Assembly (NCBI RefSeq): GCF_000711295.1
Contig: NZ_JOMJ01000003.1
Coordinates: 2,181,501-2,245,500 of the forward strand
DNA length: 64,000 nt
DNA from: Desulfohalovibrio reitneri
GTDB lineage: Bacteria > Desulfobacterota > Desulfovibrionia > Desulfovibrionales > Desulfovibrionaceae
Direction: 5' to 3'
Shown here one piece after another: positions 1 through 64,000 of the stretch. Position 1 is the stretch's first letter. Each line of letters begins with the position of its first letter. The translations under genes and the position numbers were made by a program. Under the pieces are notes generated by a model. It searched no databases. It was not told the origin of the DNA and saw only the letters and a list, made by a program, of their open reading frames with translations.

Positions 1-1
1 T

Positions 2-259
2 CTCGCGCCGGTGACCTGTTTCGGTCTGGCCCAGGGGCTGAACATTCCATCGGCGCTGACGCTTCTGAACACACTGGCTCCGGGCAAGTACAGGGGCATG
101 TTCATGGCCGCCAACGCCACCATCCTGCGCGTCGGCCAGTCCATCGGCCCGCTGCTCATGGGCGGGGTCTACCTCCTGGCCGGGCTGGAAGGAGTATTCC
201 TGCTGGCTTCGGCCATGGCCGTGGCCATGGGCCTGGCCTGCTTCAAGCTCATCCGGTAG
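2..259 (+). CDS. MFS transporter, C-terminal fragment
   Basis: The open frame runs in from the left edge, so only the last 85 or so residues are present. They form two hydrophobic segments separated by a short polar loop (GKYRG), followed by a glycine-rich helix (SIGPLLMGG). This is the usual look of the last transmembrane helices of a major facilitator superfamily exporter. The frame is open from base 2, and the first in-frame GTG at 11 is not a convincing start. Family placement rests on hydrophobic pattern only; substrate unknown. Confidence 0.6.
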   Translation, partial: LAPVTCFGLAQGLNIPSALTLLNTLAPGKYRGMFMAANATILRVGQSIGPLLMGGVYLLAGLEGVFLLASAMAVAMGLACFKLIR

Positions 260-274
260 CGCCGCGCAAGACGC

Positions 275-302
275 TTGCCAGGGAGTCGGACCATGGTATT
301 GT
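275..302 (+). promoter_or_regulatory. sigma-70-like promoter for the lipoprotein gene
   Basis: TTGCCA at 275-280 and TATTGT at 297-302 are separated by 16 bases, just after the MFS stop codon and about 24 bases before the lipoprotein ATG. The fit to the vegetative consensus is moderate. It is inferred from sequence and position only. Confidence 0.4.
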
Positions 303-325
303 GGCCGTAAAACACGGAGGTCCCC

Positions 326-733
326 ATGCCCGGTAAAACGTGGCTCGCCTTGCTGATACTGGCGGCGATGCTGGCCGGTTGCGCCAAGCCGACCATGACG
401 CTGTCCAACTTCAGGTTCCATTGCAACTTCGTCACCAACCGCAACCTGCATCGGTATCCGGCGGCCTGCAGCTCCTTTACCCGCAAGCGCATCTGCAACG
501 ACTACTCAGACGGCCTGGCCGCCCTGGGAGCGGACGCGGATCTGCGCCAGTGCCTGCAAACCTGCGACCGGCTGCGCAAGGAAGTGCGCAGCAAGACGCA
601 GGCGGCCATCAACTGCATCGACATCCTGGATAACGCGGACCTCAACTGCAAGATTTACTGCCGCCGCAACTACGAGGGGACGCTGGCCGATTCGGATACC
701 GCCTTCCTTGCCCCGCGCGCGGAAAGAAACTAG
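326..733 (+). CDS. Cysteine-rich lipoprotein with twin CX3C pairs
   Basis: A 135-residue protein with a hydrophobic signal and the lipobox LAGC, so Cys19 should be lipidated and the protein anchored to a membrane outside the cytoplasm. Eight further cysteines follow (33, 48, 57, 76, 80, 97, 108, 112). They include two CX3C pairs, Cys76/Cys80 and Cys108/Cys112, on predicted helices about 27 residues apart. That spacing recalls helical hairpins closed by two disulfides. The start is supported by GGAGG at 315-319. No family is recognised and the function is unknown; an envelope disulfide-stabilised protein is inference. It lies alone between the MFS gene and the aromatic pathway genes. Confidence 0.75.
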   Translation: MPGKTWLALLILAAMLAGCAKPTMTLSNFRFHCNFVTNRNLHRYPAACSSFTRKRICNDYSDGLAALGADADLRQCLQTCDRLRKEVRSKTQAAINCIDILDNADLNCKIYCRRNYEGTLADSDTAFLAPRAERN

Positions 734-766
734 GCTCCCGCAAAACCCAAACTTTCCGGGGGCGAC

Positions 767-1870
767 ATGTCTGACGCGATAAAGGCGGAAAAACTGACGA
801 GCTGGGGCATCCCCTTTGACGAATACCTGGTTGTATCCGGGCCGTGCAGCGCCGAGAGCGAGGAGCAGGTGCTGGCCACGGCCAAGGGGCTGGCCGAGCT
901 TGGCCGGGTGAACATGCTGCGGGCGGGCATCTGGAAGCCCCGCACGCGGCCCGGATCCTTCGAGGGCGTGGGCAAGGAGGGGCTGTACTGGTTGAAACAG
1001 GCGGGCAAGGAGGTCGGCCTGCCCGTGACCTGCGAGGTGGCCACCCCGCAACACGTGGAAGAGGCCCTGGAGGCGGGCATCGACGTGCTCTGGATCGGGG
1101 CGCGCACCACCGTGAACCCCTTCTCGGTGCAGCCCATCGCCGACGCCCTCAAGGGCGTGGACATCCCGGTCATGGTCAAGAACCCCATCAACCCGGACAT
1201 CGAGCTGTGGCTGGGTGCGCTGGAGCGGGTGCAGACCTCGGGAATCACCAAGCTGGCGGCCATCCACCGGGGCTTCACCGCCTACAAGAAGTCCCGCTTC
1301 CGCAACAAGCCCAACTGGAAGATTCCCATCGAGCTGCGCCGCCGCGTGCCCTCGCTGCCCATCATCTGCGACCCCTCCCACATTTGCGGCACCCGCGCAC
1401 TCATCCAGGAAGTCGCCCAGACCGCCCTGGACCTGACCTTCGACGGCCTGATGATCGAGTCGCACATCGACCCGGACTCGGCCTTGTCCGACGCCAAGCA
1501 GCAGCTCAAGCCCAAGGCCCTGGGCAAGGTGCTGGCCGCGCTGCAGACCAAGAAGGAGAAGGCCGGGTCGGAGCAGGCCGCCTACCTGGACAACATGCGC
1601 GGCATCCTGGACCAGATCGACACCGCCCTGCTGGGGCTCATCCGGCAGCGCATGGACGTTTCCCGCTCCATCGGCGCCTTCAAGAAGGCCAACGGCATCT
1701 CCGTGTACCAGCCCAAGCGCTGGAAGCAGACCCTGCAGCAGCGCATCCGCCAGGGCAAGGAGTTGGGGCTGGACGAGGATTTCGTACTGCGCGTCTACCA
1801 GTACGTGCATGAGGAATCCATCCGCCACCAGGAGTCCGGGGCCTCCGACCTGACCGGGGAAAGGGACTGA
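767..1870 (+). CDS. Bifunctional DAHP synthase / chorismate mutase
   Basis: A 367-residue fusion. Residues 1-260 are a DAHP synthase of the short (I-beta) type, which condenses phosphoenolpyruvate with erythrose 4-phosphate as the first shikimate step: GPCSAES at 25-31 and KPRTRPGSF at 57-65 are the substrate-binding signatures. Residues 270-355 form a helical AroQ-type chorismate mutase, which converts chorismate to prephenate (ILDQIDTALLGLIRQRM, then the YQPKRW segment). A C-terminal mutase is known in Bacteroidetes DAHP synthases, where it also serves feedback control by prephenate. Here it is directly coupled to aroB, so one unit makes the first two pathway products. Allosteric behaviour is inferred from the fusion, not visible. 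Confidence 0.93.
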   Translation: MSDAIKAEKLTSWGIPFDEYLVVSGPCSAESEEQVLATAKGLAELGRVNMLRAGIWKPRTRPGSFEGVGKEGLYWLKQAGKEVGLPVTCEVATPQHVEEALEAGIDVLWIGARTTVNPFSVQPIADALKGVDIPVMVKNPINPDIELWLGALERVQTSGITKLAAIHRGFTAYKKSRFRNKPNWKIPIELRRRVPSLPIICDPSHICGTRALIQEVAQTALDLTFDGLMIESHIDPDSALSDAKQQLKPKALGKVLAALQTKKEKAGSEQAAYLDNMRGILDQIDTALLGLIRQRMDVSRSIGAFKKANGISVYQPKRWKQTLQQRIRQGKELGLDEDFVLRVYQYVHEESIRHQESGASDLTGERD

Positions 1871-2970
1871 TGGAGGAGGTGCGGGTCTGCCTCCGCCGGG
1901 AGGAGGACCTTTCCTATGACATCCGCGTGGGGCCGGGGCAGTTGGACAGGGTGGCCGACGACCTGGCGGCGCGCCCCGTGGCCGCTCGCTATCTGGTGCT
2001 CACCGACGCCACCGTGGGCGAACTGTACGCCGGGGAGTTGCGGCGGCAACTGGTTGAGCGCGGCCTGTGCGCCGGGTACGTGGAGGTGCGGCCGGGCGAG
2101 GAGTCAAAAAGTCTGGCCGTGCTGGAGCGGGTGCTCTCTCAGATGCTGGCCCAGCGCGTGGACCGGGGCGACTGCCTGCTGGCCGTGGGCGGCGGCGTGG
2201 TCGGCGATCTGGGCGGCTTCGCAGCGGGCTGCTACATGCGCGGCATCCCCTTCGCGCAGGTGCCCACCACGCTTTTGTCCCAGGTGGATTCCTCGGTGGG
2301 CGGCAAGACCGCTGTCAACCTGCCCGGGGCCAAGAACGCCTGCGGCCTCTTCCATCAGCCCGCCCGCGTGTACGCCGACGTGCGCGCCCTGGCCACCCTG
2401 CCGGAGTTCGAGCTGCGCAGCGGGCTGGCCGAGGTGGTCAAGTACGCCCTCATCGCGGACGAGGGGTTCGCCGCCTATCTGGAGGAAAACGCCCGCTCCC
2501 TGCTGGCCCTGGAGGACGAGGCCGCCACCCGCACCGTGGCCGCCTGCTGCTCCCTCAAGGCCGGCGTGGTGGAGCGGGACGAGCGGGAGTCCGGCCCGCG
2601 CATGATTCTCAACTACGGCCACACCATCGGTCACGCCCTGGAGGACATCAGCTCCTACGGCCTCAGCCACGGCGAGGCCGTGGCCTACGGCATGCGCTGC
2701 ATGTCGCGTCTGGCGGGCATGACCGGCATGCTGTCGCCCAGCGACCAGGCCCGGCACGACCGGCTTTTGAACGCCTTCGGCCTGGCCACCAGGCCACTGG
2801 ATCTGGACGTGGACCGTGTGCTGGCCGCCACCGCCACGGACAAGAAGGCCCGGGGCGGGGTGCTGCGGCTGGTGGTGCCCACCGCCCTGGGCAGGGTGGA
2901 GGTCCGCGACGACGTGGACCGCCACCTGCTGCGCCGGGCGGTGGCCGAAACCCTGGCCGATCCGGCCTAG
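1870..2970 (+). CDS. aroB: 3-dehydroquinate synthase
   Basis: This 366-residue enzyme cyclises DAHP to 3-dehydroquinate, the second shikimate step, using NAD and a divalent metal. The NAD-binding GGGVVGDLGGF is at 107-117, followed by YMRGIPFAQVPTTLLSQVDS and the SVGGKTAVN loop. Metal ligands are expected in LAEVVKY, NYGHTIGHALE and SHGEAVAYG, all present. Length is normal for the family. The ATG at 1870 shares one base with the upstream TGA, indicating translational coupling to the DAHP synthase gene. Some Desulfovibrio relatives use the archaeal-type aminotransferring alternative, but this one has the classical enzyme. Confidence 0.96.
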   Translation: MEEVRVCLRREEDLSYDIRVGPGQLDRVADDLAARPVAARYLVLTDATVGELYAGELRRQLVERGLCAGYVEVRPGEESKSLAVLERVLSQMLAQRVDRGDCLLAVGGGVVGDLGGFAAGCYMRGIPFAQVPTTLLSQVDSSVGGKTAVNLPGAKNACGLFHQPARVYADVRALATLPEFELRSGLAEVVKYALIADEGFAAYLEENARSLLALEDEAATRTVAACCSLKAGVVERDERESGPRMILNYGHTIGHALEDISSYGLSHGEAVAYGMRCMSRLAGMTGMLSPSDQARHDRLLNAFGLATRPLDLDVDRVLAATATDKKARGGVLRLVVPTALGRVEVRDDVDRHLLRRAVAETLADPA

Positions 2971-2988
2971 CTCCGGCGGGAGGCGGCT

Positions 2989-4095
2989 GTGGGCGCGAAG
3001 AAAAAGGAAGTCTACGAGCTGCGGTGGATCACGGACTCGCTGGCCGTGGGCTCCGCCCCCATGTCCTACGCCGACCTGGAGTCCATCAAGGACCAGGGCG
3101 TGCGGGCCGTGCTGAACCTGTGCGCCGAGTTCTGCGACCTGCACTGGCTGGAGTCCGAGTCCGGGCTGGAGGTCTACTACCTGCCCATCCCGGACGAGAA
3201 GGCACCGGACATGGACGAGCTGGAGAAGGCCCTGGAGTGGCTGGACGGGGAAATCTACCTCGGCCGCAAGGTGCTGGTGCACTGCCGCTTCGGCATAGGC
3301 CGCACCGGTACGGTGATCAAGGCCTGGCTGCTGCGCAAGGGGCTGACCTCCAAGCAGGCTGACAAGCGGCTGCACGGCTTCCGCTCCCAGCCGGCAAATT
3401 TCGGCCAATGGCGGTTCCTGCGCCGCTACGGCAAGCAGCAGAGCAAGCTGACCATCCGCGAGCCCTCCCTGGAGCACAACCGCCAGGTGGACCTGGCCCC
3501 CTTCTTCGCCGACTACGAGGCCCTTTTGGAGCGGCTGGACGAGGAATTGCGGGAGCAGGGCGTCACCGAGCGCTGCGGCATGGAGCACGACGGCTGCTGC
3601 ACCTCCCTGGTGCGGCTTTCCCTGGCGGCGGCGGTGTACATCCACCACGCCTCCAACCTGTCCCTGGGCCGCCGCGACCGCGAGGAGGTCAAGAGCCGGG
3701 CCGTGGAGGCGGGCAAGACGCAGCGGCGGGTGCAGCGGGAGGTGCGGGCGCGGACCGGCCACGGAGGGCTCACCCCGGAGGTCTCGCGCGCCTACCGCAA
3801 GGAGGGCGTCACCTGCCCCTTGAGCGAGCTTGGCGAGTGCCGCATCTTTCCCCAGCGCCCGGTTTCCTGCCGCCTGTCCGATCTGCCCAGGGAGAAGCGG
3901 GCGGAGCTGCGGCTGGAGCTTTCCCCCTCCCTGCGCAAGCTCTCCGGCGACCTCTTCCAGGCCTACGCCGGAACCTTCCCCAAGACCCTGGACGCCACCT
4001 TCTCCCTGAACAACGTCCTCACCGGCCGCTTCGTGCAGGAGTTTTTCCACCTGCTGGTGAAGAACGAAGCGTCCCGGGGGGCGGCTGCTCCCTGA
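2989..4095 (+). CDS. Dual-specificity phosphatase fused to a YkgJ-like Cys-cluster domain
   Basis: A 368-residue protein with two unrelated halves. Residues 15-140 form a small dual-specificity phosphatase: [10 protein letters not shown] contains the CX5R loop, with nucleophile Cys99 and Arg105. Residues 180-340 carry the cysteine pattern of the YkgJ/UPF0153 family (HDGCC, then [20 protein letters not shown]), thought to bind zinc or iron. A GTG start is chosen because GGGAGG at 2976-2981 precedes it. The gene begins 18 bases after aroB and is probably co-transcribed with it. The substrate is unknown: the phosphatase could act on phosphoprotein or a small phosphate ester. Domain assignments are firm; the joint role is open. 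Confidence 0.85.
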
Positions 4096-4153
4096 CGGCG
4101 GGGGAAAACCCTCTCACCGAAACCCCCCCATTCACTCCCCTGTCGCTTCCGCG

Positions 4154-4187
4154 CTTTTCCGGTAGTGCTGACAATGAACCGGAAAAG
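4154..4187 (+). promoter_or_regulatory. Perfect 10-bp inverted repeat before rubredoxin
   Basis: CTTTTCCGGT at 4154-4163 and its exact complement ACCGGAAAAG at 4178-4187 flank a 14-base spacer. The second arm ends six bases before the rubredoxin ribosome site (AAGGAG, 4194-4199). It may be an operator for a dimeric repressor or a hairpin in the leader. There is no U-tract after it, so it is not a terminator. Confidence 0.4.
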
Positions 4188-4205
4188 GAAAACAAGGAGT
4201 CGATC

Positions 4206-4583
4206 ATGGGTAAAGCGAATGAAATGTACCAGTGCCAGGTTCACAACTGCGGCTACGTGTACGACCCGGAAGTGGGCGACCCCCCCCGGGGCATCAAGCC
4301 CGGAACCCAGTTCCAGGACCTGCCCGAGGACTGGAAGTGCCCCATTTGCGGCGCGCACAAGCACATGTTCAAGCCCCTGGCCGGTCCCGGCTCCGTGCTG
4401 TACGAGAACGTGCGCCACCACGCGGGCATGGCCGGGTACAGCGACCAGGAGATCGAGAAGCACATCGCCAAGGGCGATGTGCGCATCACCAGCCGCGTGG
4501 CCGCTTCGGCCCGGGGGGCCGCCCCGGCTGACGTGGACATCCACAAGTCCGTGGACCACCAGGACAAGGAACCTCAGGCCTAA
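4206..4583 (+). CDS. Rubredoxin of the CX4C (Rd2) type with C-terminal extension
   Basis: A one-electron carrier. The first 55 residues are a rubredoxin fold: iron ligands Cys10, Cys15, Cys45 and Cys48, with the family signatures [11 protein letters not shown] and [11 protein letters not shown]. The first pair is CX4C instead of the normal CX2C, as described for the second rubredoxin of Desulfovibrio desulfuricans. Total length is 125 residues because of a roughly 70-residue tail rich in His and Ala and without cysteines. ATG 4206 is preceded by AAGGAG at good spacing. The gene is monocistronic, with a strong terminator behind it. In sulfate reducers, rubredoxins feed oxygen or superoxide reductases; the partner here is unknown. 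Confidence 0.92.
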
Positions 4584-4617
4584 CTGCCAAAGGACGTCCA
4601 GTCCGGCGAACCGAAGC

Positions 4618-4656
4618 GGGCGGCGGGGAGCGCGAGGCTCCCCGCCGCCCGTTTTT
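4618..4656 (+). terminator. Intrinsic terminator after rubredoxin
   Basis: A perfect 14-bp stem (4618-4631 with 4637-4650), a 5-base loop, then TTTTT at 4652-4656. It separates the rubredoxin gene from the convergent flavoprotein gene. Confidence 0.9.
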
Positions 4657-4686
4657 ATTGGAACGTGAAGAAAAGCGCGGGCCGGG

Positions 4687-5862
4687 TCAGACGGACTGCC
4701 CGGCGGCCATGCCCGAGGCCAGGGCCCAGTGCAGGTTGTAGCCGCCCAGCCGCCCGGTGACGTCCAGGCATTCCCCCACGACGAACAGCCCCGCCACGCT
4801 TTGGGCCTCCATGGTCTTGGAGGAGATGGCCCGCGTGTCCACGCCCCCGGCGGTGACTTCGGCCTTGGCCCAGGCATCGGGCGGCAACAGGCCAAGGTCG
4901 TGGCGGTGCAGGGCGTCGAGTTTCTCCGGCCAGTCCGCGCCCAGGTCGCCCAGGGTGCCGTTCCAGCCGAGCAGGCGGCACAGGGCGGCGGCCAGTCGTT
5001 TGGGCAGCGGGCGGGCCAGGGCGTTGCGGACCAGCATCTTGTCCCGGCCCGCCAGTTCTCTAGCCAAGTCCAGACCCGGCAGCCAGTCCACCACCAGATG
5101 TTCCCCGGCCCCCAGAAAGAGGGAGGCGTCCAGCGCGGCCGGGCCGGACAAGCCGGTGTGGGTGAAGAGCAGGTTGCCGGCCACGGGCCGGGGCGGGGGG
5201 GTGTCCAGATGCACGGCCACCCGGGCGGAGACGCCGGACAGCTCCCGGCAGACTGGCTTCAGGGGTCCGGCGGCGCGCAGGGGGACCAGGGCGGGACGCG
5301 GCTCGATGACCTCCAGCCTCAGGGAGCGGCAGACCGCGTAGCCATCGGGTGTCGCTCCCGCCTGAGGCCAGGCCGGGCCGCCGGAGGCCACCACCAGCTT
5401 GTCGCAGGCCACTTCGCCGCCGGATGTCTCCACCAGAAAGCCGCCGCCGTCGCGCTGGCGCACGGACAGCACGGCCGTCTCCAGCCGGATGCGCGCCCCG
5501 GCTTGGCGGGCGCGCTCTTCCAGCCAGTCCGCCACCGCCTCCGCGCCCTGGGCGCAGAAGATGCGGCCCGGCTCGTGCGGCTCCACCGTGTCCAGGCCGC
5601 CTTTGTGCAGCAAGTCGACCGCCTGCCAGGGGGTGAAGCGGGCCAGGGCGGACTTGGCGAAGTGGGGGTTGGCGCACAGGTAGTCGCCCGCGTCCAACTC
5701 CAGGTTGGTCAGGTTGCAGCCGCCGCCCCCGGCGATGCGCACCTTGCGCGCGGTTCCCGGGCCGCGCTCCAGGACGAGCGTGTCCAGTCCCCGGGAGGCG
5801 GCCTCGGCAGCGCAGGTCAGCCCGGCGGCCCCCGCGCCCATGATGCAGACGTGGCAACGCAT
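4687..5862 (-). CDS. HI0933/BaiN-family FAD-dependent oxidoreductase
   Basis: A 391-residue cytoplasmic flavoprotein. Residues 5-35 are an FAD-binding Rossmann loop (IMGAGAAGLTCA), followed by the family signature region AGGGGCNLTN and, near the C-terminus, the second dinucleotide-contact stretch VGECLDVTGRLGGYNL. This order and length match the HI0933 (YhiN) family, some members of which reduce unsaturated bile-acid intermediates (BaiN). Most have no known substrate. The fourth residue of the usual GGGRCN motif is Gly here instead of Arg. It is convergent with rubredoxin, with no sign of an operon. The redox partner is unknown. Confidence 0.88.
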   Translation of the reverse strand: MRCHVCIMGAGAAGLTCAAEAASRGLDTLVLERGPGTARKVRIAGGGGCNLTNLELDAGDYLCANPHFAKSALARFTPWQAVDLLHKGGLDTVEPHEPGRIFCAQGAEAVADWLEERARQAGARIRLETAVLSVRQRDGGGFLVETSGGEVACDKLVVASGGPAWPQAGATPDGYAVCRSLRLEVIEPRPALVPLRAAGPLKPVCRELSGVSARVAVHLDTPPPRPVAGNLLFTHTGLSGPAALDASLFLGAGEHLVVDWLPGLDLARELAGRDKMLVRNALARPLPKRLAAALCRLLGWNGTLGDLGADWPEKLDALHRHDLGLLPPDAWAKAEVTAGGVDTRAISSKTMEAQSVAGLFVVGECLDVTGRLGGYNLHWALASGMAAGQSV

Positions 5863-6083
5863 GACCGGGCAGGTGTAGCCCAGGCGAGGCCGGGCGGCAA
5901 TGGCTGCGGGCTATCCAGCCGGGAAGTTGCGGGAAAACGGATTGTTACGAACGCCGTCACACTGGCGTGATACGCGCGGCACGCTTGTCTGCTTTTCTGC
6001 CCCCGCGTTCCGCACGGGAGGGGGACTCCCGCGGCGCGCCAGGAAGGCCGAATCATTCGGCGAACTCACCGCGGGAAAAAGGA

Positions 6084-8492
6084 ATGCTCCGGAAAATACC
6101 CTTTCGCACCAAGCTGGTCATCGCCTCCCTGTTCATCGTTTTCGTGACCCTGGCCTGCATGGCCGCCACCCAGTTCGTCACCACCAAGCGCGGCTACCTG
6201 CGCAACGGCCAGGAGACGCTGTCCAACGTCAGCCGTTCCCTGCGCGAGCTGGCCAGCCTGCAGCACGACCTCAAGAAGAAGAACGCCGCCTCGGACCTGA
6301 GCATCATGCGGACCCAGTTCGAGTTGAAGGGCTTCCCCATCGTCCAGCCGCTGATGGAGGTGGAGGCCCCCCTTCGCTCCCAGCGCGGCGGACAGCCCGC
6401 CAAGGCCACCCTGCCCGGTTTCAAGCTGGGCCCGAAGTTCCTGCACGAGGACACCGGCCTGGTGGACAAGGTCACCGATCTCACCGGGGCCTGGGCCTCG
6501 GTTCTGCAACTGCACGAGGACAGGCTCATCCGGGTGAGCACCAGCGTGCAGGCGGACGGCGGACGCGCCTCTTGGACGTATCTGGAGAACGACTCCCCCG
6601 CCTACCAGGCGCTTGAGCGCGGCGAGCCGGTCACTGCCCGCGCCTGGGTGGGGGACGGCTGGGCCATGGCCGCCTATGCCCCGGTCAAGGACATGGGCGA
6701 CCAAATCATCGGCGCGGTGGAGGTTGCCCGGCCCATCGTCACGGCCGAGCTGGCCCGGGCCGTGCCCAAGTTCGACGTGGGCGGCCACGGCTTCTCCTTC
6801 GCCTTCACCGGGGACGGGCGGGTTGTCATCCGGCCCGGGGACAAGCTGGCCGTGAATCTGGGAAGGCTCTCCTACGGCGATGCCTTTCTGGAGGCCGACG
6901 GGGGCCTGGTTTCCTACAACCTGGACGGCGAGGAGTGGCTGGGCCGGGTCATGTACTTCGAGCCCTGGGACATGCGTTTCGCCACGGTCGTCTCCCGCGC
7001 CGATCTCATGGCCGGAGTGAATGAACAGATCATCACCGGCGGCGGCATCGCCGCGGCCGTGGCCCTGGCGGCTTCCCTGCTGGTCATCTGGCTGACCAGC
7101 CGCACCCTCATGCGGCCCATGTACGGCTTGGCCAACCTGTCCCGCGAGGTTTCGCGGGGCAACTTCAACGCCACTTTCGAGTACGGGGTCAACGATACCA
7201 TTGGGCAGACCGTGCGGGCCATGAACTCCATGGTCGGCGAGCTCAAGGAGAAGCTGGGCTTTTCCCAGGGCGTGCTGGCCGGGCTCATCGTGCCTTGCGC
7301 CGTGGTGGACCTCGACGACCGCATCACCCACATCAACCGCGAGGCCATGGACATCCTGGGCCACAGCGGCCAGCCGGAGGAGTACCGGGGCCACCCCGTC
7401 TCGGAACTGGCCGGGGGGCCGTGCCGCCTGGCCGACCTCACGCGGCGGGCCATGGACGAGAAGCGGCAGATCACCGAGGAGACCGAGTACCGCCGGGCCG
7501 ACGGCTCCACCCTCTACCTGCGCGCCGCCGCCACCCCCATCTATGATTTGGACAAGGCCATCATGGGCGCCATGGCCATGTGGGTGGACCTGACCCGGGA
7601 GCGTGAGCAGCAGGAGCGGGTCACGGCGCAGAACGAGAAGATCGCCGAGGCTGCGGCCGACGCGGGCGACATATCCCAGCAGCTTTCCTCCGCCACCACC
7701 GAGCTGGCCGCCCAGATCGATTCCTCGGCCCGGGGCGCGGAGGAGCAGAAGGCCCGCGCCTCCGAGGCCGCCCGAGCCATGGAGCGCATGAATTCCCTGG
7801 TGGAGGAGGTCTCGGTCTCCGCCTCCACCTCCGCCGATCTCTCCGGCCGCACCCGCGGGAAAGCGGAGGAGGGCGAGGAGGTCGTGCGCGAGGCCGTGCG
7901 GGTCATGGAGCGCGTATCGGAGAAGGCGGGCGCGCTGCAAACCGATATGGGCGAGCTGGCCAAACAGGCCGAGGACATCGGCCGCATCGTCGGCGTAATC
8001 ACCGACATCGCAGACCAGACCAACCTGCTGGCGCTCAACGCGGCCATCGAGGCCGCTCGCGCGGGCGAGGCGGGGCGAGGCTTCGCCGTTGTGGCCGACG
8101 AGGTGCGCAAGCTGGCGGAGAAAACCATGGGGGCCACCAAGGAGGTGGGCGAGGCCATCCGGGCCATCCAGTCCTCGGCTTCCTCCAGCGTTTCATCCAC
8201 CCAGGAGGCTGCCGAGGCCCTGGACGAGGGCAACCGGCTGACCATCCGCTCCGGCGAGGCCCTCGGCGAGATCGTGAGCATGGCCCAGCGGACCGCCGAG
8301 CACGTGGAAGGCATCGTGAACGTGGTGGAGTCGCAGGCCGGTGTGTCCAGCGAGGTGAACCGCGCCAGCGAGCGGGTGGATCTCATCGCCGGGGAAACCG
8401 CCGAGGCCATGCGCCATTCCAGGGAGGCCATCACCGACCTGGAGAAGCTGGCCGGGACCCTGAAACAGGTCATCGAGGGCATGCGCTCCTAG
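6084..8492 (+). CDS. Methyl-accepting chemotaxis protein with cytoplasmic PAS domain
   Basis: An 802-residue transducer. Domains: a transmembrane segment at about 9-28; a periplasmic sensor of roughly 285 residues, Cache-like; a second transmembrane segment at 316-337; HAMP to about 395; a PAS domain at about 395-520; and a signalling helix bundle whose tip, starting with [18 protein letters not shown], begins near residue 644. It should signal to CheA/CheW arrays. ATG 6084 is chosen because the transmembrane helix begins right after it. The frame is open 117 bases further upstream to a GTG without other support. The internal PAS suggests that it integrates an external ligand with a redox or energy cue. 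The ligand is unknown. Confidence 0.93.
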
Positions 8493-8496
8493 TGCA

Positions 8497-8514
8497 TTGT
8501 TACGGTTTGGTGAC
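8497..8514 (+). promoter_or_regulatory. Possible Pho box upstream of pstS
   Basis: TTGTTAC (8497-8503) and TGGTGAC (8508-8514) are 7-base direct repeats at an 11-base period, the layout PhoB uses. A further TTGTCAC lies at 8523-8529 but out of phase. The match to the enterobacterial CTGTCAT repeats is partial. The evidence is mainly its position before a phosphate-binding-protein gene. Confidence 0.33.
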
Positions 8515-8699
8515 GAATCGTGTTGTCACTCGGGCTGCCGACGGAAAAAAGCTGTCGAATAAGCGTTTTGAGCGGATTCGGCTTGTTTCCGAAATGTCAT
8601 ATGGCAACCAAGCAAGTGTAACACGTGGATCATATCAAGTTGAGGTTCGAAGAGGTTGCTCAAACGGGAATCATCCCAAAGTTCGTAAGGAGGAGTTAC

Positions 8700-9728
8700 A
8701 TGCGTAACATGTTGAGGCTCGCCGTTGTATTCGCCGCGCTGCTGGCCCTTGGGGTCGGCACCGCCCACGCCCGCGACCAGATCCGGATCGTGGGTTCTTC
8801 CACCGTCTATCCCTTCGCCAGCTACGTCTCCGAGGAGTTCGGCGCCACCACCGACTTCAAGACCCCGGTCATCGAGTCCACCGGCTCCGGCGGCGGCCAC
8901 AAGCTGTTCGGCGCCGGCGTGGGCGTGTCCACCCCGGACATCACCAACTCCTCCCGCCGCATGAAGATCAAGGAGTTCGAGCGCGCCCAGTCCAACGGCG
9001 TCGAAGGCATCACCGAGGCCGTCATCGGCTACGACGGCATCGCCATCGCCCAGAACGTGGCCAACGACCCCGTCGACCTGACCCTGGAGCAGCTGCACCT
9101 GGCCGTTGCCGCCGAGGTGCCCCAGGACGGCAAGCTGGTGAAGAACCCCTACACCAACTGGAACGAAATCGATTCCAGCCTGCCCAACCGCAAGATCATG
9201 ATCTACGGCCCCCCGACGACCTCCGGCACCCGTGACGCCTTCGAGGAGCTGGTCATGGAGGCCGCTTCCGAGGAAATGCCCGAGTACGGCGGCGAGTACA
9301 CCAAGATCCGCCAGGACGGCCCCTACGTGCCCGCCGGCGAGAACGACAACCTCATCGTGCAGCGCCTGACCAAGGACCGCGACGCCTTCGGCATCTTCGG
9401 CTACTCCTTCCTGGCCGAGAACCAGGACCGCATCCAGGGCGCCTCCATCGAGGGAGTGAAGCCCAAGCCCGAGGCCATCTCCTCCGGCGACTACCCCATT
9501 TCCCGCTCCCTGTTCTTCTACGTGAAGAACGCCCACATCGGGCAGGTTCCCGGCGTCAAGGAGTACGTGGAGATGTTCATGTCCGAGAAGATGATCGGCC
9601 CCGGCGGCCTGCTGCAGCGCATTGGTCTGATCCCCCTGCCTGACAGCGTGCGCGCCAAGATGCAGGAGAAGGTGACCAGCTTCACCCCCATGACCAAATC
9701 CCAGCTCGAAAGCGGCGACCTCTTCTAG
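8700..9728 (+). CDS. pstS: Phosphate ABC transporter, phosphate-binding protein
   Basis: A periplasmic phosphate-binding protein of 342 residues. It has a signal peptide ending AHA near residue 24, then the phosphate-loop signatures IVGSSTVYPFA and ESTGSGGG, and the conserved TTSGTRDAF. It delivers phosphate to PstCA. ATG 8700 is fixed by a strong AAGGAGGAG at 8687-8695; the frame runs 75 bases further upstream without support. It is followed by a stem-loop before pstC, which should give more binding protein than permease, as in other pst operons. A phosphate-starvation promoter is likely in the 207-base leader. Confidence 0.95.
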   Translation: MRNMLRLAVVFAALLALGVGTAHARDQIRIVGSSTVYPFASYVSEEFGATTDFKTPVIESTGSGGGHKLFGAGVGVSTPDITNSSRRMKIKEFERAQSNGVEGITEAVIGYDGIAIAQNVANDPVDLTLEQLHLAVAAEVPQDGKLVKNPYTNWNEIDSSLPNRKIMIYGPPTTSGTRDAFEELVMEAASEEMPEYGGEYTKIRQDGPYVPAGENDNLIVQRLTKDRDAFGIFGYSFLAENQDRIQGASIEGVKPKPEAISSGDYPISRSLFFYVKNAHIGQVPGVKEYVEMFMSEKMIGPGGLLQRIGLIPLPDSVRAKMQEKVTSFTPMTKSQLESGDLF

Positions 9729-9759
9729 AGAGTTGACGCCACCACGCAGAGAACAGTAA

Positions 9760-9797
9760 GGCCAGCCCGGGGGGACATCCCCCGGGCTGGCCATCTT
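9760..9797 (+). terminator. Attenuator stem-loop between pstS and pstC
   Basis: A perfect 14-bp stem (9760-9773 with 9779-9792) with a 5-base loop, followed only by a weak ATCTTTCC tract. The weak U-run suggests partial read-through to pstC or protection of the pstS message, not a full stop. Confidence 0.7.
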
Positions 9798-9827
9798 TCC
9801 TCAAGTCTTTTTCAGTCGAGGCGGAAC

Positions 9828-11072
9828 GTGAGCACCTCCTTCGTCTTCCAATACCTGCTACTCGGATTGATCCCCCTGGGCGTCCTGGCCTTCTTCCTGT
9901 CCCGCTCCCGGGTCAGGGTCGGACAGGCCAGGGGTGAGAGGTTCCATTCCACTTCCGGCTCCTACGGCTGGTACGGGGCCCTGTGGGTCGTCCTGCCGCC
10001 GCTCATCGTGGCCGTGCTGGCCGCCTTCGGGGAGTTGGTGCATCTGTGGGAGGTCCCCGGGCCGATGCTCCTGGCCGCCGGGCTGGGGCTGGGCGCGGCC
10101 GGGCTGCTCTTCGCCCTGCGCCGCATCGCCCCGGATCTGCGCGCGCGCGACAAGGTGGAGAAGGTCATCGTCTGGACCCTCATCGTCTCCAGCCTCATCT
10201 CCATTCTGACCACCATCGGCATCGTCATCTCCATCGTCGTCGAAGCCATCCGCTTCTTCAACATCGTTTCCCTGTGGGATTTCCTCACCGGCACGACCTG
10301 GAGCCCGGACACCGCCTTCCTGGGCGGCGCGGGCCGGGCCGGGGAGAACGTGGCCGAACCGGAGTTCGGTTCGGTGCCCATCTTCGCGGGCACCTTTATG
10401 ATCACGGCCATCGCCATGCTGGTGGCCATCCCCATCGGGCTGTTTGCGGCCATCTTCATGTCCGAATACGCGGACACCCGCACCCGCAAGTTCGCCAAGC
10501 CCACCCTGGAAATCCTGGCCGGCATCCCCACCGTGGTCTACGGCTACTTCGCGGCCATCACCGTCAGCCCGCTCATCGTCAGGGCCGTCGAAGCAGTGGG
10601 CCTCAACGCCGATTACACCAACGCCCTTGCCCCGGGTTTGGTCATGGGCGTGATGATCATTCCCCTGGTCTCCTCCCTCTCCGACGATGTCATCAGTTCC
10701 GTGCCCCAGCACATGCGCGAGGGATCCTACGCCCTGGGAGCCACCACCTCGGAGACCATCAAGAAGGTGGTGCTGCCCGCTGCCCTGCCGGGCGTGGTCT
10801 CCGCCTTCCTGCTGGCCGTGTCCCGCGCCGTGGGCGAGACCATGATCGTGGTCATGGCCGCCGGGCTGCGCCCCAACCTCACGGCCAACCCCCTGGAGGG
10901 CATGACCACCGTCACCGTGCGCATCGTGGCCGCACTCACCGGCGACCAGTCCTTCGACAGCCCGGAGACGCTTTCCGCCTTCGGCCTGGGCCTGGTGCTC
11001 CTGGTCCTGACCCTGGTGCTGAACGTCATATCCCTCGTTATCATCCGCAAATTCCGGCAGAAGTACGAGTAG
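9828..11072 (+). CDS. pstC: Phosphate ABC transporter permease, long form
   Basis: The inner-membrane half of the PstCA channel, 414 residues. The C-terminal 280 residues carry the ABC permease core, with the EAA loop YALGATTSETIKKVVLPAALPG near residue 300. The N-terminus adds about 110 residues with at least three extra transmembrane segments, a long-form PstC seen in many proteobacteria. Start is GTG 9828 after GAGGCGG. It is followed 12 bases later by pstA. No pstB ATPase or phoU gene lies in this window, so the ATPase must be encoded elsewhere. Confidence 0.94.
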   Translation: MSTSFVFQYLLLGLIPLGVLAFFLSRSRVRVGQARGERFHSTSGSYGWYGALWVVLPPLIVAVLAAFGELVHLWEVPGPMLLAAGLGLGAAGLLFALRRIAPDLRARDKVEKVIVWTLIVSSLISILTTIGIVISIVVEAIRFFNIVSLWDFLTGTTWSPDTAFLGGAGRAGENVAEPEFGSVPIFAGTFMITAIAMLVAIPIGLFAAIFMSEYADTRTRKFAKPTLEILAGIPTVVYGYFAAITVSPLIVRAVEAVGLNADYTNALAPGLVMGVMIIPLVSSLSDDVISSVPQHMREGSYALGATTSETIKKVVLPAALPGVVSAFLLAVSRAVGETMIVVMAAGLRPNLTANPLEGMTTVTVRIVAALTGDQSFDSPETLSAFGLGLVLLVLTLVLNVISLVIIRKFRQKYE

Positions 11073-11084
11073 GAGGAGCCTTTC

Positions 11085-12257
11085 GTGGCCAAAGAAATGG
11101 ACTGGTCGAACATCGACCAAATCAACAAGGCCAGGCGCCGCAAGGAGAAGCGATTCCGCCTCTACTCCATGGCGGCCATCTTCCTGGCCGGGGCCTTCCT
11201 GGTTTTCTTCCTGGGAGACATCGTCACCAAGGGCTACCCCGCCTTCTGGCAGACCAAGATCCAGGTCGAGGTCTCCTACAACGAGGCCAGCAAGCGGATT
11301 TCCTACAACGCCGTGGAGCGGCAGTACGAGGAGCTGGTCAGCCGGGGCTACCTGCGCCTCATCCCCCGCCGCATGGACGACAACCCGGACCTCATGGGCA
11401 CCACCCGCACCGAGTGGGTGCTGGCCACGGCCGAAGTGGACCAGTACATCAAGGGCAAGCCCAACCGCCTCTCCCCCGCCGAGAAGGAAGTGGTCGACCG
11501 CCTGGAGAGTGAAGGCAGGGCGGAGGCGTTTTTCAACTTCGCCTTCTTCACCAACGGCGACTCCAAGCTGCCGGAGTTCTCCGGCATCAAGGCAGCGGCC
11601 GTGGGCTCCTTCTACGTCATCCTGCTGACCTTCCTCTTCAGCTTCCCCATCGGCGTCATGTGCGCCATCTACTTGGAGGAATACGCCCCGGACAACCGGC
11701 TCACGCAGATCATCGAGGTCAACATCAACAACCTCGCGGCCATCCCCTCCATCCTTTTCGGCCTCCTGGGCCTGGCCATCTTCATCAACTTCTTCGAGGT
11801 GCCGCGCTCCTCCGCCCTGGTGGGCGGCCTGACCCTCTCCCTGATGACCCTGCCCATCATCATCATCGCCACCCGCGCGGCCATTCGGGCCATCCCGGAC
11901 TCCATCCGCGAAGGCGCGCTGGCCCTGGGTGCCACCAGGTGGCAGGTCATCTGGCACCACGTGCTGCCCCTTTCCCTGCCCGGCATCCTCACCGGCACCA
12001 TCATCGGCCTGGCCCAGGCCATGGGCGAGACCGCCCCCCTGCTCATCGTGGGCATGATGGCCTACATCCCCGAAGCGCCCGACGGCGTCACCGAGGCCAC
12101 CACCGTGCTGCCCGCCCAGATCTACACCTGGTCCTCCAGCGCCCTGCGCGCCTTCTCCTCGCGCACGGCCGCAGGAATCATCGTTTTGCTCTTCATCCTG
12201 CTGAGCATGAACGGGTTGGCCATCTGGCTTCGCAACAAGTACGAGCGCAAATGGTAG
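11085..12257 (+). CDS. pstA: Phosphate ABC transporter permease, long form
   Basis: The partner permease of pstC, 390 residues. One transmembrane helix near 27-46 is followed by a polar insertion of about 120 residues, probably periplasmic, and then the five-helix ABC permease core. The EAA loop GALALGATRWQVIWHHVLPL is near residue 275. GTG 11085 is preceded by AGGAGGAG overlapping the pstC stop. The insertion is absent from the short E. coli PstA and resembles other long PstA proteins. A terminator 26 bases downstream closes the operon. Confidence 0.94.
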   Translation: MAKEMDWSNIDQINKARRRKEKRFRLYSMAAIFLAGAFLVFFLGDIVTKGYPAFWQTKIQVEVSYNEASKRISYNAVERQYEELVSRGYLRLIPRRMDDNPDLMGTTRTEWVLATAEVDQYIKGKPNRLSPAEKEVVDRLESEGRAEAFFNFAFFTNGDSKLPEFSGIKAAAVGSFYVILLTFLFSFPIGVMCAIYLEEYAPDNRLTQIIEVNINNLAAIPSILFGLLGLAIFINFFEVPRSSALVGGLTLSLMTLPIIIIATRAAIRAIPDSIREGALALGATRWQVIWHHVLPLSLPGILTGTIIGLAQAMGETAPLLIVGMMAYIPEAPDGVTEATTVLPAQIYTWSSSALRAFSSRTAAGIIVLLFILLSMNGLAIWLRNKYERKW

Positions 12258-12282
12258 GCACCGCTTCCTGACAGCGAGTTCC

Positions 12283-12320
12283 AGCGCCCGCCCCCTACGC
12301 GGAGGCGGGCGCTTTCTTTT
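12283..12320 (+). terminator. Intrinsic terminator after pstA
   Basis: A 10-bp perfect stem (12283-12292 with 12304-12313) with an 11-base loop, then TTCTTTT. It ends the pstSCA unit. Confidence 0.85.
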
Positions 12321-12390
12321 CCCCGATCAATTGCCGGGAATGGCAAACCAGCCTTGCGGGGTGGGAAAAACGGCCTTACATTGCCTCGCC

Positions 12391-13446
12391 ATGCCCAAAT
12401 ACGATGCCCTCTCCCTCTTCTCCGGCGGGCTGGACTCCCTGCTGGCGGCCAAGCTCCTGCAGCGCCAGGGGCTGAACGTCCTCGGCCTGCACTTCACAAG
12501 CCCCTTCTTCGGCTGCCCGGACAACTTGCCCCACTGGCGGGAGGTATACGGCCTGGACATCGAACCCGTGGACGTGGGTCAGCCCTTCGTGGACATGCTC
12601 CTGCGCGGGCCCGGCTACGGCCTGGGCAAACGGCTCAACCCCTGCGTGGACTGCAAGATCCTCATGCTGCGCCACGCCAAGGAATTGATGCCCCGATACA
12701 GCGCCAAAATCCTGGCCACCGGCGAGGTCATCGGCCAGCGGCCCATGTCCCAGCGCCACGACGCCCTCAACGCCATCTCCCGCGAGGCCGGGGTCCGCGA
12801 CGTGCTGCTGCGCCCCCTCTGCGCCAGAAACCTCGACCCCACGCCGGTGGAACAAGCCGGGCTGGTGGATCGCGACCAGCTCCTCAATCTTGGCGGGCGC
12901 GGCCGCAAAGGCCAGCTCGCCCTGGCCGAGGAACTCGGCATCACCGAAGTGCCCACGCCCGCGGGCGGCTGCCGCCTCACGGAAAAGGAAAACTGCCGCC
13001 GCTACCACCCCCTGCTGGCCCGCCACCCCGCCCCCACCGCCGACGACCTGCACCTGGCCAACGTCGGCCGCCAGTACTGGGCCGGAAACAAGTGGCTGAC
13101 CATCGGCCGCAACAAGGCAGACAACGAACGCCTCCTGCAACTGGCCCGGCCCGGCGACACCACCATCACCCTGGTCGGCTTCCCCAGCCCCTGGGCCCTC
13201 CTGCGCCCCCTGCCCGGCACCCCCCTGGAGCCCTCCGACGCAGACGACGCCGCCTCCCTGCTGGCCTCCTTCTCCCCCAAAGCCGCCAAAGCAGCCCAAG
13301 CGGGCGAGGAAGTCCGCGCACGCCTGGAAACCGGCGGCCAGCAAACCGAAATTCCTGTCACCCCCGCACGCCAAACACCCCTGGGCTGGCGCTCGCCCAC
13401 CTGGGAAGAAACCCTGGAATGGAAAAAAGAAGCCTATCCGGGGTGA
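12391..13446 (+). CDS. PP-loop ATPase with C-terminal NFACT-R-like domain (tRNA thiolation type)
   Basis: A 351-residue cytoplasmic protein. The N-terminal adenylation domain begins with SGGLDSLLAAKLL (residues 10-22), the PP-loop of ThiI/MnmA-like enzymes that activate a tRNA uridine for sulfur insertion. CVDCKILML and a later GGC motif supply candidate sulfur-handling cysteines. Residues 215-290 (LANVGRQYW, NKWLTIGRNKADNERL) resemble the NFACT-R RNA-binding domain known to occur fused to ThiI-like enzymes. ATG 12391 is chosen because the PP-loop follows at once. It lacks a clear ribosome site, and in-frame ATGs at 12331 and 12340 are alternatives. The modified position is unknown. Confidence 0.72.
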   Translation: MPKYDALSLFSGGLDSLLAAKLLQRQGLNVLGLHFTSPFFGCPDNLPHWREVYGLDIEPVDVGQPFVDMLLRGPGYGLGKRLNPCVDCKILMLRHAKELMPRYSAKILATGEVIGQRPMSQRHDALNAISREAGVRDVLLRPLCARNLDPTPVEQAGLVDRDQLLNLGGRGRKGQLALAEELGITEVPTPAGGCRLTEKENCRRYHPLLARHPAPTADDLHLANVGRQYWAGNKWLTIGRNKADNERLLQLARPGDTTITLVGFPSPWALLRPLPGTPLEPSDADDAASLLASFSPKAAKAAQAGEEVRARLETGGQQTEIPVTPARQTPLGWRSPTWEETLEWKKEAYPG

Positions 13447-13451
13447 GAAGG

Positions 13452-13856
13452 TGAAGAAGGGAAGAGGGAAGCATTTCGCCTTCGGCGACCAGGGCCTACT
13501 CGGCCCTGGACCCGAGGCAAAGTAACTTTGCATGTGTGTTCGCGGGATGGGGCGTGGTGGATTCGCGGACGGGGGGGCACCCCGGCGAAGGCACATCTGG
13601 GTGACTCGCTGTACCCGGTACAGCCATAGCCCTGTCCGGTTGGCTCCACATGCGTGGAACGCGGAATTGGGTTGTGGGCGCCCGGCTGCCACCCGCCGTA
13701 CCACGCCCCCGAGCGAAGCGAGAACCAAGCGAATTTTTTGAAGGAGTTGGGGGTGTGGGGGAAGAGGAAACTTTTTTGTCGCCAGAAAAAAGTTTCCTCT
13801 TCCCCCGCTGCCCTGCCCATTCACCCCCGCCAGCCACTTTTCATTCCCGCGCACCC
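13452..13856 (+). repeat. Dispersed structured intergenic repeat, copy A
   Basis: This gene-free gap of about 400 bases between two convergent genes matches, over nearly its whole length, the reverse complement of the gap at 45585-45990. Shared blocks in the same order include the 17-base block at 13474-13490 (identical at 45947-45963), GCATGTGTGTTCGCGGGATG (one block differing at a few sites), CACCCCGGCGAA, GAGCGAAGCGAG and CCGCCAGCCAC. Small hairpins lie at 13491-13507 and 13517-13531, and a long one at 13757-13806. No conserved open reading frame crosses both copies, so it is a non-coding dispersed element. Its class is unknown. Confidence 0.75.
13757..13806. other. 21-bp perfect hairpin inside repeat copy A
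   Basis: Bases 13757-13777 pair without mismatch with 13786-13806 around an 8-base loop. The stem holds GAGGAAAC opposite GTTTCCTC, and the loop-proximal end is six T opposite six A. No U-tract follows the stem, so it does not look like a plain terminator. Confidence 0.85.
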
Positions 13857-13857
13857 G

Positions 13858-14724
13858 CTATTCCGGGATGACCTCGAATTTCTTCACGAAATGGCTAGGA
13901 TCGTAGGAGAGTTTGGCGCGGCGGAGGCCGGGGTCGCCGAGGTCTTGTTCGCGGTTGACGTAGGCGTAGTCCTTGCCCTGGTCTTCCAGGAACATCTGGT
14001 TGATGGCTTGGTAGACGCCTTCGATGCGGGTGTGCCCTTTTTCGAAGTGGACCACCAGCGGGTCGCCGGCCAGGGCGTCGGCCACGGTGTAGGCCACGAT
14101 GCGGTTGTCCACCCGCAGGGCGCCGCCGGTGATGCCCTTGAGGCGGTCCCAGTCGGTGAGCGTGCGGCGGATGGCCTCGTTTTCGCCCTGCAGGGTGGTG
14201 TCTGACTCGCGGTCGCGCCAGCGGCACCATTCCAGCTGCATGTCCAGCACTTCCTCCACGCATTCCGGGGACAGGGGGCGGTAGTCCCAGTCGTAGTCCG
14301 CCTTGAACTGTTCGAGCAGGTCGCGTTTCTTTTTGTAGCGCTTGCCGGGCAGGTTGCGGAGGTCGTCCACCCGGTAGACGTAGTCCCAGTGGTCGCGGGC
14401 GTCCTTGATGGTCACGCCGTCGCGGGCGCGCAGCCAGGTTTCGCAGAGTTCCTCTGGCACGCGGATGAGTTTGGGGGCCACGTCCGGGAGGGGGTAGGCG
14501 GACCAGTCCACCTTGTCCCAGGGGCCCACGGGGGCCCACAGGGCGGGCTCGGGGTGTTCCTGCCGGATCCAGACCAGTTCGTCGTCGAAGCGCCAGGTCA
14601 GGCCGTACACCTCGCACCAGCCCCAGAGGTTGATGAAGGAGTAGTCCGAGGCCCGGGCGGGTGTGGCTTCGAAGCGGCGGCGGTATTCGTCCTGCAGGTC
14701 CAGGCTAACTGGTTCGAAATCCAT
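13858..14724 (-). CDS. DUF2156 (phosphatidylglycerol lysyltransferase C-terminal-like) protein
   Basis: A 288-residue soluble protein matching the DUF2156 family. That family shares a double GNAT-like fold with the catalytic half of MprF lysyl-phosphatidylglycerol synthases. Typical features are SDYSFINLWGW near residue 27, the conserved core LRVDNRIVAYTVADAL and the C-terminal DYAYVNREQDLGDPGLRRAKLSYDP. Unlike MprF it has no membrane domain, so aminoacyl transfer to a lipid is only a family-based suggestion. Its ATG lies inside the 3' end of the upstream MATE gene (20-base overlap), so the two are translationally coupled. Confidence 0.82.
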   Translation of the reverse strand: MDFEPVSLDLQDEYRRRFEATPARASDYSFINLWGWCEVYGLTWRFDDELVWIRQEHPEPALWAPVGPWDKVDWSAYPLPDVAPKLIRVPEELCETWLRARDGVTIKDARDHWDYVYRVDDLRNLPGKRYKKKRDLLEQFKADYDWDYRPLSPECVEEVLDMQLEWCRWRDRESDTTLQGENEAIRRTLTDWDRLKGITGGALRVDNRIVAYTVADALAGDPLVVHFEKGHTRIEGVYQAINQMFLEDQGKDYAYVNREQDLGDPGLRRAKLSYDPSHFVKKFEVIPE

Positions 14725-16105
14725 TGGGCTGTCCTTTGCGTCGTTTGACCAGGGCGAAGCGCTGCCATGGCCAGTAAGTATAAATGTAGAGCACCATGCA
14801 GGCCTGCAGAACCTGCGAGGTGAGCATGGCCATCCATATGCCGGTGGATTCGGCCAGGGCGTGGTGGCCCAGCCACCAGGCCAGGGGCAGGCGAATGACC
14901 CAGGAGCCGATGGAGAAGGAGAGCAGGTTGTAGAGGGTCGCCCCCGCTCCGTTCATTGCTCCGGCCAGGGTCATGACGGTGAGCACGAAGGGGATGGCCG
15001 CCATGTTGTAGGTCAGGTAATTGACCGTTTCCGCGGCCACCGTGGGGTCGGGGGCGATGAAGGCGGCCACCGGCTCGATGACCAGCCACAGCCCCAGGGT
15101 GAGCAGGCCGATGCAGCCCAGGGCCAGCAGCCAGATGCGGTAGCCCATGCGCTTGGCTTCGCCTGGGTCGCCCTTGCCCAGGTACTCGCCCACCAGAATG
15201 GAGGCGGTCATGTTGAAGGCGAATCCGGGCAGAAAGAGGAAGGACTCCACCCGCAGCCCGGCGGACATGCCCGCCAGGGCGGTGACGCTGCCTTCCGGCA
15301 GGGAGGCCACCAGGGCGTAGAGGACCATGTAGGCCGAGTGCCAGACGACCATCATCAGCCCGCCGGGCCAGGCCACCTTGAAGATGTAGCCCACGGCCGG
15401 GCGTATCCAGCGCAGCGGGGGGAAGGAGCGGGCGCGCAGCAGGTCGAAGCGCAGCAGCTGGAAGACGTTGAAGACCGTGCCGCAGGCGATGGAGGCGAAA
15501 GTGGCCCAGGCCAGCCCCTTGTAGCCCAGTTCCGGCAGGCCGAACCAGCCCAGCCCAAGGCCGAAGTCGCCCAGGGTGTTGACCGTGGTCACAAGGATCA
15601 TGGCGTACAGGGGCTGAAAGACCTGCTGGCGGGCGCGGAATACCGCGTTGGTGATGATGAAGAGGTAATAGACCGGCAGGATGAGCAGGAAAACGTCGTA
15701 GAAGTAGCTCATGATGCCGGAGATTTCGGCAGGCACTTGCAGCAGCGAGAGGACGGCGTCCTTGGCCAGCCAGCCCGCCATGAGGATGATGGCGCTGCCC
15801 GCCAGTCCCAGCTGCAGGGAGAGTCCGATGAAGCGCAGGATGCGGCGGTGCAGCCCCGCGCCCAGGGACTGGCTGATGGCCGCCACCGAGCCGTTGGCCA
15901 CGGCCATGGCTAGCACCAGGAAGAAGAACAGCAGTTGGCTGATCATGCCCATGGAGGCCTGGACGTTGGATGAGATGCGTCCGGCCACGAAAACGTCGAT
16001 GAAGCCGATGAGGAAGTGGAATACCATCATCAGCGTCTGGGGCCAGGCCAGCCGCCAGATGGTGCTCAGGGGCCTGCGTTCTATGTCCTTGGCGGATACG
16101 TCCAT
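14705..16105 (-). CDS. MATE family efflux transporter
   Basis: A 466-residue inner-membrane protein with about twelve hydrophobic helices in two similar halves, the MATE layout (WRLAWPQTLMMVFHFLIGFI in the first helix, ITNAVFRARQQVFQPLYAMI mid-protein). These export cationic drugs or metabolites in exchange for Na+ or H+. ATG 16105 is used because GAGGA stands about ten bases upstream and the usual short polar N-terminus follows. The frame is open to 16264 but that extension is Pro/Arg-rich and unlike the family. It is coupled to the DUF2156 gene. Substrate unknown. Confidence 0.9.
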   Translation of the reverse strand: MDVSAKDIERRPLSTIWRLAWPQTLMMVFHFLIGFIDVFVAGRISSNVQASMGMISQLLFFFLVLAMAVANGSVAAISQSLGAGLHRRILRFIGLSLQLGLAGSAIILMAGWLAKDAVLSLLQVPAEISGIMSYFYDVFLLILPVYYLFIITNAVFRARQQVFQPLYAMILVTTVNTLGDFGLGLGWFGLPELGYKGLAWATFASIACGTVFNVFQLLRFDLLRARSFPPLRWIRPAVGYIFKVAWPGGLMMVVWHSAYMVLYALVASLPEGSVTALAGMSAGLRVESFLFLPGFAFNMTASILVGEYLGKGDPGEAKRMGYRIWLLALGCIGLLTLGLWLVIEPVAAFIAPDPTVAAETVNYLTYNMAAIPFVLTVMTLAGAMNGAGATLYNLLSFSIGSWVIRLPLAWWLGHHALAESTGIWMAMLTSQVLQACMVLYIYTYWPWQRFALVKRRKGQPNGFRTS

Positions 16106-16227
16106 GAGGGAAGTCCTCGGGGGGCGGGCTGTCGCCCGGAGCCCCCTCTTGTAGCAGAGTGGCCGGTTTTGAAAAGGGGGAGGCTTGCCAAGCGGCCCGG
16201 GGGGTAGTACATGACTAGAATATGTTT

Positions 16228-16241
16228 TGTTAGAATTAACA
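16228..16241 (+). promoter_or_regulatory. Possible operator TGTTA-N4-TAACA before the ModE-like gene
   Basis: A 5-bp inverted repeat, TGTTA/TAACA, lies in the only AT-rich stretch of the region, 26 bases before the ModE-like start and between divergent genes. It would suit autoregulation by a ModE-type dimer. This is inference; the Escherichia coli ModE box is different. Confidence 0.35.
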
Positions 16242-16266
16242 TAATGCTTGAAGACAATGGACAATA

Positions 16267-16647
16267 ATGCCTGAGGACAGCGGACAGCCCACCGCCACCC
16301 TGCGCATGCGCATGTGGCTGGAGGACGACGGCGACCAGGTGCTGGGCCTGGGCCGCATGGTGCTTTTGCGCCAGGTGGCCGAACAGGGCTCCCTGAACAA
16401 GGCGGCCAAGGCCCTGGGCATGTCCTACCGGGCGGCCTGGGGGCGCATGAAGCGCTGCCAGGAGAAGATCGGCCGCCCCCTGGTGGAGAAGCAGGGACCC
16501 CACGGCGGGTTCGTGCTGACTTCCTTCGGCCGCGAGGTGCTGGAAGCCCTGGAGGCCTGGTATCAGGAGGTCGAGGATTTCGCCGCCGAGGCCGCCGCGC
16601 GCAGGCTTCCCTTCAACGTTCAGACCTTTCATGAAGGCGACTCGTGA
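16267..16647 (+). CDS. ModE-like DNA-binding protein without molybdate domain
   Basis: A 126-residue protein corresponding to the N-terminal half of ModE, a LysR-like winged helix (LLRQVAEQGSLNKAAKALGMSYRAAWGRM at 33-61, quoted as its two helices GSLNKAAKALGMSYRAAW). The TOBE domains that bind molybdate in full ModE are missing, so an effector could bind a partner or nothing at all. Its GTGA overlap with the next gene, a FmdE/MoeA-like protein, ties it to molybdenum or tungsten cofactor use. Short ModE-type regulators are common in Desulfovibrio relatives. Divergent from the MATE gene across a 161-base gap. Confidence 0.85.
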   Translation: MPEDSGQPTATLRMRMWLEDDGDQVLGLGRMVLLRQVAEQGSLNKAAKALGMSYRAAWGRMKRCQEKIGRPLVEKQGPHGGFVLTSFGREVLEALEAWYQEVEDFAAEAAARRLPFNVQTFHEGDS

Positions 16648-18311
16648 GCCAGACCCAGACCACCCCCGAGCCGTACACGGCCATCAGCCACATCGGCCCT
16701 CACACCTTCGCGGAGTTCATTGAGGAGGCCAGGCGCTTCCACGGCTACCCCGCGCCAGGGCTGATCATCGGCGGCATCATGGTGCAGGCCGCCCGCCGCC
16801 GCCTGCCCGAGGGCGTCCTTTTCGACGCCATTTCCGAGGCCTCCAGCTGCCTGCCGGACGCCGTGCAGATTCTCACTCCCTGCACCGCGGGCAACGGCTG
16901 GCTGCGGGTCATCGACCTGGGCCGCTACGCCTTGACCCTGTTCAACAAGCACACCGGCGAAGGGGTGCGCGTGGCCCTGGACCCGGAGAAGCTCCAGGAC
17001 TGGCCCGAGTTCCGCGACTGGTTCTTCAAGGCCAAGAGCAAGCCGGAGCAGGACGTGGACAGGCTGCGCGAGGAGATGCGGCTGGCCGGGGAGTCGGTGC
17101 TGCGCATCGAGCCCGCCCAGGTCAAGCCGGAGCACGTGGGCAAGACCTCCAAGGGGCCCATCCGCGCCTGCCCCTTGTGCGGCGAAGCCTACCCCGAGCG
17201 CACCGGGCGCATTTGCCTGGGCTGCCAGGGCCGCGCCCCGGTGGAGTCTGAACTGCATCGGGCCTCGAGGGAGGGACCCAACCTGCGCGCCGTTCCGGTG
17301 GAGGAAGCCGTGGGCCGCCACGTGGCCCACGACATGACCCAAATCGAGCCGGGCGTCTCCAAAGGCCCCGCCTTCACCCGGGGGCAGGCGGTCATGCCCG
17401 GCGACGTCTGCCGCTTGCAGCAGATGGGCAGGCAGCGGGTCTACCTGCTGGACGAGGACGAGAACAAGGACTGGGTGCACGAGGACGAGGCCGCTCGCCT
17501 CTTCGCCGGGGCTTTGGCCCCGGACGGTTCCGTGGAGCCCGCTGGGCCCCCGCGGGAGGGTAAGGTCACCCTGAACGCGTCGCATGACGGCCTGCTGGCC
17601 GTGGACGAGGAGGCCCTGGAGGCCTTCAACTTGGCCCCGCGCGTCATGGCCGCCACCCGCCCCCACGCCGCCCTGGTGGAGAAGGGCGAGGCCGTGGCGG
17701 CCACCCGGGCCATTCCCCTGCATCTTTCCCGGTCCGAGACCGAGGCCGCCCTGGCCACCCTGGCCGGGGCCGAACCGGTGCGCGTGCTTCCCCTGCGCAA
17801 AGCCCGGGCCGGGCTGCTCATCACCGGCACCGAGGTCTTTCAGGGACTTATCGAGGACCGCTTCGAACCAATCCTGACCCGCAAGCTGGAGGAGTTCGGC
17901 GGCGAGGTGGTCAAGAGCCTCATCCGCCCGGACGACCGCGAGGCCATCGCTTCCGGCTTGCGGGAGCTGCTGGACGCGGGCTGCGACTTGGTCATCACCA
18001 CAGCCGGGCTGTCCGTGGACCCGGACGACGTCACCCGCCAGGCCCTGCTGGACGCCGGGGCGGAGGACCTGCTGCACGGCATGCCGGTGCTGCCCGGGGC
18101 CATGACCCTCACCGGCCGCATCGGGCAGACCGACCTCATCGGCGTGCCCGCCTGCGCCCTGTACTTCGCCGTGACCAGCCTGGATCTGCTGCTGCCCCGG
18201 ATTCTGGCCGGCCTGCGCCTCTCCCGGCGCGACCTGGCCCGGCTTGGGGCGGGCGGCATGTGCGCCGAATGCGAGGTCTGCCGCTTTCCGCACTGTCCTT
18301 TCGGCAAATAG
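16644..18311 (+). CDS. FmdE-domain / MoeA-like molybdopterin-binding fusion protein
   Basis: A 555-residue fusion. Residues 15-160 form a FmdE domain (formylmethanofuran dehydrogenase subunit E type) with HTFAEFIEEARRFHGYPAPG. The cysteine usually found in CPG is Ala here. A zinc-ribbon follows (Cys176, Cys179 and a CLGC pair near 190). Residues 390-530 are a MoCF/MoeA-like molybdopterin-binding domain (GLLITGTEVFQG, ITTAGLSVDPDDVTRQ). The tail holds a cysteine cluster, CAECEVC and FPHC. GTG 16644 overlaps the regulator stop. A role in Mo/W cofactor maturation or insertion is inferred from domains and the neighbouring regulator. Confidence 0.85.
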   Translation: MSQTQTTPEPYTAISHIGPHTFAEFIEEARRFHGYPAPGLIIGGIMVQAARRRLPEGVLFDAISEASSCLPDAVQILTPCTAGNGWLRVIDLGRYALTLFNKHTGEGVRVALDPEKLQDWPEFRDWFFKAKSKPEQDVDRLREEMRLAGESVLRIEPAQVKPEHVGKTSKGPIRACPLCGEAYPERTGRICLGCQGRAPVESELHRASREGPNLRAVPVEEAVGRHVAHDMTQIEPGVSKGPAFTRGQAVMPGDVCRLQQMGRQRVYLLDEDENKDWVHEDEAARLFAGALAPDGSVEPAGPPREGKVTLNASHDGLLAVDEEALEAFNLAPRVMAATRPHAALVEKGEAVAATRAIPLHLSRSETEAALATLAGAEPVRVLPLRKARAGLLITGTEVFQGLIEDRFEPILTRKLEEFGGEVVKSLIRPDDREAIASGLRELLDAGCDLVITTAGLSVDPDDVTRQALLDAGAEDLLHGMPVLPGAMTLTGRIGQTDLIGVPACALYFAVTSLDLLLPRILAGLRLSRRDLARLGAGGMCAECEVCRFPHCPFGK

Positions 18312-18432
18312 CTTGCCCGCAAGCCTTGGGAGGTTGTAGGTTCCCGAAAAGCGAGGAATACCTGCTTCGAGCGGAGGCATTCCGCTCAAGCCGCGAGCAT
18401 GCGCGGCCGCACGGGCGGGCCGAAGGGAGAAC

Positions 18433-20073
18433 ATGCGGACAAGCACACGCGGCCTCTGGAAGGCCCTGTTGGTGGGCGCGCTCTGTCTGGGGGGCATCTC
18501 CCTGGTCTTTTTATTGGGCTTCCGGCGGGATGCGCTTGCCCAGGTGGCGGGGGCGGTCTCTGCCGGCGTCGCCGTGGGGCTGGCGGTGCTGCTCGCGGCC
18601 TGCGCGGTCATCCTGCTGGCTGTGCGGTCCATCCGCATGGCCGACCTCAAGGATTCCCGCAACCGCGCCTTCCGCAGCCGCGACCGGTATCTGGGCCTGT
18701 TCGAACACAACCCGGCGGTCATGTTCCTGGTGGACCCGGAGTCCGGCCTCATCGTGGAGGCCAACGCCTCGGCCCGCGCCTTCTACGGCCTGCAAAGCCT
18801 GCCCGGCAACCATATCAGCCGCATCAACCCCCTGCCCGAGGATCGCCTCAACGAGGCCATGAAGAGGACCGTGGATCGCGGCGGACAGCGGCACGAGTTC
18901 GTGCACACCCTCGGCTCCGGCGAGCACCGCGAGGTGGAGGTGTTCTCCGGCCCCATCACCCAGAACGAACGCACCCTGCTTTTCTCCATTGTCTTCGACG
19001 TCACCGAGCAGCGCGGCACAGAGCGCGCCTTGCGGCAGGCCGAGCGGCAGGCGCGGGAACTGTTCGAGGAAGCGCCGGTGGGCATCTACCGCACTTCCAT
19101 GCAAAGCGGCTACCTGGACGCTAACCAGGCCTTGGCGGACATGTACGGCTACGCAAGCCCCGAGGATCTGCTGACCACGGTGCGGGACATCGGCGGGCAG
19201 GTTTTCGAGAATCGGAGTGACTGGGAGCGGCTGCGGGCGGAGCTGGCTGAAAAAGGGGTGGTGGAGGGCTTCGAGTGCCGCGTCCCCCGCCCGGACGGCA
19301 AGCTGGTCTGGACCAGCCGCGATGCGCGGGCCAAGCGGGACGAACGCGGCCGCATCCTCTACTACGAGGGGTTTGTGCGCGACATCACCGCGGAGCGGGA
19401 GCTGGCCCGGTTGCGGGAAGACGTGGAGAACATCACCCGCCACGACCTCAAGAGCCCGTTGAGCGGCATCATGGGGCTGGCCGAGCACATGGCCGAGGAG
19501 ACCGGCGACCCGGAGATCGCCGAGGCATTCCGGCAGGTGCGCGACAGCGCCCGCAAGGTGCTGCGGCTGGTCAACCGTTCGCTGGTCCTTTTCCGTATGG
19601 AGCAGGGCACCTACGAGCCCACGGCGGAGCGGGTGCGCCTGGACGAGGCGGCCAGGCGCACGGCAGCTGAAAACCTGCTGCTTCTGGAGCGCAAGGGGCT
19701 GGACCTTGACACGGACGGGCTGCGAAGCGTGGAGGCGCGGGCGGAGGAGGAACTGGTTGGCACCGCACTGGGCAACCTGCTGCGCAACGCGGCCGAGGCC
19801 GCTCCCCCCGGCGGCAGGATCCGCCTGGCCACCAGGAGCGAAGGCCGCTGGGCCGACCTGTACCTGACCAACCCCGGCCTGCCCCCGGCGGAGATGCGCG
19901 GCCGCTTCTTCGAAAAATACGCCACCCGGGGCAAGCACCGGGGAACGGGGCTTGGCGCCTACTCCGCCCGCCTCATGACCCGCGTCATGGGCGGCGAGCT
20001 CAGCGTCATTCTGGACGAGGCAGCCCAGGCCACCACCCTCCACCTGCGCCTGCCGGGGTGGAGGGAAGAGTAG
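18433..20073 (+). CDS. PAS-containing sensor histidine kinase
   Basis: A 546-residue membrane kinase. Two hydrophobic segments at about 12-30 and 38-60 are separated by only a few residues, so there is almost no periplasmic sensor. Two PAS domains follow (about 85-195 and 200-320), then a HisKA helix with phospho-acceptor His337 in RHDLKSP. The ATPase domain has N-box NLLRNAAEAA and G-box GTGLGAYSARL; the D-x-G motif is replaced by TNPG. It likely senses a cytoplasmic signal. No response regulator is adjacent, so it is an orphan kinase. ATG 18433 follows GAAGGGAGA. Confidence 0.9.
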   Translation: MRTSTRGLWKALLVGALCLGGISLVFLLGFRRDALAQVAGAVSAGVAVGLAVLLAACAVILLAVRSIRMADLKDSRNRAFRSRDRYLGLFEHNPAVMFLVDPESGLIVEANASARAFYGLQSLPGNHISRINPLPEDRLNEAMKRTVDRGGQRHEFVHTLGSGEHREVEVFSGPITQNERTLLFSIVFDVTEQRGTERALRQAERQARELFEEAPVGIYRTSMQSGYLDANQALADMYGYASPEDLLTTVRDIGGQVFENRSDWERLRAELAEKGVVEGFECRVPRPDGKLVWTSRDARAKRDERGRILYYEGFVRDITAERELARLREDVENITRHDLKSPLSGIMGLAEHMAEETGDPEIAEAFRQVRDSARKVLRLVNRSLVLFRMEQGTYEPTAERVRLDEAARRTAAENLLLLERKGLDLDTDGLRSVEARAEEELVGTALGNLLRNAAEAAPPGGRIRLATRSEGRWADLYLTNPGLPPAEMRGRFFEKYATRGKHRGTGLGAYSARLMTRVMGGELSVILDEAAQATTLHLRLPGWREE

Positions 20074-20076
20074 TCC

Positions 20077-20637
20077 CTACTCCGTAATCCCCAGCTCCCC
20101 GGCCAGGGGGGTCATGGCGGCCACGGACAGGGTCAGGAACTCGGAGAGGTCCAGGCCCAGCTTCTCGCATTCCTGGATGTTCCCGCGGCTGACGCTGCGG
20201 GCGAAGGCCTTGTCCTTCATCTTCTTCTTCAGGCTCTTGGCCTTCATGCCCTCCATGCCGTTGGGCCGCACCAATGCGGCGGCGGTGATGAGGCCGGTCA
20301 CGGTCTCGCCGCAACGCAGGGCCCAGTCCAGTTCGCTGGAAGGTTCGCCGCAGGCGTTGCGCTCGCAGTTGTGCAGCTTGATGGCCGCCACGGCCTCCTC
20401 TGGCAGCTTGCCCTCCAGGGCCCCGGCAGCGGCCAGGCCGTGGCGCTCGGGGGCGTCATGGGTTTCGGCGTAGTCCAGGTCGTGCAGCAGCCCGGTCAGG
20501 CCCCATAGTTCGGGGTCGTGGCCGAGCCGTTCGGCCAGTGCCCGCAGCACGGCCTCGGAGGCCAGGCAGTGACGGCGGGTGTTCTCGTCGGCTATGCGCT
20601 CGCGCATCAGGCGCAGGGCATCGTCGCGGTCCAGCAT
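20077..20637 (-). CDS. HD-domain hydrolase
   Basis: A 186-residue protein with the metal-dependent HD phosphohydrolase signature: His52-Asp53 in GLLHDLDYAE, an upstream histidine in TRRHC, and a later KLHN. Family members hydrolyse nucleotides or other phosphate esters; no substrate can be assigned. ATG 20637 is chosen because AAGGAG stands at ideal spacing upstream. It is convergent with the kinase gene, separated by 3 bases. Confidence 0.85.
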   Translation of the reverse strand: MLDRDDALRLMRERIADENTRRHCLASEAVLRALAERLGHDPELWGLTGLLHDLDYAETHDAPERHGLAAAGALEGKLPEEAVAAIKLHNCERNACGEPSSELDWALRCGETVTGLITAAALVRPNGMEGMKAKSLKKKMKDKAFARSVSRGNIQECEKLGLDLSEFLTLSVAAMTPLAGELGITE

Positions 20638-20720
20638 GATGGCTCCTTGGGTTTGCCGCACAGAGATAGCCGGGGGGACGGCGGCTTGTAAACAACCCCG
20701 GAGGCGGATACCCTCGGACC

Positions 20721-21065
20721 ATGTCCCGAGCCGAACTGCAAGGCAAGCGCGTCCTTATCGTGGACGGCGACTTCGAGCGGCGCGAGTCGCTGGCGGACGC
20801 GGCTGCCGACGCCGGAGCCGAGGTGGCCCGAGCCGCCGGGTTCAAGGAGGCCCTGCGCCTCATCGCCTCGGCGGAGCAGCGTGGGGAGGATTTTCACGCC
20901 GTGGCCGCTCCGGCCCTGCTGCCGGACGGCCGCCAGGGGGCGGACCTGGCCATGCGCGTGGCCAGCCTCTTCGGGGAGGAGGCGCCGAAGGTTGTGGTGC
21001 TGGAGAACGCCCTGCTGGGCGGACCGGACGAGGAGGACGCGCTGCGCCATCTGGCCGGGGCTTGA
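20721..21065 (+). CDS. Degenerate receiver-domain protein
   Basis: A 114-residue stand-alone protein with the alternating fold of CheY receivers: VLIVDGDFERRESL at the N-terminus keeps the acidic pair (Asp15, Asp17), and an LPDG turn is at 67-70. The residue at the phospho-acceptor position is Pro64, the switch Thr/Ser is Glu95, and the conserved Lys is absent. It should therefore not be phosphorylated in the normal way and may act by binding only. No partner gene is adjacent. Divergent from the HD hydrolase over about 80 bases. Confidence 0.65.
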   Translation: MSRAELQGKRVLIVDGDFERRESLADAAADAGAEVARAAGFKEALRLIASAEQRGEDFHAVAAPALLPDGRQGADLAMRVASLFGEEAPKVVVLENALLGGPDEEDALRHLAGA

Positions 21066-21091
21066 CTTGGACTCGGAACCATTCTTATAAT
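21062..21091 (+). promoter_or_regulatory. Strong sigma-70 promoter for the 37-residue gene
   Basis: TTGACT (21062-21067), an 18-base spacer, and a perfect TATAAT (21086-21091). The -35 box overlaps the stop codon of the preceding gene. It is the best vegetative promoter match seen in the window. Transcription should start near 21098, giving a leader of about 54 bases. Confidence 0.75.
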
Positions 21092-21107
21092 GTCTGCTTG
21101 TCTTTCC

Positions 21108-21136
21108 CGCCGCCCCTGGGCGGCGCAGCCCTTTTT
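21108..21136 (+). terminator. Leader stem-loop with T-run before the 37-residue gene
   Basis: CGCCGCC (21108-21114) pairs with 21119-21125 around CCTG. After six bases comes TTTTT (21132-21136), then the ribosome site TGGAGGA at 21141-21147. It could be a leaky terminator, an attenuator or a stabilising leader hairpin. Confidence 0.5.
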
Positions 21137-21151
21137 ATTCTGGAGGAACAC

Positions 21152-21265
21152 ATGGCCCGCCACAAGAAGCACGAGCGCAAGAAAGAACTGGACCGCCGCC
21201 GCAAGCGCCGCAAAGAGCGCGTCAAGGCCCGCATCCGGGCCGAGAAGGAAAAGGGCGGCAAGTAG
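21152..21265 (+). CDS. 37-residue highly basic protein
   Basis: A very small protein made almost only of Lys, Arg, Glu and His (MARHKKHERKKELDRRRKRR and a similar remainder), with a predicted long charged helix. TGGAGGA at correct spacing and the strong promoter upstream argue that it is real and well expressed. Composition resembles small RNA- or ribosome-binding proteins. No family assignment is secure. It ends 160 bases before the FmdB gene. Confidence 0.7.
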   Translation: MARHKKHERKKELDRRRKRRKERVKARIRAEKEKGGK

Positions 21266-21328
21266 CCGCCCCAGCCCGGCCGCCAGACCCGTTTTCCGCC
21301 GCCGGTCCATCCGGGCCGGCGGTGGCTC

Positions 21329-21356
21329 TTGACGAACCGGGTTCCCGACTTATCAA
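21329..21356 (+). promoter_or_regulatory. sigma-70-like promoter for the FmdB gene
   Basis: TTGACG (21329-21334), a 16-base spacer, and TATCAA (21351-21356), 70 bases before the FmdB ATG. The match is moderate. Confidence 0.45.
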
Positions 21357-21425
21357 ACGATTCGGCCACGGAACCGGCCGCGTCTTCGCATATTTAAGAG
21401 GAACCGCCAACGGAGTTGCGTCACC

Positions 21426-21758
21426 ATGCCCATCTATGAATACCAGTGCCCCGACTGCGAGAATATCTTCGAGGAGTGGCAGAAAAGCGTGGAGGCCGAA
21501 GTCGCGCCTTGCCCCGACTGCCAGACAGAGTCCCCGCGCATCATTTCCAACACGTCCTTCGTGCTCAAGGGCTCGGGCTGGTATGTGACCGACTACTGCC
21601 AGGGCAAGTCGTCCAGCGGCAACGGCAACGGCAATGACACCGGAAATGGAAACGGCAACGGCTCCGACAAAAAGGAGTCCTCCTCGACCGCCGATTCCTC
21701 CGCCTCGTCCTCTTCGGACTCCTCGTCGTCGTCCGCTTCCTCGTCCACCGAGGCGTAA
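21426..21758 (+). CDS. FmdB-family zinc ribbon protein with Ser/Gly/Asn-rich tail
   Basis: A 110-residue protein. Residues 1-60 are the FmdB domain: MPIYEY start, a zinc ribbon with Cys8/Cys11 and Cys29/Cys32, and the conserved GSGWYVTDY end. The remaining 45 residues are low complexity, first Gly-Asn repeats and then a run of Ser with Asp. FmdB proteins were first linked to formamidase/amidase regulation but are widespread and of unknown role. A 7-bp terminator follows, so the gene is separate from purB. Confidence 0.88.
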   Translation: MPIYEYQCPDCENIFEEWQKSVEAEVAPCPDCQTESPRIISNTSFVLKGSGWYVTDYCQGKSSSGNGNGNDTGNGNGNGSDKKESSSTADSSASSSSDSSSSSASSSTEA

Positions 21759-21780
21759 AAGCGGCCTGACGGATTGTGCA

Positions 21781-21804
21781 AGGCGGCTCCGGCCGCCTTT
21801 TTTT
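21781..21804 (+). terminator. Intrinsic terminator after the FmdB gene
   Basis: AGGCGGC (21781-21787) pairs with GCCGCCT (21792-21798) around TCCG, followed by a T-run to 21804. It lies 60 bases before the purB start, so purB needs its own promoter in that short gap or depends on read-through. Confidence 0.85.
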
Positions 21805-21863
21805 ACGTCCGGAAACAAGGTAGAACCTGCCTCGACGACGCCAACCGCGACCTGGAAGGAAGC

Positions 21864-23177
21864 ATGATCGAGCGCTACACCCGCCCCGAGATGGGGGCGC
21901 TGTGGACCCTGGAGAACAAGTTCGCCGCCTGGCTGGAGGTGGAACTGGCCGTTTGCGAGGCTTGGCGCAGCCTGGGCCGCATCCCCGACGACGCCATGGC
22001 CGAGATCCGCGAGAAGGCCGCCTTCGACCTGGACCGCATCCTGGAGATCGAGAAGACCACCCGCCACGACGTCATAGCTTTCCTCACCGCCGTGGAGGAG
22101 AAGGTCGGCCCGTCCGCCCGCTACATCCACCTGGGCTGCACCTCCTCGGACATCGTGGACACGGCCAACGGCCTGCTTCTGGGCCGCGCCGGGGACATGG
22201 TGGTGGAGGCCATCGACTCCCTCGTCGAGCAGCTCAAGTCCATGGCCCTGGCCCACAAGGGCAGGCTCTGCATGGGCCGCACCCACGGCATCCACGCCGA
22301 ACCCACCTCCTTCGCCCTGAAGATGACCTCTTTCGCGGCCGAGTTCATGCGCCACCGCGAGCGGGTGGCCGAGGCGGTCAAGGGCGTCAAGGTGGGCAAG
22401 ATTTCCGGCGCGGTGGGCACCTACGCCTTCCTCTCCCCGGAGATGGAGGAGCGCGCCCTGAACATCCTCGGCCTGAAGGTGGACCCCGTTTCCACCCAGA
22501 TCGTGCAGCGCGACCGCCACGCCGCCTTCTTCACCGCCCTGGCGGTCATGGCGGGCGGTGTGGAACGTTTGTGCGTGGAGCTGCGCCACCTGCAGCGCAC
22601 CGAGGTGCTGGAGGTGGAGGAGGGCTTCGCCAAGGGGCAGAAGGGCTCCTCGGCCATGCCCCACAAGAAGAACCCCATCTCCGCCGAGAACATGACAGGG
22701 CTGTCCCGGCTCATCCGCTCCAACTCCCTGGCCTCCATGGAGAACATGGCCCTGTGGCACGAGCGGGACATCTCCCACTCCTCGGTGGAGCGGGTCATCA
22801 TGCCGGACTCCACCATCCTGGCCGACTACGTGCTGCACCGCCTGCGGGGGGTGCTCTCGCGACTGGTGGTCAAGCCGGAGAACATGGAGCGCAACCTCAT
22901 GGGCTCCTACGGGCTGTTCTTCTCCCAGCGCGTGCTTTTGGGCCTGGTGGACAAGGGGCTGCCGCGGCAGGAGGCCTACGAGAAGGTGCAGGCCGTGGCC
23001 ATGCGCTGCTGGGAGGAGTCGAGGCCCTTCCCGGACGAGGTGCGGGCCGAGCCGTCCATAACCGAGCACCTCGGCCCGGACGAGCTTGAAGAATTGTTTG
23101 ATCCCGGCTATTACCTCGGCCACGAGGACCTCATCCTGAAACGGGTTTTCGGCACCTGCGAGACGACCGCGACATGA
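21864..23177 (+). CDS. purB: Adenylosuccinate lyase
   Basis: A 437-residue cytoplasmic enzyme that removes fumarate from SAICAR and from adenylosuccinate in purine synthesis. The fumarase/aspartase signature SSAMPHKKNPISAENMTG is near residue 265; CTSSDIVDTAN and GRTHGIHAEPT are the other active-site regions. ATG 21864, with GGAAGGA upstream, gives the family N-terminus (MIERYTRPEM). The frame is open to 21774 across the terminator, which cannot be coding. It is the first gene of a run of overlapping genes (ATGA with pyrE). Confidence 0.97.
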   Translation: MIERYTRPEMGALWTLENKFAAWLEVELAVCEAWRSLGRIPDDAMAEIREKAAFDLDRILEIEKTTRHDVIAFLTAVEEKVGPSARYIHLGCTSSDIVDTANGLLLGRAGDMVVEAIDSLVEQLKSMALAHKGRLCMGRTHGIHAEPTSFALKMTSFAAEFMRHRERVAEAVKGVKVGKISGAVGTYAFLSPEMEERALNILGLKVDPVSTQIVQRDRHAAFFTALAVMAGGVERLCVELRHLQRTEVLEVEEGFAKGQKGSSAMPHKKNPISAENMTGLSRLIRSNSLASMENMALWHERDISHSSVERVIMPDSTILADYVLHRLRGVLSRLVVKPENMERNLMGSYGLFFSQRVLLGLVDKGLPRQEAYEKVQAVAMRCWEESRPFPDEVRAEPSITEHLGPDELEELFDPGYYLGHEDLILKRVFGTCETTAT

Positions 23178-23731
23178 ACGACCACAAGGCCCGCCTGGCC
23201 AAGCTCCTGATGGAGAAGTCCTATGTGGCCGGGGAGATAACCCTCTCCTCCGGCCGCAAGTCCGATTACTATTTCGACTGCAAGCAGACCGCCTACCACC
23301 CCGAGGGCGCCTGGCTGCTGGGCAACCTGCTGCTGGACGCCCTCGACGGCCTGGATGTTGACGGCGTGGGCGGCCTGACCCTGGGGGCGGACCCCCTGGT
23401 CACGGCCGTGAACGTGGTCTCCTATGAGCGCGGCACGCCCCTGCCCGGCTTCATCGTGCGCAAGGAGGCCAAGGGCCACGGCACCGGCCGCTTCGTGGAG
23501 GGGGCCGCCAACCTGGCCCCGGGCGCGCGGGTGGCCGTGCTGGAGGACGTGGTCACATCCGGCGGCAGCGTGCTCAAGGCGGTGGAGCGCATCCGCGAGG
23601 CCGGTTTCGAGGTGGCCTGCGTGGTGGCCGTGCTGGACCGCCACGAGGGCGGCACCGAGGCCCTGGCCGACGCCGGGCTGGACCTGCGCAGCCTCTTCAC
23701 CCGGCCCGAACTGGTGGAGGCGGGCGGCTGA
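23174..23731 (+). CDS. pyrE: Orotate phosphoribosyltransferase
   Basis: A 185-residue enzyme that joins orotate to PRPP to make orotidine monophosphate in pyrimidine synthesis. The PRPP-binding signature VAVLEDVVTSGGSVLKAV is near residue 120, and SGRKSDYYFDCK near residue 25. Length is typical of the shorter PyrE type. ATG overlaps the purB stop by four bases, and its TGA shares a base with the next ATG, so the nucleotide genes are coupled to the cell-wall genes that follow. Confidence 0.96.
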   Translation: MNDHKARLAKLLMEKSYVAGEITLSSGRKSDYYFDCKQTAYHPEGAWLLGNLLLDALDGLDVDGVGGLTLGADPLVTAVNVVSYERGTPLPGFIVRKEAKGHGTGRFVEGAANLAPGARVAVLEDVVTSGGSVLKAVERIREAGFEVACVVAVLDRHEGGTEALADAGLDLRSLFTRPELVEAGG

Positions 23732-24999
23732 TGCGCCCCTTCCCGGCCATAGCGGCGGCGCTGCTGGCCGCCGCCGTCCTGGCCGGCGCGCCTGGCGCGC
23801 GGGCGTGGGACCTGACTCTGCAGGACTCGCCCACATCGCCCGAATTCTTCCTGGCCGTGGCCAAGCAGCGGCAGACCGTGCTGGCTTTCGGCCGCCACTC
23901 CCCGCTGAACCTGCGCAAGAGCCTGACCTGCACCACCGGGCAGAAGCCGGGCGACAAGCTCCGAGAGGGCGACCTCAAGACCCCGGAGGGGGTCTACTTC
24001 GTGCAGCGCAAGCGCACCGGCGGGCTGGATTTCGAACTGTACGGCGACACCGCCTACACCCTGGACTATCCCAATCCGGTGGACGTGCTGAAGGGCAAGA
24101 CCGGTTCGGGCATCTGGGTGCACGGCCGGGGGCGCGCTCTGACCCCGCGCGACACCAAGGGCTGCGTGGCACTGAACAACGACGACTTGGCGGGCATCGG
24201 CCCCGACCTGGCCCCCGGCGTGCCGGTGGTCATCGCCCGCGAGGTGGCCTTTTCCGCCGAGCCGGGCGAGATGAGCCGCACCGCCGAGGAACTGGCCAGG
24301 CGGGTGCGTGGCTGGGCCGAGGCCTGGGCCGCCAAGAGCCCCGAGTTCTTCTCCTACTACCATCCCGGGCGCTACTCCAAGGCGGAGCGCGCCTTCGAGC
24401 GCTTCCGCCAGCGCAAGCAGCGCATCTTCGACCAGGTGGACTGGATAGCCGTGCGGGTGCATGACATCCGCGCCCTTCCCGGTCCCGACTACTGGGTGAC
24501 GTGGTTCGGCCAGTACTACCGCACCCCGCAGATGGATTCGCAAATCGTCAAGCGCCTCTACTGGCAGAAGGACGAGGACGGGGAATGGCGCATCGTGGGC
24601 AACGAGTACGCCCGGCCGGAAGGCGACTATCGCCGCGACTACCTGCTCCACGCCCGCCAGGAGGCCATGGAGTTGGTGGCCGGCTGGCGCGAGGCCTGGG
24701 AGCGGGCCGACCTGGAGGAGTACGCCTCCTACTACGCCCCGGGGGCGGAGCAGGAAGGCCGCGAGGGACTGGAGGAGATTACCGCCCACAAGCGGGAGGT
24801 CTGGGACAAGGGGCTGCCCGAGCGGGTGGACGTGGAGGGCTTTTCCGCCCGGCTGCATCCCGATGGCCTGCAAGTCAGCTTTACCCAGCGATACTCGGCC
24901 GAGAGCGGCTACTCCGATGTTGGCCGCAAAACGTTGGTGCTGGAGCCCTCGGGTGACGGCTGGCGCATCGTTTCCGAAGAGTGGCGGAGGATTTCATGA
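23731..24999 (+). CDS. YkuD-fold L,D-peptidase with tandem NTF2-like domains (Csd6/Pgp2-like)
   Basis: A 422-residue exported protein with a signal peptide ending near residue 25. A YkuD domain at about 45-165 has catalytic His131 in GIWVHG and Cys145 in TKGCVAL. Two NTF2/SnoaL-like domains follow, at about 190-305 and 310-422. This architecture, YkuD followed by NTF2, is that of Csd6 of Helicobacter pylori and Pgp2 of Campylobacter, which trim tetrapeptide stems to tripeptides (L,D-carboxypeptidase) and set helical shape; those have one NTF2 domain. A crosslinking L,D-transpeptidase is the alternative. The gene three places along encodes a Csd4-like enzyme, which supports the shape role. Confidence 0.82.
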   Translation: MRPFPAIAAALLAAAVLAGAPGARAWDLTLQDSPTSPEFFLAVAKQRQTVLAFGRHSPLNLRKSLTCTTGQKPGDKLREGDLKTPEGVYFVQRKRTGGLDFELYGDTAYTLDYPNPVDVLKGKTGSGIWVHGRGRALTPRDTKGCVALNNDDLAGIGPDLAPGVPVVIAREVAFSAEPGEMSRTAEELARRVRGWAEAWAAKSPEFFSYYHPGRYSKAERAFERFRQRKQRIFDQVDWIAVRVHDIRALPGPDYWVTWFGQYYRTPQMDSQIVKRLYWQKDEDGEWRIVGNEYARPEGDYRRDYLLHARQEAMELVAGWREAWERADLEEYASYYAPGAEQEGREGLEEITAHKREVWDKGLPERVDVEGFSARLHPDGLQVSFTQRYSAESGYSDVGRKTLVLEPSGDGWRIVSEEWRRIS

Positions 25000-25706
25000 G
25001 CCGCTCCAAGTATTCCGTGCTCCTCATGCGCGACGACCGCCACGTGCGCCGTTTCCGCATGCATCCCTTCTGGATCAAGTGTTTCGTCTGGTTTCTGGCC
25101 CTGCTCATCCTGGTCGCGGGCGGCGGGCTCTTCGCGGGCTACCATTTCTGGCAAGAGAACCAGGAGCTGACCCGCGCCCGCAAGATGCTGGAGCGTCGGC
25201 TCATCGAGGCCGAGGTGCGCATGGAGCGGCTGGAGAACGTGGAGAAGATCCTCCAGTCCAACGACCCGGACGACCTGCAGGCCCTCTTGGGTTCGGTGGA
25301 GTCGGATCAGGTCCCCGACACCCCGCCCATGGACCTCTCGGAGATCTTTTCCCAGGTGGACTCCCACCAGGCCGGAGTGGAGAACATCCAGGCCAAGTTC
25401 ACCGGCCGCGGCATGCGGGTTCGCTTCGACCTCAACTACATGCAGACGGACAAGAGCCAGAAGTGGCTTTCCGGCGAGGTGGAATTCGCCCTGGTGACGA
25501 ACACCGGCCGGCTGGAGCGGGCGGAGGCGCAGGACCCCTCGGACCTGTCCTTCTCCATCCAGAAGTTCAAGCAGATACGGGCCACGCTGACCCTGCCCGA
25601 AGGCCTGGAGCAAAGCGACGTATTCGGCCTGCGCCTGGTCATCCGCACACCCGAGGGCAAGGCGATCTTCAGTGACACCTATCCGCTGTACCGCGTCCTC
25701 TCCTAG
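24996..25706 (+). CDS. Single-pass membrane protein with periplasmic coiled coil
   Basis: A 236-residue protein of unknown family. A basic N-terminus of about 26 residues, one transmembrane helix at about 27-49, a charged coiled coil at about 52-88 (ELTRARKMLERRLIEAEVRM) and a periplasmic globular domain to the end with alternating beta pattern. It starts with an ATGA overlap and its 3' end overlaps the next gene by 35 bases, so it is tightly bound to the two peptidoglycan peptidase genes. A scaffold that positions the peptidases is an inference from context. Confidence 0.75.
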   Translation: MSRSKYSVLLMRDDRHVRRFRMHPFWIKCFVWFLALLILVAGGGLFAGYHFWQENQELTRARKMLERRLIEAEVRMERLENVEKILQSNDPDDLQALLGSVESDQVPDTPPMDLSEIFSQVDSHQAGVENIQAKFTGRGMRVRFDLNYMQTDKSQKWLSGEVEFALVTNTGRLERAEAQDPSDLSFSIQKFKQIRATLTLPEGLEQSDVFGLRLVIRTPEGKAIFSDTYPLYRVLS

Positions 25707-27435
25707 ACTTCCCGCCGCGGCCCTGCTGCTGGTCCTCATCCTGCTGCTCCCGGCGGCCGCCCCGGGGAGCAGCCACGTCTTCTTCGAGGACACCCAGTAC
25801 CCCCTGGAGGTCCACGTGCTGCGCGGGCGCCAGCCCGGCCCCACGGTCATGGTGCAGGGCGGCATCCAGGGCGACGAGGTGGCCGGGTACCTAGCCGCCC
25901 AGCGCCTCACCGAGGCGGAGGTGGAGCGGGGGCGGCTGATCATCGTCCCCCGGGCCAACGCCCCCTCCATCAGCCGCCGGACGCGGCAGGTCAACGTGGA
26001 CCTCAACCGCCGCTTCGACCGCGACCGCTCCCGCTTCTACGAGGACCGGCTGGCCCGGGTCATCTCCCACTACCTGGGCATGGCCGACGCCTTCATCCAC
26101 CTGCACGAGGGCTCCGGCTTTTACAGCCCCACCTACGTCAACCACCTGCGTAACCCCCGCCGCTGGGGCCAGAGCGTCATCATCGACACGGCCAGCTACC
26201 GGTCCATACCACTGGCCGACTACGCCGAAGGGGTGCTCAAGCGGCTCAACCCGCAGGTGGACCCCGCGGACTACCGCTTCGCCCTGTTCAACACCCGCAC
26301 CTTCGACGACGACTCCCCATACAGCCAGTCCATGAGCAAGTCCCTGACCTGCCACGCCCTCACGGCTCACGGCATCCCGGCCCTGGCCATCGAGGTCTCC
26401 AAGAACATCGACCGGCTCGACTGGAAAGTGCGCGAGCAACTCAAGGCCACCCGGCTCTTTCTGGAAACCTTCGGGGTGCATATCGAACTGCCGGAAGCCC
26501 CGCCCGGCCACTTCGACAAGCACGCCGGGAGCAGGCCGGGCCTTCGGGTCAACGGCCGCCCGCTGGAGCCGGACGAACCGCTGCGCCTTTCCCTGGGCGA
26601 CACGGTGCGGCTGGACGCGATATCTTCCTACGCCGGGGCCCCTCGCGCCGAGCCCGCCCTGTTCGCCCCCGGCGGCGAACTGGACCTCTCCCGCACGCCC
26701 TTCACCGCCCTGCGCCCCCTGGACGGACTGGAAGTGCGGGCCGACGGCCGCAGCGTGGGCAAGGTGAAGGTGGACTGGACCGGCGAGGAGCCGCGCGACG
26801 GGGAGGACGGCCTGCTGGTGCTGCGGCGCAACGGCCGCCAGCGGTTCCTGGCGCCGGGACAGAGCCTGGACGTGATCGAGGGCGACCGGGTGGTGCTGGA
26901 GGGGGTGTGGGGCAGCCCGCGCGAGGAGGTGCTCAACGTCAAGGGCATCGTCACTTCCACCGGAACCAACCACGGCCAGGACGCGGGCAAGGAGATCGTG
27001 CTTGAGAAGCGGGCCTTCATCCAGCGCTACCTGGAACCGGCCGGGGGGGAGCGGGTGCGGGTGCGCATCGCCCGCGAAACCGAAGGCGCGCCCCGGCAGG
27101 AATATTTTCTGGAGATGCGGCCGCGCGAGGTCCAGGCGCTGATGCTGGTGCGCCACGACGGCGAGCACGTGCTGCTGCCCTGGCGGGACGGCTCGACGTT
27201 CCCCCTGGCGCCGGGCACCTACCGCCTGGCCGGGGCCTGGTCCAATGGCGAGAGCATCCGGCTGACCCCCATGCTGGACGGCCTGCCCCTGGACTGGGGC
27301 TCCACCCTGCGGGTGGGCTTCGACGAGGTGCGGCGCTTCGAGTTGCGGCAGGCCTCCACCTTCCGCCCCATGGGCTCCATGCGCCTTTCCGCCGCCGCCC
27401 TGGCCATGCTGGGCGAAGCCACCCGGACACACTGA
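25672..27435 (+). CDS. M14-type D,L-carboxypeptidase (Csd4/Pgp1-like)
   Basis: A 587-residue exported protein with a signal peptide (hydrophobic 14-30). The catalytic domain covers about 40-270: the zinc motif GGIQGDE puts Gln66 and Glu69 where most M14 carboxypeptidases have His and Glu, with the third ligand in FIHLHEG (His143 or His145) and the substrate arginine in VDLNRRF. A Gln ligand is the hallmark of Helicobacter Csd4 and Campylobacter Pgp1, which turn tripeptide stems into dipeptides and are required for helical shape. Roughly 300 further residues form beta-rich domains. GTG 25672 is used; no better start precedes the signal peptide. Confidence 0.82.
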   Translation: MTPIRCTASSPRLPAAALLLVLILLLPAAAPGSSHVFFEDTQYPLEVHVLRGRQPGPTVMVQGGIQGDEVAGYLAAQRLTEAEVERGRLIIVPRANAPSISRRTRQVNVDLNRRFDRDRSRFYEDRLARVISHYLGMADAFIHLHEGSGFYSPTYVNHLRNPRRWGQSVIIDTASYRSIPLADYAEGVLKRLNPQVDPADYRFALFNTRTFDDDSPYSQSMSKSLTCHALTAHGIPALAIEVSKNIDRLDWKVREQLKATRLFLETFGVHIELPEAPPGHFDKHAGSRPGLRVNGRPLEPDEPLRLSLGDTVRLDAISSYAGAPRAEPALFAPGGELDLSRTPFTALRPLDGLEVRADGRSVGKVKVDWTGEEPRDGEDGLLVLRRNGRQRFLAPGQSLDVIEGDRVVLEGVWGSPREEVLNVKGIVTSTGTNHGQDAGKEIVLEKRAFIQRYLEPAGGERVRVRIARETEGAPRQEYFLEMRPREVQALMLVRHDGEHVLLPWRDGSTFPLAPGTYRLAGAWSNGESIRLTPMLDGLPLDWGSTLRVGFDEVRRFELRQASTFRPMGSMRLSAAALAMLGEATRTH

Positions 27436-27455
27436 CCGGCCATTCCGGAAGAACC

Positions 27456-28271
27456 ATGCCGTTCGCCAACCTGCCCCTGCGCTACGTCCATGAGCGGCCC
27501 CGCTATCTGAAACTCTTCCTGAGCCAGTCCATCCGGCCCGAACTGGGGCTGGACGCCTGGGCCATCGACCAGCCGGGCGAGGCGTGGCACCGCCACGTGA
27601 CTTCCGCCTTTGCCAGCGCCGGTCTGCCCCGCGCCATCCATCTGCCCTTCGACGACCTCCACCCGGCCAGCGAGGACCCGGTGGCCCTGCGCGCCGCCCG
27701 CATCCGTCTGGGCAGCGCGGTGGAGATCGCCCGCATCCACGACCCGGTGCACCTGATCGGCCATCCTACCCTGGGGCACCTGCCCTTCGAGGGGTCGGCG
27801 CGGCGGCAGCACGAGGCCGGGGTGGAGAGCTGGCTGGAGGTGCTGGCCGCCTGGGGCGGGGACCATCCTCCGCTGTACCTGGAGAACACTTTCGACAGCG
27901 ACCCCGTGCGGCTGCGCGATTTGGTGGCGGAGGTGGCCGAGCGCGCCCCCGGCACGGTGGGCATCTGCTTCGACGTTGGGCACTGGCACACCTTCTCCCA
28001 CGGGGCGGCCAAGAAGGATCTGGGCTTCTGGCTGGAGACTCTGGGGGCGTACATCGGCCACGTCCACCTGCACGACAACTTCGGCCGCGACGACGACCAC
28101 CTGGGCATCGGCGCCGGGGCCGTGCCCTGGGACGAGCTGCTGGAGCGCATGGCGGCCATTGGCACACGGCCCACCGTGACATTGGAGCCGCACTCGGAGG
28201 AGGACTACGCCGTCTCCGCGCGGTATCTGGCGGAGCACGCGGAGCGGCTGGGGAAGGTGTTCAGCCTGTAG
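27456..28271 (+). CDS. Sugar phosphate isomerase/epimerase-like TIM barrel protein
   Basis: A 271-residue protein of the xylose isomerase-like (AP endonuclease 2) superfamily. Metal-binding acidic and histidine residues appear in order: PLYLENTF, GICFDVGHWH, HVHLHDNFG and VTLEPH. The order fits a divalent-metal TIM barrel acting on a sugar or on abasic DNA. No specific substrate can be named. It begins 20 bases after the Csd4-like gene and probably ends that operon. Its 3' end overlaps the convergent pseudouridine synthase by 11 bases. Confidence 0.8.
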   Translation: MPFANLPLRYVHERPRYLKLFLSQSIRPELGLDAWAIDQPGEAWHRHVTSAFASAGLPRAIHLPFDDLHPASEDPVALRAARIRLGSAVEIARIHDPVHLIGHPTLGHLPFEGSARRQHEAGVESWLEVLAAWGGDHPPLYLENTFDSDPVRLRDLVAEVAERAPGTVGICFDVGHWHTFSHGAAKKDLGFWLETLGAYIGHVHLHDNFGRDDDHLGIGAGAVPWDELLERMAAIGTRPTVTLEPHSEEDYAVSARYLAEHAERLGKVFSL

Positions 28272-29127
28272 GCCAGGCGTGGGGCGGGGCCCAGTCCGGG
28301 TCCAGCCACAGGCAGTAGCACGGCAGTTCCAGCCGCCAGGCGTGCAGCATGAGCGGGGTGGCGTGGGGCGGCGCGCCGTACTTGCGGTCGCCGAGCAGCG
28401 GGTGCCCGCGCGAGGCCAGCTGCACCCGGATCTGGTGGGTGCGTCCGGTGAGCAACTCCACCTCCACCAGGGTGGCGTCCTCCCGCACCAAGAGGGGACG
28501 CACCACGGCCCGCGCCTCGCGGCCGGACTCGGTGACGCGCATCTTCTCCATCTCCCCGGTCTCCGCACCCTTTTCCAGCTTGTCCACCACCTCGGTCTCG
28601 CCGGAATGGGGCCACTTTCCGGCCACCCAGGCCAGGTAGCGCTTGCCCACCCCGCGTTCCTCGAACAGCCGGTGCAGCCAGCGCTGGGAGGCGTGGCTGC
28701 GCCCGGCCAGCAGCAGGCCGGTGGTGTCCTTGTCCAGGCGGTGGGCCGGGGCGGGGGGGTAGTCGGCCCCGGGGAACATGGCCCGCATGCGGTCGGCCAC
28801 GGAGTCGTTCCAGCCCGCGCCGCGCTGGGTGGGCAGGCCGCGCGGCTTGGCCACGGCCAGCACGTCCTCGTTTTGGAAGACGATCTCCAGGGGAGGGCGG
28901 GGCTTCTCCTCGCGCGTGGCCGGGGTGTGCGGGGGGATGCGCACCTTCTCGCCCTCGCGCAGCTTGCGGAAGGGCTTGGCCCGGCCGCCGTCCACCCGCA
29001 CCTGGCCGGTGCGAACCCACTTCATCACCGCGCCGCGCGGCACGCCCTCGCCCACGCGGCGCTGCAGGAAATCCACCAGCTTGCAGCCGGCTTCGGCGCG
29101 GGAGACGGTGACGGTGCGCGCGCTCAC
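28261..29127 (-). CDS. RluC/RluD-family rRNA pseudouridine synthase
   Basis: A 288-residue RNA-modifying enzyme. An S4 RNA-binding domain lies at about 12-70 and the catalytic domain follows, with HRLDKDTTGLLL holding the catalytic Asp and LTGRTHQIRVQLA the second signature. It is predicted to isomerise uridines of 23S rRNA; whether it is RluC, RluD or another paralogue cannot be told. GTG at 29127 overlaps the stop of the TRAP large permease gene (GTGA), so it is the last cistron of that unit. Confidence 0.9.
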   Translation of the reverse strand: MSARTVTVSRAEAGCKLVDFLQRRVGEGVPRGAVMKWVRTGQVRVDGGRAKPFRKLREGEKVRIPPHTPATREEKPRPPLEIVFQNEDVLAVAKPRGLPTQRGAGWNDSVADRMRAMFPGADYPPAPAHRLDKDTTGLLLAGRSHASQRWLHRLFEERGVGKRYLAWVAGKWPHSGETEVVDKLEKGAETGEMEKMRVTESGREARAVVRPLLVREDATLVEVELLTGRTHQIRVQLASRGHPLLGDRKYGAPPHATPLMLHAWRLELPCYCLWLDPDWAPPHAWPTG

Positions 29128-30425
29128 ATCAGCCCCGGCAGGAAGGTCACCAGGCCGGGGAAGAGGAGGAGCAGGATGACGGCCACGGCGAAGGGGATGA
29201 GAAAGTGGGAGACTCCCTTGAACACATCGCCCATGGTGGTGGGCGCGGCCATGGAGGCCACGATGAAGGCTGTCAGCCCCACCGGCGGGGTGATGGCCCC
29301 GATGGTGGTGACCACGGTGATGAAGACCCCGAACCAGATGGGGTCGTACCCCAGGGCCTGGGCCACGGGGAAGAAGATGGGCAGGGTGATGAGCAGAAGC
29401 GCCAGGGCGTCCATGATGGCCCCGCCCAGCAGGTAGATGACGCAGACGAGCAGCATGATCGTCCAGCCGGGGATGGCCAACTCTGTCACCGCACCGGCGA
29501 TCTCGAAGGGCAGGCGGGTGACGGCCAGGAAGCGGCCGAAGACCACCGCGCCCATGATGATGACCAGGATCATGGCCGAGACGCGCAGGGTATCCATGAG
29601 GGCGGCCTTGAACCCGCCCCAGGAGAGCTTGCCCTGTACGGCGTTGATGAGGATGGCCAGCCCGGCCCCGGCCGCACCCGCTTCGCTGGGTGTAAAGACG
29701 CCGCCGAACAGCCCGCCCATGACCAGGGCGAAGAGCACCAGCATCTCGATGGAGCCGGGCAGGGCGGCGACTTTCTCGCGCAGGCTGGTGCGCGGCCCGG
29801 CCGGTCCCCAGGAGGGATGGATGCGGCAGAGCACGTTGACCGTGACGAGGAACAACGCCGTGAGCAGGAGCCCGGGGATGACACCGCCCAGAAAGAGGGA
29901 GGCGATGGAGGAGCCGGTCTGCAACCCGATGATGATGAGCACCACCGAAGGCGGGATGACCACGCCCAGGGTGGAGGCCGCGGCCACCGAGCCGGTGGAG
30001 AGGATGGGCGAGTAGCCGTACTTGCGCATTTCCGGCAGGGCCACGGTGGACATGGTGGCGGCAGTGGCCGAGTTGGAGCCGGAGATGGCCGAGAACCCGG
30101 CGCAGGCCAGCACCGTGGCCATGGCCACGCCGCCGCGCACCTGGCCCATCCAGGCGTAGGCCGTGCGGTAGAGCCGTTTGTTGACCCCGCTCTGGAAACA
30201 GACCTGCCCCATGAGGATGAACAGGGGGATGACCGTCAGCCCGTAGGAGGAAAAGACGGACCATATCTCGTTGCCCAGCATGCCGAAGGCGGCCCGGGTG
30301 GAGAGCACGTGGCAAAGGCCCAGGAAGCCAACCAGCCCCATGGCGAAGCCCACAGGCATGCGCACGATGAAAAGTACGAAGAGCAGGGCGGCCACGCCCA
30401 GCAGTCCGACCATGGCCAGGCTCAT
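29124..30425 (-). CDS. dctM: TRAP transporter large permease
   Basis: The 433-residue, twelve-helix subunit that performs Na+-driven uptake in a tripartite (TRAP) transporter. Typical segments include GFSAISGSNSATAATMSTVALPEM, read here as GFSAISGSNSATAATM followed by ALPEMRKYGY, and PPSVVLIIIG. It pairs with the small permease (ATGA overlap) and the binding protein upstream. The substrate is probably a carboxylate or similar anion, from the family; the sequence does not specify which. Confidence 0.94.
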   Translation of the reverse strand: MSLAMVGLLGVAALLFVLFIVRMPVGFAMGLVGFLGLCHVLSTRAAFGMLGNEIWSVFSSYGLTVIPLFILMGQVCFQSGVNKRLYRTAYAWMGQVRGGVAMATVLACAGFSAISGSNSATAATMSTVALPEMRKYGYSPILSTGSVAAASTLGVVIPPSVVLIIIGLQTGSSIASLFLGGVIPGLLLTALFLVTVNVLCRIHPSWGPAGPRTSLREKVAALPGSIEMLVLFALVMGGLFGGVFTPSEAGAAGAGLAILINAVQGKLSWGGFKAALMDTLRVSAMILVIIMGAVVFGRFLAVTRLPFEIAGAVTELAIPGWTIMLLVCVIYLLGGAIMDALALLLITLPIFFPVAQALGYDPIWFGVFITVVTTIGAITPPVGLTAFIVASMAAPTTMGDVFKGVSHFLIPFAVAVILLLLFPGLVTFLPGLM

Positions 30426-30922
30426 GCGGGCAGCTTCTCCTCGTCGCGTCCGGCCAGGGCCATGAGGAAATCGACGATGAGCACCAGCCCCATGACCAGG
30501 CAGCCCACGCCCGCAGCGTAGACGAAGGGGTGGTAGGGCATGCGCAGGGTCTCGGACAATTCGCCGGACATCACCAGAAAGTCCGCCAGCTTAAAGACCT
30601 CCCAGCCGCCGATGAGGAAGAAGAGGGCACCGCCCAGGTGTCCCAGGGCGTCCAGCACGCGCTTGAGCGCGGGCGGCAGCTTGCCCGAGAGCAGGGAGAC
30701 GGCGATGTGCCCCTTGTGTAGTTGGGAGTAGCCCAGGGAGAGGGCGGCGGTCAGCCCGCCGAGGAAGCCCATCAGCTCGAAGGCGCCGTCGATGGGGTGC
30801 CCGAAGAAGCGCAGGGCCATGTTGGCGCAGGCCAGGGCCACCATGCCCGCCAGGGAGGCGGCGGCCACGGCTGCCAATGCGCGCGAGAGCAGGGCGCGGA
30901 AGCGATTCAGGGCGTCAAGCAT
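30422..30922 (-). CDS. dctQ: TRAP transporter small permease
   Basis: A 166-residue membrane protein with four hydrophobic segments, the size and layout of DctQ. It supports the large subunit. ATG 30922 has only a weak ribosome site, so translation may rely on the upstream message. It lies between the binding-protein gene, from which it is separated by a stem-loop, and dctM. Confidence 0.9.
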   Translation of the reverse strand: MLDALNRFRALLSRALAAVAAASLAGMVALACANMALRFFGHPIDGAFELMGFLGGLTAALSLGYSQLHKGHIAVSLLSGKLPPALKRVLDALGHLGGALFFLIGGWEVFKLADFLVMSGELSETLRMPYHPFVYAAGVGCLVMGLVLIVDFLMALAGRDEEKLPA

Positions 30923-30957
30923 GGCCGGGGTCTAACGGAGGGACGGCGGCAAGGCAA

Positions 30958-30982
30958 GGGGGGAGGCGCGCGGCCTCCCCCC
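30958..30982 (-). terminator. Stem-loop between dctP and dctQ
   Basis: A 10-bp G/C stem (30958-30967 with 30973-30982) with a 5-base loop and no real U-tract on the minus strand. It is likely an attenuator or message-stabilising hairpin that raises binding protein over permease. Confidence 0.55.
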
Positions 30983-30991
30983 GCCCGGCGG

Positions 30992-32011
30992 CTATTCGCC
31001 GTATTGCTTCTCGTGTTCGGCCTTGAAGGCCTTGAGGTCGTCCATGATTTTGTCAGCGGGCAGGCCGGCCTCGCGGGCCTCGACCTTCCACTCGTCAACC
31101 AGGGGGCGGATGCGCTCGTGCGCCTCGGCGTAGTCCGCCTCGGGCAGTTCGATGACCTCGATGCCGTACTTCTCGCGCGACCAGTCCAGGGCGTTGGCCA
31201 CGTGGCGGTCCATGTACTTGCCGGTCCACAGGGCCTGCTCGCGGCGCATGTCGTCCATGACCTGTTTTACGTCCTCGGGCAGGGAGGCCCAGGCGCGCTT
31301 GTTCATGATCACGGCGAAGGGGTAGACAGGGAAGTTGAGGATGGTCTCGTAGCGGGTGGTCTCGGCGAAGTTCATGTCCTTGAGGACGTCAAAAGAGGTC
31401 AGCAGGGATGTGACCACTCCCTTCTGCACGGCCTCCGGCACCTCGGGCATGGGCATGGCCACGGGCGATGCGTCCAGGGCGGTCATGGTCTGGGCCAGGG
31501 TGCCGGAGGCGCGAACGCGCAGCCCCTTGAACCCGTCCAGGGTCCGCACCGGCTCCTTGGACATGAGGTGGGAGGGGGCGGAGGTGAACATGGTCAGCAC
31601 CTTCACGCCGTCGAATTCCTCGGGCTGGTACTTGACGAAGAGGTCCCACAGGGTCATGGAGGCCACGGTGGCCGAGGTGAAGCCCACCGGCTGGTTGCAG
31701 GCGAAGGAAAAGGGAAAGACGCCTGGCTGGTAGGAGGTGGAGATGCAGCCGATGTCGGCCTGCCCCATCTGCACGCCCCGGAACATATTCTTGGCGCCCA
31801 GCAGGGTGGAGCCGGGGTAGGTCTCCACCTTGACCTTGCCGTCGGTGCGCTTCTCGACCTCGTCGGCCCAGCGCTCCATCTGCACGCAGGGGAAGGTGGA
31901 TGCGGGCGGGAAATTGGCGTAGCTGAGGGTGATGTCGGCGGCCTGGGAGACGGTGGCCAGGGCAAGCACCAGGCACAGGGCCAGGCTCAAGCGGAAACGG
32001 GAAATGCGCAT
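30992..32011 (-). CDS. dctP: TRAP transporter solute-binding protein
   Basis: A 339-residue periplasmic protein with signal peptide ending SQA near residue 24. The mature chain starts DITLSYANFPPAS and has the DctP features YPGSTLLGAKNMFRGVQMGQ and GLRVRASGTLAQ, whose Arg normally contacts the ligand carboxylate. It delivers solute to DctQM. ATG 32011 is set by GGAGGAA eleven bases upstream; the longer frame to 32086 adds a Pro/Arg stretch with no support. Ligand unknown. Confidence 0.93.
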   Translation of the reverse strand: MRISRFRLSLALCLVLALATVSQAADITLSYANFPPASTFPCVQMERWADEVEKRTDGKVKVETYPGSTLLGAKNMFRGVQMGQADIGCISTSYQPGVFPFSFACNQPVGFTSATVASMTLWDLFVKYQPEEFDGVKVLTMFTSAPSHLMSKEPVRTLDGFKGLRVRASGTLAQTMTALDASPVAMPMPEVPEAVQKGVVTSLLTSFDVLKDMNFAETTRYETILNFPVYPFAVIMNKRAWASLPEDVKQVMDDMRREQALWTGKYMDRHVANALDWSREKYGIEVIELPEADYAEAHERIRPLVDEWKVEAREAGLPADKIMDDLKAFKAEHEKQYGE

Positions 32012-32167
32012 GGGACGGTTCCTCCGGAAAATCTGCGGCCTTTTGGGCCGCGTCGAGCGATGGTGCGGAATGGTAGAGCCATACACGCTTCAGCCCTGGT
32101 TGGCAAAGGGCCCCGGTCGTTCGGCGGGCCGCGCGGAGAGGTCTGTTCAGGCTTCGGGAGAGGGGCG

Positions 32168-33406
32168 ATGAGCGGCCGCTCCTTCCGCCTGGAGTGCCCG
32201 GAGAACCAGGCCCCGGCCGTGCTGGACCTGCTGGCGGCCGAGGGGTTCGTCTCCCGGCCCGATCCGGTTCACCCCCTGGCGCGGGTGCTCACGGAGGAAC
32301 CCGCGCCCCTGGGCGAGTCCACGGCCGCGCGCGCCGGGCTGGTCTACATCCAGGACCGTTCCTCCATGCTGCCGCCGCTGCTGCTGGACCCGCCGCCGGG
32401 GGCGGCCGTGGCCGACCTGTGCGCCGCGCCCGGCTCCAAGACCTCGCTTTTGGCGCGGCTTGTCGGCTGGGAGGGCTTCGTCCTGGGCAACGAGCCCAAC
32501 CCGCAGCGGCTGGGCACCCTGCGGGCCAACCTGCGGCGGCTGAACCTGGCCAACACCGCCACCTGCTCCTGGCCGGGCGAGCGCATTCCGCTGATTGAAG
32601 GCGGCTGGGGCCACCTGCTGCTGGACCCGCCCTGCTCCGGCTGGGGAACCGAGGACCGCCACCCCGGCATCCGCGAGAAATGGAGCGGCGAGCGTACATC
32701 CGGCCTGCTGTCCCTGCAGCGCGCCCTGCTGGACCACGCCGCCACCCTGCTGGCCCCGGGGGGAAGGCTGCTCTACTCCACCTGCACCACCAACCCGGAG
32801 GAGAACGGCGAGCAGACCGCCCGCGCGGCCGGGGAGCACGAGCTGGAAATCCTGCCGCTGCGGCTGCCCGAAGGCTTCCGGGCGGAGGCCGACGCGGCGG
32901 GCGGGCTGACCGTGGACGCCACGGGCTCCGGGGCGCAGGGCTTCTACCTTTGCCTGCTGGCCAAGCGGGGCGAGTCGCCGTACGTTTCCACCCCGCCCTC
33001 GGACGATATTCCCGGCGAGCCGGTGGACCCGGCGGAGCTGGCCGAGGGCCTGCACCCCGCCCCGGCCTGGGAGAACCTGCCGCCCGGGGAGGTGCGTCTT
33101 TTCAAGGGGCGCGTCCTTTTTCTGCACAGAAAGGCCCTCGCCCTGCCGCGCGCCCTGCGTTGGCAGGGCTTTCCCCTGGGCAGACTGGACAAGCGCGGCC
33201 GCTTCCGCCCCGAGCCCAAGACCGCCCTGCTGCTGCCGCCATACGCTCCGGAACACGGACTGAACATCGACGACTCCGAAGCCCTGCGCGGACTGCTGCA
33301 AGGGCAGAGCTTGCGGGCCCCGGGCGAGGGCAGGGGGGTATGGTGGCGGAAAATCCCGCTTGGCTGGTTGAGCCGCAAGGGAAAACGGGTATTATGGGCC
33401 AGATGA
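32168..33406 (+). CDS. RsmB/RsmF-family (NOL1/NOP2/Sun) rRNA cytosine-5 methyltransferase
   Basis: A 412-residue SAM-dependent enzyme. It has the SAM-binding VADLCAAPGSKTSLLA (about 82-97), catalytic motif IV DPPCSGWG and nucleophile motif VI STCTTNPEENGE. A C-terminal domain of about 130 residues (PPGEVRLFKGRVLFLH onwards) resembles the PUA-like tail of RsmF. Target is probably a cytosine in 16S rRNA. ATG 32168 overlaps no upstream gene, and its stop overlaps rpiA as ATGA. Confidence 0.9.
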   Translation: MSGRSFRLECPENQAPAVLDLLAAEGFVSRPDPVHPLARVLTEEPAPLGESTAARAGLVYIQDRSSMLPPLLLDPPPGAAVADLCAAPGSKTSLLARLVGWEGFVLGNEPNPQRLGTLRANLRRLNLANTATCSWPGERIPLIEGGWGHLLLDPPCSGWGTEDRHPGIREKWSGERTSGLLSLQRALLDHAATLLAPGGRLLYSTCTTNPEENGEQTARAAGEHELEILPLRLPEGFRAEADAAGGLTVDATGSGAQGFYLCLLAKRGESPYVSTPPSDDIPGEPVDPAELAEGLHPAPAWENLPPGEVRLFKGRVLFLHRKALALPRALRWQGFPLGRLDKRGRFRPEPKTALLLPPYAPEHGLNIDDSEALRGLLQGQSLRAPGEGRGVWWRKIPLGWLSRKGKRVLWAR

Positions 33407-34125
33407 GTGAAGAACCCGCCTGCGGCGGCGCGGACGCCGTGGAACGACACAAGCGACTGGCCGCGGAGGAAGCCGCGACCCTGGTGCGGCCCGGCATGCG
33501 GGTCGGCCTGGGGCACGGCTCCACCGCCTGTCACGCCGTAGAGGTGCTGGCCGGGCGATACGAGCGCGGGGAGTTGCCCGGCCTGACCTGCGCCGTGGCC
33601 TCGGCCGAGACCGCGTCCCAGGCCAGGGGCCTGGGGTTGCCCGTGCGCTCCCTGGCCCAGATGGGGGGGCTGGACCTGACCATCGACGGCGCGGACGAGG
33701 TGGACCCGGCCCTGAACCTGGTCAAGGGCGGCGGCGGCGCGTTGCTGCGCGAGAAGGTCCTGGCCCAGATGTCCGAGAGGCTGGTCATCGTCTGCCACCG
33801 GCAGAAGCTGGTGGAGAGGCTGGGCTCCTCCTTCGACCTCCCCGTGGAGGTCCTGCCCTTCGCCCTGGCCCCGGTGCGGGGGCACATCCGCCGCGATCTT
33901 GGCCTGGAGTCCAGGCTGCGCCGCGACGAGCGGGGCATCCCCGCGCTCACCGAGCAGGGCAACATGCTTTTGGACCTGGCCTGCGGGCCCATCGACGATC
34001 CCCGCGCCCTGCACCGCGCCCTCAAAGAGATGGCCGGGCTGGTGGAGCACGGCCTCTTCCTGGGGCTGGCCACCGACGTCCTGGCCGCGGGCGAGGACGG
34101 CGTGGAGCACATGCAGCCAAGCTGA
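33403..34125 (+). CDS. rpiA: Ribose-5-phosphate isomerase A
   Basis: A 240-residue enzyme interconverting ribose 5-phosphate and ribulose 5-phosphate. Signatures are [43 protein letters not shown] (catalytic Asp and Lys regions, here named as DGADEVD and [11 protein letters not shown]) and EQGNMLLDL. The ATG at 33403 overlaps the upstream stop; an ATG nine bases earlier is possible. With pgi downstream it forms a sugar-phosphate unit. Confidence 0.94.
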
Positions 34126-34138
34126 ACAAGGAGCCGCC

Positions 34139-35779
<1,641 letters not shown>

Positions 35780-35871
35780 TATCCGCCCGGACGAACGCCA
35801 TGCCGCCCATGGGCAGGGCACGGCTTTCGTTCGCCCGCGTTTCCGGGTAGGTTGGCCCGCAAGGAGGAGTC

Positions 35872-36237
35872 ATGGCCAAGATCATCGTGCTGGACGACGT
35901 GTTGGACGCCGGGGTCATGATAAAGCGCATCCTGTCGCGCAGGGGGCACGAGGTGGAATCCTTCACCGAGGAGGAGGACGCCCTTTCCTACGTCCGCGAC
36001 AACCCGGTGGACATCGCCATCCTGGACATCAAGCTCAAGAAGATGAGCGGCGTGGAGGTGCTGGAGGAGATGAAGAAGGTCAGCCCTTCCACCCGGGTCA
36101 TCATGCTCACCGGCTACCCCACTCTGGAAACCGCCCGCGAGGCGCAGAAGCTCGGGGCTTTCGAATACTGCGTCAAGCCCATCGACAAGGACGAACTGGA
36201 GGAGAAGGTGGCCATCGCCCTGGAGGAGTCCGAGTAG
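35872..36237 (+). CDS. Single-domain response regulator
   Basis: A 121-residue CheY-like receiver with all active residues: Asp8/Asp9, phospho-acceptor Asp52 (LDIKL), Thr80 and Lys102. It has no output domain, so it acts through protein contact. It is followed 48 bases later by the PEP-synthase-like gene; a functional link between the two is an inference. ATG 35872 follows AAGGAGGAG. Confidence 0.92.
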   Translation: MAKIIVLDDVLDAGVMIKRILSRRGHEVESFTEEEDALSYVRDNPVDIAILDIKLKKMSGVEVLEEMKKVSPSTRVIMLTGYPTLETAREAQKLGAFEYCVKPIDKDELEEKVAIALEESE

Positions 36238-36285
36238 AGGCGGCTTCCAGATTCGTTCCCCACATCCGGCCGACGGGAGGAAGCC

Positions 36286-38757
36286 GTGCAGCTTCGCCAC
36301 CTCTTTCGCCACTGGGCGGAGAGCCTGTTCGCCCCGGGGCAGAAGCTCCGCAGGCGCTACGAGGCCTTCAAGCGGCTTCTGGACCGCGACAAGCGCTGCC
36401 TGGAACGCATCACCGAGCTGGAGGAGATTCTGCACGGCCAGGTGGCCGTGGACTGGGCGCGGGTGGCCTCCCTGGTGGCCGCTCTGCGCTGGTCCGCCCG
36501 CGAACTGGCCGACTCCTTGCTGGAGATGAACCCCCTGGCCCACCGGGGGTTGGGCGAGCGGCTGGACGAGTTGGACGCGGCACTGGCCCAGCGGCTCGCC
36601 GAGCCCTCCCCGGAAGCCGGACCGCCGTATGTGCTTTCCCTGGACGAGGCCGCGGACCGGCCGGGCGAGTGCGGCGGCAAAGCGGCCAACCTGGGCCGCG
36701 CCGCCCGCATCGAGGGAGTGCGCACGCCCGAGGGCTTCGCCGTGCGCGCCTCCGCCTTCCACGCCTTTTTAGCGGAAAACGACCTGCGCCCCCGCCTGGA
36801 CGAGCTGCTCTCCCGCGTTGAGCCGGAGAATCCCGAGCAGTTGGACGAGCTGTCCGCCCACATGCAGGAGCTGCTGGAGGACGGCGCCATGCCCGGCGGA
36901 GTGGCCGCCGAGGCGGCCGGTGCGGTGAAGGAGGTCTCCGGCGGAGAGGGCTGGCTATGGGCGGTGCGCTCATCCGCAGTGGGCGAGGACGAGGCCGGGC
37001 TGACCTTCGCCGGGCTGTACGACAGCAAGCTGAACGTACCCTCCGAGGGGGTGGCCGACGCGCTGCGCGAGGTCTTTCTCTCCAAGTACGGCTCCCGGGC
37101 CGTGGCCTACCGCATCCGCGCGGGCCTGCCGGACCAGGACGCGCCCATGGCCGCCCTGGTGGTGCGCATGGCCAGGCCCCGCGCGGCCGGGGTCGTCTAC
37201 ACCGCCGACGGCCCCCCCGGCGGCGAAAAACTCTTCATCTACGCCGTGCCCGGCCTGGCGGACGATCTGGTGGGCGGCGAGGAACGCGGCGCGGAGTACG
37301 CCCTCTCCCGTGACGAGACGCCGGAGCTGCTCAAGGCTCCGGAGGATGGGCCGCTCACCTCGGACGAGGCCGTGGAGCTGGCCCGCGTGGCCCTGCGTGT
37401 GGAGCGGGCCATGGGCGGCCCCCAGGACATCGAGTGGTGCTGGGACGAGGAGAGCGGCCCGCTGGTGGTGCAGGCCCGGCCCTTCGCGGCCGAGGCCGTG
37501 GACGAGGAGTGCCCCACAGGGCTGCCCGGCTGCGAGCAGGTGGACGCCCAGGTGCTGCTGCGGGGCGGCGAGCGCGCCTCGGGCGGAGTGGCCATGGGCA
37601 CGGTGCATTTCCCGCGCGGCCACACCGAGGCCCGCGACATCCCCGTGGACGCGGTGGTGGTCTGCCGCACCCTTTCTCCGAGGCTCGTATCCTCCATGGG
37701 CCGGATGGCCGCGGTGGTCTCCCCGGCCGGGTCGCGGGCCGGGCACTTCGCCTCGGTGGCGCGGGAATACGGCGTTCCGGTCATCGTGGGCGCGCCCGAC
37801 CCCTTCGGCACCCTGCCCGAAGGCGAGGTGGTCACGGTGGACGCTGACACCGGGGCGGTCTACCACGGCGCGGTGGAGGAACTGCGGGCCCGCATGGGCC
37901 GCCGCACCCTGCCGGAGACCCCCCTGCGCCAGCGCATGCAATCCTTCATGGACCTCGTCTCTCCCCTGAGCCTGACCGACCCCACGGCCGCTGCCTTCAA
38001 GCCCGGCGGCATCCAGAGTTTTCATGACCTGGTGCGCTACTGCCACGAGATGGGCGTGCGGGAGATGTTCGACCTGGTGGGACTGGGCGGGCGCGGCATG
38101 AGCGGGGCCAAGCGCATGGACACCGACCTGCCCCTGGAGTTCCGGGTGCTGGACCTGGAGGACGGCGTGGACTGGGAGCGGGCCACCGGCATGGTGCCGC
38201 CGGAGGCCATCACCTCCCGCCCCATGCGGGCCGTCTGGGACGGGCTGACCCACCCGGAGTTCTCCTGGGAGGGGGCCATGGCCCACCTGGACGAGGCGGT
38301 TTTCGACGAGCGCATGGCCACCACCGCCGGGCTGGTGGACGCCACCATGGCCAGTTACGCCATAGTCTCCAGACCTTACGCCCACCTCATGATCCGCTTC
38401 GGCTACCACTTCGCCATGGTGGACGCCTACATCTCGGACGACCCGGAGGCCAACTACGCTGGCTTCCGCTTCAAGGGCGGCGGGGCCTCCTTCGAGCAGC
38501 GGCTGCTGCGGCTGGAGTTTCTGCGGCTGGTGCTGGAGGCGGCCGGGTTCGAGACACGCATCCGGGGCGACCTCATGGACGCCCAGGTGCGGCGGAGCTC
38601 CCGGGAGGACACCGAGGAGGCGCTGCGGCTTTTGGGCGTCATCCTGGCCCGCACGCGGGTCATGGACATGTCCATGAAAGATCTGGGGCAGGCGCGGGAG
38701 CTGGCCGAGGAGTTCGCCGAGACCTACATGGGCCGCTCCATCACGGCCGCAGAATGA
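36286..38757 (+). CDS. PEP-synthase-like protein lacking the PEP/pyruvate barrel
   Basis: An 823-residue protein. About 110 helical residues come first, then the ATP-grasp domain of PEP synthase/pyruvate phosphate dikinase (GGKAANLGRAA, AVRSSAVGEDEAG at 226-238, GPQDIEWCWDE), then the swivelling phospho-His domain with His487 in AGSRAGHFASVAREYGVPVI. The normal C-terminal TIM barrel that binds PEP/pyruvate is not visible. Instead there are about 270 residues of unrecognised sequence (PYAHLMIRFGYHF, NYAGFRFKGGG). It could phosphorylate something other than pyruvate, or serve as a signalling relay with the receiver upstream. GTG 36286 follows GGGAGG. Confidence 0.75.
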   Translation: MQLRHLFRHWAESLFAPGQKLRRRYEAFKRLLDRDKRCLERITELEEILHGQVAVDWARVASLVAALRWSARELADSLLEMNPLAHRGLGERLDELDAALAQRLAEPSPEAGPPYVLSLDEAADRPGECGGKAANLGRAARIEGVRTPEGFAVRASAFHAFLAENDLRPRLDELLSRVEPENPEQLDELSAHMQELLEDGAMPGGVAAEAAGAVKEVSGGEGWLWAVRSSAVGEDEAGLTFAGLYDSKLNVPSEGVADALREVFLSKYGSRAVAYRIRAGLPDQDAPMAALVVRMARPRAAGVVYTADGPPGGEKLFIYAVPGLADDLVGGEERGAEYALSRDETPELLKAPEDGPLTSDEAVELARVALRVERAMGGPQDIEWCWDEESGPLVVQARPFAAEAVDEECPTGLPGCEQVDAQVLLRGGERASGGVAMGTVHFPRGHTEARDIPVDAVVVCRTLSPRLVSSMGRMAAVVSPAGSRAGHFASVAREYGVPVIVGAPDPFGTLPEGEVVTVDADTGAVYHGAVEELRARMGRRTLPETPLRQRMQSFMDLVSPLSLTDPTAAAFKPGGIQSFHDLVRYCHEMGVREMFDLVGLGGRGMSGAKRMDTDLPLEFRVLDLEDGVDWERATGMVPPEAITSRPMRAVWDGLTHPEFSWEGAMAHLDEAVFDERMATTAGLVDATMASYAIVSRPYAHLMIRFGYHFAMVDAYISDDPEANYAGFRFKGGGASFEQRLLRLEFLRLVLEAAGFETRIRGDLMDAQVRRSSREDTEEALRLLGVILARTRVMDMSMKDLGQARELAEEFAETYMGRSITAAE

Positions 38758-39538
38758 CCCCGTTGGCCGTGCGGCAGGCCGCATGGTCCGCCCCGAAAAT
38801 CAATATTTCCCCGTCGCCGAGGTCGATGCGCGTCACCGGCAGCATGCCGGTGAGGGAGTTGCAGCAGTAGACCCGCTCGGCCGAGCGCAGGCTGTCCGGG
38901 GTCAGCTCCGCCAAGCCAATGCCCAGCGCCCCGCGCGCCAGGGCCAGGGAGACCGAGGGCAGGGCGAAGGCGGACTCCGGGGTCAGCAGCCGTCCCGTGC
39001 CGTCCGCCACCACCAGGGCGGAAGTGGTCGTTTCCAGCAGCCGCCCCCCGTGGTCCAGCAGCAGGGCGTCGTCCGCCCCGGCGTGCCTGGCGGCTCGCCC
39101 GGCCAGCAGATAATGCAGGTAAGAGGCGGACTTGTGCCCGCCCAGGTGGGAGGTCTGCCGCCACGGGGAGAGTGCCAGGCTCCGCTCCGCCTCCGGCCCG
39201 GGGGGATGGTAGGCGGCGGCCGTGGCCAGGCAGCGGGGCGGGGCGTCCAGGTCGTCGTAGAGCAGGGCCGCGTTCAGCCGCGCCTCGCCCCCGGCCAGCC
39301 CCAGCTCCTCGGCCAGGGCAAGCAGGTCGGCCTCGCCCGGCAGCCAGGCCGGAGCGGGCAGGCCGTAGGCCTTGGGGGAGGCCGTGAGCCGCTCAAGGTG
39401 GCGCTTCAGGTGCAGCACGGACCAGCCGGAGAGGCGGATGGTCTCGAAAAAGCCCGCCCCGTGCCGCAGGGCGGAACTGCCCGGGTCCAGGCGCACTCCG
39501 CCCGCTTCCAGCCGTCCGTCCAGAAGATGCGCGGTCAC
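38741..39538 (-). CDS. pabC: Aminodeoxychorismate lyase (class IV aminotransferase fold)
   Basis: A 265-residue PLP enzyme that releases p-aminobenzoate and pyruvate from aminodeoxychorismate for folate synthesis. The PLP lysine is Lys136 in GGHKSASYLHYLL; the phosphate loop is LETTTSALVV. Class IV aminotransferases also include branched-chain aminotransferases, but the position after pabA and pabB points to PabC. The GTG start overlaps the pabB stop. The 3' end overlaps the convergent PEP-synthase-like gene by 17 bases. Confidence 0.87.
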   Translation of the reverse strand: MTAHLLDGRLEAGGVRLDPGSSALRHGAGFFETIRLSGWSVLHLKRHLERLTASPKAYGLPAPAWLPGEADLLALAEELGLAGGEARLNAALLYDDLDAPPRCLATAAAYHPPGPEAERSLALSPWRQTSHLGGHKSASYLHYLLAGRAARHAGADDALLLDHGGRLLETTTSALVVADGTGRLLTPESAFALPSVSLALARGALGIGLAELTPDSLRSAERVYCCNSLTGMLPVTRIDLGDGEILIFGADHAACRTANGVILRP

Positions 39539-40832
39539 GGCGTGCCCTCCCCGAAGCCGCCGCGCTCCACCAGATTCAAAAACTTGTCCGCCTTGGCCGT
39601 GGTTTCCTCGAACTCCCGCGAGGGGTCGGAGTCCACCACGATGCCGCTGCCAGCGTGGAAGGTGAAGTCGCCCGAGGCCTGGTCCAGCACGGCCGTGCGG
39701 ATGGCGATGGAGGAATCCAGGTCGCGCGGGCCGAAGGCCATGAACAGCGTGCCGCAGTATACCCCGCGCGTGTGCGGCTCCAGTTCCTCCATGATCTCCA
39801 TGGCCCGCCGCTTGGGGCAGCCCGTGACCGAGCCGCCTGGGAAGGCGTCGTGCAGCAGGTGCAGGGCGGTGCGGTCGGAGCGCAGCCGGGCGGTGACGTC
39901 CGAGCGCATCTGCAGCAGGTCGTCCACCAGAAAGACGTTCTTGTGGCCACGCACCTTCACCGTGCCGTAGTCCGCGTTGGCCGAGACGTCGTTGCGCACC
40001 AGGTCCACGATCATGGACAGCTCGGCCGACTCCTTGTCCGAGGCCATGAGCCGCTCGGCCATGCGGTGCGGGTCGCCGCCCTGGGGAACCCGGGCCGTGC
40101 CCTTGATGGGCTGGGAGAGGATGTCCCCGTCCCTGACCCGCAGGAATCGCTCCGGCGAGGCGGAAATGACGGCCTTGGAATCTGTGTGGAAAAGGGCGTA
40201 GTGGGCCGCTGGATGGCGCAGGAAGAGGCGGCGCACCAAGTCCAGGGGGTCGGCCCGGCCCCGGGCGCCGTAGCGGATGGAAAGGGTAAGCTGGTAGGCG
40301 TGGCCGTCCAGGATGTACCGCAGGGCCCGGCGCACAACGTTCTCGTATGCCTCGCGGTCCAGGGAGGCCTCCACCGGACCCTGGAAGCGGGGCGGCTCCG
40401 GGGGGGCGGGGGCGGCCGCCGCACCATGTGCAGGGCGGCGTCGGCCAACTCCCGTCCGCCGGTGGAGGCGGGGTTGGGAGCCAGGCACAGCCGCCCGTCG
40501 CCGTAGGTCAGGCACAGGGCGTACTTCTTGAGCAGCCCCGACTGCTGGTCGCGCGGCTTGTCCGAGGCCACCCCCATGCGGTCCAGGCCGTACTCGTAAC
40601 CCAGGAAGCCGAAGGTTGGGGCGGAGTCGGCGAAAGCGAAGGAGGCCAGCCGGTCCGGGCCGTCCGAGGCCGTGGGCGCGAAGGTGCGCAGGGGCCGCAC
40701 CCCGGCGGCGAAGCTGGCCCGTCCCTCCTCGTCCGGCGTCAGAAAGAGGTCCACCTGGTGATCGCGCTTGAGCCGGGCCAGCAGGTCCAAGGCCTGGCGC
40801 GGGCTGGCGCTACAGAAGGCGGGCGATGGCAT
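39535..40832 (-). CDS. pabB: Aminodeoxychorismate synthase component I, apparent frameshift
   Basis: PabB makes aminodeoxychorismate from chorismate with ammonia from PabA. The coding signal is split between two frames. The N-terminal 140 or so residues (MPSPAFCSASPRQALDLLAR through GGRELADAALHMV) read from 40832 down to about 40420. The catalytic part (SIRYGARGRADPL, QPIKGTARVPQGG, ELSMIVDLVRNDV, GSVTGCPKRRAMEI) reads in another frame from about 40420 to 39535. The switch falls on a run of seven G at 40400-40406 next to a run of five; one extra G there would restore one frame. A sequencing error or a real mutation are both possible. It overlaps pabA by 23 bases. Confidence 0.85.
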
Positions 40833-41346
40833 GGCGGATGAACCGTCCGGGGTCGTGGGTGAGGAAGGATTCCGGGTGGAACTGGTAGCCCAGCAGGGGC
40901 CGTGAGGGGTGGGCCAGGATCATGGGCGTGCCCTCGGCGTTCTCCGATTCCACCACCAGCTCCGGGGCCACCCCGCTCACCGCCAGGGAGTGGTAGCGGG
41001 CCACCACGGCCTCCCCGCCCTGGAAGGGGATGGCCTCGGCCTTGCCATGCACGCACCCCTTGAGGCGGTCGGTCTGTCCGCCCAGGGCCTGGTTGATGAG
41101 CTGCATGCCCAGGCAGATGCCCAGCACCGGCGGGCAGGCCGGATCGCGCAAGAGGGGGAAGTAGGCCGGGTAGTCGTCCGGGTGGCCCGGCCCGGGGGAG
41201 ATGACCAGCAGGTCGCAGGAGCGGGCGCGCTCGAAGTCCAGCCGGGCGTGGTTGACCACCACCGGGGCTACGCCCGTTTCCACCGCCAGCAGGTGCTCCA
41301 GGTTGCGGGTGAAGGAGTCGTCGTTGTCCGCTATGAGCAGCCGCAC
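40810..41346 (-). CDS. pabA: Aminodeoxychorismate synthase, glutamine amidotransferase component
   Basis: A 178-residue class I glutamine amidotransferase. Nucleophile Cys78 in GICLGMQ, and the His/Glu pair in YQFHPESFLT. It passes ammonia to PabB. The same fold serves anthranilate synthase (TrpG), but the pabB and pabC neighbours favour folate synthesis. It starts 10 bases after the Gate-domain gene and runs into pabB, so it belongs to one five-gene transcription unit. Confidence 0.9.
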   Translation of the reverse strand: MRLLIADNDDSFTRNLEHLLAVETGVAPVVVNHARLDFERARSCDLLVISPGPGHPDDYPAYFPLLRDPACPPVLGICLGMQLINQALGGQTDRLKGCVHGKAEAIPFQGGEAVVARYHSLAVSGVAPELVVESENAEGTPMILAHPSRPLLGYQFHPESFLTHDPGRFIRHAIARLL

Positions 41347-41356
41347 CGCCCCTCCC

Positions 41357-42331
41357 TTACGCGGGCCGACCCAGCAGACGGTGGAAGAGGCCGTCCGGCA
41401 TGCGCGCCGCCACCCTGGAGATGACAGCGGTCAGCACCAAGGCAATCAGCCCGCGCGTGAGCAGGATGCCGGAAAGGTGCCCCCCCGCCAGCAGCATGAG
41501 CAGGGTGTCCTCGATGAGGGCGTGGGCCAGCCCCATGAGGCTCAACACCGCGAAGACGTCGCGGGCGGGCAGGCCGCGCTTGGCCTCGGCGATGATCAGC
41601 CCGCCGCCGTAGGACAGCCCCAGGGTCAGCCCCACCACGGCGATGGACGAGGCCCTCGGCCCGATGCCCAGAAGCCGCAGCACCGGCCCCAGCAGCCTGT
41701 CCATGAGCCGGGTGACGCCGATGCGCTCCAGCCAGCGCAGCAGGGCGATGAGAACGGTGACCGCCACCAGGATGGAGCCCAGCAGCCGGGCCTGGTTGAT
41801 GAGCCACGTGCCCCAGCCGTTGCCGCCCTCCGGCGGGGCCAGCAGGATGTTGGCCGGACCCTGCAGGGCGTCCAGCCCTCCATATGTCCAGTGCAGGACC
41901 ACCCCGGCCAGCAGGGCGGCGCAGAAGCGCAGCAGACACTGGAACCAGGCCGAGACCCCGGCGGCGCGGGAGATGGCCGCCTCCACCGGCAGGCCGTGGG
42001 CGATGAGCATCATGGTGGCCAGGATGGTGGCCTGGGCCGCGCTCATGTCCAGGCGGGGGGCCAGCTCGGCCAGCACGGCCAGCCCGGCGTAGACCGAGTT
42101 GAGCAGGGCCGCCGCCCAGGCCAGTCCCAGTTCGGCGGGCAGGCCGCACAGCCGCATGAACGGCTCCAGCGGCGCGGCCAGCAGGGAGATCAGCTCCAGG
42201 TCCTGGGCCAGCTTCACCGCGGCGGCCACCGGCACCATGACCTTGAACAGGCTCAGGCAGCAGTTCCAGGCCTCCACCACCACCGGCTTGCGCTCGGGCG
42301 CGCCGGGCACGGATTCCCCCTCCCCGGACAT
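41357..42331 (-). CDS. Gate-domain (nucleoside recognition) membrane protein
   Basis: A 324-residue inner-membrane protein with about eight hydrophobic segments in two similar halves. Each half carries the Gate (nucleoside recognition, PF07670-type) look, for example GPRASSIAVVGLTLGLSYGG. Such proteins include nucleoside transporters and spore-maturation-like proteins; substrate unknown. Its ATG shares one base with the stop of the ADP-ribosylglycohydrolase gene (TGATG), so the pair is tightly coupled. Confidence 0.75.
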   Translation of the reverse strand: MSGEGESVPGAPERKPVVVEAWNCCLSLFKVMVPVAAAVKLAQDLELISLLAAPLEPFMRLCGLPAELGLAWAAALLNSVYAGLAVLAELAPRLDMSAAQATILATMMLIAHGLPVEAAISRAAGVSAWFQCLLRFCAALLAGVVLHWTYGGLDALQGPANILLAPPEGGNGWGTWLINQARLLGSILVAVTVLIALLRWLERIGVTRLMDRLLGPVLRLLGIGPRASSIAVVGLTLGLSYGGGLIIAEAKRGLPARDVFAVLSLMGLAHALIEDTLLMLLAGGHLSGILLTRGLIALVLTAVISRVAARMPDGLFHRLLGRPA

Positions 42332-43224
42332 CAGCCGAGCAACCTGTGGATGCGGGCCGAGGCCTCCATGCCGTCGAGCCAGGACTGGGGAAGAAAACCC
42401 ATGCCGTGGTGCGCGCCCAGCAAAAGCCCCAGCGCGGCGTTGCGGGCGGCGGAGTCGCCCCCGGCCATGACGCTCTGCACCAGCGCCTCGGCGGGCCGGT
42501 CCTGGTACTTCACCGCCAGGTGGACCACGGCCGGAAAGGCGCCCTCGAGGTGGCAGTGCGAACCAAGGCGGCGCACCGCCTGGGCGGTGTTCTCCTCCAG
42601 GCTCTCCAGTCCCTTGTTCACGAACGGGGTCAGGTCGATGCCCTCCGGCTTGAGCGCCGCCGCCTCGATGAGCGCTTCGCGCGGCCGCGCGCCCTCAAGG
42701 GTCTTGCAGACGGCGTGAGCCAGGCACTGGGCCGCGGCCAGCACGCGGGGGTTGTTGTGGGTCAGGCGGCACTGCTCCTTGGCCGCCGCCGCCAGGGAGT
42801 CGGCGTCCTGGATGAAATACAGCAGCGGGGCCATGCGGGCCGCCCCGGCCAGGTCGGAGGAGTCGGAGCCCGCCTCGTAGGGGGGTGCGCCCTCGCCCAG
42901 GTTGGCCATGGTCTTGCGGCTGGCCTGGTCCATGTAGCCGTCGTAGTCCCGCATGAGGTCCTGCCAACGGGACGAGAAGTCCGCCGGTTCGAAGCCGCCC
43001 ATGCGGGAGCAGGACTCCAGCAGAATGAGCATCTGGTCGCCGTAGTGGGTGAACTGCCCCCTGGTGCGGTTTTTATGGTGGGAGTCCTCCGGCGGGTCCA
43101 TGAACTCGTCCACCCGGCCGAAGCGTTCCTTGATGGAGTCGGCATCATATATCCAGTGCGCTCCCAGGGCCAGGGAGTCACCGGCGAAGGCGGCCAGCAC
43201 GGCCGCTTTTCTGTTTTCCGGCAT
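42331..43224 (-). CDS. ADP-ribosylglycohydrolase family protein
   Basis: A 297-residue all-helical protein with the family start AAFAGDSLALGAHW and the metal-site region near the C-terminus, AGGDSAARNAALGLLLGAHHG. The usual GND-x-DT metal motif is reduced to GGDSAA, so one aspartate that binds magnesium is missing and activity may differ. Relatives remove ADP-ribose from proteins or small molecules. ATG 43224 is set by AAGGAG; a longer frame to 43284 is unsupported. First gene of the Gate-pab unit. Confidence 0.82.
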   Translation of the reverse strand: MPENRKAAVLAAFAGDSLALGAHWIYDADSIKERFGRVDEFMDPPEDSHHKNRTRGQFTHYGDQMLILLESCSRMGGFEPADFSSRWQDLMRDYDGYMDQASRKTMANLGEGAPPYEAGSDSSDLAGAARMAPLLYFIQDADSLAAAAKEQCRLTHNNPRVLAAAQCLAHAVCKTLEGARPREALIEAAALKPEGIDLTPFVNKGLESLEENTAQAVRRLGSHCHLEGAFPAVVHLAVKYQDRPAEALVQSVMAGGDSAARNAALGLLLGAHHGMGFLPQSWLDGMEASARIHRLLG

Positions 43225-43269
43225 TGGCCTGCTCCTTTTGTGCGATGCATTGGCGCGATGCGACGGCCC

Positions 43270-43300
43270 GATGCCATGGCACACCCCGAATCATGGCATC
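43270..43300 (-). promoter_or_regulatory. Inverted repeat upstream of the ADP-ribosylglycohydrolase gene
   Basis: GATGCCAT (43270-43277) and ATGGCATC (43293-43300) are perfect complements 15 bases apart, 46 bases upstream of the start and amid further GATGC copies. It may be an operator. Confidence 0.3.
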
Positions 43301-43401
43301 ATCCGCCATGGGCGGCAAGACGGCGGAAAAGGGAAGGGGGCGCGGAGTGGCCGCGCCGGACGCTGGGAAAGCCCAGGTGAATACCGGGCGGGCGAGAGCC
43401 G

Positions 43402-43776
43402 TCAGGCGGCGTGGGAGGCCGTGGAGGTCACAGCGCGGATGAGGCTGGAGCGGTCGAAGGGCTTGGCCAGGGTATTGGTGGCGCCCAGCACGCGGGCGTA
43501 GTCCAGGTACTCCATGCCGCCCATGTCGCCGCCGCCGGAGATGGCCAGGATGCGCGCCTCCGGGGACTGGGAGCGGAGGTCGATGATGGTTTCGATGCCG
43601 TCCTTGTGGGGCATGAAAATATCCACAATGACCAAGTCGGCGGGGTGGTCGTGGTAGCGGCGGATGCCCTCGCGGCCGTCCGGCGCGGTCTCCACCTCGA
43701 ATCCCTGCGACTCCAGATAGTGCTTGATGAGGTCGCAGGTGGAGCGGTCGTCGTCGATGACCAAAACGTGTTTCAT
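43402..43776 (-). CDS. Single-domain response regulator
   Basis: A 124-residue CheY-like receiver with intact active site: Asp8-10, phospho-acceptor Asp52 (IVDIFMPHKDG), Ser80 and Lys105. No output domain. ATG 43776 follows AGGAGAT; the frame is open to 43866 but without support. No kinase is adjacent, so its partner is elsewhere. Divergent from the DUF3124 gene. Confidence 0.9.
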   Translation of the reverse strand: MKHVLVIDDDRSTCDLIKHYLESQGFEVETAPDGREGIRRYHDHPADLVIVDIFMPHKDGIETIIDLRSQSPEARILAISGGGDMGGMEYLDYARVLGATNTLAKPFDRSSLIRAVTSTASHAA

Positions 43777-43969
43777 GTTTCCATCTCCTGGCAGGGCGGC
43801 CCCCCCGGCATGGCCCTTACGCTTTATGTTCTTATGCCCACGGAGGGGCGGCAAGGCAATACCCACTTTCCCCCATGCGGCGCATGTCCCGGAATTACTG
43901 GCATGAAAAAACGTCCTGGTGTAAAGAGGTTATGGTTCACCCGGCCGGAAAGCCGGAGGAGAAAAAAAC

Positions 43970-44446
43970 ATGAAGCATCTGGTCCGCCTCGTCCTGGCCG
44001 CCGCCCTGCTGCTCCCGGCCGTCGCAGCCCATGGAAACTCCGTGGGGCAGACCGTCTACCTGCCCGCCTACTCCCACATCTATCACGGCATCAAGACGCG
44101 CCCCTTCCTGCTCACCGTGACCTGCAGCGTCCGCAACGTCTCACCTGCCAAACGGCTGACCATCACCTCGGTGGACTACTACGACGACCGGGGCAAACTC
44201 GTCCGGCGCTTCCTGGACGAACCGCGCGAACTGGCCCCGCTGGCCTCGGCCGAGTTCGTCATCGAGGAAGGGGACGAGTCCGGCGGAGCCGGGGCCAATT
44301 TCCTTATTTCCTGGCAGGCCGCCGCCCCTGTCCAGGCACCCGTGGTGGAAGCGGTCATGATCGGCTCCGCCGCCAGCCAGGGCATCTCCTTCCTCACCGA
44401 GGGGCGGGTCATCGAAGAGGCGGAGACAGGGATCGGAGGAAGGTGA
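43970..44446 (+). CDS. DUF3124 exported protein
   Basis: A 158-residue protein with a signal peptide (cleavage near residue 22, AHG) and one beta-rich domain matching DUF3124: GQTVYLPAYSHIYHG, TVTCSVRNVSP, ITSVDYYDDRGKLVR. Periplasmic, of unknown function. Its 3' end overlaps the convergent YbaK gene by 38 bases. Confidence 0.82.
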   Translation: MKHLVRLVLAAALLLPAVAAHGNSVGQTVYLPAYSHIYHGIKTRPFLLTVTCSVRNVSPAKRLTITSVDYYDDRGKLVRRFLDEPRELAPLASAEFVIEEGDESGGAGANFLISWQAAAPVQAPVVEAVMIGSAASQGISFLTEGRVIEEAETGIGGR

Positions 44447-44939
44447 ACCGCCCGTCCTCCTCCTCGCGGAACCACAAACAGGGGTTCTCCAGCCAGCTGT
44501 ACAACGGCGGCAGGGAGGTGGAACCGATGCGGAAGCTGCGCTCCGGATCGCCCGGATTGAAGTGGAACCACTCCTCGGCCAGGATGGCCTCGTCCGCGTA
44601 GATCGGCACCTCCGGCGCGCCCAGCGGCAGCGGCGGCACCGATCCCACCCGGCAGCCCAGCACCCGTTCCACCTCCTCCGGCGTGGCGAAACGGATGTTC
44701 TTGGTGCCGAAGGGCTTCTTGAATCGCCGTGCGTTGACCTGCCGCTGGCGCGTTGTGACAACCAGGTGGAACACACCCTTGGCGTGGAACAGGATGCATT
44801 TGGAATCCGCCCCCCGCCAGCCAGCCTGGCGACGGTAGGCGGCGGAGTCCTCGCACCCCTCCACCGGGGCGTGGGCCAGCTCGCTCCAGTCCACGCAGCG
44901 CCTCGTGAGAAAGTCCTCGATTCGTTCAAGCATGCTCAT
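44409..44939 (-). CDS. YbaK/ProX-type aminoacyl-tRNA deacylase-like protein
   Basis: A 176-residue single-domain protein of the YbaK/EbsC fold, which clears wrongly charged tRNA. Conserved stretches are CILFHAKGVFHLVV, the lysine-bearing RFKKPFGTKNIRFATPEEV (split here as RFKKPFG and RFATPEEV) and GSVPPLPLG, the G-x-V-P-P loop. Start ATG 44939 lies behind GGAGGAA. Which amino acid it edits is not clear. Confidence 0.82.
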   Translation of the reverse strand: MSMLERIEDFLTRRCVDWSELAHAPVEGCEDSAAYRRQAGWRGADSKCILFHAKGVFHLVVTTRQRQVNARRFKKPFGTKNIRFATPEEVERVLGCRVGSVPPLPLGAPEVPIYADEAILAEEWFHFNPGDPERSFRIGSTSLPPLYSWLENPCLWFREEEDGRFTFLRSLSPPLR

Positions 44940-45070
44940 GCGTTCCTCCAAACCGCGAACATAGCCTCATCCCGCCCGGAAACAAAAGCCCATCCTCCCG
45001 CGGCCGCAACCCAACCGCAACATTTTCAGGCTACAGTACCCGCCCATCAAGACCCCCCGGAGGCATGACC

Positions 45071-45520
45071 ATGGCCAGACCCAACCGCGTCCTCTTCATC
45101 TGCTCCCACAACACTGCCCGCAGCCAGATGGCCGAGGCCTTCCTCGACAAACTCGGCGGCGACCGCTTCCAAGTCCAAAGCGCCGGCCTCGAACCCGGCG
45201 AAGCCGTGCTGCCGCGCGTGGTCGAGGCCATGCGCGGGGAAGGCGTGGACCTGTCCGTCAAAACACCGCAAAGCGCCTTCGAACTCTACAAATCCGGCGC
45301 GTTCTTCGACCACGTCATCACCGTGTGCGACGAAGCCACCGAAGGGAAGTGCCCCGTCTTCCCGGGCCTGCAACACCGCCTCCACTGGCCCTTCCCCGAC
45401 CCCGCCTCCTTCCAGGGAACCCGCGAGGACATCCTGGAACAAACCCGCCGCGTCCGAGACCAGATCAAGGAACAAATCCAGGAGTTCCTGCAATGGTGCG
45501 AACAGGGCTGCCCCGAATAG
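45071..45520 (+). CDS. arsC: ArsC-type arsenate reductase (LMW phosphatase fold)
   Basis: A 149-residue protein with the phosphatase loop CSHNTARS (Cys11, Arg17) and the paired cysteines Cys86 and Cys94 in TVCDEATEGKCPVFPG. This matches thioredoxin-coupled arsenate reductases of the Staphylococcus type, where the three cysteines relay electrons to As(V). No arsR or efflux gene is adjacent. ATG 45071 fits GGAGG at 45059-45063 better than ATG 45065. A strong terminator follows. Confidence 0.87.
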   Translation: MARPNRVLFICSHNTARSQMAEAFLDKLGGDRFQVQSAGLEPGEAVLPRVVEAMRGEGVDLSVKTPQSAFELYKSGAFFDHVITVCDEATEGKCPVFPGLQHRLHWPFPDPASFQGTREDILEQTRRVRDQIKEQIQEFLQWCEQGCPE

Positions 45521-45537
45521 GGAGAGGTTGGGGAACG

Positions 45538-45577
45538 AAAAAGCGGCGCATGGGCTAGCCCATGCGCCGCTTTTTTT
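45538..45577. terminator. Bidirectional terminator after arsC
   Basis: A 38-base perfect palindrome (45538-45575): AAAAA, then G/C arms, then TTTTTTT. It can stop transcripts from either side and lies between arsC and the end of repeat copy B. Confidence 0.93.
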
Positions 45578-45584
45578 ATGTGAA

Positions 45585-45990
45585 GGGGCAGGGGAATGGA
45601 TGGTGGCTGGCGGGGAATAGAATTCAGGGCATTGGGAGAAGGAGGAAACCCCTTTTAAAAAAGCGGTTTCCTCCTTCTCCCAAACCCTCATCCTCCTTCC
45701 GCCAAACCTTTTATCGCTCGCTTCGCTCGGGGCGGGGTGCGTGGAAGTGGTTGGCGGGGGCTTCAGCCCAATTTCGCGTTCAACGCATCTGAAACCAAAC
45801 GGCCAGGAAAGGGGCTATCAGGGAAATTTGTTCTCCTGTTGCCGGTTCGCCGGGGTGCTCCCGCGCATTTCCCCTGAGGCGCGGCATCCCGCGAAAATAC
45901 ATGCAAAGGTAGTTTGCCGCAGGGTCCAGGGGGCGCGTAGCCCCTTGGTCGCCGAAGGCGAAATCTTCCTCTCTTCCTTTCTTGCCTCTT
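45585..45990 (-). repeat. Dispersed structured intergenic repeat, copy B
   Basis: The second copy of the element at 13452-13856, in inverted orientation. Reading the minus strand it shows the same order: the TTCGCCTTCGGCG block (45947-45963), a 7-bp hairpin (45928-45946), GCAAACTACCTTTGC, GCGGGATG, GCACCCCGGCGAA, GAGCGAAGCGAG, the long hairpin (45632-45683) and CCGCCAGCCACC. Like copy A it sits between convergent genes, with its first block beside the 3' end of the neighbouring gene. No gene is seen in this stretch of about 400 bases. Confidence 0.75.
45632..45683. other. 19-bp hairpin inside repeat copy B
   Basis: Bases 45632-45650 pair with 45665-45683 around a 14-base loop rich in T and A. 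It takes the place of the 21-bp hairpin of copy A; both keep GAGGAAAC/GTTTCCTC while the flanking paired bases differ. Confidence 0.85.
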
Positions 45991-45997
45991 TCTTCTC

Positions 45998-46213
45998 TTA
46001 CGCGGTTTGCCGTTCGTCGCGTTTGAGTTGTTCCCAGCGTTCGGTGAGGTCGGGTTTGGGTGAGGGTGTGAGGAGTTTTCCCACGCGGTTGACGAAGGAG
46101 AATACGGCGGCGGTGGCCAGGGCGGCTCCTCCGGAGAAGAGAAGGATGTTCGCCAGGCCATGTTCTGGTCCCATCAGTGAGATGATTTGCGGGATCTGGT
46201 TCAGGAAGTCCAT
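45998..46213 (-). CDS. Small membrane protein, 71 residues
   Basis: One transmembrane helix at about 19-41 (LANILLFSGGAALATAAVFS), then a charged cytoplasmic tail ending RWEQLKRDERQTA. GGGAGAA at good spacing supports ATG 46213, and a sigma-54-like promoter lies upstream. No family recognised. Confidence 0.6.
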   Translation of the reverse strand: MDFLNQIPQIISLMGPEHGLANILLFSGGAALATAAVFSFVNRVGKLLTPSPKPDLTERWEQLKRDERQTA

Positions 46214-46254
46214 AGTGTTCTCCCGGTGGTTTGTTTGGATTGCCGGGAATGCCG

Positions 46255-46270
46255 AGCAAAAGCTGGGCCA
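46255..46270 (-). promoter_or_regulatory. sigma-54-like promoter for the 71-residue membrane protein
   Basis: The minus strand reads TGGCCCAGCTTTTGCT: GG and GC ten bases apart, close to the TGGCACG-N4-TTGCW consensus. It would start transcription near 46245, about 30 bases before the ATG. Confidence 0.45.
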
Positions 46271-46409
46271 AACATTTTGTATTTGGAATGAATGGGTATT
46301 TTTCGGATGAACCGAGGCAAACCCACGGATAGTGGATTTGTTTTCCAGTCCTGATGGTCGCCGGAAGGGTCCCTGCCGCGCCCGAGCGGTTCGGATGCGG
46401 GACGACCGG

Positions 46410-47585
46410 CTACCGGACGAGGTCGGCCAAAGTATCTGTTACGCGGGCGTGGAAGAGGTGCGGAGCCAGGGCCAGGGGGTCGGGTCCGGCCCCTTCGTCG
46501 TGGGTGAAGGGGACGATCCGGGCCTTGGGGCCGAGGATGTCGGCGGTCCGCCGGGCTTGGTCGGCCATTTCCTCGGGTGTCACGAGCAGGGCGTCGGCCG
46601 CGGCGCGCTGCTGCCCGTCCAGTGTGTAGGCGTCCAGGGCGGCGGGCAGCGCGGCCGGATCGTCCGCACCCAGGGTTTCGGCCAGCCAGTCCAGGGCGTG
46701 CCGGGCCGGGGCGGAGCCGGGGGGATGCCCCGACCACAGGGCGGGACGGCCGTCCGGCGGCAGTCCGGCGGCCAGCCAGGAATGGACACCATGGAGGGGC
46801 GGGTCGCAGACCACGGCGCTGATTTCCTCGCGGGTGGCTGCCCGCAGGGCCAGGTGGCCGCCCAGTCCCCGGCCGAGGACGCAGATGCGGTCGCGCCGGA
46901 TGCCGGGGAAGTGTCTGGCGTGCGCGGCCACGGCCCGGGCCACGGTTTCCCAGTCCGGCCGCAGGGGCAGGCCGTTTTCGCGAAGGCTGCGGCCCTGGCC
47001 TGGGCCGTCCAGCAGGAGCACGGCGAAGCCCCTGTCCAGCAGAGCCTGGCCCAGCAGGCCGAAACCTTCCTCGGCGAACGAACCCGCGCCCAGGGTAATC
47101 CAGGCCAAGGGCGACTTGCCGCGTTTTTTGGGATGGAGAAGGTAGCCGGGCAGGCGGGAGCCGTTGAGAGGGACGAGGACCTCCCCGGTGCGGGGGGCCA
47201 GCAAGGGCATGGCCCGGCGAAAGGCGTCGCGGATGAAAGCGGCCGCCTCCCGGCGGCGGTCGTCGGTGGGCAGCAGGCGCAGGCCGCGTTCGGCGGCCGC
47301 GCCCTGCGCCACGGCCCGCAGATATCCCTGCGACGCGCTGGTGCGGCTGTTTCTGGCCAGGGCGTATTCCGCCCGGGCCAGGTTGCGGTGGGCCTCGCCG
47401 CGCCACTGCTCCCACCAGGATTCGGGATCGTCCGGGGCGATGCGCCCGGTTACGGCCAGTGATTCGCCCAGGCCGCCGCCGGTCTGCGTCAGCGCTGTGA
47501 GCAGGTCGGGCAGCGGCGTGGAGCGGCCGGCCAGCGGCCAAGAGATGTCGCCTGGAGCGAGCCAGGTCAACGGATTGTCAGTCAT
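46410..47585 (-). CDS. Alpha/beta hydrolase-fold protein with altered nucleophile elbow
   Basis: A 391-residue protein. The C-terminal 255 residues have the alpha/beta hydrolase order (VLLLDGPGQGRS, then the elbow, then a late HDEG). The nucleophile elbow reads G-R-G-L-G-G (238-243), so the catalytic Ser is replaced by Gly240. An N-terminal helical region of about 125 residues resembles FrsA-like and pseudooxynicotine-hydrolase-like enzymes. It may be non-catalytic. ATG 47585 follows GGGGGAGAT; the longer GTG start at 47603 is less likely. Confidence 0.72.
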   Translation of the reverse strand: MTDNPLTWLAPGDISWPLAGRSTPLPDLLTALTQTGGGLGESLAVTGRIAPDDPESWWEQWRGEAHRNLARAEYALARNSRTSASQGYLRAVAQGAAAERGLRLLPTDDRRREAAAFIRDAFRRAMPLLAPRTGEVLVPLNGSRLPGYLLHPKKRGKSPLAWITLGAGSFAEEGFGLLGQALLDRGFAVLLLDGPGQGRSLRENGLPLRPDWETVARAVAAHARHFPGIRRDRICVLGRGLGGHLALRAATREEISAVVCDPPLHGVHSWLAAGLPPDGRPALWSGHPPGSAPARHALDWLAETLGADDPAALPAALDAYTLDGQQRAAADALLVTPEEMADQARRTADILGPKARIVPFTHDEGAGPDPLALAPHLFHARVTDTLADLVR

Positions 47586-47667
47586 GATCTCCCCCTCACG
47601 CATTCAAGGTAATCCTGGACGGGTTGTCTGAAAAGGGTTTGTTTCCACCTCGGCGCGGGTTGGAAGG

Positions 47668-47699
47668 AAAACGCCCCGGAAGCTTCAGCTTCCGGGGCG
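47668..47699 (-). terminator. Intrinsic terminator (minus strand)
   Basis: A 12- to 13-bp perfect stem (47672-47684 with 47687-47699), followed on the minus strand by TTTT (47671-47668) and a T-rich stretch. It terminates the small membrane-protein gene at 47774. Confidence 0.8.
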
Positions 47700-47773
47700 C
47701 CCGACGGGCGGGGGGAGGGTCGCCCGAATACCGGTTGGGTGAGGCCGCGCGCGGCGGAAGTCGAAAGAAGGAA

Positions 47774-48142
47774 TCAGGCCCGGTTGGAAAGCGGTTCCAG
47801 CCAGGGACCCACGCTCTGTTCGTTGACCGGGAAGGGCCCGAAGCGCCGTTTTTCGCCATCCGCCCGTGGGGCGCGTGCGGACTGCCGCGCCTTGCGGGCC
47901 TCGGCCCTGGCCTGGGCGCGGGAGGCGGCGTCGATTCTGGCCTGGGCTATTCTGGCGGCCCTGCGCTCCGCCCTGGCTTGGGCAAGGCGTCGCAGCACGC
48001 GGACCATGGGAGCCAGGAGGCAGCGGCCGCAAAAGAGGCAGTAGAGGCCGATGGCGGCCAGGGCGACGGCGCTTTCCAGCGAAGAGGCGGGCAGGTCAAG
48101 GGCGGCGGCCCGACTGGCGAATAGCATGGTTTCATTCAGCAT
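47774..48142 (-). CDS. Small membrane protein with Ala/Arg-rich helix
   Basis: 122 residues: a hydrophobic helix at about 22-42 containing three cysteines (YCLFCGRC), then an Ala/Arg-rich helical stretch (48-93) and a short FGPFPVNE tail. ATG 48142 has AGGAG upstream, and a minus-strand terminator stands behind the gene, so it is probably real. No family recognised. Confidence 0.6.
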   Translation of the reverse strand: MLNETMLFASRAAALDLPASSLESAVALAAIGLYCLFCGRCLLAPMVRVLRRLAQARAERRAARIAQARIDAASRAQARAEARKARQSARAPRADGEKRRFGPFPVNEQSVGPWLEPLSNRA

Positions 48143-48338
48143 GGCGTGCTCCTGAACAGATCTTCTCCCCCGTGGTCTCGCCAATGCAGAGGCCGTGCCA
48201 ACGTTTGGCAAGGGGAGAACCGCCGGGTGGCGGGGCCTTGGGACGGCCGGGTCCATCAATGGTGGGGGATTTCGCTCCACGTTTTCTGGATACGTGGAGT
48301 TCTTGCCCGCCATGGGAGGTTGGGCCATACTCCGCGCC

Positions 48339-49100
48339 ATGGGCGGACAAGGCGGCATCAAGGGCATCTTTTCCATGGCCGGGGACACGGCGGCCGACGG
48401 CTGCCGGGTCTATTGGAAAGGGGAGGAGCGCGAGGGCGGGCAGGTGGCCATGCAGCGGCTGGACCGCGACTGGCTGCCCACTGGCGAATCCGCATTGGTG
48501 CCCAGGGAGCGGCTGTTCCGGGAGTACAGGCTGGAGCCGGACGTCTGGTACGAGCTGGTGACTTTGCGCGTCACCAAAGGAGACGAGCGGCGGGCGCGGG
48601 GCGAGGCGCAGGAGGCGCGCATCGAGTATTCCCGCGCACTGTCCGTGGACGAGGAGAACATCCGGGCCAACTTCGGCCTGGGGCTGGTCTACCTGTCCCA
48701 GGGGGAGACGGACAAGGCGGACTACGTATTCAAGCGGCTGGTGGACATGGACGAGACCTTCGCCCCCCGGCACAAGCACCTGTTCAACGAGTTCGGCATG
48801 GCCCTGCGCAAGCGGGGGATGCTGGCCCGGACCCTGCGCTACTACCGCCGCGCCCTGGAGCTGGGGCGGGACGACGAGAACCTGCGCTTCAACATGGCCC
48901 GGGCGCTGTTGGAAAAGGGGGAGTACGGCGAGATGTTCGAGCATTTGCGCCTGGCCCTGGAGGGCGACCCCGGACACGCCCAGTCGCGGAGCCTGGCCCG
49001 TCATGCCTTGGAGCGGGGGCTGCGGCCGGACGGCGAGGCCCTGGCCCTGTTCAGGCGGCTGGGTGTGGCCCGCGCGGGGAACGGCGGGGCCGCGAAATAA
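48339..49100 (+). CDS. TPR-repeat protein
   Basis: A 254-residue protein. The N-terminal 80 residues form a small beta-rich domain, followed by about four TPR-like helical repeats (IRANFGLGLVYLSQGETDKA, LARTLRYYRRALELGRDDEN, LRFNMARALLEKGEYGEMFE). It is probably a cytoplasmic scaffold. The start is uncertain: ATG 48339 is chosen by position, ATG 48312 and 48375 are alternatives, and no clear ribosome site is seen. Confidence 0.72.
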   Translation: MGGQGGIKGIFSMAGDTAADGCRVYWKGEEREGGQVAMQRLDRDWLPTGESALVPRERLFREYRLEPDVWYELVTLRVTKGDERRARGEAQEARIEYSRALSVDEENIRANFGLGLVYLSQGETDKADYVFKRLVDMDETFAPRHKHLFNEFGMALRKRGMLARTLRYYRRALELGRDDENLRFNMARALLEKGEYGEMFEHLRLALEGDPGHAQSRSLARHALERGLRPDGEALALFRRLGVARAGNGGAAK

Positions 49101-49102
49101 AA

Positions 49103-49132
49103 CGCGGCCCCCCGGCTGAGCGGAGGGCCGCG
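49103..49132. terminator. Stem-loop between convergent TPR and pepA genes
   Basis: CGCGGCCC (49103-49110) pairs with 49125-49132. There is no U-tract on the plus strand, so it is only a possible terminator for convergent transcripts. Confidence 0.4.
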
Positions 49133-49156
49133 CCTCGTTCGGAAGGAGGGGGGCGG

Positions 49157-50608
49157 CTACTCTTCCGTGGCCAGCCCCAGCAGAATGCGCACCCCGAAGC
49201 CGGTGCCGCCCTTGGGCCGCAGCTCGTTGGCAGAGGAGACGAAGCCGGTGGGCGCGATGTCCAGATGGACCCAGGGCGCTTTTTCCGGGGCGAAGCGCTG
49301 CAGGAACTTGGCCGCGTGGATGGCCCCGCCCTCGCGCGGCCCCACGTTCTTCACGTCGGCCGCCTCGCTTTTGAGTGCCTCGGCGTACTCGTCCCACAGG
49401 GGCATGGGCCAGCAGCGTTCGCCCACGGCCTCGCCCAGGGCCGCCACCTTGCCGCGCAACTCGTCGTCCGGGGAGAAGAGCCCCGCGCACTGCTCGCCCA
49501 GGGCCACCACGCAGGCTCCGGTGAGGGTGGCCACGTCCACGGTCAGGGCCGGGTCGCAGCGCTCGGCGTAGGCCAGGGCGTCTGCCAGGATGAGGCGCCC
49601 CTCGGCGTCGGTGTTGATGACCTCCACGGTCAGCCCCTTGAAGGAGTCGATGACGTCGCCGGGCTTCACGGCCCGGCCGTCGGGCATGTTGTCGGTCAGG
49701 GGCAGCAGGCCCACCACGCGGCGGCCGCCGCCCAGCTCGCCGTAGGCCTCGAAGAAGCCCAGCACGGCGGCGGCCCCGGCCATGTCGCCCTTCATCTCCT
49801 CCATCTTGGCCGAGGGCTTCAGGGAAATGCCGCCGGTGTCGAAGGTGACGCCCTTGCCGCAGTATACCAGGGGATGTTCCTCGTCCTCCGGCCCGCTGTC
49901 CAGCACCACGAAGCGGGCGGATTCCGCGCTGCCCTGGGCCACGGCCCGCAGGCAGCCGAACTCGCGCAGGTCCCCGCCCTCCATGACGGTGCAGGCGAAG
50001 CCGTGGCGCGAGGCCAGATCGCGGGCGGCCTCGGCCAACATGGCCGGTGTGGCCCGGTTGGAGGGGGCGTTGGCCAGGTCGCGGGCCAGGGAGACGCCGG
50101 CCACCTGGGCCCGAGCGCGGGCCGCGGCGCGCTCCGCGCCGGGGCCGGAACCGCCCAGCCACAGCTCCGGCTCGGGCTCGGCGTCGTCCTGCTCGCTCTT
50201 GTGCCCGGCGTAGGAATACAGGCCCAGTCCGGCGGCCACGGCCGCCTCCTCCAGGGCCTTGTCGGGGTCGTCGGGCGCTCCCGGCCAACCGGCGGGCTCG
50301 ATGTACACGCTGCCCGCGTTCTGCTCGCGGCACAGCTTCACACCCTTGGCCACGGCGCGGCGGAAGAGGGCGGCGGAAGGCTCGCGGGAGCCCAGCCCCA
50401 CCACAACCACCATGCAGGCGGGCGAGCCGTTGGCGCAGTAGAAAATCCCGGTACGCAGCTCCTTGCCCTTGAAATTGCCCATGCCGGGGGCTCCGGCGCA
50501 GGACTCGAATCCCCTCGGCAGCATGGCGGCCTGCCCCTCCCGGGCGAAGGCCAGCACGGCGGCCACGTCGCCGGGGCCGGGAACGGTATCATGCAAACGT
50601 ATATCCAC
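49157..50608 (-). CDS. pepA: Leucyl aminopeptidase
   Basis: A 483-residue M17 metallopeptidase that cleaves N-terminal residues. The signature NTDAEGRLILAD is near residue 310. Metal-binding stretches are GKGVTFDTGGISLKP and MKGDMAGAAAV. The N-terminal 160 residues are the usual variable domain. GTG 50608 is the start because AGGAGG stands five bases upstream. Convergent with the TPR gene; divergent from flgE. Confidence 0.95.
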   Translation of the reverse strand: MDIRLHDTVPGPGDVAAVLAFAREGQAAMLPRGFESCAGAPGMGNFKGKELRTGIFYCANGSPACMVVVVGLGSREPSAALFRRAVAKGVKLCREQNAGSVYIEPAGWPGAPDDPDKALEEAAVAAGLGLYSYAGHKSEQDDAEPEPELWLGGSGPGAERAAARARAQVAGVSLARDLANAPSNRATPAMLAEAARDLASRHGFACTVMEGGDLREFGCLRAVAQGSAESARFVVLDSGPEDEEHPLVYCGKGVTFDTGGISLKPSAKMEEMKGDMAGAAAVLGFFEAYGELGGGRRVVGLLPLTDNMPDGRAVKPGDVIDSFKGLTVEVINTDAEGRLILADALAYAERCDPALTVDVATLTGACVVALGEQCAGLFSPDDELRGKVAALGEAVGERCWPMPLWDEYAEALKSEAADVKNVGPREGGAIHAAKFLQRFAPEKAPWVHLDIAPTGFVSSANELRPKGGTGFGVRILLGLATEE

Positions 50609-50775
50609 GGTTTCCTCCTTGGTTGGTGAGGCGGCAAGGTAGCAGAGCACGGGCTAAGCGGGCAATTTTTTCATGCCCCGTCATGCGGCGGCCCAGGAAC
50701 GGGGGCGGCCGTTTTGAAAACATCTCATGGGATTGCGGCTGGTTGCCGCGTGATGGACCCGGGCCGGACGCGGCG

Positions 50776-50789
50776 GGCACGCCCCTTGC
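50776..50789 (+). promoter_or_regulatory. sigma-54 promoter upstream of flgE
   Basis: GGCACG-CCCC-TTGC puts GG at 50776-50777 and GC at 50788-50789, ten bases apart, a near-perfect -24/-12 match. The start would be near 50800, giving a leader of about 65 bases. sigma-54 control of hook genes is common in polarly flagellated bacteria. Confidence 0.8.
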
Positions 50790-50865
50790 GACATGGTGCG
50801 GCGGAGTGAACCTTTTTTCCGCCGTCCGGGGTCGAGCGGCGGCGGGAGCAGTCGGGAGCGACGCC

Positions 50866-52473
50866 ATGAGTTTCAGCAGCATGTACACGGGAGCCACGGG
50901 CATGGTCGCCCACAACCAGTGGCTCCAGGTCATGAGCAACAACCTGGCCAACGTGAACACCGTGGGCTACAGGGCCGGACGGACCCACTTCGAGACCCTC
51001 ATGAGCCAGGACGCGCCGGGCGGTTTCGAATCCGGGGGAACCGTCCATTCCGCCGGGCAGATCGGCAAGGGCGTGGGGCTGGCCGCGGTGGTGGCCGACT
51101 TCACCCAGGGCGATTTCCAGGATGGCTCGGCGGCCACGGACCTGGCCATCGGCGGGGAGGGCTACTTCCGCGTGCGGGCCCAGCCGCGCAGTTACGCCGA
51201 GGGCGGCAGGGCTGACTCCGGCGAGGAGGAGTTCTACTACACCCGCGCCGGAAACTTCCGCTTCGATTCCCAGGGCCTTCTGCGCGATCCCAATGGCAAC
51301 GTGTTGCAGGGCTACGGGGTGGACCGCCGCACCGGCGAGGTGGGCAACGCCACCATGGACATCCAGCTGCCCGTGGACCAGGAGGAGGGGGAGACCGTAT
51401 TCCGCTCCGACCCGCGCGCCACCTCCCTGGTGGACATGGTGGCCAACCTCGATTCCACCGCCCCGGACCTGACCGCGGACGAGAACCATCCCTTCTTCGC
51501 CCTGGGCACAAGCTGGGACGGCACCAGCTCCCAGCCGCTGAGCCCGGACAACTTCGAGTACCGCACAGCGCTGTCCGTGTACGATGACCAGGGCAACCAG
51601 CACGAGCTGAATTTCTACTTCGACCCGGCCCAGAATGGCGTGACCTCCAGCGGCGCGGGCGGGAATCTCAACATTTGGGAGTACGCGGTTGGCGTGGACC
51701 CGGCCCAGGACGGCCGGGGGCTGGCCTCGGGCGCCCAGGGGCTGATGATGATGGGCACCCTGGAGTTCAACTCCGCGGGCGACCTTGTGGACGTCAGTTC
51801 CTACACCCTGCAGGGTGGCGACCACACCGTGCTCTCCAACTGGAGCCCGGCCTCCTTCAACGAGGACGGCGCGCCCATGATGAACATGACCTTCGCCACC
51901 CAGGAGGGGTCGGCGGCAGCCCAGGATATCGCCTTCGACTTCGGGGTGACGTCCTCCGGGGCCTCCTGGAACACGGCCCAGGCCTCGGCCGCGGAGGTGG
52001 GCTCCAACGCGGGCAATCTGGTGGGCATGACCGGCCCGCAGCTGGAGGCCCAGCGCATGACCAGCTACGCCACCTCCTCCGTGACCCTCAACGAGAACCA
52101 GGACGGCTTCGCCGAGGGCTACCTGGAGTACGTCACGGTGGACCGCGACGGCGTGCTCAGCGGCCATTTCTCCAACGGCCAGACCGAGGGACTGTATCAG
52201 GTGGCCCTGTACGGCTTCACCTCGGACCACGGGCTGCGGCGCGAGGGGGGCAACCTGTTCAGCGAGACGGCCCAGTCCGGGGAGGCCATCGAGGGCCGGG
52301 CCAACCAGGACGGCATGGGCACCATCCATCAGTCCACCCTGGAGACCTCCAATGTGGACATGGCCACGGAGTTTTCGCACATGATCCTGGGGCAGCGCGG
52401 CTTCCAGGCCAACTCCAAGGTCATAACCACCTCGGACCAGATGACCACCACGCTGACGCAGATGAAGCGCTGA
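50866..52473 (+). CDS. flgE: Flagellar hook protein
   Basis: A 535-residue hook subunit. The rod-like N-terminus (MYTGATGMVAHNQWLQVMSN, then NNLANVNTVGYRA) and the C-terminal helix (ETSNVDMATEFSHMILGQRG, then QANSKVITTSDQM) are the conserved axial-protein ends. The central part is the variable hook surface. ATG 50866 follows GGGAGC. No other flagellar gene is adjacent, so this hook gene stands apart from a flagellar operon. Confidence 0.95.
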   Translation: MSFSSMYTGATGMVAHNQWLQVMSNNLANVNTVGYRAGRTHFETLMSQDAPGGFESGGTVHSAGQIGKGVGLAAVVADFTQGDFQDGSAATDLAIGGEGYFRVRAQPRSYAEGGRADSGEEEFYYTRAGNFRFDSQGLLRDPNGNVLQGYGVDRRTGEVGNATMDIQLPVDQEEGETVFRSDPRATSLVDMVANLDSTAPDLTADENHPFFALGTSWDGTSSQPLSPDNFEYRTALSVYDDQGNQHELNFYFDPAQNGVTSSGAGGNLNIWEYAVGVDPAQDGRGLASGAQGLMMMGTLEFNSAGDLVDVSSYTLQGGDHTVLSNWSPASFNEDGAPMMNMTFATQEGSAAAQDIAFDFGVTSSGASWNTAQASAAEVGSNAGNLVGMTGPQLEAQRMTSYATSSVTLNENQDGFAEGYLEYVTVDRDGVLSGHFSNGQTEGLYQVALYGFTSDHGLRREGGNLFSETAQSGEAIEGRANQDGMGTIHQSTLETSNVDMATEFSHMILGQRGFQANSKVITTSDQMTTTLTQMKR

Positions 52474-52474
52474 C

Positions 52475-52491
52475 GCGGGGTGCGACCCCGC
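52475..52491 (+). terminator. Stem-loop after flgE
   Basis: GCGGGGT/ACCCCGC with a 3-base loop directly after the stop codon. No U-tract follows; perhaps a 3' message-stabilising hairpin. Confidence 0.35.
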
Positions 52492-52649
52492 CTCTGAGTA
52501 CGGCTCGTCCGGCTCTCGCTTGCCTTTTGGCCTGATCTCGCGCATGTATGGGAAATGGCGTGGTGCGTCGTCAGGACGTAACCTCCGTCGCGTAGATGAC
52601 GTGCCCCCAAGGGATTGCGCCGCCCCCAAGCGAGACCAGGAGCCGACGC

Positions 52650-53423
52650 ATGCGCACCATTGCCGTGATGAACCAGAAAGGCGGGGTGGGCAAAACCACC
52701 ACCACCATCAACATCGGCGCCGGGCTGGCCAGGCTGGACCAGCGCGTGCTGCTGGTGGACCTCGACCCCCAGGCCCACCTGACCTATTCTTTGGGCATCC
52801 CCGCCCACGAGTTGGAAGCGACCATCTACGAGGTGCTCAAGGGAGAGGCCGACGTGGCCTCCACCCTTTTGGAGCGGCACGGCATGGACGTGCTGCCCTC
52901 CTCGCTGTCCCTCTCCGGGGCGGACCTGGAATTCTCAGCGCTGCCCGGCAGGGAGTTCCTGCTGCGCGAGGCACTGGAAGGCTTCCACGAGATGTCCCGC
53001 TACGACTACGTGCTGGTGGACTGCCCGCCCAACCTGGGCATCCTGACCATCAACGCCATGACCGCCGCGCGGGAGGTGTTCATCCCCCTGCAGACGGAGT
53101 TTTTGGCCCTGCAGTCGCTGTCCAAGCTGCTGGAGACGGTGGAGGTGGTCAAAAAACGCCTCAATCCCTCCCTGGAGGTCACGGGCATCGTGGCCACCCG
53201 CTACCAGAAGCAGAAAAAGCTCAGCCGCGAGGTGGTGCGCAAGATCCGCGACTACTTCGGTGACAAGCTCTTCGAGAGTTCCGTGCGCGAGAACATCTCC
53301 CTGGCCGAGGCCCCCAGCTTCGGCCAGGACATCTTCACCTACCGCCCGGACAGCCACGGCGCCATGGACTACATGGCCCTGTGCCGGGAAATACAGCGGA
53401 GCCAGCGACATGCCCACGCGTGA
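52650..53423 (+). CDS. Orphan ParA-family ATPase
   Basis: A 257-residue ATPase of the ParA/Soj/MinD class with a deviant Walker A (KGGVGKTTTT at 10-19), switch LLVDLDPQAH and the DCPP switch II. Such proteins position chromosomes, plasmids or large complexes by binding DNA non-specifically. No ParB gene or parS-like repeat lies next to it, so it is probably a cargo-positioning ParA. ATG 52650 is preceded by AGGAG. The next gene overlaps its end by 14 bases. Confidence 0.88.
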   Translation: MRTIAVMNQKGGVGKTTTTINIGAGLARLDQRVLLVDLDPQAHLTYSLGIPAHELEATIYEVLKGEADVASTLLERHGMDVLPSSLSLSGADLEFSALPGREFLLREALEGFHEMSRYDYVLVDCPPNLGILTINAMTAAREVFIPLQTEFLALQSLSKLLETVEVVKKRLNPSLEVTGIVATRYQKQKKLSREVVRKIRDYFGDKLFESSVRENISLAEAPSFGQDIFTYRPDSHGAMDYMALCREIQRSQRHAHA

Positions 53424-54594
53424 AAACCGCCTCGGCGCCGACCCCCTGGCCTGGCTCAAGCCCTCCGCGGATGAGGGCGGGGCCGAAGCCGACTCAGCCG
53501 GGGAAGGCTACGCCTACCGCCCCGGCCGCGCCCACCCCTCGGACCGCTCCCTGGAGCGCTTTTTCCGGGCCGCCTCGGGCGTGCCCTGGCAACCCATCAG
53601 GGCCTTGGAGCACTTGCCCCAGCCCTTCTGCGTGACCGACGCCCAAGGCGGGCTGGTCTTCGCCAACGCCGCCTTCAGGCGGATGTGGGGCGGGGAGGGG
53701 CTGGAGGGCGTCCGCTGGCCCGACGAGTTCCGCCCGGACAGCCCCGGAGCGGCCGAGGCCCGGCGCGAGGCCCTGGAGACGGGCCGGCCCCGCAGGTCGG
53801 CCGTGCGCCTGCCCGGCGAAGCCGAGGCGGAAATGGAGGTGGAGTGCGTGCCCGCCTCCCTGGAGGGCGGCGGCCAGTGCGTATTCTCCTATTTCCGCCA
53901 CCCCTCGCGGGAGCCGCTGCCGGCCACGGGCGAGGCCGCCTCGGTCCCGCCGCCTCCGGAGGCGGTGGAGCACGCGGCGCCCCAGCCGGAGACTGAGCCG
54001 GAAACCGGCCATGAGGCGGAAGAGCCCCGGGACGCCGCCGAGGACCTGGGGGCCGCCCTTGCCTTTGCCGAGGAAGGCGGCAGACGGCTGGCGGACTCCT
54101 GTCGCGACTACCGCGAATCCAGCCAGAGCGGCGGGCTCTTCCCCCGGCCGGAGGTCGAGGCGGAGGAGTTGCGGCAAAGCATGGCCGCCTCGGCCGGGCC
54201 GCTGCTGGAGCGCGCTGGCTATCCCCCTAAGACAGTGGCTGTGGGGGTGGGGGCTGACTGTCCCGCCCTGCCGCGTTCGCTGGCCGTGTTTCTGGATTTC
54301 GTGTTCTTCGACCTCCTGTGCTACGGCCTGGAAAGGATGCGGGGCAAGGCGGAACCCGGCGCGGGGCTGGAGGTTTCCCTCAATGGCCACGGCCATGACG
54401 GCGTCCGCCTGTCGCTGCTGGACCACGCGGGGCTCTTCAAAAAGATCAAATTGCATGACAAAAAGGAAGAAGGCGTGGCCCGGATAGCCGCCGAGGTGGT
54501 CCGCCGGGGGGGCTCCGCCCTTCTCATCCGGGACGGAGAGACCGAATTGCGCTTGACCCTTCCCGCCCGGAACGCCACAAGGAGCGAACAATGA
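53410..54594 (+). CDS. PAS-domain protein with degenerate kinase-like C-terminus
   Basis: A 394-residue protein. The first 60 residues are disordered, residues 62-150 form a PAS-like domain (FCVTDAQGGLVFANAAFRRM), then an acidic linker of about 60 residues rich in Pro and Glu, then an alpha/beta region (AVFLDFVFFDLLCYGLERM, VRLSLLDHAGLFKKIK) like a histidine-kinase ATPase fold without N or G boxes. It should not bind ATP as a kinase does. Its position suggests that it is the cargo or adaptor of the ParA upstream; this is inference. Confidence 0.65.
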   Translation: MPTRENRLGADPLAWLKPSADEGGAEADSAGEGYAYRPGRAHPSDRSLERFFRAASGVPWQPIRALEHLPQPFCVTDAQGGLVFANAAFRRMWGGEGLEGVRWPDEFRPDSPGAAEARREALETGRPRRSAVRLPGEAEAEMEVECVPASLEGGGQCVFSYFRHPSREPLPATGEAASVPPPPEAVEHAAPQPETEPETGHEAEEPRDAAEDLGAALAFAEEGGRRLADSCRDYRESSQSGGLFPRPEVEAEELRQSMAASAGPLLERAGYPPKTVAVGVGADCPALPRSLAVFLDFVFFDLLCYGLERMRGKAEPGAGLEVSLNGHGHDGVRLSLLDHAGLFKKIKLHDKKEEGVARIAAEVVRRGGSALLIRDGETELRLTLPARNATRSEQ

Positions 54595-54872
54595 GCGACA
54601 AGCAGAAGCTGGAAATCGAGTCCGTCATGGGGCTGCCCCAGGCCATCGCTTATCTGGAGGATCTGCTGGCTTCGCTCAAGGGAGGCCGTCTGCGCGTCTC
54701 CTCCGGCGGGGAATCCGTCACCCTCACGCCGGGACAGGTGGTGGACTTCGAGTTGACCCTTTCCCGCAAGAAGGACAAGGAAAAATTCGAGGTGGAGATG
54801 TCCTGGAAGCGGGACAAGGCCGGGGATGACGTGACCATTTCCGCCGATGGGCCCGTCATGGAAATCGAGTGA
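54591..54872 (+). CDS. Amphi-Trp domain protein
   Basis: A 93-residue protein matching the amphi-Trp domain: an N-terminal helix (AIAYLEDLLASLKGGRLRV) and beta strands ending FEVEMSWKRD. Domain role unknown; often found near signalling genes. It has an ATGA overlap with the PAS gene and a GTGA overlap with the regulator. Confidence 0.82.
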   Translation: MSDKQKLEIESVMGLPQAIAYLEDLLASLKGGRLRVSSGGESVTLTPGQVVDFELTLSRKKDKEKFEVEMSWKRDKAGDDVTISADGPVMEIE

Positions 54873-55537
54873 GTATGGACCAGACACGCATCCTGATCGT
54901 CGACGACCACGCCATCGTGCGGGAGGGGCTGTGCCGGCTGCTGGCCTCGCAGCCCGACCTGGACGTGGTGGCCGAGGCCGGGGACGGGGACGAGGCCATC
55001 CGCATCGCCCGCGACACCCGCCTGGACATCGTGCTCATGGACATCGGCATGCCCCAGGTCAACGGCATCGACGCCACCCGCACCATCAAGGGGGACAGCG
55101 ACGAGCCGCCCAAGGTGCTCATCCTCACGGCCCACGAGGACCGCAACCTGCTGCGCCTGGCCCTGGCCGCCGGGGCGGACGGCTACCTGCTGAAGAACTC
55201 CAACAAGGACAAGCTGGCCGGAGCCATCCGCGATCTGCTCAGCCAGGGCGTCTACTTCGAACCGGAACTGGATCCGGACGGCCCCGGCAGCGCGGCCGGG
55301 CTGCCGGGACCGACGGAGTTCAGCAACCTCACCAAGCGGGAGCGGGAAATCTTCTCCCTGGTGGCCCAGGGACTGAAAAATCGCGAGATTTCCGAGCAAT
55401 TGCACATCAGCATCAAGACCGTGGAAAAGCACCGGGCCAACCTCATGCGCAAGCTGGGCCTGCACTCCGTGGCCGAACTGGTCTCCTGCGCCCTCAAGGC
55501 CGGCTTCCTCATGCGGGGCGGGGGAGACGTGGCATGA
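54869..55537 (+). CDS. NarL/FixJ-type response regulator
   Basis: A 222-residue two-domain regulator. Receiver with phospho-acceptor Asp58 (LMDIGMP), Thr87 and Lys109; LuxR-type helix-turn-helix at about 150-215 (LTKREREIFSLVAQGLKNRE). GTG 54869 overlaps the previous stop; ATG 54875 is an alternative. No kinase in the cluster has a complete catalytic domain, so the kinase is elsewhere. Confidence 0.92.
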   Translation: MSMDQTRILIVDDHAIVREGLCRLLASQPDLDVVAEAGDGDEAIRIARDTRLDIVLMDIGMPQVNGIDATRTIKGDSDEPPKVLILTAHEDRNLLRLALAAGADGYLLKNSNKDKLAGAIRDLLSQGVYFEPELDPDGPGSAAGLPGPTEFSNLTKREREIFSLVAQGLKNREISEQLHISIKTVEKHRANLMRKLGLHSVAELVSCALKAGFLMRGGGDVA

Positions 55538-55935
55538 GCCTCGGCGTCCGCCTCTTTCTGCTCTTTACCCTGGTTCCGCTGGTGGAGATTTTCCTCTTCG
55601 TCAAAGTGGGGGAGCGCATTGGCGGCCTGAACACCGTGGTGCTGGTCATCATCACCGCGGCCGTGGGCGCCGCGCTGGCCCGGGCCCAGGGGGCGGAAGC
55701 CATGCGGCGCATCCGCCGGGCCATGGAGCGCGGCCTGGCCCCGGCCGAGGAGCTGCTGGACGGCGCGCTCATCCTGGTGGCCGGGGTGGTGCTGCTCACG
55801 CCGGGCTTCTTCACCGACCTTGTGGGGCTTTTCCTGCTTGTCCCGCAGGGGCGGGAAGTGATCAAGAAGCGTCTGCGCGTCTGGATCAAGCGGAAGATGG
55901 ACCAGGGGACCATCCATATCCACCGGGGGCCGTGA
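55534..55935 (+). CDS. fxsA: FxsA-family membrane protein
   Basis: A 133-residue protein with the FxsA family start (LFLLFTLVPLVEIFLFVKVG) and AALARAQGAEAMRRI. It has about three hydrophobic segments and a basic C-terminal tail. FxsA is a cytoplasmic-membrane protein of unknown biochemical role, named for affecting phage F exclusion when overproduced. ATGA overlap with the regulator gene. Confidence 0.9.
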   Translation: MSLGVRLFLLFTLVPLVEIFLFVKVGERIGGLNTVVLVIITAAVGAALARAQGAEAMRRIRRAMERGLAPAEELLDGALILVAGVVLLTPGFFTDLVGLFLLVPQGREVIKKRLRVWIKRKMDQGTIHIHRGP

Positions 55936-55936
55936 G

Positions 55937-58375
55937 GTGCCCGCCGACGAACCGTACCCCCGCCGCCCGGGCGGCTCCCTGAAGCGGCCCCTCTGGCGGG
56001 CCCTGCCGCTGACCGTCCTGCTGACCGACTCCTCCGGCCGCATCCGCGACGCCAACCGCGACTACCTTTCCTTTCTTGACCGCCCGTTCAGGGAGGTCGA
56101 GGGCGCGCGCCTGGAGGATTTCCTGCGCTCCGACGACTCCCTGGCCGGGGAGGCGGAGGGCGGACCGCCCCTGTCCGGGGTGCGCGCCTTCCAGACGCCC
56201 CGTGGCGAAACCTCTCTGGCTCGGCTGGAGACGGCCGCCGCGCATGGCGGGGACGGGGAGGAGCTTGGCCTCCTGACAGTGGTCCGCGAGGCGGACGGGA
56301 GATGGCCCGGGCGATGTCCGGAAGGGGTCGGCGCGTCCCTGCGCACGGTGTTCGACAACGTCTACGACGCCATCTTCCTGCACGACACCCGGGGCCGCAT
56401 CGTCGACGTCAACGACAAGATGCTGGCCATGTACGGCGTGGACCGTGCGGAGGCCCTTCGCTTCGACATCTCGGACTTTTCCGCTCCGGAGGCGCGGGTG
56501 GATGACCTGCCCGCCATCTGGGACGACGTCATGGCCGGCCGCCCGCGTTTCTTCGAGTGGAAGGCCCGCCGCCTCCGCAGCGGGGAGACCTTCGACGTGG
56601 AGGTGTATCTGAGCCGGCTGGAGCCGCCGGGGGGGCCGATCATCATGGCCAACGTGCGCGATGTCACCGGCCGCAAGGCGGCGGAGCGCGACCTCAAGCT
56701 GGCCGCCAGGGTTTTCGAAAGCTCCATCGAGGGCATCATGGTCACGGACGCCAGGGGCATCGTCCTGCGCGTGAACCCCGCCTTCGAGCGAATCACCGGC
56801 TACGACCGGGACGAGGTGCTGGGCCGCAACCCGCGCATGCTCAAGTCCGACCGCCACCCCGAATCGTTCTACCGCGGCATGTGGCGGTCCCTGCTGACCG
56901 ACGGGCTGTGGGAGGGGGAGATATGGAACCGCCGCAAGTCGGGCGAGGCCTATCCCCAGTGGCTGTCCATCTCGGCCATCACCGATGACAAGGGCGGGGT
57001 GGCCAATTACGTGGGCGTTTTCCACGACGTGTCCGAGAGCAAGCGGCGCGAAGAGCAAATACGAAGGCTGGCCTACCACGATCCCCTGACCGGACTGCCC
57101 AACCGCGCCCTGCTCAAGGACCGGGTGCGCACTGCCGTGGCCATGGGGAAGCGGCACGGCCGCAAGCTGGCCTTGCTTTTCATGGATCTGGACAACTTCA
57201 AACAGATCAACGATTCCCTGGGCCACGCCCGGGGCGACGAATTGCTGCAGGAGGTGGGGGAGCGGCTGCTGGGCGCAGTGCGCCAGGCCGACACCGTGGC
57301 CCGCCTGGGCGGGGACGAGTTCGTGGTGCTGGCGCTGGAGCTGTTGCGGGCCGAGGACGCCCTGGCCGCTGCCAGGCGTATCAAGGAGGCCATGGACGAC
57401 CCCTTCCCGCTGGCCGGGCAGGCCTTTCGAATCACCACCTCCATCGGTATCGCCCTCTATCCCGAGGACGGCGACGATCCCGAAACGCTGCTGACCAACG
57501 CGGACACGGCCATGTACCGGGCGAAAAACGACGGCCGCAACACCTACCGCCTCTTCACCCCGGCCATGAACGACGAGGCCCTGCGGCGGCTGCGCCTGGA
57601 CAGCGATTTGCGCGGCGGCCTGGAGCGGGGGGAGTTCCACCTGGCATTTCAGCCCAAGGTGCGGCTTGCCGGCCCTTCGGTGTCCGGGGCGGAGGCGCTT
57701 TTGCGCTGGACGCGCAAGGGGGAGGCCGTTTCCCCGGCGGAGTTCATTCCCCTGGCGGAGCAGTCCGGCTTCATCGCCCAACTGGACGCCTGGGTGCTTG
57801 AAGAGGCCTGCCGCGCCGCCTTGCCCTGGGCCGGGGAGCGGGAGGACTTCACCCTGGCGGTCAACGTCTCGGCGCACCAGTTCCGCTCGCGCGGCCTGCC
57901 CGACCTGGTGGCCGGGGTGCTGGAGCGGACCGGCTACCCGGCGGAAAAACTGGAGCTGGAGCTGACCGAAACGGCCGTCATGCGGGAGCCCCAGGCCGCG
58001 GCGCAGGAACTGCGGCGGATAGCGGACATCGGGGTGGGGGTGGTCATCGACGACTTCGGCACCGGCTATTCCTCCCTGTACTACCTCAAGCGCTTCCCCA
58101 TCCGGGCGTTGAAGATCGACCAGAGCTTCGTCAAAGACCTGCCGGACGACCCCGGGGACATCGCCATCACCACGGCGGTCATCTCCATGTGCAAGGCGCT
58201 GGAATTGTCCGTGGTGGCCGAGGGGGTGGAGACCACCCGCCAGCTCAATTTCCTGCTGGGGCTGGGCTGCGCCGAGTGCCAGGGCTACCTGTACGCTCCG
58301 CCCCTGCCGCCGGGGGAGTTCGCCGACCTGCTGCGCACCGGCCTGGCCAGCGGCAGGTCGGGCCGGGCGGGCTGA
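55937..58375 (+). CDS. Triple-PAS GGDEF-EAL cyclic-di-GMP enzyme
   Basis: An 812-residue cytoplasmic protein with no membrane segment. Three PAS domains (about 15-110, 130-250 and 253-375) precede a GGDEF domain with motif 458-462. The inhibitory RxxD site (RQAD) is present just before it. An EAL domain follows with EAL at 586-588 and DDFGTGYSS, so both synthesis and breakdown of c-di-GMP are possible. Last gene of the overlapping string that starts with parA; a link to flagellar or surface behaviour is inferred. GTG 55937 starts two bases after fxsA. Confidence 0.93.
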   Translation: MPADEPYPRRPGGSLKRPLWRALPLTVLLTDSSGRIRDANRDYLSFLDRPFREVEGARLEDFLRSDDSLAGEAEGGPPLSGVRAFQTPRGETSLARLETAAAHGGDGEELGLLTVVREADGRWPGRCPEGVGASLRTVFDNVYDAIFLHDTRGRIVDVNDKMLAMYGVDRAEALRFDISDFSAPEARVDDLPAIWDDVMAGRPRFFEWKARRLRSGETFDVEVYLSRLEPPGGPIIMANVRDVTGRKAAERDLKLAARVFESSIEGIMVTDARGIVLRVNPAFERITGYDRDEVLGRNPRMLKSDRHPESFYRGMWRSLLTDGLWEGEIWNRRKSGEAYPQWLSISAITDDKGGVANYVGVFHDVSESKRREEQIRRLAYHDPLTGLPNRALLKDRVRTAVAMGKRHGRKLALLFMDLDNFKQINDSLGHARGDELLQEVGERLLGAVRQADTVARLGGDEFVVLALELLRAEDALAAARRIKEAMDDPFPLAGQAFRITTSIGIALYPEDGDDPETLLTNADTAMYRAKNDGRNTYRLFTPAMNDEALRRLRLDSDLRGGLERGEFHLAFQPKVRLAGPSVSGAEALLRWTRKGEAVSPAEFIPLAEQSGFIAQLDAWVLEEACRAALPWAGEREDFTLAVNVSAHQFRSRGLPDLVAGVLERTGYPAEKLELELTETAVMREPQAAAQELRRIADIGVGVVIDDFGTGYSSLYYLKRFPIRALKIDQSFVKDLPDDPGDIAITTAVISMCKALELSVVAEGVETTRQLNFLLGLGCAECQGYLYAPPLPPGEFADLLRTGLASGRSGRAG

Positions 58376-58387
58376 CAGCCCGGGTCG

Positions 58388-58939
58388 TCACTCCTCCCCT
58401 TCCGGGTAGCCCAGGGCGCGCTCCACGGCCTGGGCGCACTCCTCGCCGGTGCAGGAGCCGGACTCGTGCAGGGCCAGCTGCAGGTTCACCTCGCGCTGCA
58501 CAGCGGTGTTGTCCGGCTCGAAGTAGTTGCGCCAGATCTCGGCGGCCTTGTCCATGTCGCCCTGGCGGGCGTGGGCCAGGCCCAGGTGCAGGGAGGCCGC
58601 GGGCGGCCCTCCCTTGCGGCAGACCCGGGAAAGCTCGCAGCGGGAGCGGACGTACTGTCCCCGGCGGTACAGGCAGACCCCCAGCCAGCAGCGGGACTCG
58701 ACGTCCTCGGGGTCCTCCTCCAGCCTGGAGAGGAGCAGGGCCTCGGCGTCCTCCAGCTTGCCCTGCACCAGCAAGGTGGGCGGGCCCTCGCGGGTGTCGC
58801 GCCTGGGCGGTCGGGCGGGGCGGCCGTCGTTGCCGTTCTGGTCCGCCCGCATGCGGTCCCACTCGTCCTTCCAATGCCTGGCCTTGAACCGTTTGCCCAG
58901 GCCGAAGAGCAGTTCCCGTCTGGAGAGTTTGTCAGCCAC
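58388..58939 (-). CDS. TPR-like protein
   Basis: A 183-residue protein: a basic N-terminus (ELLFGLGKRFKARHWKDEW), an Arg/Pro/Asp linker and then three helical TPR-like repeats with several cysteines (SRCWLGVCLYRRGQ, SLHLGLAHARQGDMDKA). GTG 58939 follows AGGAGG. Convergent with the GGDEF-EAL gene by 12 bases and divergent from the next TPR gene. Function unknown. Confidence 0.72.
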   Translation of the reverse strand: MADKLSRRELLFGLGKRFKARHWKDEWDRMRADQNGNDGRPARPPRRDTREGPPTLLVQGKLEDAEALLLSRLEEDPEDVESRCWLGVCLYRRGQYVRSRCELSRVCRKGGPPAASLHLGLAHARQGDMDKAAEIWRNYFEPDNTAVQREVNLQLALHESGSCTGEECAQAVERALGYPEGEE

Positions 58940-59044
58940 GCGGCCTCCTCTTTCGTGTCTATGGGGTTCCACGTCCGTATTGACAGGGTGGATAAGGTGC
59001 ACAAGACTGTACGCCTTTCGATATCCTTACAAGGAGGGGGCGCA

Positions 59045-60391
59045 ATGGGCAACGGTGGGCAGAAGCCCAAGCAATACGACGAGATAGTACGGGACTTCGT
59101 GGAGGAGGACCGGGGAACCTTCATCGTGGTCAGCAACGACCAAACCTTCCTGAAGGTGTTTCGGGGCACCATGTACAAGACCCTGGCCCTGCCCCAGGGC
59201 TGCGTGGAGGCATTCGCCGAGAAGGCGCGGGCCCAGAAGCAGGTCAAGGCCGCGCTGGCCGCCGGGAACAAGCCCCTGGTCATCATCGAGCGGGAATTGG
59301 AAGGGGTGCTCTCGGTGGAGTTCGTCAGCTACCTGCGCAACGACTACCCCCACCTGCCCATCATCGTCCTCACCGGCGAGATTGAACGCGACGGCCTGGT
59401 GCTTCTGCACGAGATGGGGGTCAACAACTTCGTCACCAAGCCGGTTTCGGCCAACGTCATGATCGAGAAGATGGCCAACACCATCAAGCCGCCCTCGCGG
59501 CTGGGCGAACTGGTTGAGGCGGGCAAACGCTTCAACGCCAAGCACGACTTCGACAAGGCCCTGACCGTGGCGGACAAGGTGCTCTCCCTCAAACAGGACA
59601 GCCCGGCCGGGCTCATGCTGCGCGGCGACGCCCTCAAGGGGCTGGGCAAGCGCCAGGAGGCCCTGGCCGCTTACGAGGGCGCCAGGCGCGGCGCCTCCAT
59701 GTACCTGGAGCCCATCAAGAAGCTGGTCCAGTTCTACAAGGAGGAAGAGGACCTGGACATGCAGCTCAAATATTTGGAGGAGCTGGACCGCCTCTCCCCC
59801 CTCAACGTGGACCGCAAGGTGGACATCGGCGGCATCAGTCTCAAACGGGGGGACACGGATAAGGCCAGGGGCATGTTCGACTCGGCCAAGAAGCTGGCCA
59901 CCCGCCAGGCCTTCTCCAAGGTCAGCACCATGCTCAAGCAGATCGCCGAGAGCTGCATGGACGCCGACCCGGAGATGGCCGAGGAGTACCTGCGGCAGTC
60001 CCTGGAGACCAAGGGAGACATGCTGGACAAGTCGGACCTGGAGACCTTCAACACCCTGGGCATCGTCCTGCGGCGGCAGGGCCGCTGGAAGGACGCCCTG
60101 TCCGAGTACGAAAAGGCCAGGAAGGTGGCCCCGGAGGACGAGAACCTGCACTACAACATGGCCATGGCCTACGTGGACGGCAAGGAGTTCGACAACGCCT
60201 CCAAGGAGTTGAACAAGGCGGTCAAGCTCAATCCGGAGTTCGGCTACCGCAGCGCCACGGCCTGCTTCAACATCGGCTACATCTACTCCATGGCCGGGCA
60301 CGACCATCTGGCCAAGGAACGGCTCAACGCTGCCCTGAAGCTTGATCCCGACCACGCCAAGGCCAAAAAGTTGCTTGACAAGCTGTCCTAG
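59045..60391 (+). CDS. Pseudo-receiver / TPR protein
   Basis: A 448-residue protein. Residues 24-148 have the receiver fold with switch Thr110 and Lys132 (VLTGE, FVTKPVS), but the phospho-acceptor position is Glu82 and the acidic pocket is lost, so it may act as a fixed phospho-mimic. About eight TPR repeats fill residues 155-448 (DFDKALTVADKVLSLK, WKDALSEYEKARKVAPEDEN). ATG 59045 follows AAGGAGGG. A constitutive scaffold is inferred. It is divergent from the TPR-like gene, so the two may share regulation. Confidence 0.82.
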   Translation: MGNGGQKPKQYDEIVRDFVEEDRGTFIVVSNDQTFLKVFRGTMYKTLALPQGCVEAFAEKARAQKQVKAALAAGNKPLVIIERELEGVLSVEFVSYLRNDYPHLPIIVLTGEIERDGLVLLHEMGVNNFVTKPVSANVMIEKMANTIKPPSRLGELVEAGKRFNAKHDFDKALTVADKVLSLKQDSPAGLMLRGDALKGLGKRQEALAAYEGARRGASMYLEPIKKLVQFYKEEEDLDMQLKYLEELDRLSPLNVDRKVDIGGISLKRGDTDKARGMFDSAKKLATRQAFSKVSTMLKQIAESCMDADPEMAEEYLRQSLETKGDMLDKSDLETFNTLGIVLRRQGRWKDALSEYEKARKVAPEDENLHYNMAMAYVDGKEFDNASKELNKAVKLNPEFGYRSATACFNIGYIYSMAGHDHLAKERLNAALKLDPDHAKAKKLLDKLS

Positions 60392-60525
60392 GCGGTCGAT
60401 GGCAGCCCCTGATCGGGCAGGCTTCCCGATGATCGGACGCCTGCCGGGGCCGGGAAGGGGGCTACCGCACGCCGCGGCGTACGCTCCGGCATGGAAGCGC
60501 GGCGACATATCTGGAGGCGGGCAAG

Positions 60526-61281
60526 ATGGATGAACTCGAACTGCTTGTCGACCTTCACCGGGGTGCCGCTCGCCAAGGACCCGGGGGAGAGGCGGAAACG
60601 AAACTGGCCTTGGATCTGGCTCGTGTCGATCGCTCCCGGCCGTTGCGAATCGTGGACATCGGGTGCGGCACAGGGGCTTCGACTCTCCTGCTCGCGAAGG
60701 AACTCAACGCGGAGATCACCGCGGTGGATTTTCTGCAGGAATTCCTCGACGAATTGCGATCAAGGGCCCATGAGCAGGGGGTGTTGGACAAAATCGCCAC
60801 AGTGAATTGCTCCATGGATGCCCTCCCTTTCGCGGAGGGGGAATTCGACGTGATTTGGTCCGAAGGGGCCATCTACAATATGGGATTTGAAGCCGGGGTT
60901 TCGGCTTGGCGGCGGTTTCTGAAGCCGGGAGGGAAGCTCGTCGTTTCCGAAATAACCTGGCTTACCGCCGCACGGCCCCCGGAAATCCAGGCCCATTGGG
61001 AAAGGGAATACCCGGAGGTTGATGTCGCGTCGGCGAAGCTCGAGTCGCTTGAGCGGCATGGCTACAGCCCCGGAGCGTTCTTCGTCCTCCCGAGGCATTG
61101 CTGGACCGAGGCGTATTACCACCCATTGCTGAGCCGTTTCGAGGGCTTCCTTGACCGGCATGGACAAAGTGAAGCGGCACGGCGCATCGTTGCGGCGGAA
61201 AAAGACGAAATCGCCCTCTACGAACGGTATGGCGCCTATTACAGCTACGGGGTCTACGTTTCGGGCAAGGTGGGAGAGTGA
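60526..61281 (+). CDS. Class I SAM-dependent methyltransferase
   Basis: A 251-residue methyltransferase with SAM motif I VDIGCGTGAST, the acidic ITAVDF and motif IV SEGAIYNMGF. The C-terminal half has aromatic residues (EAYYHPLLSRFEGF). Small-molecule target probable, but none can be named. Codon use is visibly richer in A/T at third positions than in its neighbours, so it may be a recent arrival. No clear ribosome site; ATG 60526 is used. Confidence 0.82.
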   Translation: MDELELLVDLHRGAARQGPGGEAETKLALDLARVDRSRPLRIVDIGCGTGASTLLLAKELNAEITAVDFLQEFLDELRSRAHEQGVLDKIATVNCSMDALPFAEGEFDVIWSEGAIYNMGFEAGVSAWRRFLKPGGKLVVSEITWLTAARPPEIQAHWEREYPEVDVASAKLESLERHGYSPGAFFVLPRHCWTEAYYHPLLSRFEGFLDRHGQSEAARRIVAAEKDEIALYERYGAYYSYGVYVSGKVGE

Positions 61282-61319
61282 ATCCCCCGCTTCCGATCCT
61301 GTGAATCCAGGGAAGCGGT

Positions 61320-62309
61320 TCAGCCCTGGTTATCCTCCAGGGGATGCATCCAGCGGTAGGACACGCAGTCGTCCAGCACTGCGGGCACGCCCTGGTAGAG
61401 GGTGGGGTAGCGGGGCTGAAGTCCCAGCTCCTCCCACAAGAGGCCCTCGGCCACGGGCAGGCTCAGGGTGAAGGAGCGCACCCCGTCCGGGGTTTCCAGG
61501 GACTGCCTGCCCCGCAGCCTGGACCAGGCCGCCAGGCAGCCCGCCCCGGCCATGGCCAATCCGCGCGGCACTTTGCGCAGGCGCAGGCGCGGGTAGTAGC
61601 GCCGCACCTGGGCGAAGAACTCGTTCCAGGTGGCGGAGCGGTCGTCGGCGCAGGGGGAGATGACGGACAGCCGCTTGCGGGCCGTCTCGATCAACTGCCT
61701 GGCCGCGTCCTCCACGTGCAGGTGGCCGTAGGCGTTCTCCCCATCCCCGGGCATGATGAAGCCGCCCTCGCGGATGGCCGAGAATACGGCGTCGCGCGCG
61801 CCGTAGACGTGGGGCAGCCGCAGGGACGCGAAGGCCATGCCCGCGTTGCGGCAGACCTTGGCCATCTCCATTTCGGCGTGCAGCTTGGCCTTGCCGTAGT
61901 CGCTGGCCGGAGCGGGCGGGGTGGAGGCGTCGATGGGCACGCCGCCCCGCTCCACCTGGCCGTAGACAAGGAGCGACCCGGCGAAGACCAGGCATTCCAC
62001 GCCCGCTTCGGCCGCCACCCGGGCCAGCTCGCGCGAGCCGTCAATGAGGGAGGGCTTGAGGGTGTCGTAGGGCTCGAAGCTGGCCCGCGCGCCCAGGTGG
62101 AGCACGGTGTCGCAGCCCTCCACGGCCCGGCGCAGGGAGTCCGGGCTGCGCAAATCGCCCATGACCGGCTCGGCCCGCAGGTGCGAGACGATGGTCCCGC
62201 GCGGCATGCGCCGCACCATCAGCCTGGGCGTCAGCCCCTCCTCCGCCAGCAGCTCGGCCACCCGGTAGCCGATGAAGCCTGTGGCCCCTGTGACCAGCAC
62301 GCGGCGCAT
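61320..62309 (-). CDS. NAD-dependent epimerase/dehydratase (extended SDR) protein
   Basis: A 329-residue extended short-chain dehydrogenase/reductase: NAD-binding TGATGFIG at 7-14 and the YGKAK catalytic pair (Tyr and Lys) near 139. The C-terminal substrate-binding part contains several Trp and Tyr. Substrate unknown: a nucleotide sugar, a sterol-like or an isoprenoid alcohol are all possible. It begins 3 bases after the phasin-like gene. Convergent with the methyltransferase. Confidence 0.85.
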   Translation of the reverse strand: MRRVLVTGATGFIGYRVAELLAEEGLTPRLMVRRMPRGTIVSHLRAEPVMGDLRSPDSLRRAVEGCDTVLHLGARASFEPYDTLKPSLIDGSRELARVAAEAGVECLVFAGSLLVYGQVERGGVPIDASTPPAPASDYGKAKLHAEMEMAKVCRNAGMAFASLRLPHVYGARDAVFSAIREGGFIMPGDGENAYGHLHVEDAARQLIETARKRLSVISPCADDRSATWNEFFAQVRRYYPRLRLRKVPRGLAMAGAGCLAAWSRLRGRQSLETPDGVRSFTLSLPVAEGLLWEELGLQPRYPTLYQGVPAVLDDCVSYRWMHPLEDNQG

Positions 62310-62312
62310 GGG

Positions 62313-62639
62313 CTATTGCCCGCCCTTGCCCTGGATTTCCTCGAGGGCCTTCTCCAGGGCCTCCACGCGGGTGCGCAGCTCCTGCACCTCGGCGGTGGTG
62401 GCCAGCCCGGCCTTGGAAAGCACGTCCTGCACCTCGCCCTCGCCACGCATTTCCATTTTGGAAATCTGCTCGGCGATCTGGTTGGCCATGTCCTCGCCCT
62501 GGCGGCGGGCCTCGTCCATGCCCTCCTTGGCGGTGTCGCGGGCCGCGCCGAAAACCTCGGAGAAGTTCTTTTCCACTTCGTCCTTGGCCAGCATGCCCAG
62601 GCCCAGGCCGGTGAAGAATCCTTTTCTGAAAACGTCCAT
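62313..62639 (-). CDS. Phasin-like coiled-coil protein
   Basis: A 108-residue helical protein: a short amphipathic N-terminus (FRKGFFTGLGLGMLAKDEVE) and a coiled coil from about 60 to 104 (LRTRVEALEKALEEI). This resembles the polyhydroxyalkanoate granule-associated or phasin-like family, though no PHA synthase is nearby. AAGGAG stands before ATG 62639. Between the UbiB and epimerase genes. Confidence 0.7.
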   Translation of the reverse strand: MDVFRKGFFTGLGLGMLAKDEVEKNFSEVFGAARDTAKEGMDEARRQGEDMANQIAEQISKMEMRGEGEVQDVLSKAGLATTAEVQELRTRVEALEKALEEIQGKGGQ

Positions 62640-62649
62640 GGGTATCTCC

Positions 62650-63999
62650 TTAGCGTTTGCGGAACAGCAGCCGCCAGACCAGCCAGGCTCCGAACAGTCC
62701 GGAGAGCACGAAGCCGGTCAGGCCGAGTATGGGGACGCCCCATAGGTGCGGGGCCACGTCCGAGACGTAGATGAGCGACGAGCCGATGACCAGGGAGGCC
62801 ACCACCAGGGAGGAGGCGATGACGAAGGCGATGCCGCGCAGGTACTCCATCTGGTCCTTGAGGAAGTCCTGCTGCACGTGCAGCCGCAGCTCCCCTTTCT
62901 CCAGCCGCTGCAGCACCCCCTCCACGCGGGCGGGCAGCCGCCCCAGCCGGCGTATCTCCCGCTCCGCCCGCCGCCACGGGGGGCGGTCGGAAAAGACCAT
63001 GGAGGCGCGCTTGACCACGTGGCGGATGGCCAGGGACTTGAGGCCGTCCAGGGCGGAGAAGTCCGGGTCGATGGTCCGTCCGGCCGCCTCGGTGGAGAGC
63101 AGGGCGCGGGCCATGAGGATGTAATCGGAGCGCAGGTAGACGCCGAACTCCCGGCAGGCGGCGGTCAGGTCCAGCAGAAAGCGGCCCATGTTGGCGTGCC
63201 CGGCCACGGGGGTGCGCACCTTGTCCAGGTAGTACATGACGTCGCGCAGGAAGCGCTGGAAATCCAGGTCGGTGGGCACCTCCACAGACATCTCCAGGGC
63301 GGTGCGGGCGATGGCCTCGGCGTCGCCCTGGACCATGGCGATGAGGTAGTCCACCAGGGCGGAGCGCATGTCAGGGGTCAGGCGTCCCACCATGCCCCAG
63401 TCGAAGAAGACCAGCAGGCCGTCGCGGTTCACGCCCAGGTTGCCCAGGTGCGGGTCGGCGTGGAAGAAGCCGTGGTCCAGCATCTGGGCCGCCACGCAGT
63501 CCAGCCCGATCTGGGCCAGCTGGCGGCGTTTTTCGTCCGGGCCCTGGTACTCGTCCAGGCGCACGGCCTCCACGTACTCCATGACCAGCACGTCCGGGGT
63601 GGTCAACTCCTCGATCACCTCAGGGGCCATGACGCCCTGCTCCGGCCCGAAGCGGGAGGTGAAGAGCATCTGGTTGCGCGCTTCGCTGAGGAAGTCCATT
63701 TCCCGCTGCAGCCCCTTGCGCACTTCGGAGGCGATGTCCGGCAGATGGGCGGGTTTGAGCGATTCCATCCGGGAGTGGATGAGCCCGGCCAGGTACTCCA
63801 TGATGTCCATGTCCGCGGCCACGGTTGAACGGGCCTTGGGACGCAGCACCTTCACGGCCACGTCCCGGCCGTCATGGGTGCGGGCGCGGTGCACCTGCGA
63901 GAGGGACGCCGCAGCCAGCGGCTCGCGGGAAAACTCCGCGAATAGGGTGTCCAGGCCGCCGCCCAGGCTGCCCTCCACTCGCGCGGCGATGTCCTCGAA
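62650..63999 (-). CDS. UbiB/ABC1-family protein kinase-like, 5' end missing
   Basis: A 450-residue stretch of a UbiB/AarF-family protein; the start lies beyond the right edge. AAASLSQVHRA (the family's Ala-rich loop), VAVKVLRP with the catalytic lysine, and HADPHLGNL with the catalytic Asp are all present. Two C-terminal transmembrane segments end the protein (about 380-440 of the visible part). Such proteins support quinone biosynthesis, probably by ATP-driven extraction of lipid intermediates from the membrane. The phasin-like gene follows 10 bases later. Confidence 0.92.
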   Translation of the reverse strand, partial: FEDIAARVEGSLGGGLDTLFAEFSREPLAAASLSQVHRARTHDGRDVAVKVLRPKARSTVAADMDIMEYLAGLIHSRMESLKPAHLPDIASEVRKGLQREMDFLSEARNQMLFTSRFGPEQGVMAPEVIEELTTPDVLVMEYVEAVRLDEYQGPDEKRRQLAQIGLDCVAAQMLDHGFFHADPHLGNLGVNRDGLLVFFDWGMVGRLTPDMRSALVDYLIAMVQGDAEAIARTALEMSVEVPTDLDFQRFLRDVMYYLDKVRTPVAGHANMGRFLLDLTAACREFGVYLRSDYILMARALLSTEAAGRTIDPDFSALDGLKSLAIRHVVKRASMVFSDRPPWRRAEREIRRLGRLPARVEGVLQRLEKGELRLHVQQDFLKDQMEYLRGIAFVIASSLVVASLVIGSSLIYVSDVAPHLWGVPILGLTGFVLSGLFGAWLVWRLLFRKR

Positions 64000-64000
64000 C

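Follow-up and report, generated by a model that had tools for sequence, protein, structure and literature searches.

The window, a stretch of 64,000 nucleotides from Desulfohalovibrio reitneri, contains purB and a phosphoribosyltransferase gene read as pyrE, followed on the same strand by genes for a Csd6-like protein, a membrane coiled-coil protein (the middle protein; its gene is called coil below) and a Csd4-like protein, and then by a TIM-barrel gene (Table 1). With starts as listed, the overlaps between successive genes in pyrE/csd6/coil/csd4 are 1, 4, and 35 bases. The purB reading frame is open from 21774, and its start was set by us at the ATG of MIERYT. The stem-loop preceding purB is a possible upstream border of the csd6-coil-csd4 transcription unit, judged from its sequence, and no sigma-70-like promoter was found in 21100–28500. 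The coordinates and sequence features given for 23731–27435 in the first-pass annotation hold, except that the M14/M99 peptidase gene, placed there three genes on, lies two genes after the csd6-like gene; the coupling to purB-pyrE that it described is real and conserved among relatives. When the three-gene order was compared across relatives, it recurred throughout the class and also beyond it, in further families of the phylum, and the arrangement is therefore not a matter of chance.

Table 1 Features of the purB-pyrE-csd6-coil-csd4 locus (positions within the window)
Feature	Position	Strand	Basis and remarks
Terminator-like stem-loop and T run, 5' of purB	21780..21799	+	Consensus match only (3 found vs 3.7 expected in shuffles)
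purB, adenylosuccinate lyase	21864..23177	+	Pfam Lyase_1 7.8e-51, ADSL_C 8.4e-25
Phosphoribosyltransferase gene, read as pyrE (orotate)	23174..23731	+	Pribosyltran 1.5e-6; name pyrE from position and likeness
csd6-like gene (YkuD and two NTF2-like Cds6_C domains)	23731..24999	+	Pfam and PDB profile matches
Middle gene (coil), bitopic coiled-coil protein, proposed bactofilin-docking adaptor	24996..25706	+	Profiles, predicted structure, tail comparison
Residues 6–22 of middle protein, predicted cytoplasmic beta-hairpin (YSVLLMRDDRHVRRFRM), LmdC-tail-like	25011..25061	+	Model, profile comparison
Residues 24–88 of middle protein, membrane segment running into coiled coil	25065..25259	+	One predicted helix; span and coil judged from sequence
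Residues 126–230 of middle protein, predicted periplasmic Ig-like beta-sandwich	25371..25685	+	Model
csd4-like gene, M99 carboxypeptidase (Gln66, Glu69, His145, Glu241)	25672..27435	+	Pfam, PDB, alignment, model
TIM-barrel gene, xylose isomerase-like, under CbiR cut-off	27456..28271	+	Pfam; often last gene of unit

The two predicted trimming enzymes

The csd6-like product contains a YkuD domain (Pfam, 3.7e-12), with the catalytic His131 and Cys145 both in place, and two stretches of the NTF2-like Cds6_C domain (6.4e-27), and its closest PDB relatives are Bd1075 (7o21, 4e-31), Csd6 (4xzz, 1.1e-22), and Pgp2 (6xj6, 4.1e-21). These matches agree with the domain reading of the first-pass annotation and support a Csd6-type protein, presumably a secreted L,D-carboxypeptidase. 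The N-terminal dimerisation domain of the Csd6/Pgp2 subgroup is absent, the match beginning at query residue 40 and Csd6 residue 78; because Bd1075 also lacks this domain, the protein was placed in the wider Csd6/Pgp2/Bd1075 family rather than in that subgroup. A regular expression for the Csd6 His–Cys pair missed 34 of 150 ORFs, and among 15 of these that were inspected the pair was recovered by a wider pattern in 9 and by eye in 2, while 3 were cut off by the locus edge and 1 (L121) had no YkuD domain.

The csd4-like product, described earlier as an M14-type peptidase with Gln66-x2-Glu69 in place of His-x2-Glu, was assigned to Peptidase_M99 by Pfam (2.9e-27) and to Csd4 by PDB match (4wck/4q6m, 1e-20). 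Gln66, Glu69, His145, and Glu241 are invariant in an alignment of 30 M99 proteins, and the metal-site Gln occurs in every one of the 95 distinct M99 ORFs of the loci read that show the surrounding pattern; this pattern is absent from one additional fragment. A QxxE and His metal motif instead of HxxE has been described for Csd4 (PMC4220969). Moreover, the predicted structure covers all three Csd4 domains (carboxypeptidase, beta-barrel, and Ig-like in series; Csd4 residues 19–438) with Z 33.5, the next rows having Z 21, and the large rmsd (15.2 Å over 366 residues) suggests that the domains are shifted between the model and Csd4; an extra beta stretch lies at the C terminus (about 484–587). Sequence and predicted fold thus support a Csd4-type M99 carboxypeptidase, an enzyme reported in 2012 as conserved in Delta/Epsilonproteobacteria. 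Of 152 genomes, 1 had M99 but no csd6, which fits a second enzyme that depends on the product of the first; G011, G157, and G187 each have more than one M99 match among the matches listed.

The middle protein and its LmdC-like tail

The middle protein, the new part of the csd6-coil-csd4 set, has 236 residues and is predicted to consist of a hairpin (strands 6–10 and 18–22, mean pLDDT 91), a single long helix, and a beta domain. The last of these best matches Ig-like domains of family 2 glycosidases (Z 10.7, rmsd 2.0 Å over 101 residues), a likeness of the Ig-like kind only; no PDB match was obtained at E 0.001. The protein falls in no Pfam family at the cut-off, and searches gave neither an M23 peptidase domain (Pfam) nor an SH3 domain (E up to 1). 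Its identification as DUF6776 (PF20567) was rejected at 19.0 of 27 bits, with 1 of 60 members matching at E ≤ 0.01.

The tail of the middle protein aligns in register with that of the genome's own LmdC-type M23 protein. Comparison by hhalign gave a probability of 92.9 (P 3.8e-7) over 24 columns, the rows (31 LmdC and 60 coil) having been trimmed beforehand by motif pattern and the tail profile taking in 55 of the 60 coil rows. None of 300 column permutations, in which the motif trimming was retained, reached this score. Likewise, 10 control sets from 8 families, cut at protein starts (two repeat a family, csd6 and M99, one of these partly out of frame), did not exceed 0.5 for the tail or 12.1 when the membrane segment was included, compared with 92.9 and 96.1 for LmdC. 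The full coil profile ranked LmdC proteins top among non-coil ORFs (own LmdC, 6.7e-7) and picked up the genome's own LmdC in a search of the genome (1.3e-6). The profile-profile comparison was needed because a 30-residue tail HMM alone matched no LmdC among 11489 ORFs. A passage of the LmdC report describes the tail hairpin as binding bactofilin (PMC10945521). Profiles and the model suggest that the middle protein works like the anchor of LmdC and is not itself an LmdC.

The tail likeness might instead have arisen by convergence in short membrane tails of N-in topology, with the co-occurrence described below reflecting shared ancestry. The shortness of the compared region, its trimming, and the silent tail HMM would suit such a reading, as would the small number of independent losses and a csd6 trend on the tree nearly equal to that of coil; set against the permutations, the low controls, and the joining of coil and bactofilin in gene runs of other families, it appears highly improbable.

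Co-occurrence with bactofilin and LmdC

Among 199 genomes of the class, matches were obtained for bactofilin over the Pfam cut-off in 166 (genomes below it count as lacking bactofilin, the weak matches of G008, 8.9e-5, and G055, 1.1e-5, being read as two of 168 under the cut-off), for LmdC in 164 (searched by its N-terminal part only, which missed the M23 gene adjoining bactofilin in G034, presumably Desulfohalobium), for coil in 159, and for csd6 in 180 (at E 0.001, taking in partial or relocated matches in G046, f4, and g15). Some of the genomes without a match (27, 20, 11, and 15 in the M99, coil, bactofilin, and LmdC searches) were named by subtraction from the matches listed. Coil and bactofilin occurred together in 158 genomes, coil alone in 1, bactofilin alone in 8, and neither in 32; the corresponding numbers for csd6 and bactofilin were 162, 18, 4, and 15. 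All 32 genomes matching neither bactofilin nor LmdC were also without coil, and 17 of them retained a csd6 match.

As for single genomes, G160 has coil with no bactofilin found, and G034 and G177 have bactofilin with no coil at the locus. Among the eight coil-less genomes with bactofilin, the profile found coil in G006 (5.5e-77) and G013 (3.3e-74); the coil profile search of G008, which has no bactofilin over the cut-off, was empty. Four genomes of f4, which we guess may be Desulfomicrobium, keep coil, bactofilin, and LmdC but no M99, and the two inspected are also without csd6 at this place. Simple loss of csd6 in f4 was ruled out, another YkuD protein being encoded elsewhere (open frames of 426, 424, 491, and 435 aa).

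On the purB+pyrE tree, which offers few independent contrasts (5 pairs on starred branches; 8 pairs on the best tree), coil went with bactofilin in 4.9 of the 5 (median sign-test p 0.0625, the lowest value attainable with 5 pairs). Because csd6 also went with bactofilin in 3.9 of the 5, the tree separates coil from csd6 only slightly. A tree of PurB only, with 4 starred pairs, was weaker and was set aside.

Outside the class, the coil profile matched 64 genomes (77 minus 13), from which 20 were taken, mostly at the top of the list; matches that do not extend past the first 85 residues may represent LmdC, and the coil-like ORF of L289 has only 175 aa. The csd6-coil-csd4 cluster is also present in other families of the phylum; in some of these runs bactofilin follows immediately downstream, and one run includes lmdC as well. 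The order in L293 is pyrE-csd6-coil-M99-lmdC-bactofilin. The 18 coil-like loci examined contained csd6 in 14, M99 in 11, and bactofilin in 7. By eye, L279, L281, and L282 seem to have bactofilin too and were left out of the latter count.

These patterns bear on whether the middle protein could be a third partner of bactofilin and LmdC, loading or regulating either of them, with no contact with Csd6 or Csd4 and a gene order that reflects a shared shape regulon only. Coil indeed shows a tighter association with bactofilin and LmdC than csd6 does, the 33 genomes without bactofilin over the cut-off including 18 with a csd6 match and 1 with coil; coil is also present in G056, which has no csd6 match, and in L078 and L097, whose loci contain no csd6, and in C. 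jejuni the Csd6 homologue Pgp2 and bactofilin act independently. However, csd6 adjoins coil in 28 of 31 coil loci compared inside the class and in those 14 of the 18 outside, and M99 follows in 11 of each, which leaves such a partnership unlikely, though deserving of some weight.

Proposed role and comparison with known systems

From the enzyme identities, the gene order, the common tail, the absence of coil wherever bactofilin and LmdC are both unmatched, and the gene runs containing bactofilin, we infer binding, enzyme recruitment, activity, and a shape effect, and we propose with modest confidence that csd6-coil-csd4 encodes a periplasmic stem-trimming unit tied by the bitopic middle protein, as an adaptor, to the bactofilin cytoskeleton, bending the cell. 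The middle protein would span the inner membrane, with its cytoplasmic beta-hairpin binding the bactofilin filament like the similar LmdC tail and with its coiled coil and Ig-like domain extending into the periplasm to hold or steer the two enzymes. The Csd6-type enzyme would convert tetra- to tripeptides and the Csd4-type enzyme tri- to dipeptides; the trimming would take place at the bactofilin site, beside the LmdC endopeptidase, and the cell would bend. The coiled-coil scaffold suggested by the first-pass annotation thereby gains new support from the LmdC-like tail, the co-occurrence, and the gene runs, and becomes specific as a proposed bactofilin-docking adaptor.

The two enzymes are probably cell-wall trimmers that give the cell its curve, and the set as a whole may act in curvature. 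Its earlier description as curvature-determining is favored by Desulfovibrio piger, described as a rod, in which the whole set is absent, but is opposed by Lawsonia, a curved bacterium whose presumed genome (G046) is without csd4 and, at this locus, without the YkuD domain. (G071 is presumably Ca. Desulfovibrio trichonymphae.) The enzymes might alternatively serve peptidoglycan turnover, recycling, or envelope stress, the loss in gut lineages being genome reduction. Such a role would accommodate Lawsonia and the fact that the set is missing from several genomes of small size or titled as host-associated, yet it seems improbable in view of D. piger, of the function in cell shape of the relatives Csd6, Pgp2, Bd1075, Csd4, and Pgp1, and of absences beyond small genomes, the ten genomes sampled from g41 (2.3 to 4.3 Mb) all having no bactofilin, LmdC, or coil matches by subtraction from the matches listed.

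We know of no established cause of curvature in curved sulfate reducers. In H. pylori and C. jejuni, bactofilin and stem-trimming carboxypeptidases both affect shape, and the link between them is unclear. A conserved adaptor encoded between both enzymes, sometimes beside bactofilin, would, if true, join these two shape pathways and offer a route into cell shape in Desulfovibrio, a genus with laboratory strains amenable to mutation; its LmdC-like inner tail suggests how curved sulfate reducers and related bacteria could target the trimming. The chances seem to us evenly balanced that the middle protein is the first member of a new family of adaptors that have an LmdC-type tail and no enzymatic activity, coupling the bactofilin cytoskeleton to the Csd6-Csd4 pathway across the phylum, that is, the missing physical link of the two pathways and a counterpart of Helicobacter Csd5.

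Among known systems, Csd6 (H. pylori), Pgp2 (C. jejuni), and Bd1075 share the YkuD fold, the His–Cys pair, and the C-terminal NTF2-like domain with the csd6-like protein, which differs in having two such domains instead of one and in being encoded in a single run with coil and csd4. Its nearest solved relative, Bd1075, gives curvature to the vibrioid Bdellovibrio cell. The M99 D,L-carboxypeptidases Csd4 (H. pylori) and Pgp1 (C. jejuni) have the same QxxE and His metal site and three-domain layout as the csd4-like protein, which differs in its sequence (about 22% identity), in the added C-terminal beta stretch, and in its operon position. No such operon was known to the first-pass annotation for this lineage, and a literature search gave no contradiction there, but pgp1-pgp2 neighborhoods, in which homologues of csd4 and csd6 lie no more than 300 bp apart, were published in 2014 for Nitratiruptor, Nautilia, Desulfococcus, and Persephonella, a set of four that includes one deltaproteobacterium (Frirdich 2014, PMC3961634). 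The operon is therefore not wholly new, although the passage of that report on these neighborhoods is silent on a middle gene, on bactofilin, and on a link to purB-pyrE.

Csd5 of H. pylori, which according to published descriptions is confined to the genus Helicobacter or to H. pylori with its close relatives, is likewise bitopic and non-enzymatic and binds both bactofilin CcmA, by its cytoplasmic end, and Csd4. The Csd6 of H. pylori seems not to bind CcmA, Csd5, or Csd7. Csd5 has a bacterial SH3 domain; in the middle protein none was found, and the model shows an Ig-like domain. LmdC, the bactofilin-bound M23 endopeptidase of Hyphomonas and Rhodospirillum, has the same short cytoplasmic beta-hairpin tail, single membrane helix, and coiled coil, but the middle protein has a predicted Ig-like domain where LmdC has the M23 peptidase, and its gene sits with csd6-csd4, the LmdC-type gene of the genome being separate.

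The csd6-like and csd4-like enzymes in one gene run

The window occupies G000:C3:2181501-2245500 in the 3.39-Mb genome of Desulfohalovibrio reitneri. Gene borders overlap at pyrE/csd6, csd6/coil and coil/csd4 (coil denoting the middle gene), and motif scans, which are no proof, revealed a terminator-like hairpin upstream of purB and no sigma-70-like site inside the run; the simplest reading is a single transcription unit from purB to the TIM-barrel gene. The terminal TIM-barrel protein is CbiR-like (5e-15), below the CbiR cut-off, and a TIM-barrel gene adjoins csd4 or coil in many loci.

Coordinates of the gene run (window positions) and of the parts of the middle protein (residues)
Feature	Position	Strand	Basis
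purB, pyrE, csd6-like, membrane coiled-coil, csd4-like and TIM-barrel genes	21864 to 28271	plus	
csd6-like gene	23731-24999	plus	
Middle gene (coil)	24996-25706	plus	
csd4-like gene	25672-27435	plus	
TIM-barrel gene	27456-28271		
Middle protein, beta-hairpin	residues 6-10 and 18-22		predicted model
Middle protein, helix with membrane span and coiled coil	residues 24-88		predicted model
Middle protein, Ig-like sandwich	residues 126-230		predicted model, best Z 10.7

In the csd6-like protein, Pfam recognises YkuD (3.7e-12) and, in two stretches, Cds6_C (6.4e-27). The protein retains His131 and Cys145 and has Bd1075 of Bdellovibrio (4e-31), Csd6 (1.1e-22) and Pgp2 (4.1e-21) as its nearest solved relatives. 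Unlike Csd6, it is devoid of the N-terminal dimerisation domain, as is Bd1075. Csd6-like ORFs of about 700–900 residues occur in L085, L137, L143 and other Desulfovibrio-type loci, some with long Pro/Ala-rich linkers after the NTF2-like domain. The csd4-like protein belongs to M99 (2.9e-27) and is closest among solved proteins to Csd4 (1e-20), whose motif and domains are described in PMC4220969. Gln66, Glu69, His145 and Glu241 are unchanged across an alignment of 30 proteins, and the metal position is Gln in 95/95 of the distinct M99 ORFs that show the surrounding pattern. The AlphaFold2 model (mean pLDDT 89) covered all three domains of Csd4 with Z 33.5 (next rows, Z 21) and an rmsd of 15.2 Å over 366 residues, the aligned part being followed by an extra C-terminal beta stretch.

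The coil protein and its LmdC-like tail

No Pfam family matched the coil protein at cut-off, and DUF6776 was matched by only 1/60 of its relatives, below cut-off; its predicted model had a mean pLDDT of 91. The tail reads KYSVLLMRDDRHVRRFRMHPFW, and the LmdC-type M23 protein of the same genome (L228, on G000:C3) carries KYNVVVFKDEVGQCRKFRCRAW near its N-terminus, a few residues in. With the full coil profile, LmdC proteins ranked top among non-coil ORFs of the examined loci (own LmdC, 6.7e-7); the tail HMM alone did not find them in the same ORF set. Over 24 columns, the two tails aligned in a profile-profile comparison with a probability of 92.9 (P 3.8e-7). The tail score of 25.7 was matched by 0/300 column permutations (best, 14.7), and ten control sets from 8 families, including the bitopic PBP2-type MrdA, scored at most 0.5 for tails and at most 12.1 with membrane segments. 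According to PMC10945521, the cytoplasmic hairpin region of LmdC in Hyphomonas and Rhodospirillum binds or recruits to bactofilin.

Gene order and co-occurrence with bactofilin

Forty loci were fetched in the class: 31 coil loci, eight centred on an M99 gene away from the operon (L087-L094) and the own bactofilin region (L103). The order purB-pyrE-csd6-coil was found in 27 of the 31 coil loci and purB-pyrE-coil without csd6 in three (L078, L097, L102), while L086 showed csd6-coil at a contig end; coil was followed by M99 in 11/31. Several genera without M99 in the operon encode, elsewhere, one that scores much higher against Pfam. In these genera the second type (L087-L094, L002-L031; about 190-300 bits versus about 87-131) seems to have replaced the csd4 of the operon. 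L126 and L110, near relatives in genus g41, differ in whether pyrE is separated from the TIM-barrel gene by csd6, a clean and apparently recent difference at that spot.

In the class, bactofilin directly follows a PBP2-type gene and rodA (L103:5139-8543 in the own genome, on G000:C3, some 108 kb away from the genes of the window; 8/10 other genomes inspected), and the trimming unit and bactofilin are thus encoded apart there. This arrangement would link bactofilin expression to the elongation machinery. Beyond the class, the coil profile matched 77 of the 345 phylum genomes searched, including 64 that lie outside the order. Twenty outside places, mostly the best-scoring, comprised 18 coil-like loci and two LmdC-type M23 genes. 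The coil-like runs contained csd6 in 14/18, M99 in 11/18, bactofilin in 7/18 (7/7 over the Pfam cut-off) and purB or pyrE in 6/18. In L293, a single run has, in this order, pyrE, csd6, coil, M99, M23 lmdC (9.1e-34) and bactofilin (7.3e-27).

The same 199 class genomes were used in every search. Bactofilin matched in 168 (166 over cut-off) and M99 in 152.

Genomes (of 199) by match to each gene and to bactofilin, hand-counted from match tables; Fisher p ignores kinship
Gene	With match	Both	Gene only	Bactofilin only	Neither	Fisher p
Coil	159	158	1	8	32	2e-28
LmdC-type N-part	164	163	1	3	32	2e-32
csd6	180	162	18	4	15	2e-10

Both bactofilin (cut-off) and LmdC matches were absent from 32 genomes; a coil match was absent from 32/32, and a csd6 match was kept in 17/32 (18/33 without bactofilin). 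In one genome, G160, coil is present and the search found no bactofilin. The eight with bactofilin and no coil match are G006, G013, G102, G177, G034, G065, G133 and G192. Of these, G006 (5.5e-77; one stop inside) and G013 (3.3e-74) yielded a coil by profile search, which was empty for G008, a genome without bactofilin over cut-off. The contig of G102 stops after csd6; coil is missing at the locus in G177 and G034. The bactofilin of G034 adjoins an M23 gene unmatched by the LmdC N-part search (L304:4675-6348), a classical M23-bactofilin pair.

The evidence from coil co-occurrence is thinner once kinship is counted. Five independent pairs on well-supported branches (eight on the best tree) were concordant for coil in 4.9/5, with a median p of 0.0625, the floor; csd6 was concordant in 3.9/5 on the same pairs, so that the tree separates coil from csd6 poorly. 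M99 occurred without csd6 in 1/152 genomes (G133, which also has no pyrE match), and csd6 without M99 in 29/180. This one-way dependence fits the trimming order tetra- to tri- to dipeptide described in PMC3961634 and PMC10151779.

A proposed tie to bactofilin and cell curvature

We infer that the coil binds bactofilin and that cell shape is affected. The coil tail would dock onto bactofilin beneath the membrane, and the coiled coil and Ig-like domain may keep both carboxypeptidases, or their work site, on the far side; local stem trimming would then lower cross-linking on one face and bend the cell. We consider it somewhat probable that csd6-coil-csd4 is such a trimming unit held to bactofilin, a confidence lowered because csd6 follows nearly the same tree trend and because one M23 gene escaped the LmdC search.

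Cell shape is on record, in the literature examined, for very few of the surveyed genomes. In G046, which we take to be Lawsonia, bactofilin, LmdC and coil are all retained. Its csd6-like ORF (L121:9103-10008), which precedes a coil ORF, has the NTF2 half (Cds6_C 4e-14) and no YkuD match; the genome has no M99 match, and one other YkuD protein (191 aa) is encoded elsewhere. Lawsonia is described as curved in PMC10029905. If the name is right, csd6-/csd4-type enzymes are dispensable for some curvature in the order. Among the best 80 of 563 pyrE relatives kept for comparison, the locus of D. piger ATCC 29098 (L131, 20.6 kb) shows purB-pyrE with neither csd6 nor coil nor M99. G063, which is D. 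piger PG-251-APC-1 (12000/12000 bases identical to L132), gave no match in searches for csd6, coil, M99, bactofilin and LmdC. D. piger is an immobile rod and Desulfovibrio mainly curved, according to a review (PMC8069399).

The csd6-csd4 neighbourhood in four bacteria (PMC3961634) and Csd4 in Delta/Epsilonproteobacteria (PMC3310797) are already on record. The open-licence literature, consulted mostly at abstract level, yielded nothing on the middle protein, its bactofilin-type tail or the cluster in Desulfovibrio, a limited claim. Two reports count against the tie to bactofilin: in C. jejuni, double mutants of pgp2 and the bactofilin indicate separate pathways (PMC10151779), and H. pylori Csd6 apparently does not bind CcmA, Csd5 or Csd7 (PMC9507126). 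The role proposed for the coil is like that of H. pylori Csd5, which binds Csd4 in vitro (PMC4220969) and, on the cytoplasmic side, CcmA (PMC9507126).
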